A stretch of 64,000 bases of DNA from Arcanobacterium pinnipediorum (GTDB lineage Bacteria; Actinomycetota; Actinomycetes; Actinomycetales; Actinomycetaceae). Below are positions 1-64,000 of the stretch, one piece after another. The notes beneath the pieces are model-generated. The model ran no database searches. It was not told the origin of the DNA and saw only the letters and a program-made list of their open reading frames with translations. The position numbers and the translations under genes are program-made. Numbering within the stretch: the first letter of the stretch is position 1; each line of letters starts with the position of its first letter. Location: the NCBI RefSeq assembly GCF_023973165.1, contig NZ_CP099547.1:1860001-1924000 (forward strand), read 5' to 3'.

Positions 1-325
1 GATCTGATTCTTTCTCTGCTGCTTCGCTTTTGGTTAGCTCACCGATACGTTTCGCTGCGGGCTTGCGCAATGATTCTTTTTCAATCTCTGGATTCAATTT
101 AGTGGCGATATCGAGCACTTCGTCAACAAGTTTTCCAGAACGCACTGAGAGATCTAGGCTAGCTTCTTCATATTTTCCGCGGATACCACGCTTAATGCTC
201 TGAGATGAGTGCATCGCGCGCAATGCACCACCCAGCATAAGACGTTTCGGAGTTCCGGAATCGTCGCGATTAAGGTTCGAATATGGGACGTTAGAAATTA
301 TGTGTAGTGTTAGATTCTTTGCCAT
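1..325 (-). CDS. cas7e: Cas7e (CasC/Cse4), Cascade backbone subunit, N-terminal part
   Basis: The reading frame begins at ATG 325 and runs off the left edge, so only about 108 N-terminal residues are visible. The start MAKNLTLHIISNVPYSNLNRDD and the following PKRLMLGGALRAMHSSQSIKR are typical of Cas7e, the six-copy backbone subunit of type I-E Cascade that binds the crRNA spacer. It follows cse2 by about 30 bp in the same direction, the standard cse2-cas7 order; AAGGAAAATC just before the start is a plausible ribosome site. cas5e is not in view and probably lies further left. Assignment rests on N-terminal motifs and context. Confidence 0.88.
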   Translation of the reverse strand, partial: MAKNLTLHIISNVPYSNLNRDDSGTPKRLMLGGALRAMHSSQSIKRGIRGKYEEASLDLSVRSGKLVDEVLDIATKLNPEIEKESLRKPAAKRIGELTKSEAAEKESD

Positions 326-356
326 GATTTTCCTTAAGTTGCTTTATGGATGGTAA

Positions 357-965
357 TTAGTTCTCAGAAGTATCAGCAGTTTGGCCGATACTGCCGTAAT
401 AGTCTTTTAAAATTTGCATTCTTAACGCACGGGACTCCTCGCTTACGCCATTTCCCCATCGGGTAAGTAATCGATAAATTGAGAAATAATCGCATGCTGG
501 AGGATTCGTTAATGAGTTTGCCATTTGCATTAATCGCCAGATAGACCGAAATGCTTCTTCAAAATCTTGGGTGTGAATGTAGGATAAACGTCGAGCAATC
601 TCATCTGGTTTTCTAGGGTCGAAAGAAACCTGTTGGTCTTGTTTCTTTTGTCTAGCCCACGCTACCGTCAATTCACTACACCAAGTACCAAATGATTTGA
701 ATTTTCGTTCCTCAGTTTCTTGAGACTGTGGAATATCAATAAATTCAGCAATAAGAGCAGCCACTCGCACTGCTGTTGTGCGAACTTCTGGTCGCACATC
801 GGGCCCTAACGCAGGGTATATGTATGGATATGCGTAATGTTCAGTAAACGGATCAGCTCCACGCCGAATGTTGGCTCGTTGTTGCCTAAAAGTATCTTTT
901 GTTCGTCGATCTAGAATTTGATAGATCAACGCGTATTTTGCCTTATCGTCTACATTATTAACCAC
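357..965 (-). CDS. cse2: Cse2/CasB (Cas11e), Cascade small subunit
   Basis: I place the start at GTG 965, giving 202 residues, because AGGAGG sits 6 nt upstream and the longer in-frame reading (to 1085) would overlap cas8e by about 100 bp. Cse2 is the dimeric belly subunit of type I-E Cascade that stabilises the R-loop. The protein is rich in basic and aromatic residues (TKDTFRQQRANIRRG; SYIHTQDFEEAFRSIWRLMQMANS) and matches the usual Cse2 length of 160-200. It lies between cas8e (19-bp gap holding the ribosome site) and cas7e, the conserved order. Confidence 0.87.
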   Translation of the reverse strand: MVNNVDDKAKYALIYQILDRRTKDTFRQQRANIRRGADPFTEHYAYPYIYPALGPDVRPEVRTTAVRVAALIAEFIDIPQSQETEERKFKSFGTWCSELTVAWARQKKQDQQVSFDPRKPDEIARRLSYIHTQDFEEAFRSIWRLMQMANSLTNPPACDYFSIYRLLTRWGNGVSEESRALRMQILKDYYGSIGQTADTSEN

Positions 966-984
966 GTTACCCCTCCTATTCTTT

Positions 985-2616
985 CTAATTTTCCTCGGTT
1001 GTGCTGTAGTGATCGCGAATGATTTTACGAATGATACGCGAAAGACTTGCACGCACTGCATAAATTTGTTGCGAATGTTGACCAATAAATGGATCTGTTA
1101 CTCGATCAAACGTTTGCATTGCCGCACGATACATTCCTTCTGCTAGTTCCTCACTGGCTAGAGTGCCAGCTCGAAGCTCACTCATATATGTTTCGTAAAC
1201 TGGAGTTATTTGGCGCCAAAACTCAGCTGAAGCATCTGCCTTTGAGTTTTCTAGGGCATCTAATGCAAGTGCCGGGTAGCCACTAGCTTCACGTTTCGAA
1301 TCTGAGGCATTTCGACGGCGGAACACTCCTGTAACACTACGATGGATAGTACGAATTAACTGCGCTTTCCATCGAACTTCGTTTCGCTGTTGAGGCCTTA
1401 ACCCGAAACCCCAAACGTCAGGATCGGCGAAAAAGACCTCGGAGGCTCTTACACTGGGTGACGATGCAGTTCCTTCAATCTGGTGCCTAAAGAAAATAGG
1501 CATACGATCTTCAGCATCGCTTGGGAGCACATTAGCATTACCGGAATTCAATAAAGCAGCAAGTTTATCTTCGGCAGCCCACTCGATTGCCAAATCAGTT
1601 CCATCTCGACCAAAGTCGATTCGTTGAGCTTTCTTGGCACCATCACCCAATTTTGAATCTCCCATATAGAGGTACATTGGGTCATTCTCATTTCGAATAT
1701 CCCACCACTCTTTTAACGCTTTTTCAGAGTCTTTACCGACATAACTAATTGGTAACCACTGTGGTGGAACACCTCCAACACGAACTCCAGCCAAAAGATA
1801 TTGGCCATTTTCTTCGTTCCAATAACAAGCTGCAGTATTGGAGCTCCACGTCCCCATCCACAACGGATGAAGCAGTTCGTTTGGCAGCTTCGATAAACTC
1901 ATTTCTCGGTCTGCCCATGCCGGAAGTCCTTGTCCTTCAACCCATTTCTTCGGCAATGACGCAAGGAGTGAATACAGGAAACTCTCTCCGTCGACTCTCC
2001 AAATAAATTCAGTAGCCGCATTTCCTTTGCCTAAGAATCGAATTCCTGGCGCACCCATCCGAGTTTTATCGCCATCATATTTATTGTTGCCTGCCATAGA
2101 GTAGTAGTGGTAGGTCACTAATTTCATAACTGCATCAGATAAAGAGAGCTCCGTTGGGAAACTGACGATAAGGTTCCAATAATCTTCTCCTCGGTCCGAG
2201 GGCATAGCAGGTGAAAGTTTCTTGACTTCTTGATCCCCAGGTCCTATTTTACGCGAAGTGTCTTTATCTGATTTGGGAGGCAAAACAGGCCGTTGCATAA
2301 AAGGATGGACCGAATCAAAAATATTAGTGCTAGGCGATAGTACATCCAAAGCATGGTCTACAGCACGACCGCTGAAACCCTTAGTAGACAAGGCGACCAT
2401 GTCTGTTGCATTATCCCATTCAAAATCCTCTTCATAACGAAGTGCAACCGCAACAACTGATAGTAAAAATCTAAACGTTGCCGAGACGTCAAATGCTGGC
2501 TTTTGCAGATTCAACATAAAATCCGGTTCATGGGCCCGTAATAGTGCTTCACGAACAGAAACGTCACCTTGTGTTGTGGAGACCCAATTAATATCGGTTA
2601 ATGCATTGATATCCAT
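985..2616 (-). CDS. cas8e: Cas8e (CasA/Cse1), Cascade large subunit
   Basis: Start chosen at ATG 2616 (543 residues, MDINALTDINWVSTTQGDVS), preceded by GAGGGGCAGAGGAAG; the reading upstream of it is poor coding sequence from the divergent intergenic region. Cas8e recognises the PAM and recruits Cas3 in type I-E interference. The opening with an early INW(V) and SVREAL, the FRFLLSVVAVALR helix, and the C-terminal four-helix-like segment are typical of Cse1. Length is a little above the E. coli protein (502). It is the first gene of the minus-strand cas8e-cse2-cas7e operon, and its promoter contains the proposed self-targeting site of the crRNA-like element. Confidence 0.9.
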   Translation of the reverse strand: MDINALTDINWVSTTQGDVSVREALLRAHEPDFMLNLQKPAFDVSATFRFLLSVVAVALRYEEDFEWDNATDMVALSTKGFSGRAVDHALDVLSPSTNIFDSVHPFMQRPVLPPKSDKDTSRKIGPGDQEVKKLSPAMPSDRGEDYWNLIVSFPTELSLSDAVMKLVTYHYYSMAGNNKYDGDKTRMGAPGIRFLGKGNAATEFIWRVDGESFLYSLLASLPKKWVEGQGLPAWADREMSLSKLPNELLHPLWMGTWSSNTAACYWNEENGQYLLAGVRVGGVPPQWLPISYVGKDSEKALKEWWDIRNENDPMYLYMGDSKLGDGAKKAQRIDFGRDGTDLAIEWAAEDKLAALLNSGNANVLPSDAEDRMPIFFRHQIEGTASSPSVRASEVFFADPDVWGFGLRPQQRNEVRWKAQLIRTIHRSVTGVFRRRNASDSKREASGYPALALDALENSKADASAEFWRQITPVYETYMSELRAGTLASEELAEGMYRAAMQTFDRVTDPFIGQHSQQIYAVRASLSRIIRKIIRDHYSTTEEN

Positions 2617-2652
2617 CTTCCTCTGCCCCTCATAGTGATTGGTGTAACATAA

Positions 2653-2681
2653 AGCGTAGTACCTGAATATAATTTTTTCAA
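2653..2681 (-). promoter_or_regulatory. Candidate cas8e operon promoter
   Basis: On the minus strand TTGAAA (2681-2676) is followed after 17 nt by TACGCT (2658-2653), which fits the TTGACA / TAnnnT pattern of actinobacterial housekeeping promoters. Transcription would begin near 2646, about 30 nt before the cas8e start. An alternative pair, TTGTTT (2693-2688) with TATATT 16 nt on, lies slightly upstream. Either way the -35 element touches or overlaps the 15-bp match to the mini-spacer. Confidence 0.5.
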
Positions 2682-2697
2682 CTTGTAAAACAATGTT
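2680..2697 (-). promoter_or_regulatory. Self-target of crRNA-like element in cas8e promoter (AAC PAM plus 15-bp match)
   Basis: On the minus strand AAC (2697-2695) is followed by ATTGTTTTACAAGTT (2694-2680), identical over all 15 nt to the mini-spacer at 2801-2787. AAC is one of the two PAMs deduced from overlapping spacers 23 and 34 of array 1. Cascade bound here would cover the -35 region of cas8e. The 15-nt match begins at the PAM-proximal seed end. Confidence 0.6.
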
Positions 2698-2757
2698 GAT
2701 TTTAATAAAAAAGCAATGTACTTTTGAGATAGAGGGAAATTCCTCCAGAGACCAGAG

Positions 2758-2830
2758 CAATCTACCCCCGCAAATGCGGGGAAACTAACTTGTAAAACAA
2801 TGGAAATACCCCCATAACTATGGGGAACTG
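2758..2830 (-). ncRNA. Candidate CreR-type cas-regulating crRNA-like RNA (pseudo-repeat / 15-nt spacer / pseudo-repeat)
   Basis: Read on the minus strand: pseudo-repeat A (2830-2802), a 15-nt mini-spacer (2801-2787), pseudo-repeat B (2786-2758). Pseudo-repeat A is 29 nt like the array repeat. It keeps the whole 3' part GGGGGTATTTCC that gives the crRNA 5' handle and keeps a hairpin, although the middle 8 nt differ. Pseudo-repeat B keeps the CCCCGC..GCGGGGGTA core but has lost both ends. The mini-spacer ATTGTTTTACAAGTT recurs exactly at the cas8e promoter. Crinkled repeats around a short guide to a cas promoter are the hallmark of published CreR RNAs in several CRISPR types; this assignment is inference from sequence only. 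An alternative is a decayed two-repeat CRISPR remnant. Confidence 0.6.
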
Positions 2831-2834
2831 AATA

Positions 2835-2843
2835 ATAATAGCA
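2835..2843 (-). promoter_or_regulatory. Extended -10 element for the crRNA-like RNA
   Basis: TGCTATTAT on the minus strand matches an extended -10 (TGnTATAAT with one change). It would start transcription at about 2828, at the first bases of pseudo-repeat A. No good -35 is visible, as is common with extended -10 promoters. Confidence 0.4.
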
Positions 2844-2863
2844 TCTACGCTGAAGGGGCGGAC

Positions 2864-3562
2864 ATGGTCGAGTCACTCTATCTGACAAAATATCCTATTC
2901 ATCTTGCACTCAGTCAGAAAGCCGCTAACAAACCACGAAACGGCTGGGATGAAACTGACCCACAATTCCGCCACCGAGCAGTTATGGCGATCTTCGATAC
3001 TGTTGATTCTGATAAGCCTCGAGAAGATGCTGCTATACTGTTCCGCGCTGACTTTCTAGCTGGCCAGGCACCTTTCTTCTTAATCCAATCGAAGATCCCG
3101 CCAGTGCATGCCCCGTTCGGAACGCAAACTGTAGAGCGAAAAATGGAGCTGTTGCCAACTGGAACTCCAGTTAGTTTTCGACTAGCAGTTAATGCGATTC
3201 GCCGAAGAACAATTCCTACCAATGTCGCGTCCCAAGGTTCCCACGTTATAACCACTCCAATTCCGTTCGATTTTTCTCCAAAAACTACCGAAGATGCATA
3301 TAATCACGAAACAATGACGCCATGGCTAAATAACAAGCTCAAACTAGCCCTCGGTGACGTAACAATAACCAACCATCAGCGTGAACTCTTAGGCATTGAC
3401 CGAAACGGGAAGTCTACGAGTTCTATGACAATCCAAGTCGATACTGTAGACGCGATAGCAACCGTTGTAGACGGGAGTGAACTCAACAATCTCATTCTTC
3501 ATGGCGTCGGTCGAGCCAAGGCCTACGGATGTGGATTACTGACAATACAGGCTTTAGCATGA
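2864..3562 (+). CDS. cas6e: Cas6e (CasE/Cse3), crRNA-processing endoribonuclease
   Basis: 232 residues from ATG 2864, with AAGGGGCGG just upstream. Cas6e cuts pre-crRNA at the base of the repeat hairpin and stays on the crRNA in Cascade. The glycine-rich C-terminal loop GVGRAKAYGCGLLTI is the family signature. His37 in PQFRHRAVMAIF aligns by position with the catalytic histidine of CasE (my inference from the N-terminal context). It is the first gene of the plus-strand operon, overlapping cas3 by 4 nt. In most I-E loci cas6e lies between cas5e and cas1, so a cas6e-cas3-cas1-cas2 order is unusual. Confidence 0.93.
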   Translation: MVESLYLTKYPIHLALSQKAANKPRNGWDETDPQFRHRAVMAIFDTVDSDKPREDAAILFRADFLAGQAPFFLIQSKIPPVHAPFGTQTVERKMELLPTGTPVSFRLAVNAIRRRTIPTNVASQGSHVITTPIPFDFSPKTTEDAYNHETMTPWLNNKLKLALGDVTITNHQRELLGIDRNGKSTSSMTIQVDTVDAIATVVDGSELNNLILHGVGRAKAYGCGLLTIQALA

Positions 3563-6198
3563 ACACTCGAACGGAACTGTGGGCAAAACAAGACGGATTT
3601 GATAAAACATATCCATTACTTGCTCATTTACTTGACACCACAACGATTGCTGGTGTTCTCTATGACCTCTGGCTCCGTGATGGATTACGTCAACTATTCC
3701 ACGAAAATCTTGGAAATAAGGCTAAATCCATCGTCCAATGCATTGCGGGACTTCATGACGTCGGTAAAGCTAGTCCACTATTCCAACAACGGCCTGCGGA
3801 TAAGGCACAACACTGGGAAGATATCCGAAGAAAAATAAAAGATTCCGGCAACTATAGGAGTCTTGTGGGCTCATCGATTGCCTTAGATCGAACAAAAGAA
3901 GAAGCACGGCGCCATGAGCGACTTTCTGCCTACGCAAGCCAATCTATACTGCCTTCTCCACGCCAATCTGCCAAAAGAACATGGTTGCATTTAGCTCTTG
4001 GCGGGCATCACGGAAGATTCTGTGCCATAAGTAAGGCTTCTGACTCGAGAGCTCTCCTCCAAGACCTAGAATATGGCGGCTGGACTGCTGCCCAGAACGA
4101 CTTAACGGACGCCGTACGGGCAGCCTGCCACCTCGATCGTGAAGATATTCCAGAACAGCTAGATTCAACTTTGACGTTGCTTCTTTCCGGACTGATTGTT
4201 TTGGCTGATCGGATCGCTTCTGGAGAACCATTCGTTGACGGCGGATTTGCTTTGCTTGCCAATTCCCCGGACATACTTGAAGATCCAGCACGTTGGATAA
4301 TTGAACGCGAAAAAGAAGCTGTATCACGGGTTCGTGCCACAGTGGGTGTATATTCCCCTTGGAAGGACGAAGAGGCGGCTAAGCATGCAATTTTAGGCGA
4401 TTATGACCCGCGCCCGATTCAGCAAGAAGCTCTCAATGCCCGAGAAGGGTTGTGGTCATTGATGGCTACTACTGGTAGCGGTAAAACTGAAGCCGCATTG
4501 TTGCGCCATTCTACCCGCCCAGAACGTCTCATTTTCTTGCTACCCACGCAGGCCACATCTAACGCTATTATGCGTCGAGTTCAGCACGCTTATCGAGACA
4601 CAAGCAATGTAGCGGCATTGGCCCACGGCTTAGCTTCGGTGGAAGATTTTTACCAACAACCACTTTCAATGTACGACGACGAAGCACAATACGTTTCACG
4701 TGAAAACCAGACCGATCAACCCAGTGGACTATATCCGTCATCATTTGTTCGTGCCGGTGCCGCCCGACTTTTCGCTCCTGTTTGTGTAGGAACAATCGAT
4801 CAAGCATTGGCTTCTGCATTACCTGGGAAGTGGATACATTTCAGACTTCTAGCGCTAGCTAATGCACATATTGTTATCGACGAAGTTCATACCCTTGATG
4901 TTTACCAAACCAAGTTATTAGAAGAGTTGCTGCCATGGTTAGCAAAGACTCGGACTCGAGTAACATTCTTAACTGCCACGATGCCTAGTGAACAGCGTCA
5001 GCAACTGATTTCCGCATATTCTCAGGCAGAAAAAGAACTTGAACCACCAGTTTTCCCATCGATCGACGTCGTTACCGAAACCCAAACTGCCTCAATTCCA
5101 GTTGAGTCTCTCACTGCAACTATGGCAATTGACCTGCGCCAAACAGAATATGATTCCCTCGTTGACTCCCACGTACTTTGGCACGAAGAAGTACGTGCGA
5201 AGTTTCCACAAGCACGCCTGGGAATTATTTGTAACACTGTAGCGCGAGCGCAAGAAACTGCGCGAGAAATTGCTAAAAATGGCGAGACCGTCGTAGTTTT
5301 ACATTCACGAATGACTGCAGAACATCGCCGTCAAAATGCGCAGTTACTTCTTAATTTGCTTGGCCCAGATGGGACTGGCACGAACGTGACCGTTGTAGGA
5401 ACGCAGGCGATCGAGGCTTCTCTCGATATCGATCTTGATTTTTTGAATACCGAAATTTGTCCGGCACCGTCACTCGTTCAGCGTGCTGGCAGGCAGTGGC
5501 GCCGAAATGATCCTCTTCGCGAGTCTCGCTGCCCTGGGGAAACCCAGAAAAAACTCACTGTGACCTGGTTCGACTCTGACCAAAGCGGGCCTTATCTACC
5601 ATATTTGGCTGCGGAGATTAAACACACCCATGAGTGGCTTGATCAACACTCCCAACTTGTGATTCCAGACGATGCACAAGAGTTTATCGACTCTGCTCAC
5701 GTTAAATTTGAGAACGCAATCACCGATTTTGATATGGAAGCTATAACTAAAGGAGCTTTGAAGGGGATGCGTGCAGAATCTAACCGCGCCCGGATAACAG
5801 ACGCCTTAACAGAGCGCTCTATCGTTGGGAATTTCGTTGCACTCACCACGAATAATCCGGCAGATGAATCAACAACACGACTTATCGATGAAGGATCTAC
5901 TGCTCGATTCATTCTAGGCGGCTCAGAATCTACGATTCCAGGTGCATGGCCCAAAACAGTAGAGGAACTTCTAGCCTTATCTTCACGGGATAAAGATGCC
6001 ATTAGAGAGGCATTACATGCCTCCATACCTCTCTCTTTACCCCGTAATTCAGAGCAAGATTTTGTCGAACGTCTTAACGCGATCTCGTTATCTGAATCCC
6101 GTTCACTTTTGAATGGTTATTACTTCGTTCCTAACGCCGATCAGTTCTACGATGCGCAAATCGGTTTTACTGGTCCAGTACAACCTCTAAAGCCATGA
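3559..6198 (+). CDS. cas3: Cas3, HD nuclease-helicase of type I-E interference
   Basis: Start at ATG 3559, inside an ATGA overlap with the cas6e stop, giving 879 residues. Cas3 is recruited by target-bound Cascade, nicks and degrades DNA. An HD domain is at the N-terminus (HD dyad about 66-67, in GLHDVGKAS). The superfamily 2 helicase follows, with ATTGSGKTEAAL (Walker A, about 315), IDEVHTLD (DEVH box, about 455), FLTATMPS (motif III) and SLVQRAGRQWRRN (motif VI). Full length and uninterrupted, so interference looks possible. The stop overlaps cas1 by 4 nt, implying translational coupling through the operon. Confidence 0.95.
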   Translation: MNTRTELWAKQDGFDKTYPLLAHLLDTTTIAGVLYDLWLRDGLRQLFHENLGNKAKSIVQCIAGLHDVGKASPLFQQRPADKAQHWEDIRRKIKDSGNYRSLVGSSIALDRTKEEARRHERLSAYASQSILPSPRQSAKRTWLHLALGGHHGRFCAISKASDSRALLQDLEYGGWTAAQNDLTDAVRAACHLDREDIPEQLDSTLTLLLSGLIVLADRIASGEPFVDGGFALLANSPDILEDPARWIIEREKEAVSRVRATVGVYSPWKDEEAAKHAILGDYDPRPIQQEALNAREGLWSLMATTGSGKTEAALLRHSTRPERLIFLLPTQATSNAIMRRVQHAYRDTSNVAALAHGLASVEDFYQQPLSMYDDEAQYVSRENQTDQPSGLYPSSFVRAGAARLFAPVCVGTIDQALASALPGKWIHFRLLALANAHIVIDEVHTLDVYQTKLLEELLPWLAKTRTRVTFLTATMPSEQRQQLISAYSQAEKELEPPVFPSIDVVTETQTASIPVESLTATMAIDLRQTEYDSLVDSHVLWHEEVRAKFPQARLGIICNTVARAQETAREIAKNGETVVVLHSRMTAEHRRQNAQLLLNLLGPDGTGTNVTVVGTQAIEASLDIDLDFLNTEICPAPSLVQRAGRQWRRNDPLRESRCPGETQKKLTVTWFDSDQSGPYLPYLAAEIKHTHEWLDQHSQLVIPDDAQEFIDSAHVKFENAITDFDMEAITKGALKGMRAESNRARITDALTERSIVGNFVALTTNNPADESTTRLIDEGSTARFILGGSESTIPGAWPKTVEELLALSSRDKDAIREALHASIPLSLPRNSEQDFVERLNAISLSESRSLLNGYYFVPNADQFYDAQIGFTGPVQPLKP

Positions 6199-7148
6199 GT
6201 TATTCACAAGAGGCACTTGCTTTTAGCACAATACCGGCAAATCATCAGGTACGAATTGAAGACAGAATATCGTTTCTGTATTTAGAGTATTGCCTAGTAC
6301 GACAAGATCGCACCGGCGTCGTCGCCATTCAAGACGCTACTGACGACGACGATAACCCAGACTCTGAAGCAACCGTAACTCGAATCCAACTACCCGTCGC
6401 CGGATTAGGAGTGTTGTGCCTTGGACCTGGAACAAGTATCTCTAATGCAGCAATAACATCATGTGCGCGGTCGGGATGTACTGTTGTCTTTTCTGGAGGT
6501 GGCGGCGTTAATGCCTACACGCATGCAACTCCACTGTCATCTTCCGCGAAATGGGCCATTGCTCAAGCACGCTTGATAGCTTCCCCCGATGCGCAAAAAA
6601 TTGCTGCCATTAAGCTCTATTCGAAGCAATTCGGTGCTGGGCAGGTCAGGGATGCTTCAATCAAAGTCATGCGCGGTATCGAAGGACGCATCATGCGCAC
6701 AACATACCGGGATTTAGCCAAAAAAGCCAAGATTAAAGGTTTCAAGAGAGATACAGCTGCTACTGATCCAGTAAATACTGGGCTGAATGTAGCAAATTCT
6801 ATTATGTACGGAGTTGCAGCTACGGTATGCGCAGCTATAGGTGTAAATCCTGCTTTGGGAATCATCCATCGCGGGGATATTCGCGCTCTTCTCTTCGATC
6901 TCGCAGATCTCTACAAAGCCCGAGTTGTCCTACCTCTTGTTTTTAAACATGCGCACGACGAAGATCCAATCAGTGAAATTAGACGCGACCTGCGCCAGGA
7001 GATTCATAGGCAACACATTATGGAAGATATGCTGGGCACACTCATGGAAATCTTAGAACCCCATCTTCCCAACCGCACTGATGATCGATTAATTGACGAC
7101 CACGGCGAGGTCGCAGGACATACCCAATACGGAAAAGAAGATGAATGA
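6195..7148 (+). CDS. cas1: Cas1e, spacer-acquisition integrase
   Basis: 317 residues; ATG 6195 overlaps the cas3 stop. Cas1 with Cas2 forms the complex that inserts new spacers. The type I-E family is evident from the N-terminal RIEDRISFLYLEYCLVRQDRTGVV, the central GIEGRIMRTTYRDLAKK carrying the first metal-binding acidic residue, and NPALGIIHRGDIRALLFDLADLYK carrying the conserved histidine and aspartate. Length is normal (E. coli 305). It is an intact gene, and the terminal overlap with cas2 indicates coupled expression. Confidence 0.95.
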   Translation: MSYSQEALAFSTIPANHQVRIEDRISFLYLEYCLVRQDRTGVVAIQDATDDDDNPDSEATVTRIQLPVAGLGVLCLGPGTSISNAAITSCARSGCTVVFSGGGGVNAYTHATPLSSSAKWAIAQARLIASPDAQKIAAIKLYSKQFGAGQVRDASIKVMRGIEGRIMRTTYRDLAKKAKIKGFKRDTAATDPVNTGLNVANSIMYGVAATVCAAIGVNPALGIIHRGDIRALLFDLADLYKARVVLPLVFKHAHDEDPISEIRRDLRQEIHRQHIMEDMLGTLMEILEPHLPNRTDDRLIDDHGEVAGHTQYGKEDE

Positions 7149-7459
7149 TGTTTGCAGTTCTGACATTAACCGCTGTTCCTGACCACCTCCATGGTTATGT
7201 GACCCGCTTTCTAACCGAAGCAGATAGTGGAATTTATATCGGAAACATTTCACGCAACGTATGCGATCGTTTATGGGAACGCGTGAGCACTACACTTGAA
7301 GATGGTACTTCTACTATGATTTATAGCGACCCTAAACGCGAACAAGGATTCTCTATGCTGACCGCAGGTAAAAATTCTCGACAAATTATTGACCTTGATG
7401 GTCTCGTTGTCGTATCCCTACGTCCCGGACGTGGAGAATCTAAAATTCGAAATCGTTGA
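7145..7459 (+). CDS. cas2: Cas2e, spacer-acquisition subunit
   Basis: 104 residues. ATG 7145 lies within the ATGA overlap with the cas1 stop; a second ATG follows immediately (7148). The sequence MMFAVLTLTAVPDHLHGYVTRFL, then GIYIGNISRNVCDRLWERV, is the type I-E (CasTM/Cse-type) Cas2 signature. It acts as a structural dimer bridging two Cas1 dimers. The stop is only 20 bp before the first CRISPR repeat, leaving no room for a classic AT-rich leader unless it lies in the 3' part of cas2. Confidence 0.93.
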   Translation: MMFAVLTLTAVPDHLHGYVTRFLTEADSGIYIGNISRNVCDRLWERVSTTLEDGTSTMIYSDPKREQGFSMLTAGKNSRQIIDLDGLVVVSLRPGRGESKIRNR

Positions 7460-7479
7460 AAATAAAGGGTTCCGTTAGT

Positions 7480-10369
7480 CTCTTCCCCGCATACGCGGGG
7501 GTATTTCCAGCCGTTCGGTAATCCCTCGACGTTTGACCCTCTCTTCCCCGCATACGCGGGGGTATTTCCAGAATGATTAATTACTCTACTGTTACACTAA
7601 TCTCTTCCCCGCATACGCGGGGGTATTTCCGCTGTGCTTGCTCAGCAGTATTGCGAATGGCACTCTTCCCCGCATACGCGGGGGTATTTCCTAATCCACT
7701 ATCTGAATTTAAGATGGCAAACACTCTTCCCCGCATACGCGGGGGTATTTCCGATATTCCGAGTTTGGAAGAAATGAGCGGACTCTCTTCCCCGCATACG
7801 CGGGGGTATTTCCGGCTCATTGGCCACTCTCATCGCTCATGCGTTCTCTTCCCCGCATACGCGGGGGTATTTCCCATTGTCCTACTCCAAGGGTGATAGG
7901 ATCATTCTCTTCCCCGCATACGCGGGGGTATTTCCATCGGTTCCTTGCCGTTTAACATTGCGGTGAGCTCTTCCCCGCATACGCGGGGGTATTTCCATGG
8001 ATCTCGTCTGTTACCAATTTGTTGATAACTCTTCCCCGCATACGCGGGGGTATTTCCAACCTGCCGGAAATCATCACCCTTATAAATCTCTCTTCCCCGC
8101 ATACGCGGGGGTATTTCCATAGTGGAGTTTTCCGTCCCACGTAAGCTCAACTCTTCCCCGCATACGCGGGGGTATTTCCGGTCAGAATCAACAAAATGCG
8201 CACACACAAAACTCTTCCCCGCATACGCGGGGGTATTTCCAAGGATTGGAATTATTCCACTGAAGTATTCCCCTCTTCCCCGCATACGCGGGGGTATTTC
8301 CTGTGCATCGGAATGGCTCGGAGTATTCACCTGCTCTTCCCCGCATACGCGGGGGTATTTCCACTGGCGCCTCGTCAGCTGTGTTGGGGATTTCCTCTTC
8401 CCCGCATACGCGGGGGTATTTCCGAGTTTCCATGAGCGCTGATCCGCCGATTCCTCTCTTCCCCGCATACGCGGGGGTATTTCCCAAGATCATTGATAGG
8501 TAGCGACCCGAGCCAACTCTTCCCCGCATACGCGGGGGTATTTCCGTCCACCAAAGGTGTCCAATCCAAGCCCGCCACTCTTCCCCGCATACGCGGGGGT
8601 ATTTCCTCCGTGAGGTGCTCCTTCTTTTCCCCATCGACCTCTTCCCCGCATACGCGGGGGTATTTCCATCAAATCCTAGACTTTTTGCGGTGTTTGCGTC
8701 TCTTCCCCGCATACGCGGGGGTATTTCCCTGAGAGATTCTGCAGTATCGTTAGTAGGCTGCTCTTCCCCGCATACGCGGGGGTATTTCCCTGGTGAACGT
8801 GGCCCCGGTGGTGTGCCTAAACTCTTCCCCGCATACGCGGGGGTATTTCCAAAGGTTACATTAGCTAATGTTGAGTGGGATACTCTTCCCCGCATACGCG
8901 GGGGTATTTCCAGGTAATCGGCTGGAAAGAATACGGCTCAGCACTCTTCCCCGCATACGCGGGGGTATTTCCTGCATCAACGGTAGAACCACCGAAGCCA
9001 GCAGCTCTTCCCCGCATACGCGGGGGTATTTCCAGCGGTGATGAGGATAACGGTAAGGCTCCAGCCTCTTCCCCGCATACGCGGGGGTATTTCCCAAGGA
9101 AAAGCCCCATTAGGTAGGCTGAATACCTCTTCCCCGCATACGCGGGGGTATTTCCCTTAATCCCGGAGTCCCTCTGGAACCTCTGAACTCTTCCCCGCAT
9201 ACGCGGGGGTATTTCCGAATAAGAATCGCGATTGTGGCTACGACGATCCTCTTCCCCGCATACGCGGGGGTATTTCCGTAAATAGCCTCAGTAAATTCAC
9301 CCTCACACTCTCTTCCCCGCATACGCGGGGGTATTTCCTGTGAGGAATTTTCTGCCGTATTCCTCAAACGCTCTTCCCCGCATACGCGGGGGTATTTCCA
9401 CGCATCTGCGCATCATAACTCGACCCTCCATCTCTTCCCCGCATACGCGGGGGTATTTCCATCATGCTTGATGTAACGTATTTCATCATCGGCTCTTCCC
9501 CGCATACGCGGGGGTATTTCCATTAGCTAATGTAACCTTTGTCCCGGCTACCCCTCTTCCCCGCATACGCGGGGGTATTTCCACGTTATTCAGTGGTCTG
9601 TGTCACATCGAAGACTCTTCCCCGCATACGCGGGGGTATTTCCCTTCTAGCCCTATATAGTCCCGTTTTTATCAACTCTTCCCCGCATACGCGGGGGTAT
9701 TTCCAAGGTGAGTTTCTGGCATAAAGAAGAGGCTATCTCTTCCCCGCATACGCGGGGGTATTTCGTTGATGGAGGTAAGCAGGAGCACCTTACGGAGCTC
9801 TTCCCCGCATACGCGGGGGTATTTCCATGGTATAGATCGGAAAATGAGGGGTACTATACTCTTCCCCGCATACGCGGGGGTATTTCCGACTGTGTGGCCG
9901 AGTATCTGGGCTACTCCGTCTCTTCCCCGCATACGCGGGGGTATTTCCGGCAGTAATGAAATAGAAAAATACATTACCCGCTCTTCCCCGCATACGCGGG
10001 GGTATTTCCTAACACCATCGTCAGTTACACCGCTGGTGTCTCTCTTCCCCGCATACGCGGGGGTATTTCCTGGGCTTGGTCCTATCTTGGGTGGATTTGC
10101 CGCTCTTCCCCGCATACGCGGGGGTATTTCCACGTAGCCAGTGCCCTCGGTGGCCTTGATAAACTCTTCCCCGCATACGCGGGGGTATTTCCGATGCCCC
10201 CGGGCACTCTCTTAGGTACTAATTCTCTTCCCCGCATACGCGGGGGTATTTCCTATCTAGCGATATTGATTCAGAAATACGTCTACTCTTCCCCGCATAC
10301 GCGGGGGTATTTCCGATTTGCGGGAATGTTCGCGGGGTTTTCCTGTGCTCTTCCCCGCATACGCGGGGG
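7480..10369 (+). CRISPR. CRISPR array 1: 48 repeats, 47 spacers, type I-E
   Basis: The repeat is 29 nt, starting CTCTTCCCCGCATACGCG and ending GGGGGTATTTCC, with a CCCCGC/GCGGGG hairpin; period is 61 (32-nt spacers; the last spacer is 33). Repeat starts counted at 7480, 7541, 7602 ... 10286, 10348. The last repeat is cut after 22 nt by an IS element at 10370. Repeats are almost invariant; the repeat at 9737 ends in G instead of C. crRNA direction is plus, judged from the 3' handle GTATTTCC and the cas2-proximal position. Spacers 23 (8851-8882) and 34 (9522-9553) overlap by 19 nt on opposite strands. ORFs read through the array are artefacts of the 61-nt period. Confidence 0.98.
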
Positions 10370-10419
10370 TGAAGTGCCCCAGGTTTTGTTCCGTTTGAGT
10401 AGATGGGATAATCTGGACT

Positions 10420-10738
10420 ATGCCAAAGAAATTTGATCAGGATGCGAAGGATCGCGTCGTCCGCTTGGTAGAAGACCGTATTGTGGCGGAGAATGTTTCC
10501 TTGCAAGAAGCGTGCAAGATTGTGGCACCGAAACTAGGTGTTTCTTGGCACACTGCTCGGCAATGGACTCAGGTAGCTCGTCGTGAAGGACGCGTTCTTG
10601 AACGCTTGCCGGAGGACTTGGAAGTCGAAAATGCGCGGCTACGTTAGTGAAAACCCCGAGCTTCGCGATACTAATGAGTTCAGATAAGCAACGTCGGCTT
10701 TTTTCGCGTCGGAACTCGACCCGAAACGTCGGAAATGA
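10420..10738 (+). pseudogene. IS3-family orfA (HTH protein), frameshifted copy
   Basis: The frame opens MPKKFDQDAKDRVVRLVEDR and encodes the helix-turn-helix SLQEACKIVAPKLGVSWHTARQW that binds IS ends. Compared with the copy at 33802-34119 it has a 1-nt insertion near 10644 (cgttagtg against cgccgtg) that creates a stop after NARLR, and further clustered changes in the next 50 bp. The leucine-zipper end is therefore lost. The original frame would end in the ATGA overlap with orfB at 10735-10738. Confidence 0.85.
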
Positions 10739-11657
10739 TTCGGTTCATTGATGAGTATCGAAATCGTTTCTCTACTCAGTTCATCTGCAAGACGTTAAAC
10801 ACTCACCGTGTTGGTGGTTTCATCACTTCTCGTGGCTATCGTCAATCACAATCCCGTGGCGTGATTACTCGTAGCCTGCGTGATGCTGCTGCCGATAGTG
10901 CATATCGTTGAGGTTCATGAAAGTAACTACAATGTCTACGGGATTCGTAAGATGTGGCACGCGTTGCGCCATGAGGGGATCGATATTGGTCGTGAGCAAA
11001 CCGCTCGTTTGATGCGCCTTGCTGGAGTTAGTGGTAAAGGTAAGGGCCGCTTGCCTGTGACAACTCGCAAACCTCGGGGGCTAGATACTCGCCCGGACTT
11101 GGTGAAACGTGAATTTCGAGCTCCGAGGCCGAATCGGTTGTGGGTGGGGTGACATTACCTATGTCCGTACCCGTAAGGGGTTTGTCTACACCGCTTTTGT
11201 GACCGATGTGTTCTCCCGACGGATTGTCGGGTGGGCGCTAGTCGGTTCAATGCGAACTGAAGCGTTGCCGTTGCAGGCGCTCAATCAGGCGATCGTATGT
11301 GCGAAGAAAACAACTGGGCTGATTCACCATTCAGACCACGGCTCGCAGTATGTGTCCATTGTTTACAATGAGCGTCTTGCCGAGCATGGGATTACTGCCT
11401 CGACAGGGACGGTTGGCGATTCCTATGACAATGCTTTGGCTGAGAACGTCAACGGTTCTTACAAGAATGAGCTGATTCATAGGCGGTCATGGGCGGACGT
11501 GGTTGACGTAGAAATCGCGACGTTTGAATGGGTTTCGTGGTGGAACGAGTCACGACTTCACCAGAGCTTGGGCTACCGTACACCGGCTGAGGTTGAACAG
11601 GAGTTTTGGAACGGCAACACCGGCCATGAAATAATAGAAATCAAGGCACGTGCCTAG
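10735..11657 (+). pseudogene. IS3-family orfB transposase (DDE), frameshifted
   Basis: Pieces of a normal orfB are in three frames: MIRFIDEYRNRFS.. from 10735, then LLPIVHIVEVHESNYNVYGIRKMWHALRHEG, then DITYVRTRKGFVYTAFVTDVFSRRIVGW with HHSDHGSQYVS and the C-terminal NALAENVNGSYKNEL. The last parts are the rve integrase core with its DDE residues. Shifts lie near 10890 and in the G-run near 11148. Exactly the same two shifts occur in copy 2, so they pre-date the duplication. A functional transposase from this copy is unlikely unless recoding occurs. Confidence 0.85.
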
Positions 11658-11679
11658 GAACAAAACCCGGGGCACTTCA

Positions 11680-11775
11680 CATCCGTACACACTCAACACG
11701 CAACCACCACATACACCACACCAGCAACCGCGAATTATCCACACTAAAACGACCAAAACGATCAGGGTTCGACAT
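11680..11775 (-). pseudogene. N-terminal fragment of the ~404-residue membrane protein family
   Basis: From ATG 11775, 32 codons read MSNPDRFGRF SVDNSRLLVW and continue VWCMWWLRVECVRM up to the IS boundary, nearly identical to the start of the gene at 36583. The rest is missing. It sits directly downstream (minus strand) of the 226-residue gene, as in the intact pair at 35874-37766, and its matching C-terminal part adjoins the other IS copy at 34170. Confidence 0.85.
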
Positions 11776-11813
11776 ATTCATCCTTCTGGTTTTTAGTACT
11801 ACACGCTAACGTG

Positions 11814-12494
11814 TTAGTTCTCGTAGTGGGTGGGTGGCTCGGTTAACGAGTTCAGATAGGCGAGAGCTTGCGGGTTGTTAGCGTAAAACTCTTTATGCTC
11901 AGCGTAAATCCTTTCCGCGAAACCGTTACGCGTTATTTGAGCATTTTCTTCGCATTCAGGATCGTCAATAGGGCACCTGAGTAGTTCAAACCTGCGGTGT
12001 TGGAGTTCTTCTAACAACCGTAAATACACCAGCGAGTAATCGAATCGATTATAGTCAATATTGACCATCTTCCGACCCGCATACAGCTTATACCGGTTAA
12101 AGCCATAACCAATCTTGGTCACCTCATCAAACCGAACCTCACGGTAAAACAAGAACCCAAACTTCGTCCATACCTTATCGTGATCCACCCCAAACCGGCG
12201 CACTAACCCATAAATAAGAAAGAAAGCCGGTAATGCTAGCACGATAATAGGTACAAAAATCCATTTAATTATATCTGCTGGATGTTCAACCACCTTTATT
12301 GCATCCGAGATAATGAGCCATATAATTCCGAGGCAAATAGACCCAAAAACAGGTACGAATATTTTTGCTTGGGAAAACACGCGTGCCTCGGCAGGGTCTT
12401 TACTCATCTTCCGTAACGCGCGCTGCATGCTAGCACTCGCAGCCCCCGTGCTAAACGCCAGCCCCTCACCAAACTTCGCCGGTTCAATCACCAT
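11814..12494 (-). CDS. Two-helix membrane protein with PH-like domain (immunity-like family A)
   Basis: I choose ATG 12494 (226 residues, MVIEPAKFGEGLAFS) because AAAGGCTG precedes it; the longer frame to 12575 lacks a ribosome site. Two hydrophobic segments (IFVPVFGSICLGIIWLII and IFVPIIVLALPAFFLIYGLV, about residues 65-130) precede a soluble domain resembling bacterial PH domains (KVWTKFGFLFYREVRFDEVTKIGYGFNRYKLYAGRK). It is a paralogue of 35874-36545 and of the remnant at 42769-43004; all end NNPQALAYLNSLTEPP. Function unknown. Its pairing with family B and an Rhs tail suggests a role as an immunity or accessory protein of polymorphic toxins, which is inference. Confidence 0.7.
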   Translation of the reverse strand: MVIEPAKFGEGLAFSTGAASASMQRALRKMSKDPAEARVFSQAKIFVPVFGSICLGIIWLIISDAIKVVEHPADIIKWIFVPIIVLALPAFFLIYGLVRRFGVDHDKVWTKFGFLFYREVRFDEVTKIGYGFNRYKLYAGRKMVNIDYNRFDYSLVYLRLLEELQHRRFELLRCPIDDPECEENAQITRNGFAERIYAEHKEFYANNPQALAYLNSLTEPPTHYEN

Positions 12495-12664
12495 TATTTC
12501 AGCCTTTCGTACACTGCCACCCGACAGATTCTCATTTATAAATATGCAGACCTTCGAAACTGTCATGCAACACATTACCCGTGTCTATTAGTCCCGAAGT
12601 TCCCCTCACCATCACAACAGCTGGCTCATAGCGCCGAAAGGTGTTCCTTGTGACGATTTGGTTC

Positions 12665-12706
12665 GTGCCGATATAACAACGAATTTGTGCCGATATATCA
12701 ACGAAT
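12665..12706. promoter_or_regulatory. Two 20-bp direct repeats upstream of surface protein gene
   Basis: GTGCCGATATAACAACGAAT (12665-12684) and GTGCCGATATATCAACGAAT (12687-12706) differ at one base and are spaced 22 bp start to start, about two helical turns, as expected for cooperative binding of a regulator. They lie about 150 bp before the start of the LPxTG protein gene within a 364-bp gap (12495-12858). No other clear feature is seen in that gap. Confidence 0.45.
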
Positions 12707-12858
12707 CAGTGAAATAGTGGCGTTAATGTTAGGTATGTCTTAGTTAAAACTATAATTTATCGTTCCTATATGTGGTTACATGATTAGGATGACCGAAATA
12801 GTCCCAATATGGATTTTCGGCTGAAAGTCGTCACCTACTAATAAAGGAATAAGAGTTA

Positions 12859-15800
12859 ATGGTGAAATTAACTTCTAAAATAGTTGCTGGATGTCTCGCG
12901 ATGAGCGTGATGTTCGGCTATCAGGTAGTTACTCCCCATCAAGCGTATGCTGAGGGTAATACTGTTACTATCACGATGGAAAAAGACGGTAAAGAAGCAA
13001 CCGTAGACTTTTCTTCTCTCGATGAGAAACTTGGTTATTCTCGCCCGACCGGCCCTGGGAACAACAACGTTTTGAATTGGCCAGGGCGCAGTGATGCTAA
13101 CTATCTACGTGATCGTCGAATCTTTTTAGGGTGGTCGCCAGAAAAGAGCTACACGGGAGCACCAGAGCAAAAAATTTATCGCGACACCGACACTATCGGA
13201 ACGGTTGTTAATGATTTGGGTACCGAAAACATTAAGCTGTACCAAACATTCCTTGATTTAACGGCGCTTCAAGATCTAGCTGTTTCAGGTCTTGCCAAGG
13301 GCAAGATTTCGATTAGTGAATCCCAAACGCCGGCGTCAGTTTTAGGTGACAAGGCGAATATCGAATCCCACGAGGGGTTTGACGATCCAGCAGCAAAAAC
13401 TCGTCAAATCACTGCTGAGTTTGATGAAAAGAATTTCGATGACGGTAATATTCCCGTTCAGTTAACGTCGTCGTTCACTTTTACCGACAATCGGGTGCCT
13501 TTCATTGTTATGGAAAACCCGCTGGGTGTTATTGCTGATGCCGAGAAGATTACCGATTTTAGCGGCAAGGAAACGAAAAATTATTCTTTCGAGGATCTTG
13601 AGCTGTCATTTGATGATCGCTTCGAGGTTGCGAGTGAAATGAATAATTTGGAGCTAACGTCAGCACTATACCGTGTGGCGGCAGTTTTGGATGAAAATTA
13701 CCAGCCATTGGAATCAACGATCGTTCGCCCGGAAAACGGTAACTTAGTTTCACGGTTCTCATTTAAGAACCCAGATAAAAAGAAGAAGTTTATTGTGCGC
13801 ACAGTCGTACGTAACTTTGGATCCAACTATGGCAACGCAAACGAAACGAATTCAAGTTCAACCATCGCTTCGGCTACCGCGCAACAGACGGTAAATATGA
13901 GCTTGACCTCTGGTGATGCTGGAAACATTTCGATTACTAAAGAAACCGCGCAAGAACTTGCCACTACTGGGCAAACAGCTAAGATAACCGGAGAAATCAA
14001 CGGATTTTTACATATTGTGAAACCGGATCTAGGGTTTTTCTTAAACTTTGTTGCCGGTCCTATTTTCACCCAACTTAATAATGAAATTAAGGCTAAGTAT
14101 GTAGCTGGTGATTTCCGAATTCCAGCATCGAACGACGTCGGAATTAAGTTTGTAGAAAACAAGACTAATCCTGATCAAGACGGCGATGGCGTTATCGACG
14201 ATGTAGATAAGTGTTCTGGTACGCCGGAAGGTGCTGAGGTTGATGGTGATGGTTGTGCGGTAGCGCCAACTGTTGGTGTTGATTCGTTTGTTATTGCGGG
14301 TGAAAAGGGTAAGGCGATTACCGAGGTTGTTATTCCGTTGATGAATCCTGGTAAGGTGTCAGGGCTGAGGTGTCTGGCAGTTGATGGTGTGCCTGCTGGT
14401 TTGAGTGTGGCTATGTCTGAAAATGGTCAGGCGTGTGTTATTTCTGGAGTGCCGAGTGTTGATACTGTGAAAGATCAGCCAGTTAGCGTGAAATTTGCTT
14501 TCCTTATGCCAGATCGTGGTCTGATTCCGGGTGATGTTACTGTTTCGGGTGTAGCTAATGTGACTCTTCGTGCTCTGGACCTGACTCCAGCACAAAAAGA
14601 AGACAAACCGGTTCTTACGGTAGTTACCGCGACTGAGCCAGTTTTTGGTGAGCCACATGTGGATGATCCATCTTCATGTAAAGTTCTTCCGTTTGTTACT
14701 GTGGGGGATGTTGAAGGTGTGTCCTATGTTGTTAAGGTTGGCGAGGATGTTCTCCAGCCTGGTCTTAATGGGAAATATGTCTACGATTATGGTCAAACAG
14801 TTGTTGTTGATGCAGTTGCGCAGCCGGGATATAAGCTTGACGGTGAAACGCATTGGTCATTTACTGCACAACTTCCACAGTTCTGCCAGGATGATGATCA
14901 CGATAAGGTGATTAACGTACTCGATCAGTGTTCTGGTACGCCGGAAGGTGCTGAGGTTGATGGTGATGGTTGTGCGGTAGCGCCAACTGTTGGTGTTGAT
15001 TCGTTTGTTATTGCGGGTGAAAAGGGTAAGGCGATTACCGAGGTTGTTATTCCGTTGATGAATCCTGGTAAGGTGTCAGGGCTGAGGTGTCTGGCAGTTG
15101 ATGGTGTGCCTGCTGGTTTGAGTGTGGCTATGTCTGAAAATGGTCAGGCGTGTGTTATTTCTGGAGTGCCGAGTGTTGATACTGTGAAAGATCAGCCAGT
15201 TAGCGTGAAATTTGCTTTCCTTATGCCAGATCGTGCTCTGGTTCCAGGTAACATCACTGTTCCGGGTGTAGCTAATGTGACTCTTCGTGCTCTGGACCTG
15301 ACTCCAGCACAAAAAGAAGACAAACCGGTTCTTACGTCCGTTACCGCGAATGAGCCAGTCTTTGGTGAGCCACATGTGGATGATCCATCTTCATGTAAAG
15401 TTCTTCCGTTTGTTACTGTGAAGGATACTGAAGGTGTGTCCTATGTTGTTAAGGTTGGCGAGGATGTTCTCCAGCCTGGTCTTAATGGGAAATATGTCTA
15501 CGATTATGGTCAAACAGTTGTTGTTGATGCAGTTGCGCAGCCGGGATATGAGCTTGACGGTGAAACGCATTGGTCATTTACTGCACAACTTCCACAGTTC
15601 TGCCAAGATGATGATCTCGACAAGGTGATTAACGTACTCGATCAGTGTTCTGGTACGCCGGAAGGTGCTGAGGTTGATGGTGATGGTTGTGCGGTAGCGC
15701 CTAGTGTTGGCCAGATCCCAGCGATTACCGGCACGGTTGGTAGTGCGATTGATGCTATCTCTATCCCAGTAATGAATGAAGGGAAGAATACTGGACTGCA

Positions 15801-17415
15801 GTGTACTTCAGATTCATTGCCGGCTGGATTATCTGTGGCACTAAATGCTGCCGGTGATGCATGTGTAGTAACCGGTATGCCAGTGACGGCTGTGGGCAAT
15901 CAGCCTGTGAATATCACTATTTCCTACCAGCGCCCGGATGGAGATCAAACTCAAGATCGTCTCATTGTGGAAACTGTAGCTACGATCAATGAGCAAGTTA
16001 TTCCACCGCGCTGGAACGATACAGGTGAGGTTGTTCCAGGTGGGACTATTGTTTTTGAAAATCTTGGTGGCCCAACTCTGCCAGGCGTTCGTGCTATCGG
16101 CATTTCTGGTCCTATCGAATCGGCACAGCTAGGTCAAAATGGTGAAGTTACGATTCAAGCGAATGCAGAAGCGACCGCAGGCGAGACGATCATCGTCCAC
16201 ATCGTCGATGGTCAGCAAGCCTTGATTGACACGATCACAGTTACGATACTCAAGCCAGCTGATCCGGTTCTTACGGTAGTTACCGCGACTGAGCCAGTTT
16301 TTGGTGAGCCGCATGTGGATGATCTATCTTCATGTAAAGTTCTTCCGTTTGTTACTGTGAAGGATACTGAAGGTGTGTCCTATGTTGTGAAGGTTGGCGA
16401 GGATGTTCTCCAGCCTGGTCTTAATGGGAAATATGTCTACGATTATGGTCAAACAGTTGTTGTTGATGCAGTTGCGCAGCCGGGATATGAGCTTGACGGT
16501 GAAACGCATTGGTCATTTACTGCACAACTTCCACAGTTCTGCCAGGATGATGATCTCGACAAGGTGATTAACGTACTCGATCGGTGTTCTGGTACGCCGG
16601 AAGGTGCTGAGGTTGATGGTGATGGTTGTGCGGTAGCGCCAACTGTTGGTGTTGATTCGTTTGTTATTGCGGGTGAAAAGGGTAAGGCGATTACCGAGGT
16701 TGTTATTCCGTTGATGAATCCTGGTAAGGTGTCAGGGCTGAGGTGTCTGGCAGTTGATGGTGTGCCTGCTGGTTTGAGTGTGGCTATGTCTGAAAATGGT
16801 CAGGCGTGTGTTATTTCTGGAGTGCCGAGTGTTGATACTGTGAAAGATCAGCCAGTTAGCGTGAAATTTGCTTTCCTTATGCCAGATCGTGCTCTGGTTC
16901 CAGGTAACATCACTGTTCCGGGTGTAGCTAATGTGACTCTTCGTGCTCTGGACCTGACTCCAGCACAAAAAGAAGACAAACCTAAGCCTGAGGATAAGCC
17001 TGAGGATAAGCCTGGTGACAAGCCTGAGGATAAGCCTGGCGACAAACCTGGTGAGAAGCCTGGTGACAAGCCTGGTGAGAAGCCCGGCGAGAAGCCCGGC
17101 GAGAAGCCCGGCGAGAAGCCTGAGGATAAGCCCGGCGAGAAGCCCGGCGATAAGCCCGGCGACAAACCTGGTGAGAAGCCTGGTGACAAGCCAGATGTTA
17201 AGCCAGATGTTAAGCCAGATGTTAAGCCCGAATCTGATGTTGTGAACAAAGAAAACACGACACACAAACAGGTGACAGATCAGCACCAAACTTCGGCATC
17301 GGACAGTCAATTAGCAAAGACTGGAGATAACAGCCTAGTTGCGATTGTATTAGCAACACTATTGGCTCTGATGGGTAGCCTAGCAATTCTGGGTGGACGA
17401 AAGTTCACAAAGTAA
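12859..17415 (+). CDS. Large modular cell-wall-anchored surface protein (LPxTG type)
   Basis: 1518 residues from ATG 12859 with AAAGGA ten nt upstream. A signal peptide (SKIVAGCLAMSVMFGYQVV..QAYA) leads to a unique N-terminal region (about 35-435). Four thrombospondin-type-3-like motifs follow (D-D-GD-VIDDVDKCSGTPEGAEVDGDGC), each joined to a putative Ig-like domain (LPAGLSVA.. VISGVP), interleaved with three copies of an LTVVTATEPVFGEPHVDD module. Residues about 1374-1457 are a low-complexity PGEKPGDKPE wall-spanning stretch. The end is a sorting signal with LAKTG, a hydrophobic helix and GGRKFTK. Likely an adhesin exposed on the wall. Repeats are nearly identical in DNA, which favours recombination. 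It shares modules with the protein at 61520. Confidence 0.85.
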   Translation: MVKLTSKIVAGCLAMSVMFGYQVVTPHQAYAEGNTVTITMEKDGKEATVDFSSLDEKLGYSRPTGPGNNNVLNWPGRSDANYLRDRRIFLGWSPEKSYTGAPEQKIYRDTDTIGTVVNDLGTENIKLYQTFLDLTALQDLAVSGLAKGKISISESQTPASVLGDKANIESHEGFDDPAAKTRQITAEFDEKNFDDGNIPVQLTSSFTFTDNRVPFIVMENPLGVIADAEKITDFSGKETKNYSFEDLELSFDDRFEVASEMNNLELTSALYRVAAVLDENYQPLESTIVRPENGNLVSRFSFKNPDKKKKFIVRTVVRNFGSNYGNANETNSSSTIASATAQQTVNMSLTSGDAGNISITKETAQELATTGQTAKITGEINGFLHIVKPDLGFFLNFVAGPIFTQLNNEIKAKYVAGDFRIPASNDVGIKFVENKTNPDQDGDGVIDDVDKCSGTPEGAEVDGDGCAVAPTVGVDSFVIAGEKGKAITEVVIPLMNPGKVSGLRCLAVDGVPAGLSVAMSENGQACVISGVPSVDTVKDQPVSVKFAFLMPDRGLIPGDVTVSGVANVTLRALDLTPAQKEDKPVLTVVTATEPVFGEPHVDDPSSCKVLPFVTVGDVEGVSYVVKVGEDVLQPGLNGKYVYDYGQTVVVDAVAQPGYKLDGETHWSFTAQLPQFCQDDDHDKVINVLDQCSGTPEGAEVDGDGCAVAPTVGVDSFVIAGEKGKAITEVVIPLMNPGKVSGLRCLAVDGVPAGLSVAMSENGQACVISGVPSVDTVKDQPVSVKFAFLMPDRALVPGNITVPGVANVTLRALDLTPAQKEDKPVLTSVTANEPVFGEPHVDDPSSCKVLPFVTVKDTEGVSYVVKVGEDVLQPGLNGKYVYDYGQTVVVDAVAQPGYELDGETHWSFTAQLPQFCQDDDLDKVINVLDQCSGTPEGAEVDGDGCAVAPSVGQIPAITGTVGSAIDAISIPVMNEGKNTGLQCTSDSLPAGLSVALNAAGDACVVTGMPVTAVGNQPVNITISYQRPDGDQTQDRLIVETVATINEQVIPPRWNDTGEVVPGGTIVFENLGGPTLPGVRAIGISGPIESAQLGQNGEVTIQANAEATAGETIIVHIVDGQQALIDTITVTILKPADPVLTVVTATEPVFGEPHVDDLSSCKVLPFVTVKDTEGVSYVVKVGEDVLQPGLNGKYVYDYGQTVVVDAVAQPGYELDGETHWSFTAQLPQFCQDDDLDKVINVLDRCSGTPEGAEVDGDGCAVAPTVGVDSFVIAGEKGKAITEVVIPLMNPGKVSGLRCLAVDGVPAGLSVAMSENGQACVISGVPSVDTVKDQPVSVKFAFLMPDRALVPGNITVPGVANVTLRALDLTPAQKEDKPKPEDKPEDKPGDKPEDKPGDKPGEKPGDKPGEKPGEKPGEKPGEKPEDKPGEKPGDKPGDKPGEKPGDKPDVKPDVKPDVKPESDVVNKENTTHKQVTDQHQTSASDSQLAKTGDNSLVAIVLATLLALMGSLAILGGRKFTK

Positions 17416-17439
17416 CTCCGCTGGCACCACTCAATAGCT

Positions 17440-17484
17440 AAGGACGCGATAACGATCAAACCAATCGTTATCGCGTCCTTTTCA
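17440..17484. terminator. Bidirectional terminator between surface protein gene and gatD
   Basis: A perfect 17-bp inverted repeat (AAGGACGCGATAACGAT and its complement) with a CAAACCA loop, followed by TTTTC. It separates convergent genes ending at 17415 and 17501. Confidence 0.85.
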
Positions 17485-17500
17485 TTCCACCAAACGTGAC

Positions 17501-18328
17501 TCACATTCGCCGAATAAACTCTTCACGTTCGGCACGTAGATCTGCCACGCCGGGTACCTCCACGGCCGGCAATTCAGCTACGTCAACCCCGGTTGCCATC
17601 GAAATGAGCATATCGGCAAGCTGGGGATTACGTGCCAAAACTGGCCCATGCATATATGTGGCAAAAATAGAACCCTGCACAACGCCGTCGATCCGCCGAC
17701 CATCGACCTCAGTTACGTAACCCTGCGGTGTCCCTTCCAAAACAGTGTCCGGATCTAGCTCACGCGAATCGTTAGTTTGTACCGGAGCAACACCGGGTAC
17801 ACCGTTGCCCGTACCGAAAGAAACAAAACCAAACGGTGTTGCATCTGGACCAAGCGCTGTGCCACCACCATGATTTTCAAAACCATAAAGAGTTTCAGTT
17901 ACTCCACGGCCAACGAGTCCCGGCCCGGGTTCACTGCGCAACTCACCGATCGCACGCAATCCTTGCGGAAGAGTGACGACGTCGAGCAGGCCAGCACCCG
18001 CGGTTTTCGTTCCCGCTGCGTCAGTATAGTAGGTGCCGAGCACCTGCAACGCTGCACAGATAGCTAAAACGGGCCGGCCAGCCGCCACAGCACGAGCCAA
18101 TCCGTGATCGGTTGTGAGTTTGCGAGCCGCAATGCTCTGCGCAATATCTTCACCACCGCCTAGAGTATAGATATCGAGAGAATCTGGGATAGCATCATCA
18201 ATCCCAACATGGACAATCTCGGCATCAACCCCGCGAGCCTGGGCTCGAAACGCTAAAATCTCCGCATTACCCGAATCACCATAGGTGCCCAGCACTTCAG
18301 GAAGAATAACTCCAATACGCAAACTCAT
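17501..18328 (-). CDS. gatD: GatD, glutaminase subunit of lipid II isoglutaminyl synthase
   Basis: 275 residues. GatD supplies ammonia from glutamine to MurT, which amidates D-Glu of the peptidoglycan stem in lipid II at the cytoplasmic membrane. The fold is a class I (CobB/CobQ-like) amidotransferase: LPEVLGTYGDSGNAEIL at the N-terminus, YTLGGGEDIAQS, the nucleophile Cys91 in VLAICAALQ, and a histidine in the C-terminal YMHGPVLARNP. The start ATG 18328 overlaps the murT stop by 4 nt, the usual coupled murT-gatD arrangement. Confidence 0.92.
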   Translation of the reverse strand: MSLRIGVILPEVLGTYGDSGNAEILAFRAQARGVDAEIVHVGIDDAIPDSLDIYTLGGGEDIAQSIAARKLTTDHGLARAVAAGRPVLAICAALQVLGTYYTDAAGTKTAGAGLLDVVTLPQGLRAIGELRSEPGPGLVGRGVTETLYGFENHGGGTALGPDATPFGFVSFGTGNGVPGVAPVQTNDSRELDPDTVLEGTPQGYVTEVDGRRIDGVVQGSIFATYMHGPVLARNPQLADMLISMATGVDVAELPAVEVPGVADLRAEREEFIRRM

Positions 18329-19692
18329 AAGTCATATCCTCGTTTCCTTAACGCCACGAGAGTATCTCGGAAAGACGTATAGTTGAGCACGACGTCGACC
18401 TCGCCTGGCTCGGTAGCAAGAATCGCCGCGACCGGATCGGCAACAAATTCGGCGTCGACCCCGGCATAGTGCAGACGAACGTTTAAATCTGCACCGCGCT
18501 GCCCACACGCCCATACTCGTCGGCCATGCAACTCGGAAAACTCAACATCCCATAGCCACGACAAATCCACCCCATCGGCGACTTGCCCATTAATGCCGAC
18601 CACAAGAGAAGCATCCGTGCGCAACATAGTCAACGATTCTTGCCACCCGGCTGGATTCTTTGCCAAAAGCAACCGCACATTACGTCCCTCAATAGTGACA
18701 TTGGCATAACGGCCTGCAACCGAGGAAACCTTTGCGATTCCACGTCCAGCCGCAGCAGGTTTAACACCAATAGCACAAGCAGCCGCCAGAGCCTGGGTAG
18801 CATTGGAACGATTAGCACGCCCCGGAAGCTGAACAAACACATTCGTTGTTCCATGAGGACCATGAATATCCATCGGTGAACCCGGCTGGAAATCACAACT
18901 AGGTGCCGACCATGACCAATGCGGATAAGGGCGAGCAAAAGAATGAACGTCAGTAGCATCCGAAGAACCATCGGCATCTAGCGAGATCGCCCGCCACCAC
19001 ACGTGAGTATCATGACCCGAAGCAAACGGAACGTGGGTATCGGAACGTCGATGAACGTCGTCGTCGCCATAAACAATGATCCCGCCGGTGCGCGGAGAAG
19101 TCAGCGAATCCCCAGACCACCCTTGCCCGGCAGCAACCCATACAGGATTCTCCGAATCCCAAGCGGCGGAGGTAATAAGGGGATCGTCGATATTGGCGAC
19201 GACGGTGGCCGATTTATGATCGTTGATCGCCTGGCGTAAGCGTTGTTCGATAATGGAGATTTCACCAACACGATCGAGCTGATCGCGGCTCAAATTCAGG
19301 TAAACAAAGACGTCGGGATCAACTTCGTTAGCTACCTGAGGGATCCACATTTCATCTACTTCGAGTACGGCGACGTCGGCGTTCGGATTTTCGAGAACAG
19401 CGGCTAAGATGCCGGGCCGCATATTATCGCCACCACGATTCGTGGCGACGGTGAGCCCGCCGGCGGCAATAGCCTCAGTAATCATTCGGGTAGTGGTGGA
19501 TTTGCCGTTGGTGCCGGTAACGATAATGACCTTCATGTTGGAGGTGATGTCGCGCAGCAGGCGGGGAGAAATTGTGGAAGCGACCCGGCCGCCAATCATG
19601 CCGCCAGAGCCGCGGCCAGTGATGCGCGAGGCGGTTGCGGCGAGGCGTCCAGCGACGATGCCGGCAGTGTTTCGTAAGCCAAGAAATCTCAT
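18325..19692 (-). CDS. murT: MurT, Mur-ligase-like subunit of lipid II isoglutaminyl synthase
   Basis: I choose ATG 19692 (455 residues, MRFLGLRNTAGIVAGRLAA); the frame runs open to 19827 but that extension is translated tandem repeat. The ATP site VTGTNGKSTTTRMI and the DEMWIPQVANEVDPDVFVYLNLSRDQLDR segment are Mur-ligase central-domain motifs, and the C-terminal GYDL end couples to gatD. The cysteine zinc ribbon found in some Firmicute MurT proteins is not evident here. With GatD it amidates lipid II. Core cell-wall gene, probably essential. Confidence 0.92.
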   Translation of the reverse strand: MRFLGLRNTAGIVAGRLAATASRITGRGSGGMIGGRVASTISPRLLRDITSNMKVIIVTGTNGKSTTTRMITEAIAAGGLTVATNRGGDNMRPGILAAVLENPNADVAVLEVDEMWIPQVANEVDPDVFVYLNLSRDQLDRVGEISIIEQRLRQAINDHKSATVVANIDDPLITSAAWDSENPVWVAAGQGWSGDSLTSPRTGGIIVYGDDDVHRRSDTHVPFASGHDTHVWWRAISLDADGSSDATDVHSFARPYPHWSWSAPSCDFQPGSPMDIHGPHGTTNVFVQLPGRANRSNATQALAAACAIGVKPAAAGRGIAKVSSVAGRYANVTIEGRNVRLLLAKNPAGWQESLTMLRTDASLVVGINGQVADGVDLSWLWDVEFSELHGRRVWACGQRGADLNVRLHYAGVDAEFVADPVAAILATEPGEVDVVLNYTSFRDTLVALRKRGYDL

Positions 19693-19716
19693 GAGGATTA
19701 TTCTACTGCACCTGTG

Positions 19717-19800
19717 AGGTGGCTGGAATATGCTCAGGTGGGTGGCCTGGAATATGCTCAGGTAGGTGGCCAGGAATATGCTCAGGTAGGTGGCGGGGGA
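19717..19800. repeat. 24-bp tandem repeat, about 3 copies
   Basis: GGAATATGCTCAGGT recurs at 19725, 19749 and 19773 with GGTGGC spacers, period 24. It lies between the divergent murT and oxidoreductase genes, where promoters are expected. Copy number could vary between strains. Confidence 0.75.
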
Positions 19801-19900
19801 TTTGCTGGCGCGCACACCGGCCCGCATTCATTCATATCTGTGGTGTCGGTGCAATAATTGTTCAAGATGCAACGTCTATTATCAACCGAGGGGGAAGCTC

Positions 19901-21094
19901 GTGCGGAAATCGTATTCGGCTCAACAGAAATTGCGTGCTGGTGTGATTGGTGCCGGCGCTCGTTCACATTTGGCGCTTAAATGTGAAACGGAGGCTAATA
20001 ATTGCACGATTGTTGGAGTGTGCGATCCGAGCTTGGACGCGCCGCGACGAGTGGCGTTGCGGTTGGGCCGTGAGCTGCCGATTTATTCAACTGTGGACGA
20101 GCTTGTGGCGGCCGGTATTGATATTGCGTTCGTGACTTCTCCTGACGATACTCATCACGAGGTTACGGTTGCTTTGCTGCGGGCGGGAGTGGCTGTTTAT
20201 TTAGAAAAACCGTTAGCGATCACGATGGTGGGGGCGAACGAGATTCTCCAGGTAGCTTACGAAACGAAGACTCCGCTTTACGTTGGGCATAACATGCGGC
20301 ACATGAATGTGGTGCGCCAAATGCGTGAGATTATTGCGCGCGGTGAGATCGGTGAAGTTAAGGCGATTTGGTGCCGGCATTTTGTTGGCTCTGGTGGCGA
20401 TTTTTATTTCAAAGATTGGCATTCACAACGCGCGCATGTCAATAGCTTGTTGTTGCAAAAAGCGGCGCACGATATTGATGTGATTCATTGGCTGGCTGGC
20501 GCGTACACCGATTCTGTGGTGGGAATGGGTGGCTTGACGTTATACGATCAAATCCAAGATCGTGGCGGTCAGGGCGATAAGTTGATGCATGAATGGCATA
20601 GTTTGAAGAATTGGCCACCGTTAGCTCAAACAGGGATGGCAGACGTGATCGACGTCGAAGATTTGTCGATGATGTTGATGCATTTAGAATCTGGGGTTTT
20701 CGCCTCCTACGAACAGTGCCACTATACGCCTGATTATTGGCGGAACTATACAGTTATTGGGACCGCTGGCCGGGTGGAGAATTTTGGTGACGGTGAAGGT
20801 GGCGTTATTCGAGTGTGGAATCAGCGCACGTTCTATAACCCGGACGGCGATGTGCAATATCCGATTGTCGGGGATGCTCGTGGCCATGATGATGCCGATC
20901 AGCTCACTGTCAATGAGTTTGTGCGGTTCGTGCGCGAAGGCGCTGTAACAGATACTTCACCGCTAGGTGCTTGGCATGCGGTGGCAGCAGGAATTGCAGC
21001 AACTGATTCGTTACGTAATGGGTCGAATGCGCGGAAAATTGATTTCCCGGCGGAACATATTCAGCAATATTTTGCCGATAATCAGCCGGCGTAG
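19901..21094 (+). CDS. Gfo/Idh/MocA-family NAD(P)-dependent oxidoreductase
   Basis: I choose GTG 19901 (397 residues) because GGGGGAAG lies just upstream and the frame before it is repeat sequence. The N-terminal Rossmann fold has LRAGVIGAGARSHLALKCE and VGVCDPS, followed by the family motif EKPLAIT (lysine in EKP) and a C-terminal beta domain with DIDVIHWLAG. Such enzymes oxidise or reduce sugars and polyols such as inositol; the substrate cannot be told from sequence. It stands alone, divergent from murT. Confidence 0.85.
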   Translation: MRKSYSAQQKLRAGVIGAGARSHLALKCETEANNCTIVGVCDPSLDAPRRVALRLGRELPIYSTVDELVAAGIDIAFVTSPDDTHHEVTVALLRAGVAVYLEKPLAITMVGANEILQVAYETKTPLYVGHNMRHMNVVRQMREIIARGEIGEVKAIWCRHFVGSGGDFYFKDWHSQRAHVNSLLLQKAAHDIDVIHWLAGAYTDSVVGMGGLTLYDQIQDRGGQGDKLMHEWHSLKNWPPLAQTGMADVIDVEDLSMMLMHLESGVFASYEQCHYTPDYWRNYTVIGTAGRVENFGDGEGGVIRVWNQRTFYNPDGDVQYPIVGDARGHDDADQLTVNEFVRFVREGAVTDTSPLGAWHAVAAGIAATDSLRNGSNARKIDFPAEHIQQYFADNQPA

Positions 21095-21305
21095 TTAGTG
21101 CCTGGGTAGATTGTGGGTGTTTGGCGGAGTTGATGCTCGATGGAGTTGATGCGCGGTGTTTGGCTTGGATTTGGTGAGTAATTTGCTCCCGGTGGAGTGG
21201 GTGCTCGATGGCCGCACAGTAACTCGCGGTCGGCATTGCGAGCATTGTCTGATATTATGACTGGTTTTGATCGTGATTTTGGTTAGTGTGCGCCTAGAGT
21301 TGTTA

Positions 21306-21371
21306 CAAAACCGGGGTATATGGGGTGATCACCCCGTATATGAGGACATCGCCCCATATACCCCGGTTTTG
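21306..21371. repeat. 66-bp near-perfect inverted repeat
   Basis: Two 24-nt arms beginning CAAAACCGGGGTATATGGGG, one mismatch, around an 18-nt centre. The left arm and centre also contain the 14-bp palindrome GGGGTGATCACCCC, and GTATATG occurs three times. There is no strong T-run after either arm beyond GGTTTTG. It could be a bidirectional terminator, a regulator-binding site or a structural DNA hairpin. The rest of the 420-bp gap 21095-21515 shows only short GGAGTTGATG repeats near 21120 and a GCCCGG/CCGGGC hairpin at 21485-21510. Confidence 0.8.
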
Positions 21372-21515
21372 CGACACATAAACAGCGGTCTTAGCCCGAT
21401 GTGCACGAGGAATCGCCCGTTAAGTCTGGATTTATAGGTCTAAGTCTGTAGTTTATTGGCCGAAGTCTGAAACTGAGATGGAAAATGCCCGGATCCTGCG
21501 ACCCGGGCATAAAAA

Positions 21516-23147
21516 GGCTCTTCGCGTTTTGGCGGGGTGTGGAGATGCAGAAGTGGTGAAGGTAGTTCATGCTTAGAGTGTGAATCAAAAACTTGAACGT
21601 ACCTTCACCGCTTATGATCCTACCGTAATTCTTGCTCGGCTTGTGAGTTTGAAAGATATTCGCGTCTTGGCGTATCACCGTCATGGCTCTCAACAGGAAA
21701 TCGAAATTGAACAAGTCCTTAAGAGACCAACATGCCCACGTTGTGAAAGTCTTGCACGCGTTAAAGAAAGGCCAAGAGTACGGTATATAGATTTACCTGT
21801 CTATGGTCGGTCTATGAGCTTGTTATGGCGTAAGCACCGCTGGTATTGTCCAAACGTTGCATGTGATGTTGGTTCATGGACAAGTCAAGATAAACGTATT
21901 GCTGCTCAACGTTGCCAGATGACTACCAGGGCAGCTAAATGGGCGACCCAGCAAGTAGGCATGGGACGAACAATTAGCGAAGTCGCAGCTGAACTTGGTT
22001 GTTCTTGGCACACAGTCAATGATGCAGTAACTATGTATGGTCAAGTGTTACTACAAGCAGACCGTAAGCGTTTAAACAAGACTCACGCAATCGGGCTTGA
22101 TGAAACAAGTTTCGTTCGCATACAAGGACACCGCACAAGTTATGTCACTACGGTATGTGACGTCGAGCATCATCAAATCATTGATATTATCCCAAGCTGT
22201 AACTACATAGACGTAGCCCGCTATTTAAAAGACCAGCCCAACGCTTGGAAAGCACGAATCCGCTATGCCACTTTAGACATGAGCCCAACATACCGTGCTG
22301 TGTATAACGTGGTATTACCCCAGGCAACTCAAATAGCTGATCATTTCCATGTGATTACGTTAGCCAATCGTGTGTTAGATACTGTACGTAGACGCGTACA
22401 AAATCAGACCTTGGGACACCGTGGGCATAAAAAAGATCCTTTATACAAGATTCGGCGTTTACTGACATATGGTAGTGAAAAACTACTGCCAGCAATGGTC
22501 CAGCGTCTAGAAAGCATGCTTGTGTTAGGAGATCCTCACGCTGAAGTAGCGATTGCGTATCGGATAAAAGAACGCTTACGAGAGTTTTATCAGCAAACAG
22601 ATCTTGGTGTTGCGACCACCATGCTTGCAGAATTGATACAAACATGCCTGGATGTGGCTATGCCCCCAGAAATTCAGCAGCTAGGACGCACGCTACAACG
22701 ATGGCAGCTTCAAATCTTGGCGTATCATCAAACGCATCTTTCTAATTCCATCACCGAGGCGTTAAACAATCTCATCAAACGTATTAAACGTATCGGATTT
22801 GGGTTCACGAATTTCAACAACTATCGCATTCGTGCATTACTGTATGCCGGTAAACCTAACTGGAGACTGCTGCATAATATCTTCGTGTAACCTGTTTACC
22901 AGTGAGAAGATCACAAGGCATTTTCTATCATCGAGTGTTGCTCGCACTAACACCAACGGGTTAACAAAGACAATGTATGTTGCTTACTTTTGTATAGTTA
23001 TTCCGGGCCACTAAAAATCTCATCACCACCACATTAACGCCAACGAAAACACAGCTGCTAACTTTAAAATCACTACACCAGCACCTGATACTAGGCCAGT
23101 AAACCCACCGAGTAACAACGTTTCACCCCGCCAAAACGCGAAGAGCC
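21516..23147 (+). mobile_element. ISL3-family element, copy A
   Basis: 1632 bp with 24-bp perfect terminal inverted repeats starting GGCTCTTCGCGTTTTGGCGG, and an 8-bp target duplication CATAAAAA (21508-21515 and 23148-23155). 8-bp duplications are typical of ISL3. It is essentially identical to copy B at 37775. The insertion target is the T-run of the tRNA-Arg terminator. About 255 bp after the transposase stop are non-coding. Confidence 0.95.
21580..22890 (+). CDS. ISL3-family transposase (copy A)
   Basis: 436 residues from a GTG start. The N-terminal zinc-finger-like region (CPRCESLARVKERPRVRYIDLPVYGR, then YCPNVACDVGSWT) and HTH (RTISEVAAELGCSWHTVNDAV) are followed by the ISL3 DDE catalytic core (IGLDETSFVRIQGHR; ATLDMSPTYR; ADHFHVI; SNSITEALNNLIKRIKRIGFGF). 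Intact and identical in protein to the copy at 37839, so it is probably active or recently so. Confidence 0.95.
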   Translation: MNQKLERTFTAYDPTVILARLVSLKDIRVLAYHRHGSQQEIEIEQVLKRPTCPRCESLARVKERPRVRYIDLPVYGRSMSLLWRKHRWYCPNVACDVGSWTSQDKRIAAQRCQMTTRAAKWATQQVGMGRTISEVAAELGCSWHTVNDAVTMYGQVLLQADRKRLNKTHAIGLDETSFVRIQGHRTSYVTTVCDVEHHQIIDIIPSCNYIDVARYLKDQPNAWKARIRYATLDMSPTYRAVYNVVLPQATQIADHFHVITLANRVLDTVRRRVQNQTLGHRGHKKDPLYKIRRLLTYGSEKLLPAMVQRLESMLVLGDPHAEVAIAYRIKERLREFYQQTDLGVATTMLAELIQTCLDVAMPPEIQQLGRTLQRWQLQILAYHQTHLSNSITEALNNLIKRIKRIGFGFTNFNNYRIRALLYAGKPNWRLLHNIFV

Positions 23148-23150
23148 CAT

Positions 23151-23185
23151 AAAAATTCGACTCAGCGGGATAATTCACCACTGAG
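23151..23185 (-). terminator. tRNA-Arg terminator, split from downstream DNA by ISL3
   Basis: On the minus strand CTCAGTGG ... CCGCTGAG forms an 8-bp stem with a G-T pair, followed by TCGAATTTTT. The T-run is part of the CATAAAAA target duplication of ISL3 copy A. Confidence 0.75.
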
Positions 23186-23193
23186 CCGAAGAG

Positions 23194-23266
<73 letters not shown>

Positions 23267-23537
23267 AGCGTTCCTTGGAACGTCCTCTAGCTTACAACTA
23301 TTTTTTCTCAGATGCGAACTAGAAAACGTGGCATAGGAAACACTTCCATTTGAAGGAGAAAATAGGCAGCTAAAGAAACGTGTATTGAACGATTCCAGGC
23401 GAACAAAGGCGACACATGTTTTTTCTATTTCCCAATTACTGTGTCATGATTCATCGACTTTGAGTTAAAGTCTATTTTGGTAGAAATTATGGAGCTGTCA
23501 GCGCAGACAGTTTTATCGCAAGCAAAGGAGCTTGGTA

Positions 23538-26500
23538 ATGAGATACCAGACGCGGAAAAATTCACGTCTATTCAACATCACAGTAGCCTTGGTTGCTTGT
23601 GCAATACCAGTAGCGATGATGCCGCAGATTGCACTAGCACAACCGGGGCAAGCACAAACAGGGCAAGCACAACCGGGGCAAGCAGAAACAGTAACGGTGC
23701 AGGCATCTGCTGATTCCACGCTACAATCGTGGGCGGATGAAAAAGTTCATAGCATGAACGCAAAACCCTATATTGCTGCGTTACAGCCGCAAGGGCACGG
23801 GATTTTTGGTGAGCGTTTTGAATCAACAGACACCACAGATGGAACAGATGCAAAAACTGCGATGATCACCTTCGATCTATCAGGTTTGAATCAGATACCA
23901 CAAAACGCGACTCTTGATTTGACGTATCTAGGATGGGCTGGCGGGCATGTTCCACAGGCAGATGATACGAATACGATCACAATCGTCGCTGTTGACGATC
24001 ACATCTGTACAAATAACGCTCAATCGTGCGCTACTGGAGAAGCAACATGGGCAACACGGCCACGATTTAATGGAGAAGATGGCCGCGCTGTTGCAGTATC
24101 TCAACCTTTCGCATTTGGAAACGAACGCTACAGTGACCACATGAATGTGCACAATCCAACCACGGTGTCGGTAGACGTAACCGCAATTCTTGCTAAGGAA
24201 TTTGCTAGCGGCGACGATCATAAGATGGTTACCTTGATGGTTGGCGAAAACAAGCATTACGATATGCGTTTTGCCAGTACTGAAGGTGTTGGAACATTCA
24301 ACGGCGCAACCAGTGACATGGCACCGAAACTACGTCTGACGATGCCAGAAAAAGACAGTTATTTATCAGTCAATGCGCCAGATAAGAACCGCTATCAAAT
24401 CGGTGAACCTTTCGATCCAGCCGGTATGGAAGTCAAAATAATTTCACGTACGAACAATACTGAAACGATTTTGACCCCAGACCAGTACACCGTCACAGGT
24501 ATCGACTATGACGTCAACCAAGTCGGCGCACACGCCATCACTGTTACCGCGAACGACGACGAAACTCTCACCACCACATTCTTGGTCTACACGCTGGGAG
24601 AGACAACTGACGAAGGTGAGCTTTCCACCGCGGACGATGACATGTTGTGGTACACCAAACCTGCCTCTCAAACTAAACTTCGGCTCAGTGCTGGAAGTGT
24701 AGGAGAAGGAGAGAATAACCGCTGGCAGCAAACTACTCTTCCGATCGGCAACGGAAAGATTGGCGGAACTGTTTGGGGTGAAGTCGGAGTTGAGCGCATA
24801 ACGTTCAATGAAGAAACGTTATGGACAGGCGGCCCTGGAACCGTTGATGACTACAATGGTGGAAATAACGAGAACAAAGGACGAGAAGGCGTACGCCTGC
24901 GTGAACTCAACCGCCAGTTACAAGATGGTGCAGACACCGTCGATCCGGGAGCGCTTACTGGTGGTGAGGATGCTCGCCAGCAAGGATCCTACCAAAACTG
25001 GGGAAATATCGAGATCGACTATGGGTTTGGTGACGATGCACAATACACCAACTATCGTCGAGATCTTAACCTCAGCAAAGGGCTTGCAACGGTCGGTTTC
25101 ACCCATAACGGCACTGATTACACCCGCGAATATTTCGCCTCAAATCCAGATGATGTGATGGTTGCTCGTCTAACAGCCAACGGCGACGAGGAGCTCAACC
25201 TTACTATTTCTCTCAATGCCAACCCGGGTTTTTCCAAAAAAGATGCTTCGAGCACAGTAAACGCTGACATTCTCACTGTTCGCGGTGCGTTAGGCAACAA
25301 CGGATTGATCTACAACTCCAAGATCAAAGCCGTCACAGATTCGGGAACAATTGGCGCAAGTAGCAATGGTCAGGCACTTACTGTTTATGGAGCACGTGAG
25401 GTTATCCTCTATATTGCCGCAGCTACCGATTTCGAGTACGACTACCCACGCTACCGTACCGGTGAAGATGCCGCCGCAGTTGATGCTCGCGTTGCACAAA
25501 GCGTACAAAAGGCGGCAAACAAAGGCTACGGAAAAGTGCGATCCGACCATATCGCTGACCATTCATCTCTCTACTCGCGTCTCACACTTGACCTTGGCCA
25601 ACATGAGACAGACGGCACGAAGCTCACCACCGAAGAACTTCTTGACGCATACAGTGCTGGAACAGCAACTACGGCTCAAAAACGCGAACTCGAAACCGCC
25701 GTCTATCAATATGGCCGGTACTTACAGATCGGTTCGTCTCGTGAAAACAGCCCATTGCCAGCAAATCTTCAAGGCATCTGGTCGTCCACAGCCGATGATA
25801 ACGCACACGGGCGTACCCCGTGGGGTTCAGATTTCCACATGAACGTCAATTTACAAATGAACTATTGGCCAACCTACTCAGCGAACTTAGCAGAACTAGC
25901 TCAGCCAGTTATTACGTATGCTGCGGGCTTGGTTGAACCAGGACGTGAAACAGCACGAATCTATGCTGGTGCACATACTCAACCAGGTACTCCACCAGGT
26001 GAAGGCGCTGGCTACATGGCTCACACCGAAAACACCGCTTACGGTTGGACAACGCCGGGCGCTGCATTCTCATGGGGATGGAGTCCGGCAGCAATGCCGT
26101 GGTTACTACAAAATGTGTATGAAGCATACGAGTATGGCGGGGATCTCAACCAGTTGCGTACCGAGATTTATCCACTGTTGAAAGAAGAGTCAAACTTCTA
26201 TGTTGATTACATGTTGCATAAAGGCTTCCTGCCAGCAGCTGACGGTCAGCCACGCCTAACCACCGGCGTTGCCTACTCGGCAGAACACGGACCTTTAGGA
26301 ACTGACGGTAACACCTATGAAAGCTCTCTCGTATGGCAAATGCTAAATGACGCTATCGAATCAGCGCAGGCACTCGACGTCGACGATCACTTAGTAGGAA
26401 ACCTGGATAACTGCCGGGTCGAAAACTGGGCAAAAGATAACAACGGCGAATTTAGCGATTCGCAAGCAAACCGGTCTTGGATGTGTGCGCAAAGCCTACT

Positions 26501-28028
26501 GAAACCAATCGAGGTGGGCCATAGTGGGCAGATCAAGGAATGGTATTTCGAAGGAGAACTTGGCAAGAAGCAGGATGGTTCGCCAATTCCGCACTATCAA
26601 GTAAACCATCGTCACATGTCGCATATGCTCGGTTTGTTCCCGGGTGATCTTATCACTGTGGATAACCCGACCTATATGGATGCCGCTAAGACGTCGATGA
26701 CGTACCGTGGCGATGATGCAACTGGTTGGGGAGTCGGGCAACGTATCAATTCGTGGGCACGTACTGGAGATGGAAACCATGCCTACCAGCTGATTGAGAA
26801 ACAACTCAAGAACGCAATGTACTCCAACTTGTTCGACGTCCATCCTCCGTTCCAAATTGATGGAAACTTTGGCAACACATCTGGTGTGAACGAAATGTTG
26901 TTGCAATCAAATTCAACGTTTGTTTCGACTAGCGGTCAACGTTTCCACAACTACACCAACATTCTTCCAGCGCTTCCAGATGAGTGGAGCGACGGAAATG
27001 TTCGTGGCCTGAGGGCACGCGGTGGTTTTTCGGTGGGTATTGACTGGAAGGAGGGCAAAGCAGAGCGCGTCATCCTTGAGTCAGTTAAGGGCAATCAGGC
27101 AAACATTAAGGTGACGAAGGGTGATGCTGGAAACTACAGTATCGTTCGTGTTCCAGCACTGGAGGCTTCTGGTTTCGGATTCCGTCAGGCAGTAACGTCA
27201 GAGCCGGTGGATGCGACAGTCGTGGAGAATGCTAACGGTGAACGCATCGTGTCTTTTGATACTCAACCGGGCGATATCTTCGTCATGACTGCACGCTCAG
27301 AAACTGTTGCGGTCACGGATCTAACGATTACGGGTAAGGCCGATATGAGTGTTGGCGAGAAGCAATTGCTGATGGTAGTTGTTGCGCCAGAGAGTGCAAC
27401 AGATGCGGCAGTTAGTTGGAAGTCGGCGAAGCCAGAAGTTGCGAGTGTGGACGAAACAGGACAGGTTAGTGCGCTAGCATCTGGAACGACGACGGTGACG
27501 GCGACGTCGGTTTCGAACCCAGATGTGACGGGCACGTTTGAGGTGATGGTTACGGTGCCGGATGTGCCTGACGTTCCGGAGGTGCCTGATCCAGATGTGC
27601 CTGACGTTCCGGAGGTGCCTGATCCAGATGTGCCTGACGTTCCGGAGGTGCCTGATCCAGATGTGCCTGGCCCGGACGCGCCTGCCCCGGACGCTGAAAC
27701 TCCTGACGATCCCACTTTGCCCGGAGACCAAGGTGGGGATGATGGAGACAAACCAAGAGGAGATGAGCCAAACTCACCGGAATCGGATAAGGGTACTGGT
27801 GGCATCTCAGATACGAACACCTCATCTGATGGCGGTAAGTCTGATAATTCGGATACGAAACTTGTAGATGATTCTGCGAAAATAACGCGGTCACAACCAC
27901 AAGCGAAACATGATAGTGCGAAGAAACTAGCAACAACAGGAATATCTGGAATGTTTATGCTAGTTACTGGTTTAGGGATGGTACTTGTTGGTGCTGCGTT
28001 GTTTGCTTCGCGGCGTCGTGAAAGCTAA
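23538..28028 (+). CDS. Cell-wall-anchored alpha-L-fucosidase, GH95
   Basis: ATG 23538 is chosen (AAAGGAG seven nt upstream), giving 1496 residues. The signal peptide ends near residue 36 (IALAQ). A DNRLRE/CBM-like domain (about 45-250) and a bacterial Ig domain (about 270-345) precede the GH95 catalytic region (about 369-1150). That region begins LRLSAGSVGEGENNRWQQT and contains NLQGIWS, HMNVNLQMNYWP (the paired asparagines of the GH95 active site) and IDGNFGNTSG (the conserved aspartate). A BIG2 domain (about 1258-1341) and PDVPEVPDP repeats lead to the sorting signal LATTG plus helix and SRRRES. It should release alpha-1,2-linked fucose from host mucin or milk glycans. Confidence 0.92.
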   Translation: MRYQTRKNSRLFNITVALVACAIPVAMMPQIALAQPGQAQTGQAQPGQAETVTVQASADSTLQSWADEKVHSMNAKPYIAALQPQGHGIFGERFESTDTTDGTDAKTAMITFDLSGLNQIPQNATLDLTYLGWAGGHVPQADDTNTITIVAVDDHICTNNAQSCATGEATWATRPRFNGEDGRAVAVSQPFAFGNERYSDHMNVHNPTTVSVDVTAILAKEFASGDDHKMVTLMVGENKHYDMRFASTEGVGTFNGATSDMAPKLRLTMPEKDSYLSVNAPDKNRYQIGEPFDPAGMEVKIISRTNNTETILTPDQYTVTGIDYDVNQVGAHAITVTANDDETLTTTFLVYTLGETTDEGELSTADDDMLWYTKPASQTKLRLSAGSVGEGENNRWQQTTLPIGNGKIGGTVWGEVGVERITFNEETLWTGGPGTVDDYNGGNNENKGREGVRLRELNRQLQDGADTVDPGALTGGEDARQQGSYQNWGNIEIDYGFGDDAQYTNYRRDLNLSKGLATVGFTHNGTDYTREYFASNPDDVMVARLTANGDEELNLTISLNANPGFSKKDASSTVNADILTVRGALGNNGLIYNSKIKAVTDSGTIGASSNGQALTVYGAREVILYIAAATDFEYDYPRYRTGEDAAAVDARVAQSVQKAANKGYGKVRSDHIADHSSLYSRLTLDLGQHETDGTKLTTEELLDAYSAGTATTAQKRELETAVYQYGRYLQIGSSRENSPLPANLQGIWSSTADDNAHGRTPWGSDFHMNVNLQMNYWPTYSANLAELAQPVITYAAGLVEPGRETARIYAGAHTQPGTPPGEGAGYMAHTENTAYGWTTPGAAFSWGWSPAAMPWLLQNVYEAYEYGGDLNQLRTEIYPLLKEESNFYVDYMLHKGFLPAADGQPRLTTGVAYSAEHGPLGTDGNTYESSLVWQMLNDAIESAQALDVDDHLVGNLDNCRVENWAKDNNGEFSDSQANRSWMCAQSLLKPIEVGHSGQIKEWYFEGELGKKQDGSPIPHYQVNHRHMSHMLGLFPGDLITVDNPTYMDAAKTSMTYRGDDATGWGVGQRINSWARTGDGNHAYQLIEKQLKNAMYSNLFDVHPPFQIDGNFGNTSGVNEMLLQSNSTFVSTSGQRFHNYTNILPALPDEWSDGNVRGLRARGGFSVGIDWKEGKAERVILESVKGNQANIKVTKGDAGNYSIVRVPALEASGFGFRQAVTSEPVDATVVENANGERIVSFDTQPGDIFVMTARSETVAVTDLTITGKADMSVGEKQLLMVVVAPESATDAAVSWKSAKPEVASVDETGQVSALASGTTTVTATSVSNPDVTGTFEVMVTVPDVPDVPEVPDPDVPDVPEVPDPDVPDVPEVPDPDVPGPDAPAPDAETPDDPTLPGDQGGDDGDKPRGDEPNSPESDKGTGGISDTNTSSDGGKSDNSDTKLVDDSAKITRSQPQAKHDSAKKLATTGISGMFMLVTGLGMVLVGAALFASRRRES

Positions 28029-28073
28029 CTAGGTTACCGGGAAACTGAGAATAAGGTAAAAATCCTTACTCGA

Positions 28074-28119
28074 AATAAGCGTTGCGGCACACATTTTAAT
28101 GTGTGCCGCAACGCTTATT
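28074..28119. terminator. Bidirectional hairpin between fucosidase and DM13 genes
   Basis: A perfect 21-bp stem (AATAAGCGTTGCGGCACACAT and its complement) with a TTTA loop between convergent genes. No strong T-run on the plus side; AATAAGC... on the minus side is followed by TTTCG. Confidence 0.8.
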
Positions 28120-28139
28120 GGGGAAGAAACTATGTTCTA

Positions 28140-28703
28140 TTAGTTCAGTGGGGTGAGTTGTGCTGCGCCGAAAGAAACGGAGAACTGGTCACACCAAAGA
28201 TCAACGCTCTTCCATTCAGAAGGATTGAAATCGGCAGGTAGGTCGTAGACGTGATTACCGGTGTTGCCTTTAATTGGCGCTACGTCCAAGTGAGGGGAGT
28301 TTCCTGCGGTTTGGTTGCCGTCGCTACCTGTAACTACGTCAGCTTTGGAGAGCCACACGTGAACGTCTGGACCATTGGTAGTGTCAAGGTTTTCAAAAAC
28401 GAGTTGGTGTTTGCCTGATTCGAGGCGAACAATTCGAGCCATACCAGTAGTGTCGTGGGCGTGGGTGACGAAGGTGCCTTCTGCGATCACTGCCGGACCA
28501 TTCGATTGATCCTCAGTTTGCTTCTCCATTGCACTATCGGTTTCTTTCGACGTGCCAGAATCGGTCTCAGACACGGAAGGAATAGTAGGCAGGGCGTCGT
28601 TGACGTCCTTATCGATAAAAGCCAGCCAAGGCTTAAAAATCAAGGCCGCAGTAATTAAAACGACAAGGAGGATCGGTGCAGCAATAAGGATAATTTTTTT
28701 CAT
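28140..28703 (-). CDS. Membrane-anchored DM13-domain protein
   Basis: 187 residues. One N-terminal membrane helix (IILIAAPILLVVLITAALIF), an acidic serine/threonine-rich linker (residues 35-70), then a DM13 domain: EGTFVTHAHDTTGMARIVRL, KHQLVFENLDTTNGPDVHVWLS, and SVDLWCDQFSVSFGAAQL with the conserved cysteine near the end. DM13 domains are extracytoplasmic and were proposed to act in redox or electron transfer; the role here is unknown. It is a single gene, convergent with the fucosidase gene. Confidence 0.85.
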   Translation of the reverse strand: MKKIILIAAPILLVVLITAALIFKPWLAFIDKDVNDALPTIPSVSETDSGTSKETDSAMEKQTEDQSNGPAVIAEGTFVTHAHDTTGMARIVRLESGKHQLVFENLDTTNGPDVHVWLSKADVVTGSDGNQTAGNSPHLDVAPIKGNTGNHVYDLPADFNPSEWKSVDLWCDQFSVSFGAAQLTPLN

Positions 28704-29015
28704 GAGAATCTTTCGTTATTTAATAAGTTGAAGCTAGGCCTGCGTCAGATGAAACTGTTGAAGGTTTCTCGACTTCTTTATGAAGTCTTCAAGACCGCAG
28801 GTTTGCTTCTCGTTAAGGTCAACGTTACTTGTTTATGGTTTATTCCCGAAAAGTTAAAATCAGAATAATTTCGACACGCAGCCTCGGAGTTTTCCTATAC
28901 TAAGTGGCAGCTTGCCGGAAGGTAGTATTGAAGTTAAGAATGCAAAGATGTTGGGCTTGAGGCCTAGCACGCACTTTCAGGTAACTCGTGGCTCTGCTGC
29001 TCGGTCGCCAAGTTT

Positions 29016-29044
29016 GAAATACCCCCCGCGTATGCGGGGAAGAG
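29016..29044 (-). CRISPR. Orphan CRISPR repeat
   Basis: A single repeat in the orientation of array 2, identical to the array repeat over 28 positions except for one extra C in the C-run (six instead of five). No neighbouring repeat is seen on either side. It forms the left boundary of the phage-like module 29047-32228, whose right boundary is the terminal repeat of array 2. The remainder of the gap 28704-29015 shows no clear feature. Confidence 0.9.
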
Positions 29045-29046
29045 AT

Positions 29047-29337
29047 ATGGTTATCGCAATTAGTCGATCCTATGAGTACGACGTTGTAGGAGCGCTCCTA
29101 GAACTCGGATTCATCACTAAACGCGACCTTACAGTTCAAAAAATTAAAGTCGCTCTCGCGGACGCTACAGACAAAGAACTCGTCGATGAGATCAGTCGCC
29201 GCCTAGAAAACGGCAACCGAGAAGAATTCGACAAGCCCCTACGCCCAGTCCCAGACCTTGACGACGACAGAAACTTGTCGGAGCCGGATATTAACCTAGA
29301 AGCAGCTTCACCACACGGATACGAATACGATCAATAA
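29047..29337 (+). CDS. Small hypothetical protein of phage-like module
   Basis: 96 residues from ATG 29047 (MVIAISRSYEYDVVGALLELG). The frame is open to 28912, but that extension translates the orphan CRISPR repeat, so I reject it. The purine run GGGGAAGAG at the end of the repeat lies where a ribosome site is needed. The protein is helical at the N-terminus (ITKRDLTVQKIKVALADATDKELVDEISRRLENG) with an acidic, proline-rich tail. I do not recognise the family. It probably forms a pair with the next gene, 24 bp downstream. Confidence 0.55.
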   Translation: MVIAISRSYEYDVVGALLELGFITKRDLTVQKIKVALADATDKELVDEISRRLENGNREEFDKPLRPVPDLDDDRNLSEPDINLEAASPHGYEYDQ

Positions 29338-29361
29338 AAAGAAAGGCGACCCCTTTAACCC

Positions 29362-29739
29362 TTGACTCTCGAAGAATTAGAACAATTCATTGAAAGCCAC
29401 GGGGTCGCCGTAATCTATAAACCAAACCTACCAGTACCAGGATCATACAATCGCGAGATGAAAAGAATAGCGTTAAACGCATGCCTACAATCCATGCCGA
29501 AGAACGCCATATCAACACTCGCCCACGAGTTCGCCCACCACCTGCTCGGCCACGATGGGCCACAACCACCAACCGAGGAAGAACGAGCAGACCGTCTAGC
29601 TGCACGCCTGCTCATCTCCCCTACCGAGTACGATTTAGCAGAAAAGCTCCACAATGGACACCCCTCAGCAATCGCCGAAGAACTCGACGTGACCTGCTGG
29701 ATCGTCAAAGCCTACCAAAACACACTATGTGCGATATAG
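29362..29739 (+). CDS. ImmA/IrrE-type zinc metallopeptidase (short)
   Basis: 125 residues from a TTG start (MTLEELEQFIESHGV), with AAAGG upstream. The zinc motif HEFAHHLLGHD fits HExxH, and the later EERADRLAARLL fits the E-xx-A-x-(L/F)AAxLL segment of the ImmA/IrrE family. These enzymes cleave phage repressors to trigger induction. Together with the integrase, excisionase-like HTH and second peptidase nearby, it marks a decayed prophage or integrative element. Confidence 0.8.
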   Translation: MTLEELEQFIESHGVAVIYKPNLPVPGSYNREMKRIALNACLQSMPKNAISTLAHEFAHHLLGHDGPQPPTEEERADRLAARLLISPTEYDLAEKLHNGHPSAIAEELDVTCWIVKAYQNTLCAI

Positions 29740-29875
29740 AATCGCTGCTAATGCTTGCTGGGGGTAATGTTTACTTATCAGCTTCGAGGGCTTCCGTGTT
29801 GACACTGGCGTCTAGGTGAAGCGTATGCGCAACCTTCTCCAACGCTTGGACATTTCGATAACCTAACTATTCCAC

Positions 29876-29904
29876 TTGACATAGGTTAGATGGGGTAGTA
29901 AACT
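29876..29904 (+). promoter_or_regulatory. Strong sigma-70-type promoter
   Basis: TTGACA (29876-29881), 17-nt spacer, TAAACT (29899-29904), then AAAGGAGGTGAAC before the small ORF at 29927. Confidence 0.7.
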
Positions 29905-29926
29905 AATAATCAGAAAGGAGGTGAAC

Positions 29927-30037
29927 ATGATAGAACATGTAGGAGAAATCCTTGCCGGACTTGGAGCATTTCTAATAGGCATTGCAAAACTAATCGAAGT
30001 CACCAAGCCCAGCAAGAACAAAAAGAAGCGTAAATAG
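29927..30037 (+). CDS. 36-residue single-helix membrane peptide
   Basis: MIEHVGEILAGLGAFLIGIA followed by KLIEVTKPSKNKKKRK: one hydrophobic helix and a strongly basic tail. A consensus promoter and an almost perfect ribosome site (AAAGGAGGTGAAC, 4 nt before ATG) argue that it is translated. The design resembles small phage or toxin-type membrane peptides and holin-like proteins, but I cannot assign a family. It is first in a run with the next two small genes. Confidence 0.6.
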   Translation: MIEHVGEILAGLGAFLIGIAKLIEVTKPSKNKKKRK

Positions 30038-30094
30038 CTTCAAATTTTCCCCTGAACCATCAGGGGAAACCCTCCTAGATAATATCTCGAAACC

Positions 30095-30256
30095 ATGAAA
30101 GAACTCAAAACGTACACAGGTACAGTAGCCATAGTCATAGGTGTGATCGTCGCATTCACAAGCTTACCAGTCCTCGCGAAAATTGTACTCGGAACAATCG
30201 GACTCGCTTGCGGTCTACATGCGCTCATAGTCACCCTCAAAGAACGGAAGAACTAA
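30095..30256 (+). CDS. 53-residue small membrane protein
   Basis: From ATG 30095: MKELKTYTGTVAIVIGVIVA and onward, with two predicted helices (VAIVIGVIVAFTSLPVLA and IVLGTIGLACGLHALIV) and a basic end KERKN. Its TAA overlaps the ATG of the next gene (TAATG), so the two are likely co-translated. Family unknown; phage-like context. Confidence 0.55.
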   Translation: MKELKTYTGTVAIVIGVIVAFTSLPVLAKIVLGTIGLACGLHALIVTLKERKN

Positions 30257-30471
30257 TGCCCACACGCTACCTTTCGCTACACGGGTACGCCCAGCGCGTA
30301 GGCATCGCCTACAGTACAGCCCGAACCTACCAAAATCAGAAACGGCTAGCCCCACCAGACGCAATCATCGGAGAAGGAAATGCAACAACCTATGGTTGGC
30401 TCCCCGAAACTGTCGACAACTGGCAAATAAACCGTCCAGGGCGTGGTGCTAGAACCGACCTGCAAAAATAA
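30256..30471 (+). CDS. Excisionase/MerR-like HTH protein
   Basis: 71 residues, MPTRYLSLHGYAQRVGIAYS then TARTYQNQKRLAPPDAIIGEGN..YGWLPETVDNWQ. A short winged-HTH of the excisionase/AlpA type: a Tyr-x-x-x-hydrophobic-GI-YSTARTY recognition helix and the terminal TVDNWQ. Such proteins direct excision or regulate integrase genes of mobile elements. Last gene before a strong terminator. Confidence 0.65.
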   Translation: MPTRYLSLHGYAQRVGIAYSTARTYQNQKRLAPPDAIIGEGNATTYGWLPETVDNWQINRPGRGARTDLQK

Positions 30472-30474
30472 ACA

Positions 30475-30512
30475 GTAAGCCCCAGCAAGCATTCTCGCCT
30501 GCTGGGGCTTAC
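30475..30512. terminator. Terminator between convergent genes of the phage-like module
   Basis: Stem GTAAGCCCCAGCA / TGCTGGGGCTTAC followed by CTATTGTTTT on the plus strand; on the minus strand it is followed by TGTTTATTTTTG. Confidence 0.85.
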
Positions 30513-30520
30513 CTATTGTT

Positions 30521-30898
30521 TTAAAACGCTAGGTGATAAATGTTAATACCCAAAACTAAAAGAATTCCTACACACAGAGCCGCTGTAAATAAGAAATCAG
30601 CCCAAAAACAAACCTGAAACAACCACCGATGCTGATCCATCATCGCATCCACACAACTACGAGCACTACGACGCTTAGGGAAAGACCGCACAGCATAAGC
30701 CTCAAACAAGGCAAGGAACGGGCGTAGCCGGGTCATAGACACAAACGAACTCAAACTGCCGTCATGCCCAGTTTCGTCTTTACCTTCGAACTTTTGAGTT
30801 TCACTCACTTGCCGAGGGCTAATATCTGTGCGAGACTTCGGCGCATCATCAGCAGCCGGCATTTGATTATCGTCCAGAGACGAGCCTTTATACTCCAA
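30521..30898 (-). CDS. Hypothetical protein with C-terminal membrane helix
   Basis: I choose TTG 30898 (about 125 residues), with AAGGAAA upstream; this overlaps the peptidase gene stop by 11 nt. The N-terminal part is polar (DDNQMPAADDAPKSRTDISP), followed by SMTRLRPFLALFEAYAVRSF and a C-terminal hydrophobic helix (FLFTAALCVGILLVLGINIY). Unrecognised. Its coupling to an ImmA-type peptidase suggests a role in the same lysogeny or immunity module. Confidence 0.5.
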   Translation of the reverse strand: MEYKGSSLDDNQMPAADDAPKSRTDISPRQVSETQKFEGKDETGHDGSLSSFVSMTRLRPFLALFEAYAVRSFPKRRSARSCVDAMMDQHRWLFQVCFWADFLFTAALCVGILLVLGINIYHLAF

Positions 30899-31400
30899 GG
30901 AGTTTCCTTCTATACTGCAAAGCAGCAAGCGACACATCGAAATAGTCAGCCAGAAGAAGCTCAGCTAGAACCCGCCCATAAGCAGAGTCGCTATTTTCTA
31001 ATTTTCTCCTCAACTCTGGCGCTGGCATCAGTAATTCGGCCGCAAACTCATTCGCATAAATCTCTGACGCAGTACCGCGTCCCTCATCAGAACGTGCATC
31101 AACGAAGTCACCAGACTCATCTCGATGACTAACGAGATGCCCAACCTCATGAGCACACGTGAAGCGTTGCCGATTAGTGCTCTGGTCGCGATCGATATAA
31201 ATATCTGCCTCCATGTCTGTTTTACGGAGCATACCGTAAACGTCATCGCCAAGCTCAGACATAAACACAGACGCACCCAGCTTTCGAGCAATAACAATCG
31301 GATCGACAGGATATTCGCCATTCCAATGCACTTCAAGAACATCTGCCGCGTCCTTACGCGCCATTTCACGGATTTCACCGACAGTTTTACCAGTAAACAC
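30888..31400 (-). CDS. ImmA/IrrE-family metallopeptidase
   Basis: 170 residues from GTG 31400 with GGAGGTG upstream. The zinc site is HEVGHLVSH, with the downstream glutamate in EIYANEFAAELLMP, both standard for ImmA/IrrE. The N-terminus (VDPIVIARKLGASVFMSEL) matches the family. It would cleave a phage-type repressor. No intact repressor gene is found next to it; only a 28-codon remnant (31461-31547, MYLTGEQIAKILTHTS) precedes it, so the switch looks broken. Confidence 0.85.
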   Translation of the reverse strand: MFTGKTVGEIREMARKDAADVLEVHWNGEYPVDPIVIARKLGASVFMSELGDDVYGMLRKTDMEADIYIDRDQSTNRQRFTCAHEVGHLVSHRDESGDFVDARSDEGRGTASEIYANEFAAELLMPAPELRRKLENSDSAYGRVLAELLLADYFDVSLAALQYRRKLLGV

Positions 31401-31435
31401 TTTTCACACCTCCCACCATTCTCCTGTAAGTCATT

Positions 31436-31472
31436 ATAAGACTAACAGGGGTCTTATTGTCTAAATATAGAC
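31436..31472. promoter_or_regulatory. Two adjacent dyads upstream of the peptidase gene
   Basis: ATAAGAC ... GTCTTAT (31436-31457) and GTCTAAATATAGAC (31459-31472). These are operator-like palindromes sharing the half-site GTCT/AGAC, as expected for a phage-type repressor. The rest of the 320-bp gap 31401-31722 holds the 28-codon ORF noted with the peptidase and a stretch resembling nothing I recognise. Confidence 0.5.
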
Positions 31473-31722
31473 ACTGATAGCCGGCAAAAACACTGACAGG
31501 GAGGTGTGGGTAAGGATTTTGGCGATCTGCTCGCCAGTGAGGTACATTTTTTCTTTCTTGGCTTAGTCGCGTGGTATTTTCACGCCTTAGCGGGATTCGT
31601 GCTGATAATTCCTTGCTCGATAGCGTATTCGCACATGGACGATAAGATACCTTGGGCGTTGCGTATGCTTTTTGGTGAATAGAATCCGCCTGTGCTCGTC
31701 AAGAAAATCAACCAATCGCGAT

Positions 31723-32228
31723 TCACTCGATAGCTGACACCTCAACAGGAGGCGCCTCCAAATGCAAGCCCTCTGCCATACCCTGCAACGCGCGCTCCAT
31801 GTGCCCACTATTTGACACGCGTATAAGCCATGCTCATTGCTACCGTCGAATGTCCCATGATCGCTTTAATAATCTCCGGGTCAACACCAATAGTTAACAA
31901 CAGCGTTGCAGTCGTGTTGCGGATTTCGTGCCCCACATAATACCTCTGACCTTTATGTACGTCCGCCTGGTCTTGGAGCTTACGCCACTGTGCGCCGTCA
32001 TACTTCTTATTGCGTATCCTGCCATCCTGTAGCGGCCACACTAACCCGTGAGGAGGCGGCGGTGAAACAGCTTTCCACGCCTCTAGATAGCTGCGAACTA
32101 CGGGGATCATAGGGATAACGAAATTCTTGCCCCGTCCGCGAATATTTTTTGTGGGTACGAGGTGATAGGTGCCCTCTAGCTGTTGATAGTCGTAGCCGTC
32201 TGGATAGTCGAACGTTCCAAGCTCTTTG
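31723..32228 (-). pseudogene. Tyrosine-recombinase integrase, C-terminal remnant
   Basis: The frame runs directly out of the terminal repeat of array 2 (KELGTFDYPDGYDYQQLEG..TKNIRGRGKNFVIPMIP) and carries the catalytic C-terminal motifs HEIRNTTATLLLTIGVD and IMGHSTVAMSMAYTRV (H-x-x-R, GH, Y). After TRV a 1-nt shift brings a premature stop at 31808; the original C-terminus NSGHMERALQGMAEGLH continues in another frame to 31723. About 230 N-terminal residues are absent, cut exactly at the CRISPR repeat. So the gene is doubly inactivated. Confidence 0.85.
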
Positions 32229-32860
32229 TGAAATACCCCCGCGTATGCGGGGAAGAGTCACTTGATTAAAACCCCTCGGAGTATCACAGAGAAATACCCC
32301 CGCGTATGCGGGGAAGAGTATCGCAAGAACGTCAGTTCATCTTGCTCGAGGGAAATACCCCCGCGTATGCGGGGAAGAGTCTGCCAGTAAAAGCTGATTT
32401 ACTAGCGAAATACCCCCGCGTATGCGGGGAAGAGGGCAAGATAATATTACGCATGACGTAGAGTGGGGAAATACCCCCGCGTATGCGGGGAAGAGCAGCG
32501 TGGCAGCCGGGAAATATCGCTAGCTTGGAAATACCCCCGCGTATGCGGGGAAGAGCGGCTACGAGCACCATTCCAATGGTTGCGTTATGGAAATACCCCC
32601 GCGTATGCGGGGAAGAGTTTCCTTGAACTTCGCTAAATGCCCATGCTTCGGAAATACCCCCGCGTATGCGGGGAAGAGTGTGAGTTTAGGACGCGGTACA
32701 CCGATTCTTGGGAAATACCCCCGCGTATGTGGGGAAGAGACCGGTAAAGGACAACTGTACTTCATTAACAAGGAAATACCCCCGCGTATGCGGGGAAGAG
32801 CTAACGAGTCTGCGTTGAGCGGGAAGTCGTGTGGGAAATACCCCCGCGTATGCGGGGAAG
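32229..32860 (-). CRISPR. CRISPR array 2: 11 repeats, 10 spacers, same repeat as array 1
   Basis: Repeats start (plus coordinates) at 32229, 32290, 32351, 32406, 32467, 32527, 32589, 32650, 32711, 32772 and 32834; the crRNA strand is minus. The crRNA-upstream end is cut by an IS at 32861, leaving 27 of 29 nt. The repeat 3'-terminal base, C in array 1, is A, T and G in the repeats at 32229, 32290 and 32406; the repeat at 32711 has one C-to-T change. One spacer is only 26 nt (32380-32405); others are 31-33. The decayed distal end is at 32229, fused to an integrase remnant. No leader or cas gene is attached. Confidence 0.97.
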
Positions 32861-32882
32861 TGAAGTGCCCCGGGTTTTGTTC

Positions 32883-33805
32883 CTAGGCACGTGCCTTGAT
32901 TTCTATTATTTCATGGCCGGTGTTGCCGTTCCAAAACTCCTGTTCAACCTCAGCCGGTGTACGGTAGCCCAAGCTCTGGTGAAGTCGTGACTCGTTCCAC
33001 CACGAAACCCATTCAAACGTCGCGATTTCTACGTCAACCACGTCCGCCCATGACCGCCTATGAATCAGCTCATTCTTGTAAGAACCGTTGACGTTCTCAG
33101 CCAAAGCATTGTCATAGGAATCGCCAACCGTCCCTGTCGAGGCAGTAATCCCATGCTCGGCAAGACGCTCATTGTAAACAATGGACACATACTGCGAGCC
33201 GTGGTCTGAATGGTGAATCAGCCCAGTTGTTTTCTTCGCACATACGATCGCCTGATTGAGCGCCTGCAACGGCAACGCTTCAGTTCGCATTGAACCGACT
33301 AGCGCCCACCCGACAATCCGTCGGGAGAACACATCGGTCACAAAAGCGGTGTAGACAAACCCCTTACGGGTACGGACATAGGTAATGTCACCCCACCCAC
33401 AACCGATTCGGCCTCGGAGCTCGAAATTCACGTTTCACCAAGTCCGGGCGAGTATCTAGCCCCCGAGGTTTGCGAGTTGTCACAGGCAAGCGGCCCTTAC
33501 CTTTACCACTAACTCCAGCAAGGCGCATCAAACGAGCGGTTTGCTCACGACCAATATCGATCCCCTCATGGCGCAACGCGTGCCACATCTTACGAATCCC
33601 GTAGACATTGTAGTTACTTTCATGAACCTCAACGATATGCACTATCGGCAGCAGCATCACGCAGGCTACGAGCACTCACACCACGGGATTTTGATTGACG
33701 ATAGCCACGAGAAGTGATGAAACCACCAACACGGTGAGTGTTTAACGTCTTGCAGATGAACTCGACAGAGAAACGATTTCGATACTCATCAATGAACCGA
33801 ATCAT
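32883..33805 (-). pseudogene. IS3-family orfB transposase, frameshifted (copy 2)
   Basis: Begins at ATG 33805 in an ATGA overlap with orfA. The same two shifts as in copy 1 break it into MIRFIDEYRNRFSVEFICK.., LLPIVHIVEVHESNYNVYG.. and DITYVRTRKGFVYTAFVTD... The DDE core residues (D in WxxDITY, D in HHSDHGSQY, E in NALAENVNGSYKNEL) are all still encoded. Only programmed recoding or trans supply could make it mobile. Confidence 0.85.
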
Positions 33806-34119
33806 TTCCGACGTTTCGGGTCGAGTTCCGACGCGAAAAAAGCCGACGCTGCTTTCAACAACTCATTAGTATCGCGAAGCTCCTGATTTTCACGGCGTAG
33901 CCGCGCATTTTCGACTTCCAAGTCCTCCGGCAAGCGTTCAAGAACGCGTCCTTCACGACGAGCTACCTGAGTCCATTGCCGAGCAGTGTGCCAAGAAACA
34001 CCTAGTTTCGGTGCCACAATCTTGCACGCTTCTTGCAAGGAAACATTCTCCGCCACAATACGGTCTTCTACCAAGCGGACGACGCGATCCTTCGCATCCT
34101 GATCAAATTTCTTTGGCAT
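33802..34119 (-). CDS. IS3-family orfA, HTH protein (copy 2, intact)
   Basis: 105 residues, MPKKFDQDAKDRVVRLVEDR then SLQEACKIVAPKLGVSWHTARQW (HTH) and the heptad region LEVENARLRRENQELRDTNELLKAASAFFASEL, a leucine zipper typical of IS3 OrfA. It ends DPKRRK with TGA overlapping the orfB ATG. This is the only undamaged reading frame of the two IS3 copies. Confidence 0.9.
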   Translation of the reverse strand: MPKKFDQDAKDRVVRLVEDRIVAENVSLQEACKIVAPKLGVSWHTARQWTQVARREGRVLERLPEDLEVENARLRRENQELRDTNELLKAASAFFASELDPKRRK

Positions 34120-34169
34120 AGTCCAGATTATCCCATCTACTCAAACGGAACAAAACCTGGGACACTTCA

Positions 34170-34519
34170 AAGTCACCGGCTGGGATAAAAATGTTGAACC
34201 AACTCTTGCTGTTCCCGTAACAGCTGGTTTACGGGGTGCGTGCCGTAATAAGGGCTGGCAGTCACATCCGTTTGAGGGCTGGTTTATGTGTTATCCGGCG
34301 TTGGTTGTGCCACGTGCGAGGGGGTTGAAGATGCGTGCTCCGGTTGATTGGAAAGAAGCACGTGCTCACACGCCCGGCCTTGATGATGAGATGGTTGAAG
34401 AGTTCTTCACCCACCAACTACCTTCTTCCCCACTTAGTCCACCACCACACTTGTTAGAAGATGGTCCACGCATACTCCCGCGACGTAGTATCTTCACCCA
34501 TGCTGACTTCACCTGGTAA
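34170..34519 (+). pseudogene. C-terminal fragment of membrane protein family B
   Basis: In frame from the IS edge: VTGWDKNVEPTLAVPVTAGL ... RGACRNKGWQSHPFEGWFMCYP ... LEDGPRILPRRSIFTHADFTW, nearly identical to the C-terminus of the intact gene ending at 42106. The N-terminal two thirds are missing. Its likely N-terminal partner is at 11680-11775, beyond the other IS3 copy. Confidence 0.85.
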
Positions 34520-34709
34520 CACCACACCACCAACACCGCCGTCGTCAAATTTTCCTCACTGACACACGAGATTAATTCAGCAGTAGGTTAACGCAACAGA
34601 AACGCTTCTCGGAACACCGATACAACGAACTGGTTGATTTAAACGAGTAATTTTGTTGCAGATCACTGGGAATATTGTATGTCGAGCGTGAGGTTCGTTA
34701 GTCGATAGA

Positions 34710-35048
34710 GTGAATCTTTCTGGGTCGATGCTGGGGAGTGTGAGTGAAGATCTTGTTAGTGTGGGAGAGATTAATTCGCAAAAAGCGCTTATGAGTGCTG
34801 GTTTTGACTATGTGGGTAGTAAGACTGTTGGTTATGGTGTGAAGGAAATGGGAGTTGGTGCCCTTTTTGAACTTAAAGGAGTCTATGAGGTACCACAAAT
34901 GGGTAGTTTTCATCCACGTACTGTCGAAGGGGTTTTCAACTACACTAATACTAATTCACGTGCTTTATGGAATAGTGCGGGGAAAAGCTTAGTCGAAGCT
35001 GGAGTTTCTGATTTTACCGATTCTTTAACTGGGATGGTTCTGCCTTAA
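34710..35048 (+). CDS. Possible orphan toxin-tail fragment
   Basis: 112 residues from GTG 34710; an in-frame stop lies 7 codons upstream, so it is a short ORF. Sequence such as SVSEDLVSVGEINSQKALMS and FDYVGSKTVGYGVKEMGVG is glycine- and aromatic-rich, of the style seen at the ends of the Rhs fragment 39560-40828. There is no signal peptide or membrane helix. Position just before two membrane proteins fits an orphan polymorphic-toxin tip with immunity genes, but there is no recognised domain and no clear ribosome site. Confidence 0.4.
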   Translation: MNLSGSMLGSVSEDLVSVGEINSQKALMSAGFDYVGSKTVGYGVKEMGVGALFELKGVYEVPQMGSFHPRTVEGVFNYTNTNSRALWNSAGKSLVEAGVSDFTDSLTGMVLP

Positions 35049-35060
35049 GGAGTAGATAAA

Positions 35061-35822
35061 ATGCGTTCTCGGGTGTTTAGTGCTACTAGTGGATATATTT
35101 TAGTTTTAGTTACGGTGTGGGTTGCTTTATGTTTTGTGGTTGTGACGAAAGAAAGTGATCACTCTTTACAGCTTCGATTGATAAGCGTGGTTCTTCCGTT
35201 TATATGCTTGATTGTTTTTGGTTTGTTTTTTCAGCGTGTTAAAAGGTTTTTCTTGTGGGTTATCATCTTGCTTTTACCTGCAGATATGTATCTGGTGTGG
35301 GTGGTTGGGGATAAAACACTTGGTTATACGTGGTTTTCTGCTGGTGTGATTGGTTTGCTTATTGGCATGTTTTTGCTTCAATATCAAAGACCTGTTCCAA
35401 AGGTAACGGTTGAAATCCAAGGAGCGGGTGGTGAAGATGTTCCTCCTCTTAAGTTACGCGAGATGAAGATTTATGCGAAAGAGGTTCATCGTAGTCGAGA
35501 TCGTTTATTTCGTGCTCCTGTTACATATGAGGAGATATGTGTATATGTTGAGATTAAAGAGCGTACGATAAGGTTTACTGCGAGTCAGTTTGAGCCTGAC
35601 CGGGTTGAGCGTTTGATGAATTTTCCACAGCATTTTATTGCTGGGACTGGACCGTTTTTGAGTGGTTTTGATTTTCCAGATAGTCTCATAGCTGAGATTG
35701 CTGAGAAGAATCTAGTTCCGGCTGGATGTCTCATTGTGACAGATGGTGACAACTTAGTAGGAACAATATATCCAGACGAGGTACCTGTTTTTCAGCAATG
35801 GGTCTTGCGAGTTTTTCACTAA
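35061..35822 (+). CDS. Four-helix membrane protein, candidate immunity protein
   Basis: 253 residues, starting 12 bp after the previous ORF with AAGGAG upstream. The first 115 residues contain four hydrophobic helices (ATSGYILVLVTVWVALCFVVV; LISVVLPFICLIVFGLFF; FLWVIILLLPADMYLVWVV; WFSAGVIGLLIGMFLL). The rest is a soluble domain (VEIQGAGGEDVPPLKLREMK ... FPDSLIAEIAEKNLVPAGCLIVTDGDNLVG). Family unknown. Tight spacing behind a toxin-tail-like ORF suggests immunity; this is inference. Confidence 0.55.
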   Translation: MRSRVFSATSGYILVLVTVWVALCFVVVTKESDHSLQLRLISVVLPFICLIVFGLFFQRVKRFFLWVIILLLPADMYLVWVVGDKTLGYTWFSAGVIGLLIGMFLLQYQRPVPKVTVEIQGAGGEDVPPLKLREMKIYAKEVHRSRDRLFRAPVTYEEICVYVEIKERTIRFTASQFEPDRVERLMNFPQHFIAGTGPFLSGFDFPDSLIAEIAEKNLVPAGCLIVTDGDNLVGTIYPDEVPVFQQWVLRVFH

Positions 35823-35873
35823 TTTATCGCTATGTTTTATAAATGTAATAGTTATTTAGAGAGGTCTTAGACC

Positions 35874-36545
35874 ATGTATCCTGCATTGATCACTCTTGGG
35901 ATTGTGTTATTCGTAAATCTCATCAAAGGCCTTATCCGTGTACTAGGAAAAACAGATAAAGACCCGAATAAAGATCGAACATTTTCCCACCCAAAGATAC
36001 AGATTCTCGTTGGTTTATTGACATCTGTTGTAGCAGCGTTGATATTTCTGATAGGAATAATAAATTGGTTTTCCGACCAGCCAGTAGATCCTGCTATGAT
36101 ACCTATGAGTTCATTTACTCTTTTGATTGGTCTTTTTCTTCTGGCTTATGGCTTGTGGGGTCGAGCAGGAATTGACCGGGATAAGATCTGGTCGAGATTT
36201 GGAAAAATCTATTCCCGCGAGATCCGCTTTAGTGAGGTGACGCGCCTACATAAAGGCATCCTGTTATACAAGCTGTATGCGGGTAAGAAAAAAGTGACCG
36301 TTGATTTGAATTCGTCTAAGGTGACACTGATTCATTTACGGTTGTTAGAAGAGCTCCAACACCGCAGGTTTGAGTTACCAAATTTTACTATTGATGATCC
36401 TGGCTGGGAAGAAGCTGCACGGTATTGGCGTAAATGGTTAGCTAGAAGGCTCTACCAAGATCATCAAATGTTTTATGACAACAACCCGCAAGCCCTCGCC
36501 TATCTGAACTCGTTAACCGAGCCACCCACCCACTACGAGAACTAA
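35874..36545 (+). CDS. Two-helix membrane protein with PH-like domain (family A, second copy)
   Basis: 223 residues. Hydrophobic segments at the N-terminus (ITLGIVLFVNLIKGLIRVL), then IQILVGLLTSVVAALIFLIG and FTLLIGLFLLAYGLWG, followed by the PH-like stretch DKIWSRFGKIYSREIRFSEV..LLYKLYAGKKKVTVDL and the shared end NNPQALAYLNSLTEPPTHYEN. Homologous to 11814-12494. The family B gene follows after 37 bp, with the same intergenic sequence (ACGCGTTAGCGTGTAGTACT) seen at the other locus, so A and B form a conserved two-gene unit. Confidence 0.7.
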   Translation: MYPALITLGIVLFVNLIKGLIRVLGKTDKDPNKDRTFSHPKIQILVGLLTSVVAALIFLIGIINWFSDQPVDPAMIPMSSFTLLIGLFLLAYGLWGRAGIDRDKIWSRFGKIYSREIRFSEVTRLHKGILLYKLYAGKKKVTVDLNSSKVTLIHLRLLEELQHRRFELPNFTIDDPGWEEAARYWRKWLARRLYQDHQMFYDNNPQALAYLNSLTEPPTHYEN

Positions 36546-37774
36546 CGCGTTAGCGTGTAGTACTAAAACCAGAAGGATGCATATGTCAAACCCTGATCGT
36601 TTTGGTCGTTTCACGGTGGATAATTCACGGTTGCTGGTGTGGTGTATGTGGTGGTTGCGTGTTGAGTGTGTACGGATGCGTGGATTACGTGAGTCTCCGG
36701 TATTAACGGCAAAGATGTTGGGTGTGTTGTATCGGCCGTTGCGGTTTGTGTGGGATCCGATTATTAAGTTTTTTACGTTTCGGTTTAAGTATTATTCTGG
36801 TGAGGTTGACCGGTTATTTACTCAAGGCATTACGGCTGTTGAGAGTGGGGATCAAACCACTGCGTTAGCGGTGGTGATGAGTGTGGAAGAAAAGGTCGCT
36901 TCGACTAATTTTGATCCCAGCCCGTATAAGGATTATCTGCAGCGGTATCGCTATATGTTGATGGCAGGTAGTGCTCAACGTCAACGAGAGGGGTTGATTG
37001 ATTTATGGTTTGATATGACCCATGATTGGCGAGAGCGTGGGTCTAAAGGCATTTACCGGTTTGTAGATGTTGCCGAGTTTAATATTGTTCTGGGTTTCTT
37101 TTCTGCGGTAGTTATTTCTATTGGTTTATTCTTCCCTATCTGGTTGTCTACTGGCTGGTATCGGCTTGTCCCACCGGTGTATATGGGGCTGATGTGTGCC
37201 TGGTCGTATTACACAGGCCGGCATTTAAACGGCATTATTAGTATTCTTGTCCAGGTTCTTGGTGGGGCTATTGGTGGGTTACCGTTAATCTATCTTACCG
37301 AGGTCATGTCACGCGGAGTGATCTGGTCATGGAGTAGTGGCGCTATTGTTGGTACTCTTTTTGCTAGTCATTATGCGTATAAGAGGTGTCAGTATTTGGC
37401 GAATAAGTATGGTCCGTTTGGGTGTTTATGGGCACGCCACATAACGAAAAACACCTATGAGTTGTTGATGGTTGATAGTGCGGGGAAGAAAGTCTGGCAT
37501 TACCAGGTCACTGGCTGGTATAAGAATGTTGATGCCGCGTTGAGTGATTGGTTATCGATTGATTTACGTGGTGATTGCCGTTCGCCTGGAAGGAAAAATA
37601 ATAAATTTCCGAACTGGTATCAGTGTTATCCGGCGTTGGTTGTGCCACGTGCGAGGGGGTTGAAGATGCGTGCTCCAGTTGATTGGAAAGAAGCACGTGC
37701 TCACACGCCCGATATTGATGATGAGATGGTTGAAGAGTTCTTCACCCACCAACTACCTTCTTCCCCACTTAACC

Positions 37775-39406
37775 GGCTCTTCGCGTTTTAGCGGGGTGTG
37801 GAGATGCAGAAGTGGTGAAGGTAGTTCATGCTTAGAGTGTGAATCAAAAACTTGAACGTACCTTCACCGCTTATGATCCTACCGTAATTCTTGCTCGGCT
37901 TGTGAGTTTGAAAGATATTCGCGTCTTGGCGTATCACCGTCATGGCTCTCAACAGGAAATCGAAATTGAACAAGTCCTTAAGAGACCAACATGCCCACGT
38001 TGTGAAAGTCTTGCACGCGTTAAAGAAAGGCCAAGAGTACGGTATATAGATTTACCTGTCTATGGTCGGTCTATGAGCTTGTTATGGCGTAAGCACCGCT
38101 GGTATTGTCCAAACGTTGCATGTGATGTTGGTTCATGGACAAGTCAAGATAAACGTATTGCTGCTCAACGTTGCCAGATGACTACCAGGGCAGCTAAATG
38201 GGCGACCCAGCAAGTAGGCATGGGACGAACAATTAGCGAAGTCGCAGCTGAACTTGGTTGTTCTTGGCACACAGTCAATGATGCAGTAACTATGTATGGT
38301 CAAGTGTTACTACAAGCAGACCGTAAGCGTTTAAACAAGACTCACGCAATCGGGCTTGATGAAACAAGTTTCGTTCGCATACAAGGACACCGCACAAGTT
38401 ATGTCACTACGGTATGTGACGTCGAGCATCATCAAATCATTGATATTATCCCAAGCTGTAACTACATAGACGTAGCCCGCTATTTAAAAGACCAGCCCAA
38501 CGCTTGGAAAGCACGAATCCGCTATGCCACTTTAGACATGAGCCCAACATACCGTGCTGTGTATAACGTGGTATTACCCCAGGCAACTCAAATAGCTGAT
38601 CATTTCCATGTGATTACGTTAGCCAATCGTGTGTTAGATACTGTACGTAGACGCGTACAAAATCAGACCTTGGGACACCGTGGGCATAAAAAAGATCCTT
38701 TATACAAGATTCGGCGTTTACTGACATATGGTAGTGAAAAACTACTGCCAGCAATGGTCCAGCGTCTAGAAAGCATGCTTGTGTTAGGAGATCCTCACGC
38801 TGAAGTAGCGATTGCGTATCGGATAAAAGAACGCTTACGAGAGTTTTATCAGCAAACAGATCTTGGTGTTGCGACCACCATGCTTGCAGAATTGATACAA
38901 ACATGCCTGGATGTGGCTATGCCCCCAGAAATTCAGCAGCTAGGACGCACGCTACAACGATGGCAGCTTCAAATCTTGGCGTATCATCAAACGCATCTTT
39001 CTAATTCCATCACCGAGGCGTTAAACAATCTCATCAAACGTATTAAACGTATCGGATTTGGGTTCACGAATTTCAACAACTATCGCATTCGTGCATTACT
39101 GTATGCCGGTAAACCTAACTGGAGACTGCTGCATAATATCTTCGTGTAACCTGTTTACCAGTGAGAAGATCACAAGGCATTTTCTATCATCGAGTGTTGC
39201 TCGCACTAACACCAACGGGTTAACAAAGACAATGTATGTTGCTTACTTTTGTATAGTTATTCCGGGCCACTAAAAATCTCATCACCACCACATTAACGCC
39301 AACGAAAACACAGCTGCTAACTTTAAAATCACTACACCAGCACCTGATACTAGGCCAGTAAACCCACCGAGTAACAACGTTTCACCCCGCTAAAACGCGA
39401 AGAGCC
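37775..39406 (+). mobile_element. ISL3-family element, copy B
   Basis: 1632 bp, flanked by the 8-bp duplication ACTTAACC (37767-37774, 39407-39414). Its 24-bp terminal repeats start GGCTCTTCGCGTTTTAGCGG and differ from copy A by the same change at both ends. It inserted into the 3' part of a family B gene. Near identity with copy A shows recent transposition. Confidence 0.96.
37839..39149 (+). CDS. ISL3-family transposase (copy B)
   Basis: 436 residues, identical in protein sequence to the transposase at 21580-22890, with the same GTG start, zinc-finger-like N-terminus, HTH and DDE core. Intact. Confidence 0.95.
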   Translation: MNQKLERTFTAYDPTVILARLVSLKDIRVLAYHRHGSQQEIEIEQVLKRPTCPRCESLARVKERPRVRYIDLPVYGRSMSLLWRKHRWYCPNVACDVGSWTSQDKRIAAQRCQMTTRAAKWATQQVGMGRTISEVAAELGCSWHTVNDAVTMYGQVLLQADRKRLNKTHAIGLDETSFVRIQGHRTSYVTTVCDVEHHQIIDIIPSCNYIDVARYLKDQPNAWKARIRYATLDMSPTYRAVYNVVLPQATQIADHFHVITLANRVLDTVRRRVQNQTLGHRGHKKDPLYKIRRLLTYGSEKLLPAMVQRLESMLVLGDPHAEVAIAYRIKERLREFYQQTDLGVATTMLAELIQTCLDVAMPPEIQQLGRTLQRWQLQILAYHQTHLSNSITEALNNLIKRIKRIGFGFTNFNNYRIRALLYAGKPNWRLLHNIFV

Positions 39407-39559
39407 ACTTAACCCACCACCACACTTGCTAGAAGATGGTCCACGCATACTCCCACGTCGTAGCATCTTCACCCATGCTGACTTCACCTGGTAACACCAC
39501 ACCACCAACACCGTCGTCGTGATAGGTTAGCGGCTGTTTTCTTCATTCAATGCCTTTGC

Positions 39560-40828
39560 GTATGGGACGAACGAGGCTGGCTACAGGCCATTATTGAGCG
39601 TGATGTGCATGGGCGTACTACCCGCACTGATATTCATGTCAACGCTCTAGGCTTTCTGGACCGGGTGGGTGATACGGATATTGAATGGGATTATGGACGC
39701 CCGGTATACAATCTTGTTGGTGTAGACCATCAACCATTCTTTAGTATCACTGGTGGTATTGATCTAGGAATACCTGGACATACTGGTAGCTGGGGTGAGT
39801 CATCAACCATACACTTAGATAACCCGTATCAGATAACTCATCATCATCTTCCCAGTCTGCCTGACGGGATAAGTGTTGGTAGCGGGAGCCTACATATTGG
39901 CGGCCTAGCATGGTTAGGGGCACGCGTGTATGACCCCACCACGCATAGTTTCCTCACCCACGACCCCTTACCCCCACTACCAGGAGTGGTATGGGAAGCA
40001 AACCCGTTCAACTATGCCGCGAACAACCCCTTATCCCTATCCGACCCACTCGGACTCAAACCAGTCACCGATCAAGAACTGGCCGCATACAACAACAACC
40101 GGTCAACAAGCCTATGGAACAAGATCGAGCAAAACGCTTTTAGCTGGGAAAACCTTGTTGGTCTAGCTATGATCGGCCTTAGCGGGCTAGCGTTGTTTAC
40201 CGGCATTGGTCTTCCGGTTGCGGGAGCATTGTTTAGTGCCGGGGTGCAGATTGTTGCTGAGAAAACTTTTACCGGATCAGTGGACTGGTTGGGTGTCGGT
40301 ATTAGTACTTTTGCTGGTTTAGGTGCCGGAGCGATAGTCAGCCGAATTAGTCCCAGCATCACGCGATCAAAAATCTTTGGTGGGGTTGTGAAAGGTGCTC
40401 AAGAGATTTTTAATGGCTTGTCTGGTGTTGGTAAGCGTGTGGCTCGTTTTGGGGTGGATTATGCCGGTGAGATGGTTGAAGATGGTGTAGCTGGCGTGCT
40501 TGAGTATAATGCTAATAATCTTCTTGGTCGCAATAACGAGCATGGATTTTTTGGAAGTATCACCAATGAGATGTTTAATCCGACTAACATGCTTGTTCGA
40601 AGTGTGAATTCTGGCCTCAAAGTTCGAGGAGAGGATTATTTTGGTTCCGATTATGGGAATGCGGGTGCGTTGTTTGAGCGGGCTGAACGTAAGGTGTTGC
40701 AGCCGATAAAACTGAGAATTGGAGTAACGATGCTGAATATGCATGTAGTACGTGGTTTGACTGATTATCCCTCTGTTACTGATAGTTTGCTTCCAGAAAT
40801 TGTAATTGTTGATGAAGTTGTTCGCTAG
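39560..40828 (+). pseudogene. N-terminally truncated Rhs-type polymorphic toxin with C-terminal tail
   Basis: The Rhs-like frame is recognisable from VWDERGWLQAIIERDVHGRT (39560) and can start only at GTG 39605, without a ribosome site. The Rhs core ends with the hallmark YDPTTHSFLTHDPL ... NPFNYAANNPLSLSDPLGL, after which the variable tail begins (KPVTDQELAAYNN). The tail has a hydrophobic glycine-rich pretoxin segment (LVGLAMIGLSGLALFTGIGL) and an unrecognised C-terminal domain ending DSLLPEIVIVDEVVR. The upstream Rhs shell (normally over 1000 residues) is missing; DNA before it is the end of a family B gene. It is either a remnant or a recombination reserve (orphan tip). Confidence 0.75.
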
Positions 40829-40855
40829 TTGTGCGGTTGATAGGAGTTGAGAAGA

Positions 40856-42106
40856 ATGGGTGATGATGTGGATAATTCACGGTTGCTGGCCTGGTGTATG
40901 TGGTGGTTGCGCGTTGAGTGTGTACGGATGCGTGAGATGGATGAGACTCCTGCAATTAGTCCGGAAAAACTTGGGGTGTTGTATCGACCGTTGCGTTTCT
41001 TGTGGGATCCGATTATTAAGTTTTTAACCTTCCCTCATAAGTATGATTCTGGTGAGGTTGACCGGTTATTTGCTCAAGGTATTACGGCTGTTGAGGGTGG
41101 GGATCAAACCACTGCGTTAGCGGTGGTGATGAGTGTGGAAGAAAAGATCGCTGATACGAATTTTAATCCCAGTCCGTATAAAGACTATCTTGATAGGTAT
41201 GGTCGTCTTTTAGGTTTAGAGGATATAGGTAAGCAGCGGGTGGGGTTGGTTGATTTATGGTTTGATATGACTCATGATTGGCGAGGGCGTAGCTCTAAAG
41301 GTATTTACCGGTTTGTAGATGTTGCCGAGTTTAATATTGTTCTGGGTTTCTTTTCTGCGGTGGTTATTTCTATTGGCTTGTTTGTTCCTATCTGGTTGTC
41401 TTCTGGATGGTATCGGCTTGTCCCACCGGTGTATATGGGGCTGATGTGTGCTTGGTCGTATTACACTGGCCGGCATTTAAATGGTTTAACTGGCACGCTT
41501 GTCCAGGTTCTTGGATGGGTTATTGGTGGGTTACCGTTAATCTACCTTACCGAGGTCATGTCACGCGGAGTGATCTGGTCATGGAGTAGCGGCGCTATTG
41601 TTGGTTTTACTTTTGCTAATCATTATGCGTATAAGATATGTCAGTATCGGGCCAATAAGTATGGTCCGTTTGGGTGTTTATGGGCACGCCACATAACGAA
41701 AAACACCTATGAATTGTTGATGGTTGATAGTGCGGGGAAGAAAGTCTGGCATTACCAGGTCACCGGCTGGTATAAAAATGTTGAACCAACTCTTGCTGTT
41801 CCCGTAACAGCTGGTTTACGGGGCGCGTGTCGGGTGAAGGGCTGGCAGTCACATCCGTTTGAGGGCTGGTTTATGTGTTATCCGGCGTTGGTTGTGCCGC
41901 GTGCGGAAGGGTTGAAGATGCGTGCTCCAGTTGATTGGAAAGAAGCACGTGCTCACACGCCCGATATTGATGATGAGATGGTTGAAGAGTTCTTCACCCA
42001 CCAACTACCTTCTTCCCCACTTAACCCACCACCACACTTGCTAGAAGATGGTCCACGCATACTCCCACGTCGTAGCATCTTCACCCATGCTGACTTCACC
42101 TGGTAA
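40856..42106 (+). CDS. Family B membrane protein, intact copy; candidate immunity protein
   Basis: 416 residues from ATG 40856, AGGAG nine nt upstream. It starts 27 bp after the Rhs tail, the position expected for an immunity gene. N-terminal DNSRLLAWCMWWLRVECVRM, a soluble stretch (FAQGITAVEGGDQTTALAVV), then four helices (FNIVLGFFSAVVISIGLFVPIWL; VPPVYMGLMCAWSYY; VLGWVIGGLPLIYL; WSSGAIVGFTFANHYAY) and a soluble C-terminal domain ending THADFTW. Four copies or fragments of this gene occur in the window. No known family; function inferred only from neighbourhood. Confidence 0.65.
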   Translation: MGDDVDNSRLLAWCMWWLRVECVRMREMDETPAISPEKLGVLYRPLRFLWDPIIKFLTFPHKYDSGEVDRLFAQGITAVEGGDQTTALAVVMSVEEKIADTNFNPSPYKDYLDRYGRLLGLEDIGKQRVGLVDLWFDMTHDWRGRSSKGIYRFVDVAEFNIVLGFFSAVVISIGLFVPIWLSSGWYRLVPPVYMGLMCAWSYYTGRHLNGLTGTLVQVLGWVIGGLPLIYLTEVMSRGVIWSWSSGAIVGFTFANHYAYKICQYRANKYGPFGCLWARHITKNTYELLMVDSAGKKVWHYQVTGWYKNVEPTLAVPVTAGLRGACRVKGWQSHPFEGWFMCYPALVVPRAEGLKMRAPVDWKEARAHTPDIDDEMVEEFFTHQLPSSPLNPPPHLLEDGPRILPRRSIFTHADFTW

Positions 42107-42352
42107 CACCACCCCAAACCACACCACCGTCGTCGTCTTTTTCTTGGTTAAGCCAGACCCTTATTAATGCTGTGCTCACGTGTTCTTGATGGGATACATT
42201 TTAGTGGTTGCGGTTTGGGTATCTAGAGCCAGCGGGGGCAAAAGTGGTGAGTATTCGACGTTGTGGCTGGAAATCCCTGTAGACATTGTGTGCCAGAGTC
42301 CCTTGCTATAAAATTTTTGTTGGAATACCGCACGTATTGAAAGGTTAGAGCA

Positions 42353-42625
42353 ATGGGGAAATGGTTTTCTCAAGCTCGGGAGATTGAGCGTTTACGTCAC
42401 GAGAAACAACTCCTGCTACATGAGAATCAGCGTCTATTGGCGCTCGTAGCTCAACTCAAAGAACACGTCGGTGAAGAAGCAGCCGATGTTGATACTTTCG
42501 CTGTTTCTGCTGAAGAACGCTTAATGGCTGCTTCGGGACGCAAGATTGCGGCAATAAAGGCATATCGTGAACGCACTGGAGCTGATCTTGTTACGGCGAA
42601 AAACGCCATCGACTCCGTATCCTAA
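42353..42625 (+). CDS. Small coiled-coil protein with ribosomal L7/L12 C-terminal-like motif
   Basis: 90 residues from ATG 42353, GAAAGG upstream. The N-terminal half is a coiled coil (AREIERLRHEKQLLLHENQR LLALVAQLKEHV). The C-terminal KIAAIKAYRERTGADLVTAK NAIDSV closely follows the L7/L12 C-terminal pattern (KI..IK..R..TG..L..AK..VD). Several actinobacteria carry short proteins of this kind with no ascribed role. It may bind the ribosome or GTPases, but this is speculation. It is a single gene between the toxin region and an A-family remnant; the gap 42107-42352 shows nothing I recognise. Confidence 0.65.
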   Translation: MGKWFSQAREIERLRHEKQLLLHENQRLLALVAQLKEHVGEEAADVDTFAVSAEERLMAASGRKIAAIKAYRERTGADLVTAKNAIDSVS

Positions 42626-42768
42626 CTATTGGCTTTCCTTAGTGGCTACATACAGAAGTAATCGTTGAATTTTTATACCGGTACAGGCTTTCAAGACACT
42701 TTCATCGACTTTAGGCATTACCGTATTGTTTTCTGGCATCACCTTGGCAGATAACGTCTCTGTTTATC

Positions 42769-43004
42769 AGCTTGGTTCACACCGACGTGGTGTATTTACG
42801 TTTGTTAGAAGAACTCCAACACCGCAAGTTTGAACTACTCAGCTGTGCTATTGATGATCCAGAGTGGGAAGAAACGGCTAAGGTATGGCGTAATGTTTCG
42901 CCGAAGATATCTATAACGAGCATAAAGAGTTTTACGCTAACAATCCGCAAGCCCTCGCCTACCTGAACTCGTTGACCGAGCCTCCCGCCCGCTACGAGAA
43001 CTAG
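42769..43004 (+). pseudogene. C-terminal remnant of family A membrane protein
   Basis: VVYLRLLEELQHRKFELLSC AIDDPEWEETAKVWRN is followed by a frameshift, then EHKEFYANNPQALAYLNSLT EPPARYEN to TAG at 43004. The membrane-helix part is missing. The last bases overlap the rlmC stop on the other strand, which marks the right boundary of the accessory region. Confidence 0.85.
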
Positions 43005-44275
43005 GAGCTCTGTTCGCGATCTAACATCACAATTACTTCGCAATGTTTGGTATGGGGAAACATATCCACCACTTTTCCGCGTGCTACCGTATAGTTCGGC
43101 ATTAACGCCACGTCGCGCGCCAGCGAGTCCATATTGCACGAAGAGTACAGCACGTGCGATATACCTGATTCATTGAGCCACTGGCACAGTTGCGTACTTA
43201 GCCCGCGCCGAGGTGGATTGACGACGACGGCGTCCGGCATCGCAACGTTAGCCTCCGGTATCGCACCGGCTCCAACCTCTGCCCGCTCAGTTACATTAGC
43301 TACCCACTCGGTGGCGTCGCCAGTAAAGAACCGGACTCGATCCGCCAACCCCATCTGTTGCGCTGTCTGGTTTGCTGCCTGGACTGCCTGCTCAGAGGTT
43401 TCCACGCCAACAATGCTCCCGTGAGTGCGACCGGCAGCTAACGCGAGCGCGAACCCGCCAACTCCGCAATACAAGTCCCACACATGATTAACATTGCCTA
43501 ACCAGTGCACCGCCGTGCGGTAGAGCTCCCCGGCGGCATCGGTGTTTGTTTGGAAAAAAGATTGCGGGCGAAGGTTTAAGGTCAGCTTTGCCCCAGCTGA
43601 AAAACTTGAACCATGCAGATCACAGTTCACCTGCATCGGCAATAGATCAGCGTCGTTGACAATAATTTCTTCGGCGCCTTCAATAATCGCTTTGTGTTCG
43701 GGCTGAACATTGAGCGTGAGTACCTTGATAGTGGGCAGTGCGGCTAAAAGTTCGTCTTTACGTTTGAACACAACTCCTTGCACTCCGCGCCGGCGCACCA
43801 CGAATCGGACCATGAGTTCGCCGTCGTCAGACTCGGTGATAATTACGTACTTGAGCACGCCCCGATCGGTGGCTGGCGAATACGGTTCGAGCTGGCAGGC
43901 GGTGATGAAGCGCGCGATTTCGGGGATTGCTCCGCGAATACCGGGGGTGGGCAGGGGGCAGTTGCGCAAGTCCACCCCGCGCCCGTCGCCACCTAAGATT
44001 CCAAGTTTCGGTTCCCGAACGCTGCCAGTCACAACGAGTTTAACCTTGTTGCGGAAGGCTTGTGGGCGAGATTCAAACGGTTCTTCCCACACGTGTGCAT
44101 CGATCAGATTCTCGGCGCGCTGCTGCTTTGCCCGCACCTGCTCCGGGTAGGGCGTTTCCAGTTCGGTACACGATCGGCACACTCCGCGCTGGAAATAGTC
44201 ACAGTCGAGAGTCTGGCTCGCTATCTCACGCACCGGAAGCTGGCGATGAGCTACGGTCTGGCTCATTGTTCTCAC
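43001..44275 (-). CDS. rlmC: 23S rRNA (uracil-5-)-methyltransferase RlmC
   Basis: 424 residues from GTG 44275 (GGAGAG upstream; ATG 44266 is an alternative). It methylates a 23S rRNA uridine (U747 in E. coli) with S-adenosylmethionine. The N-terminal iron-sulfur cysteines are in CDYFQRGVCRSCTEL. The methyltransferase motifs are WDLYCGVGGFALALA, VVNPPRRGL and the catalytic YSSCNMDSLARDV, with the closing HTKHCEVIVML. Length and lack of a TRAM domain favour RlmC over RlmD, though this split is less certain than the family. Confidence 0.88.
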   Translation of the reverse strand: MRTMSQTVAHRQLPVREIASQTLDCDYFQRGVCRSCTELETPYPEQVRAKQQRAENLIDAHVWEEPFESRPQAFRNKVKLVVTGSVREPKLGILGGDGRGVDLRNCPLPTPGIRGAIPEIARFITACQLEPYSPATDRGVLKYVIITESDDGELMVRFVVRRRGVQGVVFKRKDELLAALPTIKVLTLNVQPEHKAIIEGAEEIIVNDADLLPMQVNCDLHGSSFSAGAKLTLNLRPQSFFQTNTDAAGELYRTAVHWLGNVNHVWDLYCGVGGFALALAAGRTHGSIVGVETSEQAVQAANQTAQQMGLADRVRFFTGDATEWVANVTERAEVGAGAIPEANVAMPDAVVVNPPRRGLSTQLCQWLNESGISHVLYSSCNMDSLARDVALMPNYTVARGKVVDMFPHTKHCEVIVMLDREQSS

Positions 44276-44316
44276 GTTTTCGCTCTCCTAGCCGACGTCG
44301 ATTGGTGCAGTTTATT

Positions 44317-44964
44317 TTAGTCTTCTCGGCCCAAGTCATGCCCGGCAAGAAACGCAGTGACGTCTCGTTTGGCCTGGTCGATCCCGACGAAGTGTAGTGC
44401 CCGCAATCCAGCTTCGCGAGCGCCGACGACGTTGGCGTACGTATCGTCGAAGAATAAAATGTTATCGCCAGCCTCGCCAAGAGCCTCGATTGCTGCGCGA
44501 TAGATAGCTGGGTCTGGTTTAGCTAACCCGAGTTCGCAGGAGAATAGCGACACATCAAAGAGGTCAATCCAGGGCTTGTTTTCTTTTAGCCATGCCAAAT
44601 GGGTTGCTGGGACGTTTGACAGGACGTTGGGGTGGAAACCGCCGTCGTGTAATTCTTCAAGCCAGGTGGTCATATCCTGATGGTGCGCCGACCATGATTG
44701 CACATCGGCTAGCTCAGTTTCGCTAACAAGGCCAGGGATACTACGGAAGTCGACGCCGAGTTTAGCGCCAATAGCGTCAAGATATTGACCATAATCTTGG
44801 GTTCCAGCATCGAGCGGATCACGCAATGCACGATAGAGATGATCGAACTGCGCCCGATCTACACCGAACTCATCAAGGCGAGCTGCCCGATGAATCCCGG
44901 CAACACCTTCGTCGGTCTGTACTTTCATAAACAGGCCGAACAGATCAAATAATATTTTTCGCAT
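44317..44964 (-). CDS. HAD-superfamily hydrolase
   Basis: 215 residues. The nucleophile aspartate is in ILFDLFGLF, but the usual second aspartate two residues on is Phe, as in some HAD proteins where phosphatase activity is reduced or altered. Motif II is NVLSNVPATH, motif III lysine in GLAKPDPAIY, and motif IV ILFFDDTYANVVGAREAGL. The cap region (residues 18-95) is alpha-helical (type I cap). Substrate unknown. Located 40 bp upstream of rlmC, possibly co-transcribed. Confidence 0.85.
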   Translation of the reverse strand: MRKILFDLFGLFMKVQTDEGVAGIHRAARLDEFGVDRAQFDHLYRALRDPLDAGTQDYGQYLDAIGAKLGVDFRSIPGLVSETELADVQSWSAHHQDMTTWLEELHDGGFHPNVLSNVPATHLAWLKENKPWIDLFDVSLFSCELGLAKPDPAIYRAAIEALGEAGDNILFFDDTYANVVGAREAGLRALHFVGIDQAKRDVTAFLAGHDLGRED

Positions 44965-45088
44965 ACTGCTATTGTCTCATCTCTGCTTGCAGTTCATTCA
45001 GCTATTGTGACGCACATCTGTTTAACCGCTCTCCACCTAGACAACTCGACAACCTGACCTATTGAGGCAACAATCCCTTATTTCTGCG

Positions 45089-47560
45089 CTACCTTCGCTT
45101 CTTCGCCCGCCGGGTAGGTTCGGCGCTGGCTGGATCTTCGGGCCAGGGGTGGCGCGGATAGCGCCCGCGCATCTCGGCGCGTACTCCCGCATACGGCCCG
45201 GCCCAAAAAGATGCCAGATCGTCAGTGATAGCTAAGGGACGTTGAGCTGGTGAGAGCAGTTCGAGGGTAACTGGCACGCCACAAATTTCCGGGGTGGCTT
45301 GCCAGCCGAATGCTTCTTGGATGCGCATGCGAACTCGTGGCCGTTCACCGGCGTAGTCTACCCGCGCACTACCTAATGGTGTGGTGATGCGTTCGGGTGC
45401 GAGTTCGTCAAAAAGATGTGCTTGTTCCCAAGGTTTCAAACTCTCCAGCGCGCCGGCGAGATCGATTCCGTGAGCGGTGACGAACGGTAGCAGCCACTCG
45501 TCGATGCTTTCGCTAAGGGCGTGGTCAGATACATCTGGCCACGGTTGGGCCAGTGCGCGGTGAAGGAATGCTAACCGGTGCCGGATTGCCGTAAGCCCCG
45601 CAGTCCACGGCAGGTCAGCAATCGAGTCATGACGGACCTGTTCTTGCCGGGCGGCGAGCAGTTGTGCGGCGGAGAGTTTAGCGGGGGTGCGCGAAAGTTC
45701 AATTGCGCCCAACCAAACCACCTTTGATGCACGAAGGGTTTGGTTATCAACTTCGATCGTTTCGGAACGTAAGTGTTTGCCAACCTCTACTGCTGTTTCG
45801 ACGTCGATTGGTACTCCAGCATAAATCATTGCCTCAGATTGTCCTTGGGTTTTACCCAGATCTGCTATCGCTAACCATTGTTCACCGGCTAGCGGGGAAC
45901 CAGCCGGAAGGACGGCGCCGGTTCCGTTGGCAAGTACATATCCGCGTCCGCGAGCGCGCGCGATCCACTGCGGGTGGGCTAGTGCGACGACGATACCAAC
46001 CGCATCATCCCAAGTGGTAGCCATAGCGGGCAGAGTTGGGCTACTGGTTGTGCCCGAGTCTGCCAGCTCACCTGCGTTACCCAATGTGGTGATGATGTTG
46101 CGTAGCCGCCGCCGTTCGCGTACCAGCCCAGGATCGTTACGACGACGGCGCATCGCATGGGCGATATCAGCTCCTTCGACTCTCATATCACTAGCAAGGA
46201 AGGCAACAATCTCGGTGACAGTATCGGGGCGCACATATCTAGTGCCGTCGATCAGTGCGCGGGCAAGGTAGGCGCTGAGTGGGAGTTGGGCGGCGCGCTG
46301 GCCGCGAGCGGTAATAGTTCCGGCTTGGTCAATAAATCCGAGCGCGAAAAGTTCGGCACTAGCATGCGCAAGATGTTCCGGGTGGGGTTCGTCAAGTAAC
46401 GATATGCCGTGCATACCCGGCGCACCCCAGGCTGCGCACTGTAACAACGCATCCGTTAAGTCTGCGGTGCGAATCTCTGGTTGTGCATACTTTTCGGCTC
46501 GACCCAACCCCATGCATCGGTATGCGAAGCCGGGGCCTTCACGCCCGGCACGTCCGGCTCGTTGAATCATTGAGGCTTGGGAGGCAAATACGGTAACAAG
46601 CCCACTAATTCCGCCATCTACCCGAGCTTGGCGGGCCAGTGCGCCATCAACGACTATTCGCACTCCGGGCACGGTCAACGACGACTCTGCCAGCGCAGTT
46701 GCAACAATCACGCGCTCCCCACCAGCATCCAGGACCCGGTCTTGTTCGCGCGCATCTAACTGGCCGTGTAATCCAAACACAGGAATATCGAGATTATGTA
46801 ACCGGCCAACCACCGCAGAAATTTCACGCACGCCAGGAACAAACACCAAAATCGAACCGGCATGTTCGCGGTGTGCTCGGCGTACAACGCCAGCAATATG
46901 GTCAAGATAGTCCTCAGATACCACGATCGCGGCGCTGCGCGTAACGGTTAATGGCTGCGGGCCGGGCACCTCAACTGTTTCAACAGGATAAATATGGCCT
47001 GGCACCTCGATAATGCGTGCCCCAAGCAGGTTCGCGGTTTGCTCTAACGCCACCGTGGCAGACATGGCAATAATTTGCAGATCCGGACGCAAGGCGCGTT
47101 GAGCATCAAGCACGAATGCGGTAGCAATATCAGTATCGAGATCGCGTTCGTGGATTTCGTCGATAATCACGCAGCCAACACCAGGTAGTTCAGGGTCATC
47201 GTGCAACATCCGCAACAACACACCTGGCGTAACCATCTCGATATCGGTTCCGGGTTTGGTTTCACCGCGAACGCGATACCCCACCTGCGTCCCAACCGGC
47301 TCGTTTAGTAACTGTGCGATACGCCGCGCAGCTGCGCGCGCTGCCACCCTGCGAGGTTGAACAACAATAACTTTGCGATGTTCGACGTCGATCCCGCCAC
47401 CTAAACGCGCCGCACACGCCACCGGCACGAGCGTAGTTTTTCCACTCCCAGGCGGGGCTGCAATAACAAGATTTCCAGATTCACCAGCAATCTCGCCCAA
47501 CGCTTCGCGCACCGGAAGGTCAGGTGGATCGGCGCAAATCTCGCAAAACCTCACACGCAA
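45089..47560 (-). CDS. hrpB: ATP-dependent RNA helicase HrpB
   Basis: 823 residues of the DEAH family. N-terminal helicase core: VIAAPPGSGKTTLVPVACA (Walker A), VQPRRVAARAAA, IIDEIHERDLDTD (DEAH variant), AMSATV, MIQRAGRAGREGPGF (motif VI), followed by the HA2 and HrpB C-terminal domains (ISGLVTVFASQ.., YPRHPWPEDPASAEPTRRAK). Length matches HrpB (about 820). Role poorly defined, probably RNA metabolism. The tetR gene precedes it by 6 bp in the same direction. Confidence 0.93.
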   Translation of the reverse strand: MRVRFCEICADPPDLPVREALGEIAGESGNLVIAAPPGSGKTTLVPVACAARLGGGIDVEHRKVIVVQPRRVAARAAARRIAQLLNEPVGTQVGYRVRGETKPGTDIEMVTPGVLLRMLHDDPELPGVGCVIIDEIHERDLDTDIATAFVLDAQRALRPDLQIIAMSATVALEQTANLLGARIIEVPGHIYPVETVEVPGPQPLTVTRSAAIVVSEDYLDHIAGVVRRAHREHAGSILVFVPGVREISAVVGRLHNLDIPVFGLHGQLDAREQDRVLDAGGERVIVATALAESSLTVPGVRIVVDGALARQARVDGGISGLVTVFASQASMIQRAGRAGREGPGFAYRCMGLGRAEKYAQPEIRTADLTDALLQCAAWGAPGMHGISLLDEPHPEHLAHASAELFALGFIDQAGTITARGQRAAQLPLSAYLARALIDGTRYVRPDTVTEIVAFLASDMRVEGADIAHAMRRRRNDPGLVRERRRLRNIITTLGNAGELADSGTTSSPTLPAMATTWDDAVGIVVALAHPQWIARARGRGYVLANGTGAVLPAGSPLAGEQWLAIADLGKTQGQSEAMIYAGVPIDVETAVEVGKHLRSETIEVDNQTLRASKVVWLGAIELSRTPAKLSAAQLLAARQEQVRHDSIADLPWTAGLTAIRHRLAFLHRALAQPWPDVSDHALSESIDEWLLPFVTAHGIDLAGALESLKPWEQAHLFDELAPERITTPLGSARVDYAGERPRVRMRIQEAFGWQATPEICGVPVTLELLSPAQRPLAITDDLASFWAGPYAGVRAEMRGRYPRHPWPEDPASAEPTRRAKKRR

Positions 47561-47566
47561 CCCAGT

Positions 47567-48166
47567 TCAAGACCTAATCAAAGAACGAACCGAGTTCAAA
47601 ACTGCTTCACGCACATCATCAAGCGGCAAACCGTCGTCGAGCGCCCGCAAACCACAATCCATTAAACTGCGGGTAATACGAGCATTCATCGGAGCACGCA
47701 CCGGATCGATCTGCTGGCACAACTCAACAACCGTGTGAGCCAATTCGCGGTGAAAATTCACAACCGCAGGCGGCAAATTCTCCATCGTGGCAAATGTCTC
47801 AGGAGTGAACTTCGTCGTCTTCAAAACGTTAATCAACCACTGATGTCCGGTTTGTGCACCCAACTCTAAACTGATATCGACCAGCGCCACCAGCTTTTCT
47901 GCCGGTGTAGATACCGCTTGAGTGGCGGCGTTGGCACGCTCGTTCCAAATCGGCAAATATCGTTCAAGAACCAGCAGACGCAAATGGTCTACTGACGGCA
48001 CATATCGGTAGATCGAGTTCCGGGCGATCCCAGCCTTCTGCGCTATCGCTCCGGCAGTAAATGCCTGCCCGTTAGGCGAGCGCAAAATCTCTTCGGCAGC
48101 ATTAATCAGTTTTTCGAACACGATATCGTGATGCTCTTTCACAGTAGGAGCAGAGATCCGCGGCAT
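47567..48166 (-). CDS. TetR-family transcriptional regulator
   Basis: I choose ATG 48166 (199 residues, MPRISAPTVKEHHDIVFEKL) because GAAAGGAATAGCG precedes it; the frame is open to 48217. The N-terminal HTH is AFTAGAIAQKAGIARNSIYRYV, followed by VDHLRLLVLERYLPIW and a helical ligand-binding domain. It may repress itself and the downstream hrpB gene. Effector unknown. Confidence 0.88.
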   Translation of the reverse strand: MPRISAPTVKEHHDIVFEKLINAAEEILRSPNGQAFTAGAIAQKAGIARNSIYRYVPSVDHLRLLVLERYLPIWNERANAATQAVSTPAEKLVALVDISLELGAQTGHQWLINVLKTTKFTPETFATMENLPPAVVNFHRELAHTVVELCQQIDPVRAPMNARITRSLMDCGLRALDDGLPLDDVREAVLNSVRSLIRS

Positions 48167-48333
48167 CGCTATTCCTTTCGTCACACCGTTACTATGCAGG
48201 TAACGCATCGCCGTCATCGATAACAGTATAAGCCTACATCGTCGTGTAAAATTTCATCTACGACCAAAATCCCGATCCGAGTAATTTGGGGTTACGAGTA
48301 TGAGAACTAATCAATTCGCGGGAGAATGAAATT

Positions 48334-49755
48334 ATGGAATTCATGGCGTGGGCACAGCACGTAGCATCATCACACCCACAGCTACGCGATGCAATCATCA
48401 CTATCAATAACGAATGGCTCGAAATCCTCTTAGCCGATGGGCGAGCATTCCGGTTCCGGCCAGGGGTACTTATCCGCCCGGACGCCGATGAGGAAGATCG
48501 AACCGATATCCTCATCCGATTACTGAGCATCGGTATCGCTCAAGCAGTACCCTCTGCTATGCCAGAAGGGGATACCGGCGTCGATCAATCCGGCAGCGAT
48601 TCTGAGCGCCAACTGCCACCAGACGTAAGCAATCCGACCCTAGAAACTCTTATTGAGTCGTTCCGTTCTATTGGCGGCACGCCAGCTGATCCATTCGGGC
48701 TCAACGAAATCAAGAACGCTATAAAATATCAGGATGCGGACGATGATGAAGAATTTTCTACGCTTGCAGCCGGTCCTAATGTGAACTATTTTCCGCGCAT
48801 AGATTCTGCCCCCTACTTTTTACGGTCACACTCAGGGGGAGATTCCATCATCTATCTGCCCATCACTGATTTCGTTGCAGTTGGTTTAGTGCGCGACACT
48901 GAGCGCGGCCAAGTCCCGGTCTATTATTCTCAAACCGAAGGGGATATGCGCGATATCGGGGAGCTGCTCTCCGAAGGAGTAGCCAATCTCCGGTTAGGTG
49001 TTGGATCTGGCGGAAAAGAAAACCACATCACTTTAGGTTTTGCCGAGCTAGGTAAAGCCCAAATCGTCACCTTTATGTCCCCGCCTGGCTATGAGTTATC
49101 GTGGTGGTGCGATATTGAGATGATGGCGTCCATAGCCGAACAAGTTATCGCCGATCGTCCAGGAGATATCCCACTCTTCATCCCGGTAGCTCTCGATCAC
49201 TACTTCATCGCCTTCGCTGACGATCCGCATCTCGAAGATATTTTCGATGCGCTCATTGAAACCAGCAACACCGAAACCATGGTTTATCCTCTGCCCCACA
49301 CGCTAGCTAGTGACGGCTGGACGGAATGGATTCCGTTGCCTGGTGATAGGCTTTCCCGCAAACTCAGCCAGTTGCGCACCACCTACCGCCAAGCTATCTA
49401 CAATGCTCAAGCAAGCATCATGGATCGCTGGGCTGACTTCGGAAACCTCAAACACTACAACGTGATGGAATCCCCGAGCGGAGATCTGGTAGGGGTGACC
49501 GAGTGGGATGCTACCGATCATCACGGATCCGTACCTGAAACTGAGATGATTACCTTCACCCGCGAACGTTCCCCGCATCCATTCGAGCCAGAACCAGCAG
49601 TATCGATCACGTTGCGATCCCAGGTTGCGCGCGAGATTTGGAAAGAGGGTTTCGTGCGCGACGAAGATGCCTGGCCGCCGCGCTGGAAAGTCTCCGGTTT
49701 CCCTGATGCTCAGACCTTAGAAAAACTTCAGGCCGCAGTTGACCGCGAGTTTTAA
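48334..49755 (+). CDS. Hypothetical protein, soluble, acidic
   Basis: 473 residues from ATG 48334 (GGGAGAATG upstream). No signal peptide or membrane helices. The first 65 residues (AQHVASSHPQLRDAIITINN EWLEILLADGRAFRFRPGVL) and the middle (GGDSIIYLPITDFVAVGLVR; MRDIGELLSEGVANLRLGVG) look like YbjN/DUF1444-style chaperone-like alpha/beta repeats, but I cannot name the family with confidence. Divergent from tetR. Cytoplasmic, probably widespread in actinobacteria. Confidence 0.65.
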   Translation: MEFMAWAQHVASSHPQLRDAIITINNEWLEILLADGRAFRFRPGVLIRPDADEEDRTDILIRLLSIGIAQAVPSAMPEGDTGVDQSGSDSERQLPPDVSNPTLETLIESFRSIGGTPADPFGLNEIKNAIKYQDADDDEEFSTLAAGPNVNYFPRIDSAPYFLRSHSGGDSIIYLPITDFVAVGLVRDTERGQVPVYYSQTEGDMRDIGELLSEGVANLRLGVGSGGKENHITLGFAELGKAQIVTFMSPPGYELSWWCDIEMMASIAEQVIADRPGDIPLFIPVALDHYFIAFADDPHLEDIFDALIETSNTETMVYPLPHTLASDGWTEWIPLPGDRLSRKLSQLRTTYRQAIYNAQASIMDRWADFGNLKHYNVMESPSGDLVGVTEWDATDHHGSVPETEMITFTRERSPHPFEPEPAVSITLRSQVAREIWKEGFVRDEDAWPPRWKVSGFPDAQTLEKLQAAVDREF

Positions 49756-49758
49756 CTT

Positions 49759-49808
49759 CTAGGTGCTTGCCTGCAACTCACTAACGAAGTTGGCAGGCAA
49801 GCACCTAG
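49759..49808. terminator. Terminator between 49755 and tgt
   Basis: Stem CTAGGTGCTTGCCTGC / GCAGGCAAGCACCTAG, extended by AACT/AGTT, around CACTAACGA. It lies between convergent genes. Confidence 0.8.
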
Positions 49809-49820
49809 ATAACGCCTGAC

Positions 49821-51044
49821 CTATGATTGGTTCGTGTTCCCATAAAACCGGCCCAGGGTTTCTTCCTTGAACTCCCAGTAGGTTCCGGCATTGATGTGCT
49901 GGCGAATATCGTCAACGAGTTTGATCGTGAAATATTCGTTGTGGATAGTTGTTAGCGTATTTACGACCATCTCTTTAGCCTTGAACAAATGATGGATGTA
50001 GGCGCGCGTATAGTGCCTACAGGTATAGCATTCACAGCCCTCAACTAAGGGGATGAACTCTCGCTTATGCCGTGCCCGATTAACGTTAAAGCGGCCGTCA
50101 GGAGAATAAATCGCGGCATTGCGTGCTACGCGCGAAGGGTTGACGCAGTCAAAGGTATCGATACCGTTTTCCACACCGGCAAACAAATCATCAGGTTCTG
50201 AAATACCAAGCAGGTGACGTGCCCGATCTTCAGGAAGCTCCTCATTGACCCAGCGCACGATCCGCCCCAGGTTTTCTTTTTCGAGCGCCCCGCCAACACC
50301 GAAGCCATCGAAACGCTGCCCATCAATCTCCATATTCCCCAAGTCACGCGCAGCTTTACGCCGTAAATCCTCATATTGCGCACCTTGAATAACACCGAAC
50401 AACTGTTGATAGGGTTTGCCCTGGCGTTCTTCGGTGAGCTGTTGATGGGCTCGCAAACAGCGCTCAGCCCACAATCGAGTACGCTCCAAGGCTTGTTCTT
50501 GATAGCCGCGCGAGTTCAACAAGGTCGTCAATTCGTCAAAAGCAAAAATAATATCGGCACCAAGCTCATGTTGAATCCGCATCGAAATCTCGGGCGTAAA
50601 CCGGTGTTTCGATCCGTTAAGATGCGAACGGAACCACACGCCGTCGTCGTCAACATTCGCTAACCGTTCCTTATTCGCCGCAACCTTGCCGTCAACATGT
50701 GCCGAACCGTTAAACTCCTCCGAAAGCACTTTCTTAAACCCAGAACCCAAGCTCAACACTTGGAAGCCACCCGAATCAGTAAACGTCGGCCCATCCCAGT
50801 TTTCAAATGCGCCCACCCCGCCAGCTTCATCAACAACATCTGAGCCCGGTTGCAGATACAGATGGTAGGCGTTGGAAAGCAATGCTTGCGCGCCGATCTC
50901 GCGCATCGTCTCTGGCAAGACGCTCTTAACCGTTGCTTTGGTAGCTACCGGAATAAACGCCGGCGTCTGAATATCACCGTGCGGGGTGTGAATCGTTCCA
51001 GTTCGACCCAACTGGCCATCTAACCGGTTATCTATCTCAAACAT
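49821..51044 (-). CDS. tgt: tRNA-guanine(34) transglycosylase Tgt
   Basis: 407 residues from ATG 51044 (AGGTGAAG upstream). It replaces guanine 34 by a queuine precursor in tRNAs with GUN anticodons. Catalytic aspartates are in FTDSGGFQVLSLGS (general acid) and FDCVNPSRVARN (nucleophile). The base-recognition segments are GSKHRFTPEIS and GFGVGGAL, and the zinc site is CECYTCRHYTRAYIHH. Intact and slightly longer than the E. coli enzyme (375). Confidence 0.95.
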   Translation of the reverse strand: MFEIDNRLDGQLGRTGTIHTPHGDIQTPAFIPVATKATVKSVLPETMREIGAQALLSNAYHLYLQPGSDVVDEAGGVGAFENWDGPTFTDSGGFQVLSLGSGFKKVLSEEFNGSAHVDGKVAANKERLANVDDDGVWFRSHLNGSKHRFTPEISMRIQHELGADIIFAFDELTTLLNSRGYQEQALERTRLWAERCLRAHQQLTEERQGKPYQQLFGVIQGAQYEDLRRKAARDLGNMEIDGQRFDGFGVGGALEKENLGRIVRWVNEELPEDRARHLLGISEPDDLFAGVENGIDTFDCVNPSRVARNAAIYSPDGRFNVNRARHKREFIPLVEGCECYTCRHYTRAYIHHLFKAKEMVVNTLTTIHNEYFTIKLVDDIRQHINAGTYWEFKEETLGRFYGNTNQS

Positions 51045-51111
51045 TATCTTCACCTATACCTATCGCCTTAAACAATCCACGCCGGATTCCCCGAAACGTG
51101 TTGTGCAAATC

Positions 51112-51939
51112 TTAGTAGTCAATCCGAATAACTGTAGCCCCATCGGCTAGCGAAACTTCTTGGGAAACCGGATAGCTACCGCCGTCGTTAGCCCCGATTG
51201 TTTGGCCAGGTAACAAGTAGCTATCACCCATCACGATATAGCGCGCAGTTGCTTCGACGAACTCAGCTGTTTGCGCCAATGTTCGCCCACTTCCGCTCAC
51301 TTCTAAATCAAGGTGACCAAAGAAGGGCAATCCGAGGGTGCGCGCCCGCGTTGTTGGACCCTCGCCGAGGCGGATATTAATCCATAACGGCAGCGGCACC
51401 TGGCCTTGGGTCAGCGAATCTGCCAGTGTGCTCACCATCTGAGGTTGATGAATAACACCAAGCTCATGACGATAGATACCCAACGCAGCTTGTTCGCGCA
51501 TCAAAGCATCAGCCACCTGAGTATAGGCAATATGTGCCGAAACCATGCGGTGACGCCGAGTTAGTTCTGCAGCGTTTTGCCCAGTTAGCTCACGCTCGCC
51601 GGCAAGAGTGCCGTGTGCTTGGCCAGCTAGCGGAGCGTAGAAGGTCATCGCCACATGGGTGTGATGGTTCGGAAGATGGCCCTTATCGATGTGGAGTTGC
51701 CCGGTTACCGGAGTTATCATCACCTGAACGCCTTGGAGGGAAAACGTCAAAATCTCTCCGCTCATTCCCCCAGTTTTTTGTGCCTCAACATTGACCCAGC
51801 GCGGTTGAATATCTTCACCCCACAAGTTACGGATACGTTCTACCGCGGCGCCGACGTCGATCGGGGCACTAAAGAGACCAGCCGCCGTTAAATATTCAGG
51901 GGCGGTTGGATGAATTGCGTTGATTCCGAGATACTCCAT
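51112..51939 (-). CDS. DUF4261-type protein
   Basis: 275 residues. The N-terminal half (FSLQGVQVMITPVTGQLHID; THVAMTFYAPL) and the C-terminal FGHLDLEVSGSGRTLAQTAE FVEATARYIVMGDSYLLPGQ TIG resemble the DUF4261 region. There is no signal or helix. Function unknown. Located between tgt and a membrane protein gene, all on the minus strand. Confidence 0.7.
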   Translation of the reverse strand: MEYLGINAIHPTAPEYLTAAGLFSAPIDVGAAVERIRNLWGEDIQPRWVNVEAQKTGGMSGEILTFSLQGVQVMITPVTGQLHIDKGHLPNHHTHVAMTFYAPLAGQAHGTLAGERELTGQNAAELTRRHRMVSAHIAYTQVADALMREQAALGIYRHELGVIHQPQMVSTLADSLTQGQVPLPLWINIRLGEGPTTRARTLGLPFFGHLDLEVSGSGRTLAQTAEFVEATARYIVMGDSYLLPGQTIGANDGGSYPVSQEVSLADGATVIRIDY

Positions 51940-51959
51940 GCGGTTAAGTTTACGGGAGC

Positions 51960-52529
51960 CTAGCCTTCTTTGAACTTCGTTGTGGTGTTTCGAACTTCAA
52001 TAATTGACGATACGGCTTCGGGGATGGAGCGGCGCACCCGGTTCCATGCCTGTTGATCGTAGGAAGAAAGGGTTTGTTCGGGAACAAAGGATTCGACGTC
52101 GGTGCGAGTAACTTCAATAATTTTCGTACCGTTTTGATAGGAAACATATGTGGCGTCTTTAATCATCGTCATAATGACGGCGGCCGAATAGAGAATATCG
52201 CGTTGGGTTGATTCGTCGTCGAGATGAACGTTGTGGACAGTGATGTTGATCCCGGAATCGAGAATGTCTATGGCGGTAATATCGCTATTGAGAGGCAAGG
52301 TTTTCAGTATATTTTGTGTGTTTTCTTGATCGCCCACAAAATTGGATACGAACATGTGCGAATCGGCGATGTTGTGGGTGCGATAAGTAATATCGGGATC
52401 GGACGGGAACTCGATATCAGCCTTGTTTTCGCGAGCAATATAGTAGACCACCAGAAAATTGACAGACACAAGTATCACCACAATGAAAACTGTGATGATT
52501 GTGCGGAATTGAGAAATGCCAACCTTCAT
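51960..52529 (-). CDS. Single-pass membrane protein of unknown function
   Basis: I choose ATG 52529 (189 residues, MKVGISQFRTIITVFIVVIL) with AAGGTGG upstream. One N-terminal helix (TIITVFIVVILVSVNFLVVY) followed by an extracytoplasmic domain (HNIADSHMFVSNFVGDQENT.., ITAIDILDSGINITVHNVHL..). No cysteine or sorting signal. Unrecognised. It is 20 bp upstream of the DUF4261 gene, probably the same transcript. Confidence 0.6.
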   Translation of the reverse strand: MKVGISQFRTIITVFIVVILVSVNFLVVYYIARENKADIEFPSDPDITYRTHNIADSHMFVSNFVGDQENTQNILKTLPLNSDITAIDILDSGINITVHNVHLDDESTQRDILYSAAVIMTMIKDATYVSYQNGTKIIEVTRTDVESFVPEQTLSSYDQQAWNRVRRSIPEAVSSIIEVRNTTTKFKEG

Positions 52530-52608
52530 GCTTGTCAAAATACCACCTTTGGGCTGTGGGTCGTAAACTAGAAGCACATTAGTTCGTTGTGCTTGAAAGG
52601 TCTGTGCA

Positions 52609-53529
52609 ATGTCTGTCCCATTTATTATTGGTGCCTACGCATCACTGCCCGCAACCAAAGAGGAACAAGCGGACTATTACCAGATACTTGCCGGCCAACC
52701 GTGGGTTCAGGGTTTAGAGATTCCGTTCCGTGATTCAATTACCGACGACGTTGAGTGGTTTGTATCTCAGCTCTCTCCTAATTTTACCACCAATATGCTC
52801 ACCCCTATCCCTGGTGTTATGCAACGCGTTGGTAAGGATCAGTATTTTGGTTTGGCCTCACCAGAAGAAAGTGGCAAAACAGCTGCTCTTGATTATCTAT
52901 TGAATGCCTCGTGGGCGATTAAGGCAATCAACGATGCTGCCGGGCGCCAAGTTTTTACCCACGTCGCCTTACACTCTGCACCAACTAAAATTGCAGATCC
53001 GGTTGCGTTTAATCATTCTTTAGATGTGGTTACCCAATGGGATTGGGACGATGCCAAACTCGTTATTGAACATCAAGACGCATTCATCGCCGAGCAAAGC
53101 CCACAAAAGGGTTTTTTGAGTTTAGCTGATGAGATTAAAGCCGGACGTGCTCACGGTCTTGAGATTCTGATTAATTGGGGACGATCAGTTATCGAAGGCC
53201 GTGATACTCAAACTGCCTACGAACATGTAGAAACTGCCGGTAGTGCCCACGCGTTAGCTGGCGTGATGTTTTCTGGGGCACATGCGCAACCAAATGCGTA
53301 TGGTCCGGCATGGAATGACGATCATGTTCCGCTCAACACTGACGAACCGACGTCGTTAATGACGTCCTCGCACGTAGCTGACGTTTCCCGACTCGCCCAG
53401 AAATATTCTGCTTCAGTGATGGGAGCGAAGGTGAGCATTGGAACCGAGGCCTCGTTGTCCACTAGGCTGGAGATACTTCGCCATATTGCTATGGCGGCAG
53501 GATCAACAACCACATTGCAGATAGGTTAA
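52609..53529 (+). CDS. DUF4862 family protein (TIM-barrel-like)
   Basis: 306 residues, MSVPFIIGAYASLPATKEEQ. The family occurs in actinobacteria; regions such as VQGLEIPFRDSI, TNMLTPIPGVMQRVG, KLVIEHQDAFIAEQSPQKGF and ALAGVMFSGAHAQPNAYGPA WNDDH fit DUF4862, which resembles sugar-phosphate isomerase-like barrels. Substrate unknown. The next gene begins 5 bp after its stop, so they form an operon. Confidence 0.8.
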   Translation: MSVPFIIGAYASLPATKEEQADYYQILAGQPWVQGLEIPFRDSITDDVEWFVSQLSPNFTTNMLTPIPGVMQRVGKDQYFGLASPEESGKTAALDYLLNASWAIKAINDAAGRQVFTHVALHSAPTKIADPVAFNHSLDVVTQWDWDDAKLVIEHQDAFIAEQSPQKGFLSLADEIKAGRAHGLEILINWGRSVIEGRDTQTAYEHVETAGSAHALAGVMFSGAHAQPNAYGPAWNDDHVPLNTDEPTSLMTSSHVADVSRLAQKYSASVMGAKVSIGTEASLSTRLEILRHIAMAAGSTTTLQIG

Positions 53530-53533
53530 ATCT

Positions 53534-54349
53534 ATGAGTCAGCCCGCAGATACCCCCAAGAGTCGCCGCAACATTATTATTTCGCTCATTGCCCTGATAA
53601 CGGTGGCAGTGCTGGTGATTAGCCTTATCGCCTCGGGCTTTTTGTTGGGAAAGCCGTCACCGCAGGGATCGCCGTCGGAATCAACGGCGGCTCAAAGTCA
53701 GCCGAGTGGAAAAGAAAGTAGCGCTTCTGGTGGCAACGCTTCTGGTGGCAACGCTTCTGGTGGTAGCGATTCTGCCCAGCAGCCGGCTACCGAACTCGAT
53801 CCGCAACTTAAACAAGCGGTAGAAAACGAACACCGGAAGGATCCTAACGATCCGCGAGCGCTCGGTTCGGTTGATGCGCCAGTTATTATTGAAATGTATT
53901 CGGATTATCGGTGCGGGCATTGCCGGGACTGGTCGCTGAACACATTGCCAGAACTCCAAGATCTTATTGATAGCGGCAAGATCCGGGTTGAATACAATTC
54001 GTTGCCGATTCTTGGCAAGGATTCCATTCTTGCAGCGCAAGCCTCGCATGCGGCGGCTTTGCAAAATAAGTTCTGGGAATACCATAAGGAACTTTTCACG
54101 AACCTGCCCGAGGTCACCCCGCAAGCCCTGACTGAGTTGGCTGGCAAATTGGGAATGGATACTGAGAAGTTCGCAGCCGATCTCGTCTCTGATGAAACGG
54201 TGGCTGCTATTAGTGGCGAACGCAGTCACGGAATCGCTCTGGGGATCACGGGTACTCCGGCATTCCTGATCGGTTATTCGTTTATTTCCGGAGCATTGCC
54301 TGCAGATCGTTTTATTTCCGTCATCGATCAAGAAATGCAGCGTTTTTAA
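53534..54349 (+). CDS. Membrane-anchored DsbA-like thiol-disulfide oxidoreductase
   Basis: 271 residues. An N-terminal helix (NIIISLIALITVAVLVISLI) and a Gly/Ser/Asn-rich linker (GGNASGGNASGGS, residues about 60-80) precede a thioredoxin-fold domain with the active site YRCGHCRDWS (CGHC), the inserted helical domain, and the cis-proline loop GITGTPAFLIG. Acts outside the membrane, forming or shuffling disulfides in secreted proteins, such as the surface proteins in this region that contain cysteines. Confidence 0.9.
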   Translation: MSQPADTPKSRRNIIISLIALITVAVLVISLIASGFLLGKPSPQGSPSESTAAQSQPSGKESSASGGNASGGNASGGSDSAQQPATELDPQLKQAVENEHRKDPNDPRALGSVDAPVIIEMYSDYRCGHCRDWSLNTLPELQDLIDSGKIRVEYNSLPILGKDSILAAQASHAAALQNKFWEYHKELFTNLPEVTPQALTELAGKLGMDTEKFAADLVSDETVAAISGERSHGIALGITGTPAFLIGYSFISGALPADRFISVIDQEMQRF

Positions 54350-54400
54350 CGTAGCCTAACGTTTTAACGTACCCCAACGTTTTAACGTAGCCCAACCTTT
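54342..54400. repeat. 18-bp tandem repeat, 3 copies
   Basis: GTTTTAACGTAGCCCAAC-type units in tandem just after the dsbA-like stop. Short repeats of this kind often vary in number. Confidence 0.65.
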
Positions 54401-54455
54401 TCGCCACTCATTGTCAGATCCAACCGGGGAAGACGAACCACTGCAAGGAAATCTT

Positions 54456-55034
54456 ATGTCTATCAAACGATTCATCTCCCACACTTTTCAAAAATTTTCC
54501 CGCTGGGAACTACAGGTCGAACCACTACCGCCAAAAGCTATTGTGATCGGCGCTCCGCATACATCGAACTGGGACGCGATCTACATGTTGGTAGCTTTTT
54601 GGCATTCGGAACGTAACTTACGATTCTTGGTGAAAGATTCGGTTATTCGAAGCCCACTAGGCCCAATTGCGCGCGCTTTTGGTGCAGTTGGGGTAGATCG
54701 GCATTCACCGCATGGAGTGGTTAGTGATATTGCGCAACAAGCTCGTCACGCAACTGATTTTACTTTGTGTTTAGCTCCTAAAGGTACCCGCAGTAAGCGT
54801 GATACGTGGCGGTCTGGGTTTTACCATATCGCCTACGAAGCCGGGGTGCCGGTGGTGTTTGGCTTCATTGATTCGCATACTCGCACCTATGGCTGGCGTG
54901 GCTCGATGATGCTAAGCGGTGACCGCAAGGCAGATATGGATCGTATTCGTGAATTTTATGAACCGCTAGCCGGTATTCATCCGGAACTTACATCCACGCC
55001 TCGCCTGCGTGACGAATCACCGTTGGAGAACTAA
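54456..55034 (+). CDS. 1-acyl-glycerol-phosphate acyltransferase-like protein
   Basis: I choose ATG 54456 (192 residues, MSIKRFISHTFQKFSRWELQ) with AAGGAAATC upstream. The acyltransferase signature H-x4-D is in GAPHTSNWDAIYM, block II in RSPLGPIARAFGAVGVDRHS, and a third block CLAPKGTRSK (the usual EGTR becomes KGTR). These belong to PlsC-type proteins that acylate lysophosphatidate or related lipids at the membrane. It is small with no long helix. Confidence 0.85.
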   Translation: MSIKRFISHTFQKFSRWELQVEPLPPKAIVIGAPHTSNWDAIYMLVAFWHSERNLRFLVKDSVIRSPLGPIARAFGAVGVDRHSPHGVVSDIAQQARHATDFTLCLAPKGTRSKRDTWRSGFYHIAYEAGVPVVFGFIDSHTRTYGWRGSMMLSGDRKADMDRIREFYEPLAGIHPELTSTPRLRDESPLEN

Positions 55035-55035
55035 A

Positions 55036-55866
55036 ATGACTCGACTATCTACCGGCTACACGATGCCCGCCCTCGGATTTGGCACCTACCAGATTCCGTT
55101 AGCTGATACTGCTGATCTGGTCCAGCAAGCCTTCGCAGTAGGCTACCGCCATATTGATACCGCACAAATGTATGGCAATGAGGCCGGGGTTGGGCGGGCA
55201 ATGATCGAATCTGGGCTCGCGCGCGCGAGCATTTTTATTACAACGAAACTTAATAACCCGAACCATGAAGCTGATAAGGCACGCGAATCTTTCGCTCAAT
55301 CCTTACGCAATCTGCGCACCGAGTATGTTGATTTGTTTTTGATCCATTGGCCGCTGCCGATGCACTACGGCGGAGATTTCCCGCAGACGTTTAAGACCAT
55401 CGAATCGTTTGTAGCTGAGGGCCGTGCACGATCCGTTGGTGTTTCTAATTTCGAGATCGAACATATTGAGAAGTTAGTATCTGCCGGTTGTGGCGTGCCT
55501 GCGGTCAACCAGATCGAGATCCATCCTTATTTCCAAAATCGCGACGTTGTTGATTACTGCCGGAAGATGGGGATTACGGTAGAGTCGTGGTCACCGTTGG
55601 GTCGCGGGGAAGATCTTAAAGATCCGGTGATTTTAGAGATCGCTGATAAACATCATGCCACGCCAGCACAGGTGGTGTTAGCGTGGCATTTAGCGGAAAA
55701 TTTCGTAGTTATTCCAAAGTCATCGACGTTAGCTCGGCAACAGCAAAACTTTGATTCGTTGCGGGTGACTTTAGATTATGACGATCTTGCCGCTATTCGG
55801 GCACTTGATCGCGGTGCCGATGGCCGGCGCGGTCCACATCCGAACGACTTTTCGCGGCTTTCGTGA
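55036..55866 (+). CDS. Aldo/keto reductase
   Basis: 276 residues from ATG 55036, just after the previous stop (GGAGAA upstream). Catalytic tetrad: Asp and Tyr in HIDTAQMYGNE, Lys in FITTKLNN, His in FLIHWPLP. NADPH-site residues lie in VIPKSSTLARQQQNFDSL. Family 5-like (2,5-diketo-gluconate reductase type). Substrate unknown. Its stop overlaps the next gene. Confidence 0.93.
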   Translation: MTRLSTGYTMPALGFGTYQIPLADTADLVQQAFAVGYRHIDTAQMYGNEAGVGRAMIESGLARASIFITTKLNNPNHEADKARESFAQSLRNLRTEYVDLFLIHWPLPMHYGGDFPQTFKTIESFVAEGRARSVGVSNFEIEHIEKLVSAGCGVPAVNQIEIHPYFQNRDVVDYCRKMGITVESWSPLGRGEDLKDPVILEIADKHHATPAQVVLAWHLAENFVVIPKSSTLARQQQNFDSLRVTLDYDDLAAIRALDRGADGRRGPHPNDFSRLS

Positions 55867-56564
55867 TGATTAGTGCAGCTGCGGCGTTCGAGCCTGCGTT
55901 AGCTTTTCTGCACCAGCATTTGTTCTCCCCTGATCGGATTGTCTCTGGCGAACCGGTGAGCTTGAGCCAGCGGCGGTATCGGTTTGAACATTGTCAACGA
56001 GTTGCGCGCATTGGGCGTGTAGTTGCGCAAGCTGAGGGGCTTGATGGCGATGTTTTAGCTTTGGGGTGTTTGCTGCATGATGTGGGGAAGTTTGATGCAC
56101 CTTTCCCCGTCGATCACGGCCGTGCCGGGGCTGTGGTTGCACACCAGTTTCTTTCTGCGCTTGGGTTGGATCAATCTCAGCGTGACGAAATCGTCCAGGG
56201 TATTGCGATGCATACCGACGATTTATACAATCCGCGCTCTGATGGGCAAGGCGGGGATCACGATGTGCACGGGCGGCCATATTTAGTGTTTGATACATCC
56301 CCAAGCCTCTTAGCTCGCTGTATCGGGGACTGCGATAATATCGATCGGTTTGGCGCCTACCGGGTGGCAGATACACTGGCGTACATAGGCTTCATGGATC
56401 TTTCCACTACCGAGCAACTCCGGTGGCTAAAGAGCTATCTTAACAAGCTTGACAGGCTGTGGAGCCAGCCATGTGCTACTCAGACGGCTACTCGGCTGTG
56501 GCAAGAAGCAATCGATGTACAGCGGACGTTCTTTGGTCGCTTAGCTACAGAATTAACAGCTTAG
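55863..56564 (+). CDS. HD-domain phosphohydrolase
   Basis: 233 residues from GTG 55863 (or ATG 55866), overlapping the reductase stop. Metal-binding HD motif: RYRFEHCQRV (first histidine), CLLHDVGKFD (HD), IAMHTDD and DCDNIDRFG (aspartate). Such proteins hydrolyse nucleotides or phosphate monoesters; the substrate is unknown. Translationally coupled to the aldo/keto reductase gene. Confidence 0.9.
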   Translation: MMISAAAAFEPALAFLHQHLFSPDRIVSGEPVSLSQRRYRFEHCQRVARIGRVVAQAEGLDGDVLALGCLLHDVGKFDAPFPVDHGRAGAVVAHQFLSALGLDQSQRDEIVQGIAMHTDDLYNPRSDGQGGDHDVHGRPYLVFDTSPSLLARCIGDCDNIDRFGAYRVADTLAYIGFMDLSTTEQLRWLKSYLNKLDRLWSQPCATQTATRLWQEAIDVQRTFFGRLATELTA

Positions 56565-56589
56565 CTACAGAAATTGTCTAGCGTTGCCG

Positions 56590-56630
56590 ATTCCAGATCG
56601 GTTACTATTCCAGATCGGTTACTATTCCAG
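56590..56630. repeat. 17-bp tandem repeat, 2.3 copies
   Basis: ATTCCAGATCGGTTACT units between the convergent HD-domain and dnaB genes. Confidence 0.65.
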
Positions 56631-56632
56631 GA

Positions 56633-57994
56633 CTAATAATCCTCCGCCGACGCATAGTTCGCAAAGCGCGTGAGCTGGCCTTGGAACTCAAGTTCGATAT
56701 CATCTGAGGTTGGGCCGGATCGGTTCTTTCCCACGATAATTTGTGCCGGTGGTAACGCACCCATCTCGTCACGTTCCTTGGGACGATTAATGAGGATAAC
56801 GACGTCGGCATCCTGCTCTAGTGATCCAGATTCACGCAAGTCAGATACTTGGGGTTTCTTCGAATCTCGGCGTTCGGTTTCACGATTGAGCTGCGCGATT
56901 GCAATGATCGGGATCTCGAGCTCTTTAGCAAGTAGTTTGATAGAGCGCGAAAACTCTGAGACTTCTTGTTGGCGTGATTCTGGGGTGCGCCCACCGGAGG
57001 TGAGTAACTGCAGATAGTCGATCACAATGAGCTCAATGCCGTGCTGTTGGCGCATTCGGCGTGCTTTGGAGCGAATCTCCATCATAGTCAGGTTAGGAGA
57101 ATCGTCAACGAAAAGCGGTGCGTCGGCGATACGTTCAAGTGTTTGGGAAATTTGTTCCCAGTGGCGTTGTTCGAGGTCACCTCCGATAAGCCGTGATAAC
57201 CACACTCCTGACTCGGCTGCCAACATGCGCATCGCCAATTCATTGCGGTTCATTTCCAACGAGAAGAACGCCACCGGCTTATTCTCTTTCATAGAAATGT
57301 GCCGGCAAAAATCCATCGCTAACGTTGTTTTCCCCATTCCTGGGCGAGCGGCCACAATAATCATCTGGTTGGGTCGCAAACCAAGCAAGACTTTATCAAG
57401 ATCGTGGAAACCGGTAGCTAAGCCGGCTAATTGGCCATCACGAGCCGAGTTTAATTCCAGTTCTTCATATACATCTGGAAGGATTGCACGGAGTTGAGCG
57501 TAGTCATTTGACGATTTAGATTCACTTAATGCATACACTTCGGATTGTGCCAGATTAACTAACTGGGCAACGTCGCCGCGTTCGGTAGTATATCCGAGCT
57601 GGGCAATACGGGTTCCAGTTTCGACTAACCTGCGTAATACTGCCTGGTCGCGCACAATCTGTGCATAGTATGCGGCATTAGCTGCAGTTGGCACTCCTGA
57701 AACAAGATCGTGGAGGACTGCTCGCCCACCTACTTGTTCCAACACGCCTTGGCGTTGTAGCTCTGCAGCAACCGTGATCGCGTCCGCAGGCTGGCCGGTA
57801 CCGAAAAGAGTAAGTATGGTGTTATAGATCGTGGCGTGAGCTGGGCGGTAGAAATCCTTGGCATCAAGTATTTCCAAAACATCGGCTAGTGCATCTTTGC
57901 TGAGCATCATTCCGCCAAGGACGGAGCGTTCGGCATCTATATCGTGGGGTGGGGTACGTTCATACTGAGAGTTCGACATATCGTTCACGTCCAT
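56633..57994 (-). CDS. dnaB: Replicative DNA helicase DnaB
   Basis: I choose ATG 57994 (453 residues, MDVNDMSNSQYERTPPHDID); ATG 57979 is an alternative and the frame is open to 58057. The N-terminal domain (HDIDAERSVLGGMMLSKDAL ADVL) is followed by the RecA-fold helicase: AARPGMGKTTLAMDFCRH (Walker A), FFSLEMNRNELAMR, VIDYLQLLTSGG (Walker B) and SDLRESGSLEQDADVVILIN. It unwinds DNA at the replication fork. No intein. The upstream DNA contains a cluster of DnaA boxes. Confidence 0.95.
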   Translation of the reverse strand: MDVNDMSNSQYERTPPHDIDAERSVLGGMMLSKDALADVLEILDAKDFYRPAHATIYNTILTLFGTGQPADAITVAAELQRQGVLEQVGGRAVLHDLVSGVPTAANAAYYAQIVRDQAVLRRLVETGTRIAQLGYTTERGDVAQLVNLAQSEVYALSESKSSNDYAQLRAILPDVYEELELNSARDGQLAGLATGFHDLDKVLLGLRPNQMIIVAARPGMGKTTLAMDFCRHISMKENKPVAFFSLEMNRNELAMRMLAAESGVWLSRLIGGDLEQRHWEQISQTLERIADAPLFVDDSPNLTMMEIRSKARRMRQQHGIELIVIDYLQLLTSGGRTPESRQQEVSEFSRSIKLLAKELEIPIIAIAQLNRETERRDSKKPQVSDLRESGSLEQDADVVILINRPKERDEMGALPPAQIIVGKNRSGPTSDDIELEFQGQLTRFANYASAEDY

Positions 57995-58128
57995 TCTTTT
58001 GCCACTCAAACTGCCACGAGTGCTCATCGCCTTGTTCGCACCGCAGCGCACTACCACAGCTAATTATGGCTGATTTCGCGCATAAGTGCTGTGGTTTGTT
58101 CAATCTCACTGCATGTATTGCGAGTAAA

Positions 58129-58308
58129 CTATCCACAGCTCTGTGATTACTTTAAGTTTTTCTGTGGATAACTGCGGTGGATTTGTGTATAACCCTGCTA
58201 GTAACTTCTTCAGTTATCCACAGATTTTCACATATTTATCCACCGTTGTGGATTATGGTGGCGCCTTCCCCGCTATCTCGCCATAATGTTCTCCACGCAT
58301 GTGGATAG
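58129..58308. promoter_or_regulatory. Cluster of seven DnaA-box-like sites
   Basis: Consensus TTATCCACA (or complement TGTGGATAA): perfect at 58163-58171 and 58214-58222; one mismatch at 58129-58137, 58184-58192, 58236-58244, 58247-58255 and 58300-58308. Seven sites in 180 bp of the divergent gap between dnaB and the MATE gene, with a T-rich stretch after. Either DnaA control of dnaB or a replication-origin-like region. No dnaA or dnaN is adjacent. The rest of the 466-bp gap holds no ORF. Confidence 0.7.
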
Positions 58309-58461
58309 TTTACGATTTTTACTACCTCGTTTTGCAAACTTTTCCGCAGTTAGACCTCAACCACTTTAAGTTTCCGCGTGTCGTCAATACCGTTGAAGTT
58401 TCGGTAGTCTGGAAGTCGAAGATTACTCAGTACCTTTGTTGTGAAAAGATTCGAGGCTTTT

Positions 58462-59799
58462 GTGGCTAACGATGATCTAGAACATGTAGATTTAGCAATC
58501 ATCCGACTCGCATTACCGTCCTTGGGCGCGTTACTTGCTGAGCCGCTATTAGTAGCTGTAGATACGACGATGATTGGTCGCCTGCCCGGTAGCGCTCCTC
58601 TCGCTGGACTTTCTCTCGCTTCAACAATTTTGACCACTCTAGTGGGCCTATGTATTTTCTTGACCTATGCCACTACTGCTGCTACTGCGCGTGCGGTCGG
58701 TGCCAACCGGAACAAAGAAGGTTACCGCTTCGGAATAGATGGTATCTGGCTTGCTGGTGGTCTCGGTATTGTTCTCGGTCTGATCTTGTATTTTGGTGGT
58801 TCAGTTATTATCAGTTGGTTTAATCCAACCGCTGCAGTAACTACACAGGCGCTTTCTTATCTTCATGCAAGTTCCTGGGGTCTTCCCGGCATGCTGATTG
58901 TTCTTGCCGCTACAGGTACCTTGCGTGGCTTTGCCGATGCCCGTACGCCGTTTATAGTGGCAACGAGTGGAGCGTTAGTTAACATCCCCATCAATGCGAT
59001 TCTTATCTACGTATTCGGGTTAGGGATAACAGGGGCTGGTCTTGGTACTGCTTTAGCACAATCGGGTATGGCAATTGTCTTAGTTACTATTATTGCCCAC
59101 CGTGCTCGGCAAGCGGGCGCGTCGATACTAGCTTCTGGAACTGGCGTTTTACGTTCGCTGCATGATGCGTTTCCGCTTATTGTTCGTACCTTGTCACTGC
59201 GTAGTGCTATTTTATTGTTGATCGCTGGAGCTTCGGGACTTGGTACGGTTGCTCTTGCTACGAATCAAATCGTGATGACGGTGTGGAATTTCATGTCTTA
59301 TGGCCTGGATTCTTTGGCTACTGCAGCACAAATCCTTGTTGGTCAGGCTCTTGGCTTGAACCAACCGAACGTTGTTCGGCGCGTGTTACATCGCTGTATA
59401 TTATGGGGAGTCTGGGTTGGTATCGGATTGGGAATCGTTGTTGGTGCACTCTCATTTGTTGTGCCGTGGATTATGAGTACTGATGCCGATGTGCAAACTT
59501 TGTCTCGAATAATCTTGTGGATTGCAGGTCTCGCTGTGCCTTTAGCGTCGCTGGCTTTTATCCTCGATGGGGTTCTCATTGGCGCTGGTGATACTCGACG
59601 CTTAGCGTGGTACATGTTAGCTACGCTGTGTGCTTTTGCTCCTGTTGCGGGTATTGTTTTGTGGCGTCCTGATTGGTTTGGTCAAACGTGGGGTATGGCT
59701 GTTCTTTGGATTGGTTATGGCGGGGTAACAATGGCGGTACGTGCCGGAACTCAATTTGTTCGTACTCGTGGCGATGACTGGATGCATCTCGCTCGTTAA
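58462..59799 (+). CDS. MATE-family multidrug/cation efflux transporter (DinF-like)
   Basis: 445 residues from GTG 58462 (GAGG 5 nt upstream), although the frame is also open from GTG 58441. Twelve hydrophobic helices; MATE signatures are ALPSLGALLAEPLLVAVDTTMIG at the N-terminus, GTLRGFADARTPF in the middle and YGLDSLATAAQILVGQALGL. Sodium- or proton-coupled export of cationic compounds is expected. Divergent from dnaB across the DnaA-box cluster. Confidence 0.9.
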   Translation: MANDDLEHVDLAIIRLALPSLGALLAEPLLVAVDTTMIGRLPGSAPLAGLSLASTILTTLVGLCIFLTYATTAATARAVGANRNKEGYRFGIDGIWLAGGLGIVLGLILYFGGSVIISWFNPTAAVTTQALSYLHASSWGLPGMLIVLAATGTLRGFADARTPFIVATSGALVNIPINAILIYVFGLGITGAGLGTALAQSGMAIVLVTIIAHRARQAGASILASGTGVLRSLHDAFPLIVRTLSLRSAILLLIAGASGLGTVALATNQIVMTVWNFMSYGLDSLATAAQILVGQALGLNQPNVVRRVLHRCILWGVWVGIGLGIVVGALSFVVPWIMSTDADVQTLSRIILWIAGLAVPLASLAFILDGVLIGAGDTRRLAWYMLATLCAFAPVAGIVLWRPDWFGQTWGMAVLWIGYGGVTMAVRAGTQFVRTRGDDWMHLAR

Positions 59800-59969
59800 T
59801 GGGTTCTGGGCTGCGCATAGACAGTACGTAACTGTGTGCCTGTAGGTATTGCTCTACGTATTGCTATTTTTAACCAAGGTGAAGCGCTGACTCGTTTCTT
59901 TTTCGCACTAGTTCTTCTGTTCTGTGCCGTGGCTTGCTCTACTTTCCTGCTATTTGTTCCGGCTTTGCA

Positions 59970-61366
59970 GGCTCTTCGGATTTTGGCGGGGTTAGGGGAT
60001 GTGAAAGTGGTGAAGATAGTTCATGCTTAGAGTGTGAGCAAAAAACCTGAAACTATCTTCACCAGTTCTGATCCTAACGTAATCGTGGCTCGTTTGCTGA
60101 GTTTAAAAGATGTTGTGCCTGTGGCTTATCATCGTCACGGACCACACCAGTCAATCGAGATCGAGCAAGATCTTAACACCGTGGTGTGTCCTCGATGCAA
60201 GGTACGGGCACGAGTCAAGGATAGGCCACGAGTTCCTTATATCGATCTGCCCGTTTACGGACGCCCCATGGGTTTGATCTGGCGTAAACACCGCTGGTAT
60301 TGTCCTAACCATCAATGCGATATGGGGTCATGGACAAGCCAGGACAAACGCATTGCTAGTAGACACTGTCGGTTAACGACCAGGGCAGCTAAATGGGCGA
60401 CCAGGCAAGTAGGAATGGGACGGACAATAAGTGAAGTCGCTGCCGAGCTGGGCTGTGATTGGCACACGATTAACCATACCGTGACCGTCTACGGGCAGGC
60501 CTTACTTGATGCTGATCGTAAACGTTTATCTCAAACTCCTGCAATCGGTCTTGACGAGACAAGTTTCGTTCGTTTGAACAAACGCCCTACCCAATATGTG
60601 ACCACGCTATGCGATGTAGCCAACCACCAGATCATTGATATTATTCCAAGCCGTAACTATGTTGAGGTTGCCCGTTTCCTTCACCGCTTCCCTACCTATT
60701 GGAAACAAGGAATCAGCTATGCCACACTCGATATGAGCCCGGCCTACCGGGCTGTTTTCAACGTGGTCACACCACACGCTACCCAAGTCGCTGACCACTT
60801 CCACGTCATCACATTAGCTAACCGAGCCCTTGATCGTGTACGCCGGCGTGTTCAACAACAAACACTTGGACACCGCGGACGAAAAACCGACCCGCTCTAC
60901 CGTATAAGACGCCAACTTGTCTACGGACAAGAAAAACTCACCGATAAAACACAACATCGGATCGAATCACTTTTACGCTTAGGAGACCCTCATGGTGAAG
61001 TCGCTATCGCTTACCGTGTCAAAGAACGCCTCCGAAATTTCTACGCTCAAGACAACATCACCACCGCTCAAACCATGCTTGATCAACTCATCAACCACAC
61101 CAGCCAGGACTTCATGCCCCAAGAAATCCAACAACTTAGCCGAACACTTAAAAACTGGTATCACCAGATCCTGGCCTACCACCACGCCCGCCTATCGAAC
61201 TCGATCACCGAAGCCATGAACAACCTCATCAAACGCATCAAAAGAATCGGCTACGGATTTACCAACTTCACCAACTACCGCATCAGATGCCTCCTCTACG
61301 CAGGCAAACCCAACTGGCGACTCCTCAACACAATCTTCCCCTAACCCCGCCAAAATCCGAAGAGCC
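59970..61366 (+). mobile_element. ISL3-family element, copy C (diverged)
   Basis: 1397 bp with 29-bp perfect terminal repeats starting GGCTCTTCGGATTTTGGCGG, and 8-bp duplication GCTTTGCA (59962-59969, 61367-61374). A different, shorter ISL3 lineage from copies A and B, lacking their 3' non-coding part. Removing it and one duplication joins a small hydrophobic ORF (GTG 59836, VGIALRIAIFNQGEALTRFF..) to a stop at 61402, so it may interrupt a 53-residue membrane peptide; I rate that gene as doubtful. Confidence 0.96.
60034..61344 (+). CDS. ISL3-family transposase (copy C)
   Basis: 436 residues, about three quarters identical to the other two copies. CPRCKVRARVKDRPRVPYID then YCPNHQCDMGSWT (zinc-binding), HTH RTISEVAAELGCDWHTIN, catalytic IGLDETSFVRLNKRPTQYVT, ATLDMSPAYRAVFN, ADHFHVITLAN and the terminal SNSITEAMNNLIKRIKRIGY GFTNF. 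Intact. Confidence 0.95.
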   Translation: MSKKPETIFTSSDPNVIVARLLSLKDVVPVAYHRHGPHQSIEIEQDLNTVVCPRCKVRARVKDRPRVPYIDLPVYGRPMGLIWRKHRWYCPNHQCDMGSWTSQDKRIASRHCRLTTRAAKWATRQVGMGRTISEVAAELGCDWHTINHTVTVYGQALLDADRKRLSQTPAIGLDETSFVRLNKRPTQYVTTLCDVANHQIIDIIPSRNYVEVARFLHRFPTYWKQGISYATLDMSPAYRAVFNVVTPHATQVADHFHVITLANRALDRVRRRVQQQTLGHRGRKTDPLYRIRRQLVYGQEKLTDKTQHRIESLLRLGDPHGEVAIAYRVKERLRNFYAQDNITTAQTMLDQLINHTSQDFMPQEIQQLSRTLKNWYHQILAYHHARLSNSITEAMNNLIKRIKRIGYGFTNFTNYRIRCLLYAGKPNWRLLNTIFP

Positions 61367-61448
61367 GCTTTGCATGGTGGCGCTGATTGTCTCTTTCTTT
61401 AGTTGATCTCCTGTTGGAATCGCCGTAGTTGTTGCTGTTGAAAAGCAA

Positions 61449-61482
61449 CGGGTGGGCATGAACTTTCGTTCATGCCCACCCG
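61449..61482. terminator. Hairpin downstream of surface-protein gene
   Basis: Perfect stem CGGGTGGGCATGAAC / GTTCATGCCCACCCG with a TTTC loop, 37 bp past the stop of the minus-strand surface-protein gene; on the minus strand it is followed by TTGCTTTTC. Confidence 0.85.
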
Positions 61483-61519
61483 TATGGTAGTTAGCGATTA
61501 CTCGCTAATCACGTTGGAA

Positions 61520-64000
61520 TCAGCTTTCCTTGCGACGGCGCATTACTGCGAACGCACCGATCAGGAGCGAGCCTAGTCCGATCGCTGCTAATCCAGCGAT
61601 ATCAAGACCAGTCTTTGCAAGCTTTTCCTTGATGGTTGGAGCAACAGGCTTCTCTGCAACTGTGATGGTAACGGTATCGATGATGTTACCGTCCTTATCC
61701 TTCACCGTCACAACAACCTTGTCACCAGGCTTAGCATCCTCGTTGATGGTCACGTTAATGTTTCCATCCTTATCGAGAATAGCAGTACCAGGACCGTTGG
61801 TTTCAATGGTTGCACCATCTGGAACCTCGCCACCGGTATTAGGAATCACGACATCATCACCAGGCTTGCCGGTAGTGTCTTCCCAATTCGGAGCAACAGG
61901 CTTCTCAACAACAGTGATGGTAACGGTATCAATAGGATTACCGTCCTTATCCTTCACCGTCACGATAACCTTGTCACCAGGCTTAGCATCCTCGTTGATG
62001 GTCACATTAATGTTTCCATCCTTATCGAGAATAGCAGTACCAGGACCATTGGTTTCAATGGTTGCACCATCTGGAACCTCGCCACCGGTATTAGGAATCA
62101 CGACATCATCACCAGGCTTGCCGGTAGTGTCTTCCCAATTCGGAGCAACAGGCTTCTCAACAACAGTGATGGTAACGGTATCAATAGGATTACCGTCCTT
62201 ATCCTTCACCGTCACGATAACCTTGTCACCAGGCTTAGCATCCTCGTTGATGGTCACATTAATGTTTCCATCCTTATCGAGAATAGCAGTACCAGGACCA
62301 TTGGTTTCAATGGTTGCACCATCTGGAACCTCGCCACCGGTATTAGGAATCACGACATCATCACCAGGCTTGCCGGTAGTGTCTTCCCAATTCGGAGCAA
62401 CAGGAGCTTCGGTGATCTTGATCTTGCCATTGTCCTTAACAACAGGGGTGTTGTCACCCTTATCACCATCAGGACGCTTGGATTCGATTGTGACGGTGTA
62501 ATCGCCGTCCTTCACCTCAGTCGGCGTGCCGGAAATGACACATCCTTTGCCGTCGACGTACTCAATCATCAAGCCGGCTGCAAGACCAGTTGCCTTACAA
62601 ACAAGGTCAGTTGCCTTACCTGGGTTTTCGATTGGGATAGTGATCGGATCGATCGGCTCGTCCTTTTCGCCAACGATGTTCGGTAGATCGTTCGGAATGC
62701 TTGGTACTACTGCACAACCATTAGCATCAACAGTTGCACCAGCAGGAGTGTCAGCACACTTATCTGCATTATCAGGAACACCATCGCCATCAGCGTCACC
62801 AGGAACTGGGACGGTGATGTTAGCAGTGCCATCCTTGGTTACAGTACCAGGACCCTTATCACCATCAGGCTTGTTGTATTCAACCGTTACAGTGACATCA
62901 ACAGGACCATCGGTAGCCACGGTAGGTGTACCAGTAACAACACATGCAGTCCCATCTTCGTTGAGCCCGATGTTCAAACCAGCAGGAAGACCAGTTGCCT
63001 TACAAACAAGGTCAGTTGCCTTACCTGGGTTTTCGATTGGGATAGTGATCGGATCGATCGGCTTATCCTTCTCACCAGTGATTGCCGGAACATTCGGGAT
63101 GACCGGTGCTACCGCACAACCATTAGCATCAACTTCTGCACCAGCAGGAGTCTCAGCACACTGATCCATATCATCAGGAACACCATCACCATCAGCGTCA
63201 GGCTTGTCGCCAATAGTAGCGGTACCGTTCTTAACGATCGGGGTACCAGCAGTCTTATCACCATCAGGCTTATCGTAAGTAAGCGTTACAGTGAATGGCT
63301 TATCAGTAGCCTTCTCAGTCGGAGTACCGGAGATAACACAAGCAGAACCATCAGCCTTCAAAGCAACAGACAAACCAGCAGGCAAGTCAGTAGCAGTACA
63401 AGTCAGATTCTCATTCATACCAGTGTTAGTAACAGGAACCTCAATCGGAGTGATCTCCACACCAATAGTCCCATTAACATTCGGCACATCACCCAAGGTT
63501 GGTGCTACCGCACAACCATTAGCATCAACTTCTGCACCAGCAGGAGTCTCAGCACACTGATCCATATCATCAGGAACACCATCACCATCAGCGTCAGGCT
63601 TGTCGCCAATAGTAGCGGTACCGTTCTTAACGATCGGGGTACCAGCAGTCTTATCACCATCAGGCTTATCGTAAGTAAGCGTTACAGTGAATGGCTTATC
63701 AGTAGCCTTCTCAGTCGGAGTACCGGAGATAACACAAGCAGAACCATCAGCCTTCAAAGCAACAGACAAACCAGCAGGCAAGTCAGTAGCAGTACAAGTC
63801 AGATTCTCATTCATACCAGTGTTAGTAACAGGAACCTCAATCGGAGTGATCTCCACACCAATAGTCCCATTAACATTCGGCACATCACCCAAGGTTGGTG
63901 CTACCGCACAACCATTAGCATCAACTTCTGCACCAGCAGGAGTCTCAGCACACTGATCCATATCATCAGGAACACCATCACCATCAGCGTCAGGCTTGTC
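61520..64000 (-). CDS. Modular LPxTG surface protein, C-terminal part
   Basis: Reads through the right edge, so the N-terminus is missing; over 825 residues are visible. Near-identical units each combine a thrombospondin-3-like motif (DADGDGVPDDMDQCAETPAG AEVDANGCAVAP) with a putative Ig-like domain (LPAGLSVALKADGSACVISG TPTEK). They are followed by three almost identical repeats starting APNWEDTTGKPGDDVVIPNT and a sorting signal LAKTG, helix LAAIGLGSLLIGAFAVM, RRRKES. Calcium-binding, wall-anchored adhesin-like protein. It shares modules with 12859-17415 but with different sequence, so the two are paralogous. Confidence 0.88.
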   Translation of the reverse strand, partial: DKPDADGDGVPDDMDQCAETPAGAEVDANGCAVAPTLGDVPNVNGTIGVEITPIEVPVTNTGMNENLTCTATDLPAGLSVALKADGSACVISGTPTEKATDKPFTVTLTYDKPDGDKTAGTPIVKNGTATIGDKPDADGDGVPDDMDQCAETPAGAEVDANGCAVAPTLGDVPNVNGTIGVEITPIEVPVTNTGMNENLTCTATDLPAGLSVALKADGSACVISGTPTEKATDKPFTVTLTYDKPDGDKTAGTPIVKNGTATIGDKPDADGDGVPDDMDQCAETPAGAEVDANGCAVAPVIPNVPAITGEKDKPIDPITIPIENPGKATDLVCKATGLPAGLNIGLNEDGTACVVTGTPTVATDGPVDVTVTVEYNKPDGDKGPGTVTKDGTANITVPVPGDADGDGVPDNADKCADTPAGATVDANGCAVVPSIPNDLPNIVGEKDEPIDPITIPIENPGKATDLVCKATGLAAGLMIEYVDGKGCVISGTPTEVKDGDYTVTIESKRPDGDKGDNTPVVKDNGKIKITEAPVAPNWEDTTGKPGDDVVIPNTGGEVPDGATIETNGPGTAILDKDGNINVTINEDAKPGDKVIVTVKDKDGNPIDTVTITVVEKPVAPNWEDTTGKPGDDVVIPNTGGEVPDGATIETNGPGTAILDKDGNINVTINEDAKPGDKVIVTVKDKDGNPIDTVTITVVEKPVAPNWEDTTGKPGDDVVIPNTGGEVPDGATIETNGPGTAILDKDGNINVTINEDAKPGDKVVVTVKDKDGNIIDTVTITVAEKPVAPTIKEKLAKTGLDIAGLAAIGLGSLLIGAFAVMRRRKES

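Follow-up and report, generated by a model that had tools for sequence, protein, structure and literature searches.

A two-repeat mini-CRISPR between cas8e and cas6e of Arcanobacterium pinnipediorum very probably encodes a CreR-type RNA directed at the cas8e promoter

Between the divergent genes cas8e and cas6e of Arcanobacterium pinnipediorum, two degenerate CRISPR repeats enclose 15 nucleotides that recur beside the presumed promoter of cas8e. This arrangement raises the question of what so short an element does for the genes around it. CreRs, or Cas-regulating RNAs, are reportedly the subject of Liu et al. (Cell Host Microbe, 2023); a further publication of that year is Shmakov et al. (NAR, 2023). 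We consider it very probable that the mini-CRISPR encodes an RNA of this type, whose 15-nt guide would bring the host's type I-E Cascade to the promoter of cas8e, blocking transcription of the Cascade genes without cutting. This reading had already been proposed from a sequence-only reading of the window, by which we mean the whole 64,000-nucleotide stretch of DNA that was analyzed. All coordinates below are positions in the window.

Profile searches of the window and the rest of the genome found a complete type I-E system, with cas8e, cse2, cas7e and cas5e on one side of the locus and cas6e, cas3, cas1e and cas2e on the other.

2..325, minus strand: cas7e, which runs past the window edge; the full cas7e, and then cas5e, lie in the genome beyond the window
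357..1085, minus strand: cse2/cas11e (TIGR02548); longest frame, true start possibly further in
985..2616, minus strand: cas8e (Pfam PF09481, PADLOC Cas8e), first gene of the operon predicted to be repressed
2864..3562, plus strand: cas6e (TIGR01907), divergent from creR
3529..6198, plus strand: cas3 (profile and PADLOC); longest frame
6195..7148, plus strand: cas1e (TIGR03638)
7145..7459, plus strand: cas2e (TIGR01873)
7480..10376, plus strand: main CRISPR array, with 48 repeats (the last degenerate) and 47 spacers (46 of 32 nt, the last of 33 nt)

No NCBIfam match was found for cas8e (985..2616). The array repeat is CTCTTCCCCGCATACGCGGGGGTATTTCC (29 positions). A second I-E array on the minus strand (32229-32862; 11 repeats, 10 spacers) has a repeat identical to that of the main array, and the transposase-like frame beside it (32883-33431) is identical to one near the main array (11109-11657). 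A solitary, near-perfect repeat with one additional G lies at 29015-29044 on the minus strand, just upstream of a small frame (ATG near 29048) that is followed by a frame with a HEFAHH metallopeptidase-like motif (29362-29739). This repeat is absent from the other 8 genomes of the genus when up to 3 mismatches are allowed, and no convincing target was found for a guide read after it. It is possibly a single-repeat regulatory or anti-CRISPR-like RNA.

The element of interest, creR, occupies the minus strand between the divergent cas6e and cas8e genes.

2832..2840, minus strand: presumed creR -10 region, TATTATTAT, with TG upstream at 2843-2842; consensus match only
2802..2830, minus strand: psiR1, the first pseudo-repeat, CAGTTCCCCATAGTTATGGGGGTATTTCC; stem changed to CCCCAT/ATGGGG with pairing retained
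2809-2802, minus strand: 5' handle of psiR1, GTATTTCC, 8 nt, intact
2787..2801, minus strand: guide, 15 nt, ATTGTTTTACAAGTT
2758..2786, minus strand: psiR2, the second pseudo-repeat, AGTTTCCCCGCATTTGCGGGGGTAGATTG; hairpin intact, 3' end diverged
2766..2809, minus strand: mature CreR predicted after Cas6e cleavage (8 + 15 + 21 = 44 nt), by analogy with I-E crRNA

The sequence-only reading had placed two degenerate repeats at 2830-2802 and 2786-2758, enclosing 15 nt, and had called the 5' handle of the first fully conserved. We located the repeats exactly there, with all 8 nt of the handle unchanged. Both pseudo-repeats show 9 mismatches to the 29-nt array repeat, and they are its best matches in the 64 kb outside the two arrays and the solitary copy at 29044, the next best having 11. 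Their hairpins both fold in the centroid structure given by RNA folding. The element is not an ordinary CRISPR array, since 9 of 29 repeat positions are mismatched and its spacer is 15 nt long, compared with near-identical repeats and 32-nt spacers. A start site set by the presumed -10 region would sit at the 5' edge of psiR1, and a -10-like element occurs at a similar distance from psiR1 in many, not all, relatives. A search for Rfam families in 2560-2960 gave no match at E values up to 1. On the opposite strand, the creR -10 region TATTATTAT reads AATAATAATA, where a cas6e promoter could lie, and one AT-rich element at 2831-2863 may serve both directions.

The second copy of the guide and its surroundings are as follows.

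2695..2697, minus strand: PAM AAC before the target; motif supported by array spacers
2680..2694, minus strand: target copy of the guide (protospacer, cas8e coding strand), whose end overlaps the presumed -35
2676..2681, minus strand: presumed cas8e -35, TTGAAA; consensus match only
2653..2658, minus strand: presumed cas8e -10, TACGCT, at a spacing of 17; consensus match only
2644..2673, plus strand: promoter-like GTAACA-18-TATAAT toward cas6e, from a promoter scan with 1 site found and 0.9 expected by chance

In a sigma-70 promoter scan, neither the presumed cas8e promoter nor that of creR was listed, and the plus-strand site appeared instead. The copy that had been noted at 2694-2680 by the presumed -35 is present, and it is the sole other copy in the genome: the exact 15-mer occurs twice in 1.95 Mb, in creR and at the cas8e promoter. 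When the base in front is included, the match extends to 16 nt. A 13-nt core anchored on the handle has 0 mismatches at the cas8e promoter, and the next-best site between the guide and cas8e has 5; with AC required and any base allowed at positions 6 and 12, a perfect site exists at the cas8e promoter alone. Within the 4.6-kb locus there is no second guide match, the next best on either strand having 4 mismatches of 15. An antisense RNA acting on cas8e mRNA was rejected, because the guide is in the coding-strand sense and its target is upstream of the presumed start.

For CreA, excerpts of a study of CreTA (PMC9458426) likewise describe a short guide flanked by two degenerate pseudo-repeats, with Cascade as the repressor, and this common anatomy would suit a CreA-type antitoxin RNA that represses a small toxin, as in a CreTA addiction module, in place of cas genes. 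We consider such a module very improbable here. The targeted promoter is that of cas8e, not of a toxin, and leads straight into the gene; about 36 nt separate the presumed -10 (2653) from the start codon (2616), which leaves little room for a toxin RNA; and the 4 mismatches in the next-best guide match leave the cas8e promoter as the sole good target. On these grounds the toxin reading was rejected. A difference in repeat decay can be added: the same excerpts describe psiR1 of CreTA as more diverged than psiR2 (PMC9458426), whereas here each is 9 of 29 positions from the repeat.

The motif in front of the target agrees with the array. Spacers 23 and 34 overlap on opposite strands, with GAC before the protospacer of spacer 23 and AAC before that of spacer 34. 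From this overlap the sequence-only reading had deduced AAC as the PAM and had pointed to AAC in front of the target copy. The latter is seen at 2695..2697; the deduction stands for spacer 34 and has to be widened for spacer 23, which gives GAC. Spacer 11 matches a same-genus genome (G001) at 32 of 32 nt, adjoining AAC, within a long open frame that looks phage-tail-like by eye, and spacer 21 has an imperfect protospacer in G001 with GCC upstream. The array spacers accordingly yield AAC, GAC, AAC and one GCC at an imperfect site, and AAC and GAC are exactly the motifs that precede the CreR targets at all 18 of the loci described below. The creR copy of the guide is preceded by CC in place of AC, and therefore would be spared. 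The two G001 protospacers, one perfect and one imperfect, lie about 1 kb apart, which suggests a phage shared within the genus. A phage search with the array gave nine matching records. In three of them (H1-H3) the match is broken into 3-14 pieces, as expected of repeats; the other six are all Propionibacterium phages with one common spacer-like match at E = 3.

Comparison of the same intergenic region in related genomes had been put forward as a check on the CreR reading. We sought cas8e in 9 genomes of the genus (4 with cas8e), 213 of the family (21), 396 of the order (11) and a collection of named species (21 loci). Of the 11 order-wide matches, 7 are in Actinomycetaceae and the other 4 are weak. 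A first cas8e scan of the named genomes gave no relative, and the 21 loci come from a second scan that used alignment. Nineteen loci from a separate upstream-region scan together with 9 of these 21 make 28 distinct cas8e upstream regions; the other 12 were treated as genomes already counted. Left out of the 28 were G060, whose contig begins inside cas8e, and G188, a short contig in which the best upstream match to the window repeat has 15 mismatches of 29.

A guide right after the pseudo-repeat handle, with a matching target, was found at 18 of the 28 loci, and guide and promoter target are not only both kept there, they change together. AAC or GAC precedes every target, and the targets are situated upstream of the cas8e match by 54-105 nt. 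These loci are the window, three further members of the genus (G003, G004, G006), G195, Arcanobacterium pluranimalium, Trueperella bernardiae, Varibaculum cambriense, three Actinotignum (two A. schaalii and G061), four Rothia and three Corynebacterium. In the 19-locus scan the pair ranked first at 11 loci. In the named-collection scan, two Rothia pairs ranked lower, which was fixed by anchoring on the handle. Handles were located by pattern; where there were two candidates (G195, A. pluranimalium, V. cambriense and Corynebacterium MSK297), the choice was made by hand from repeat context, and the handle of Actinotignum timonense was set by hand. In three Rothia loci (L045, L046, L061), psiR1 is strongly rearranged, with handle, guide and target retained.

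Ten loci have no such pair. Seven have no recognized pseudo-repeat pair: Actinobaculum suis (G010), Neoactinobaculum (G135), two Winkia (G209, G210), G211, Flaviflexus (G100) and L060. Repeat-like remains with no recognizable target occur in the other three: A. timonense, Mobiluncus mulieris and Corynebacterium silvaticum. A single handle-like hairpin is present in Winkia neuii, and the best site for its guide has 6 mismatches; when the C. silvaticum and W. neuii guides were tested separately from the anchored comparison, nothing under 6-7 mismatches was found. In M. mulieris (L062) and A. timonense (L049), two pseudo-repeats stand in the same place, with no cas8e target and no convincing one elsewhere: a search with their orphan guides for alternative genome targets gave no more hits than a reversed-pattern control. 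It is possible that these elements are broken or retargeted CreRs.

Because our first scans ignored every sixth position, we redid the mismatch test unweighted on 13 nt, again anchored on the handle. Among 20 psiR1 loci, 18 have 0-3 mismatches and the two failures have 5. In contrast, 307 of 380 non-cognate combinations of guide and promoter give 5-6 mismatches, and the 13 that give 0-2 are all between near relatives. With shuffled guides (500 per locus at 20 loci, 10,000 in all), a match with 0 mismatches never arose, one with 1 mismatch arose twice, one with 2 arose 39 times and one with 3 arose 300 times. The weakest pair, that of R. endophytica, has 3 mismatches, a level reached by 341 of the 10,000.

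For position-by-position analysis we used 15 distinct pairs, having dropped G004, whose guide and target are the same as those of the window, and two of the three Actinotignum; M. mulieris and A. timonense were not included. Mismatches at positions 1-15 number 0, 0, 0, 0, 0, 9, 0, 0, 1, 1, 0, 8, 0, 1 and 2, and at positions 16-24 they number 11, 10, 13, 9, 12, 14, 11, 10 and 11 (101 of 135, which is the chance level). Thus, 17 of the 19 mismatches within positions 1-13 are at 6 or 12. This concentration has a binomial P of 1.9e-12 if all positions are equal, a rough figure given the ancestry that these lineages share. The two exceptions are single mismatches in two Rothia pairs, at positions 10 and 9. 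According to excerpts of PMC5904413, the crRNA in I-E Cascade has every sixth base flipped out, the seed comprises positions 1-5 and 7-8, and 45% of bound off-targets match at position 6, which compares with matches in 6 of our 15 pairs. As judged from these alignments, the mismatch profile is the reading pattern of type I-E Cascade.

Individual comparisons illustrate the joint changes. Relative to the window, G006 has both copies changed at positions 1, 4, 8 and 10, and its guide GTTATTTCAGATGTT differs from its target GTTATTTCAGAAGTT solely at 12. In G003, both copies have changed at 9, 13 and 14. Two Corynebacterium have both copies changed at 7 and 10, with drift at 12. The proposal of a CreR-type RNA therefore gains support from guides and targets kept and covarying at 18 of 28 loci, with 17 of 19 mismatches where I-E Cascade does not read.

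The same pattern bears on two other explanations. A decayed CRISPR array, holding a spacer once taken from its own cas promoter and having no present function, would account for the degenerate repeats and for the three relatives that have repeat-like remains and no target. Decay would not move guide and target together, however, and the read positions stay matched in 15 distinct pairs while 6, 12 and everything from 16 onward drift, and so we regard it as quite improbable. Alternatively, the repeated 15 nt might be an operator, with a transcription factor binding a half-palindromic TTGT-N3-ACAA before cas8e and in the creR region. The window guide does contain TTGT-TTT-ACAA, and the A. pluranimalium and G003 guides are also partly palindromic. 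Over the 15 guides, however, palindromy is 51, compared with a shuffle mean of 49.5, and 661 of 2000 shuffles reach it. The sequence also varies between loci while its two copies stay matched, and in the 18 loci one copy starts right after the handle and the other right after RAC, most differences being at 6 or 12. With palindrome statistics no higher than those of shuffles and no conserved palindrome, we rejected the operator, which we consider extremely improbable.

Returning to a CreR-type RNA, we considered whether its guide would be cut-silent as well as repressive. Between their pseudo-repeats, the window, G003, G004, G006 and A. pluranimalium have a spacer of 15 nt; T. bernardiae, V. 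cambriense, three Rothia and three Corynebacterium have one of about 19-21 nt, Actinotignum one of about 27 nt, and G195 and R. halotolerans one of about 31-32 nt. These lengths were set partly by eye and some boundaries are approximate; for V. cambriense, one Rothia and three Corynebacterium, the script either overlooked the hairpin of the second pseudo-repeat or put it in the wrong place. The lengths cluster near 15, 20, 27 and 32, with steps close to six nt, the length that a single Cas7 covers. If positions 6 and 12 are set aside, 14 of the 15 pairs match as far as positions 13-16 (two of them with a single mismatch inside that stretch), and the A. pluranimalium pair matches as far as 19. 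These alignments suggest selection for short pairing, which would be met in Arcanobacterium by a trimmed spacer.

Published experiments on shortened spacers, as excerpted, bear on both binding and cutting. In a type I-F1 system, spacers from 14 nt upward assemble and bind, and R-loops shorter than wild type trigger no cutting (PMC7296934); in a type I-B system, 24 bp represses without interference (PMC10989794). By analogy it is plausible that the 15-nt guide binds without cutting by Cas3. The harmlessness of CreR is not assured, because some Cas3 cutting persists when I-E spacers are moderately shortened: after removal of 6 or 12 nt, degradation continues at a slower rate (PMC7296934). Two features are possibly new: pairing limited to 15 nt with every sixth position free, and a spacer cut down to exactly that length. 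We give an even chance to a broader statement, namely that actinobacterial I-E systems in several genera share a fixed 15-nt repression ruler, with 13 read bases selected, 6 and 12 ignored, and pairing that stops near 15 for spacers of 15, about 20, about 27 and about 32 nt alike, and that the Arcanobacterium spacer, trimmed to the ruler, gives a natural crRNA to a small Cascade that does not cut and has feedback sensing of its own operon as its sole role.

We propose the following sequence of events. CreR would be transcribed toward cas8e from a promoter with a TATTAT element at the edge of psiR1. Cas6e, supplied by the divergent operon, would cleave both pseudo-repeat hairpins to give an RNA of about 44 nt. 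Cas8e, Cse2, Cas7e, Cas5e and Cas6e would then assemble on it into a complex smaller than normal, given the short guide. This complex would recognize AAC and form 15 nt of pairing with the template strand next to the presumed -35, leaving 6 and 12 unread, as the comparative pattern indicates. Bound there, Cascade would exclude RNA polymerase. The presumed -35 begins 12-14 nt into the target in 7 of 15 loci and from 7 before to 17 after the target start in the remaining ones, all these promoters being consensus guesses. Excerpts of two reviews describe competition by array crRNAs and relief by anti-CRISPRs for CreR (PMC12737573, PMC12948488). Since array crRNAs would compete for Cascade here too, repression would hold only while Cascade is in excess, and it would lift once crRNAs or anti-CRISPRs draw Cascade away. 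The loop would act first on cas8e-cse2-cas7e-cas5e. The promoter-like site toward cas6e (2644..2673) overlaps the target stretch and would have its start near the target. Repression may thus extend to the divergent operon or leave it out, and Cascade bound at the target might block this plus-strand site as well.

CreRs are reported for types I-B, I-E and V-A in excerpts of a review, which describe them as crRNA-like RNAs from a mini-CRISPR, with a guide partly complementary to a cas promoter and generally no toxin gene (PMC13131331). Each of these traits has a counterpart here: a mini-CRISPR with degenerate repeats is present at the cas locus; its complementarity to the cas promoter is limited to 15 nt, with 13 read positions, the promoter itself being a consensus guess; and the target stands behind a PAM that the element's own locus lacks. 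As for a linked toxin gene, the evidence is the gap of about 36 nt before cas8e only, and tiny RNA toxins are possible elsewhere. By the features that can be assessed from sequence, the window element would be classed as a CreR. What sets it apart from CreR as known from excerpts of reviews (PMC13131331, PMC12737573, PMC12948488) is a spacer of only 15 nt that equals the paired length, together with the 15-nt limit and the free positions 6 and 12 across genera. Artificial Cascade repressors likewise bind or repress through shortened spacers without interference (PMC10989794, PMC7296934, as excerpted), but those are engineered I-B and I-F1 guides, whereas the window guide is natural, type I-E and conserved. 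Racr anti-CRISPRs are also repeat-like RNAs outside an array, and in the excerpts available they are solitary repeat units in viral genomes (PMC10651486); here, two repeats, a guide and a matched target lie inside a cas locus. Searches of open-licence papers, some of them with the genus names Corynebacterium and Arcanobacterium, gave among the matches listed none that deals with CreR in these genera or with the pattern at positions 6 and 12.

Comparison of these genomes shows the matched guide and target, the PAM, the anatomy, the covariation and the unread positions, and on sequence evidence alone a CreR-type switch appears common in one Cas8e lineage. Evolution would here have recorded how I-E Cascade reads a target that it is to repress only: a PAM, 15 nt, and every sixth base ignored. 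Such a record would provide a natural design rule for safe Cascade-based repression, and changing position 6 versus position 4 would provide a sharp and cheap test of RNA-guided feedback. It also hints at how a cell may keep its cutting complex in check yet respond to phage.
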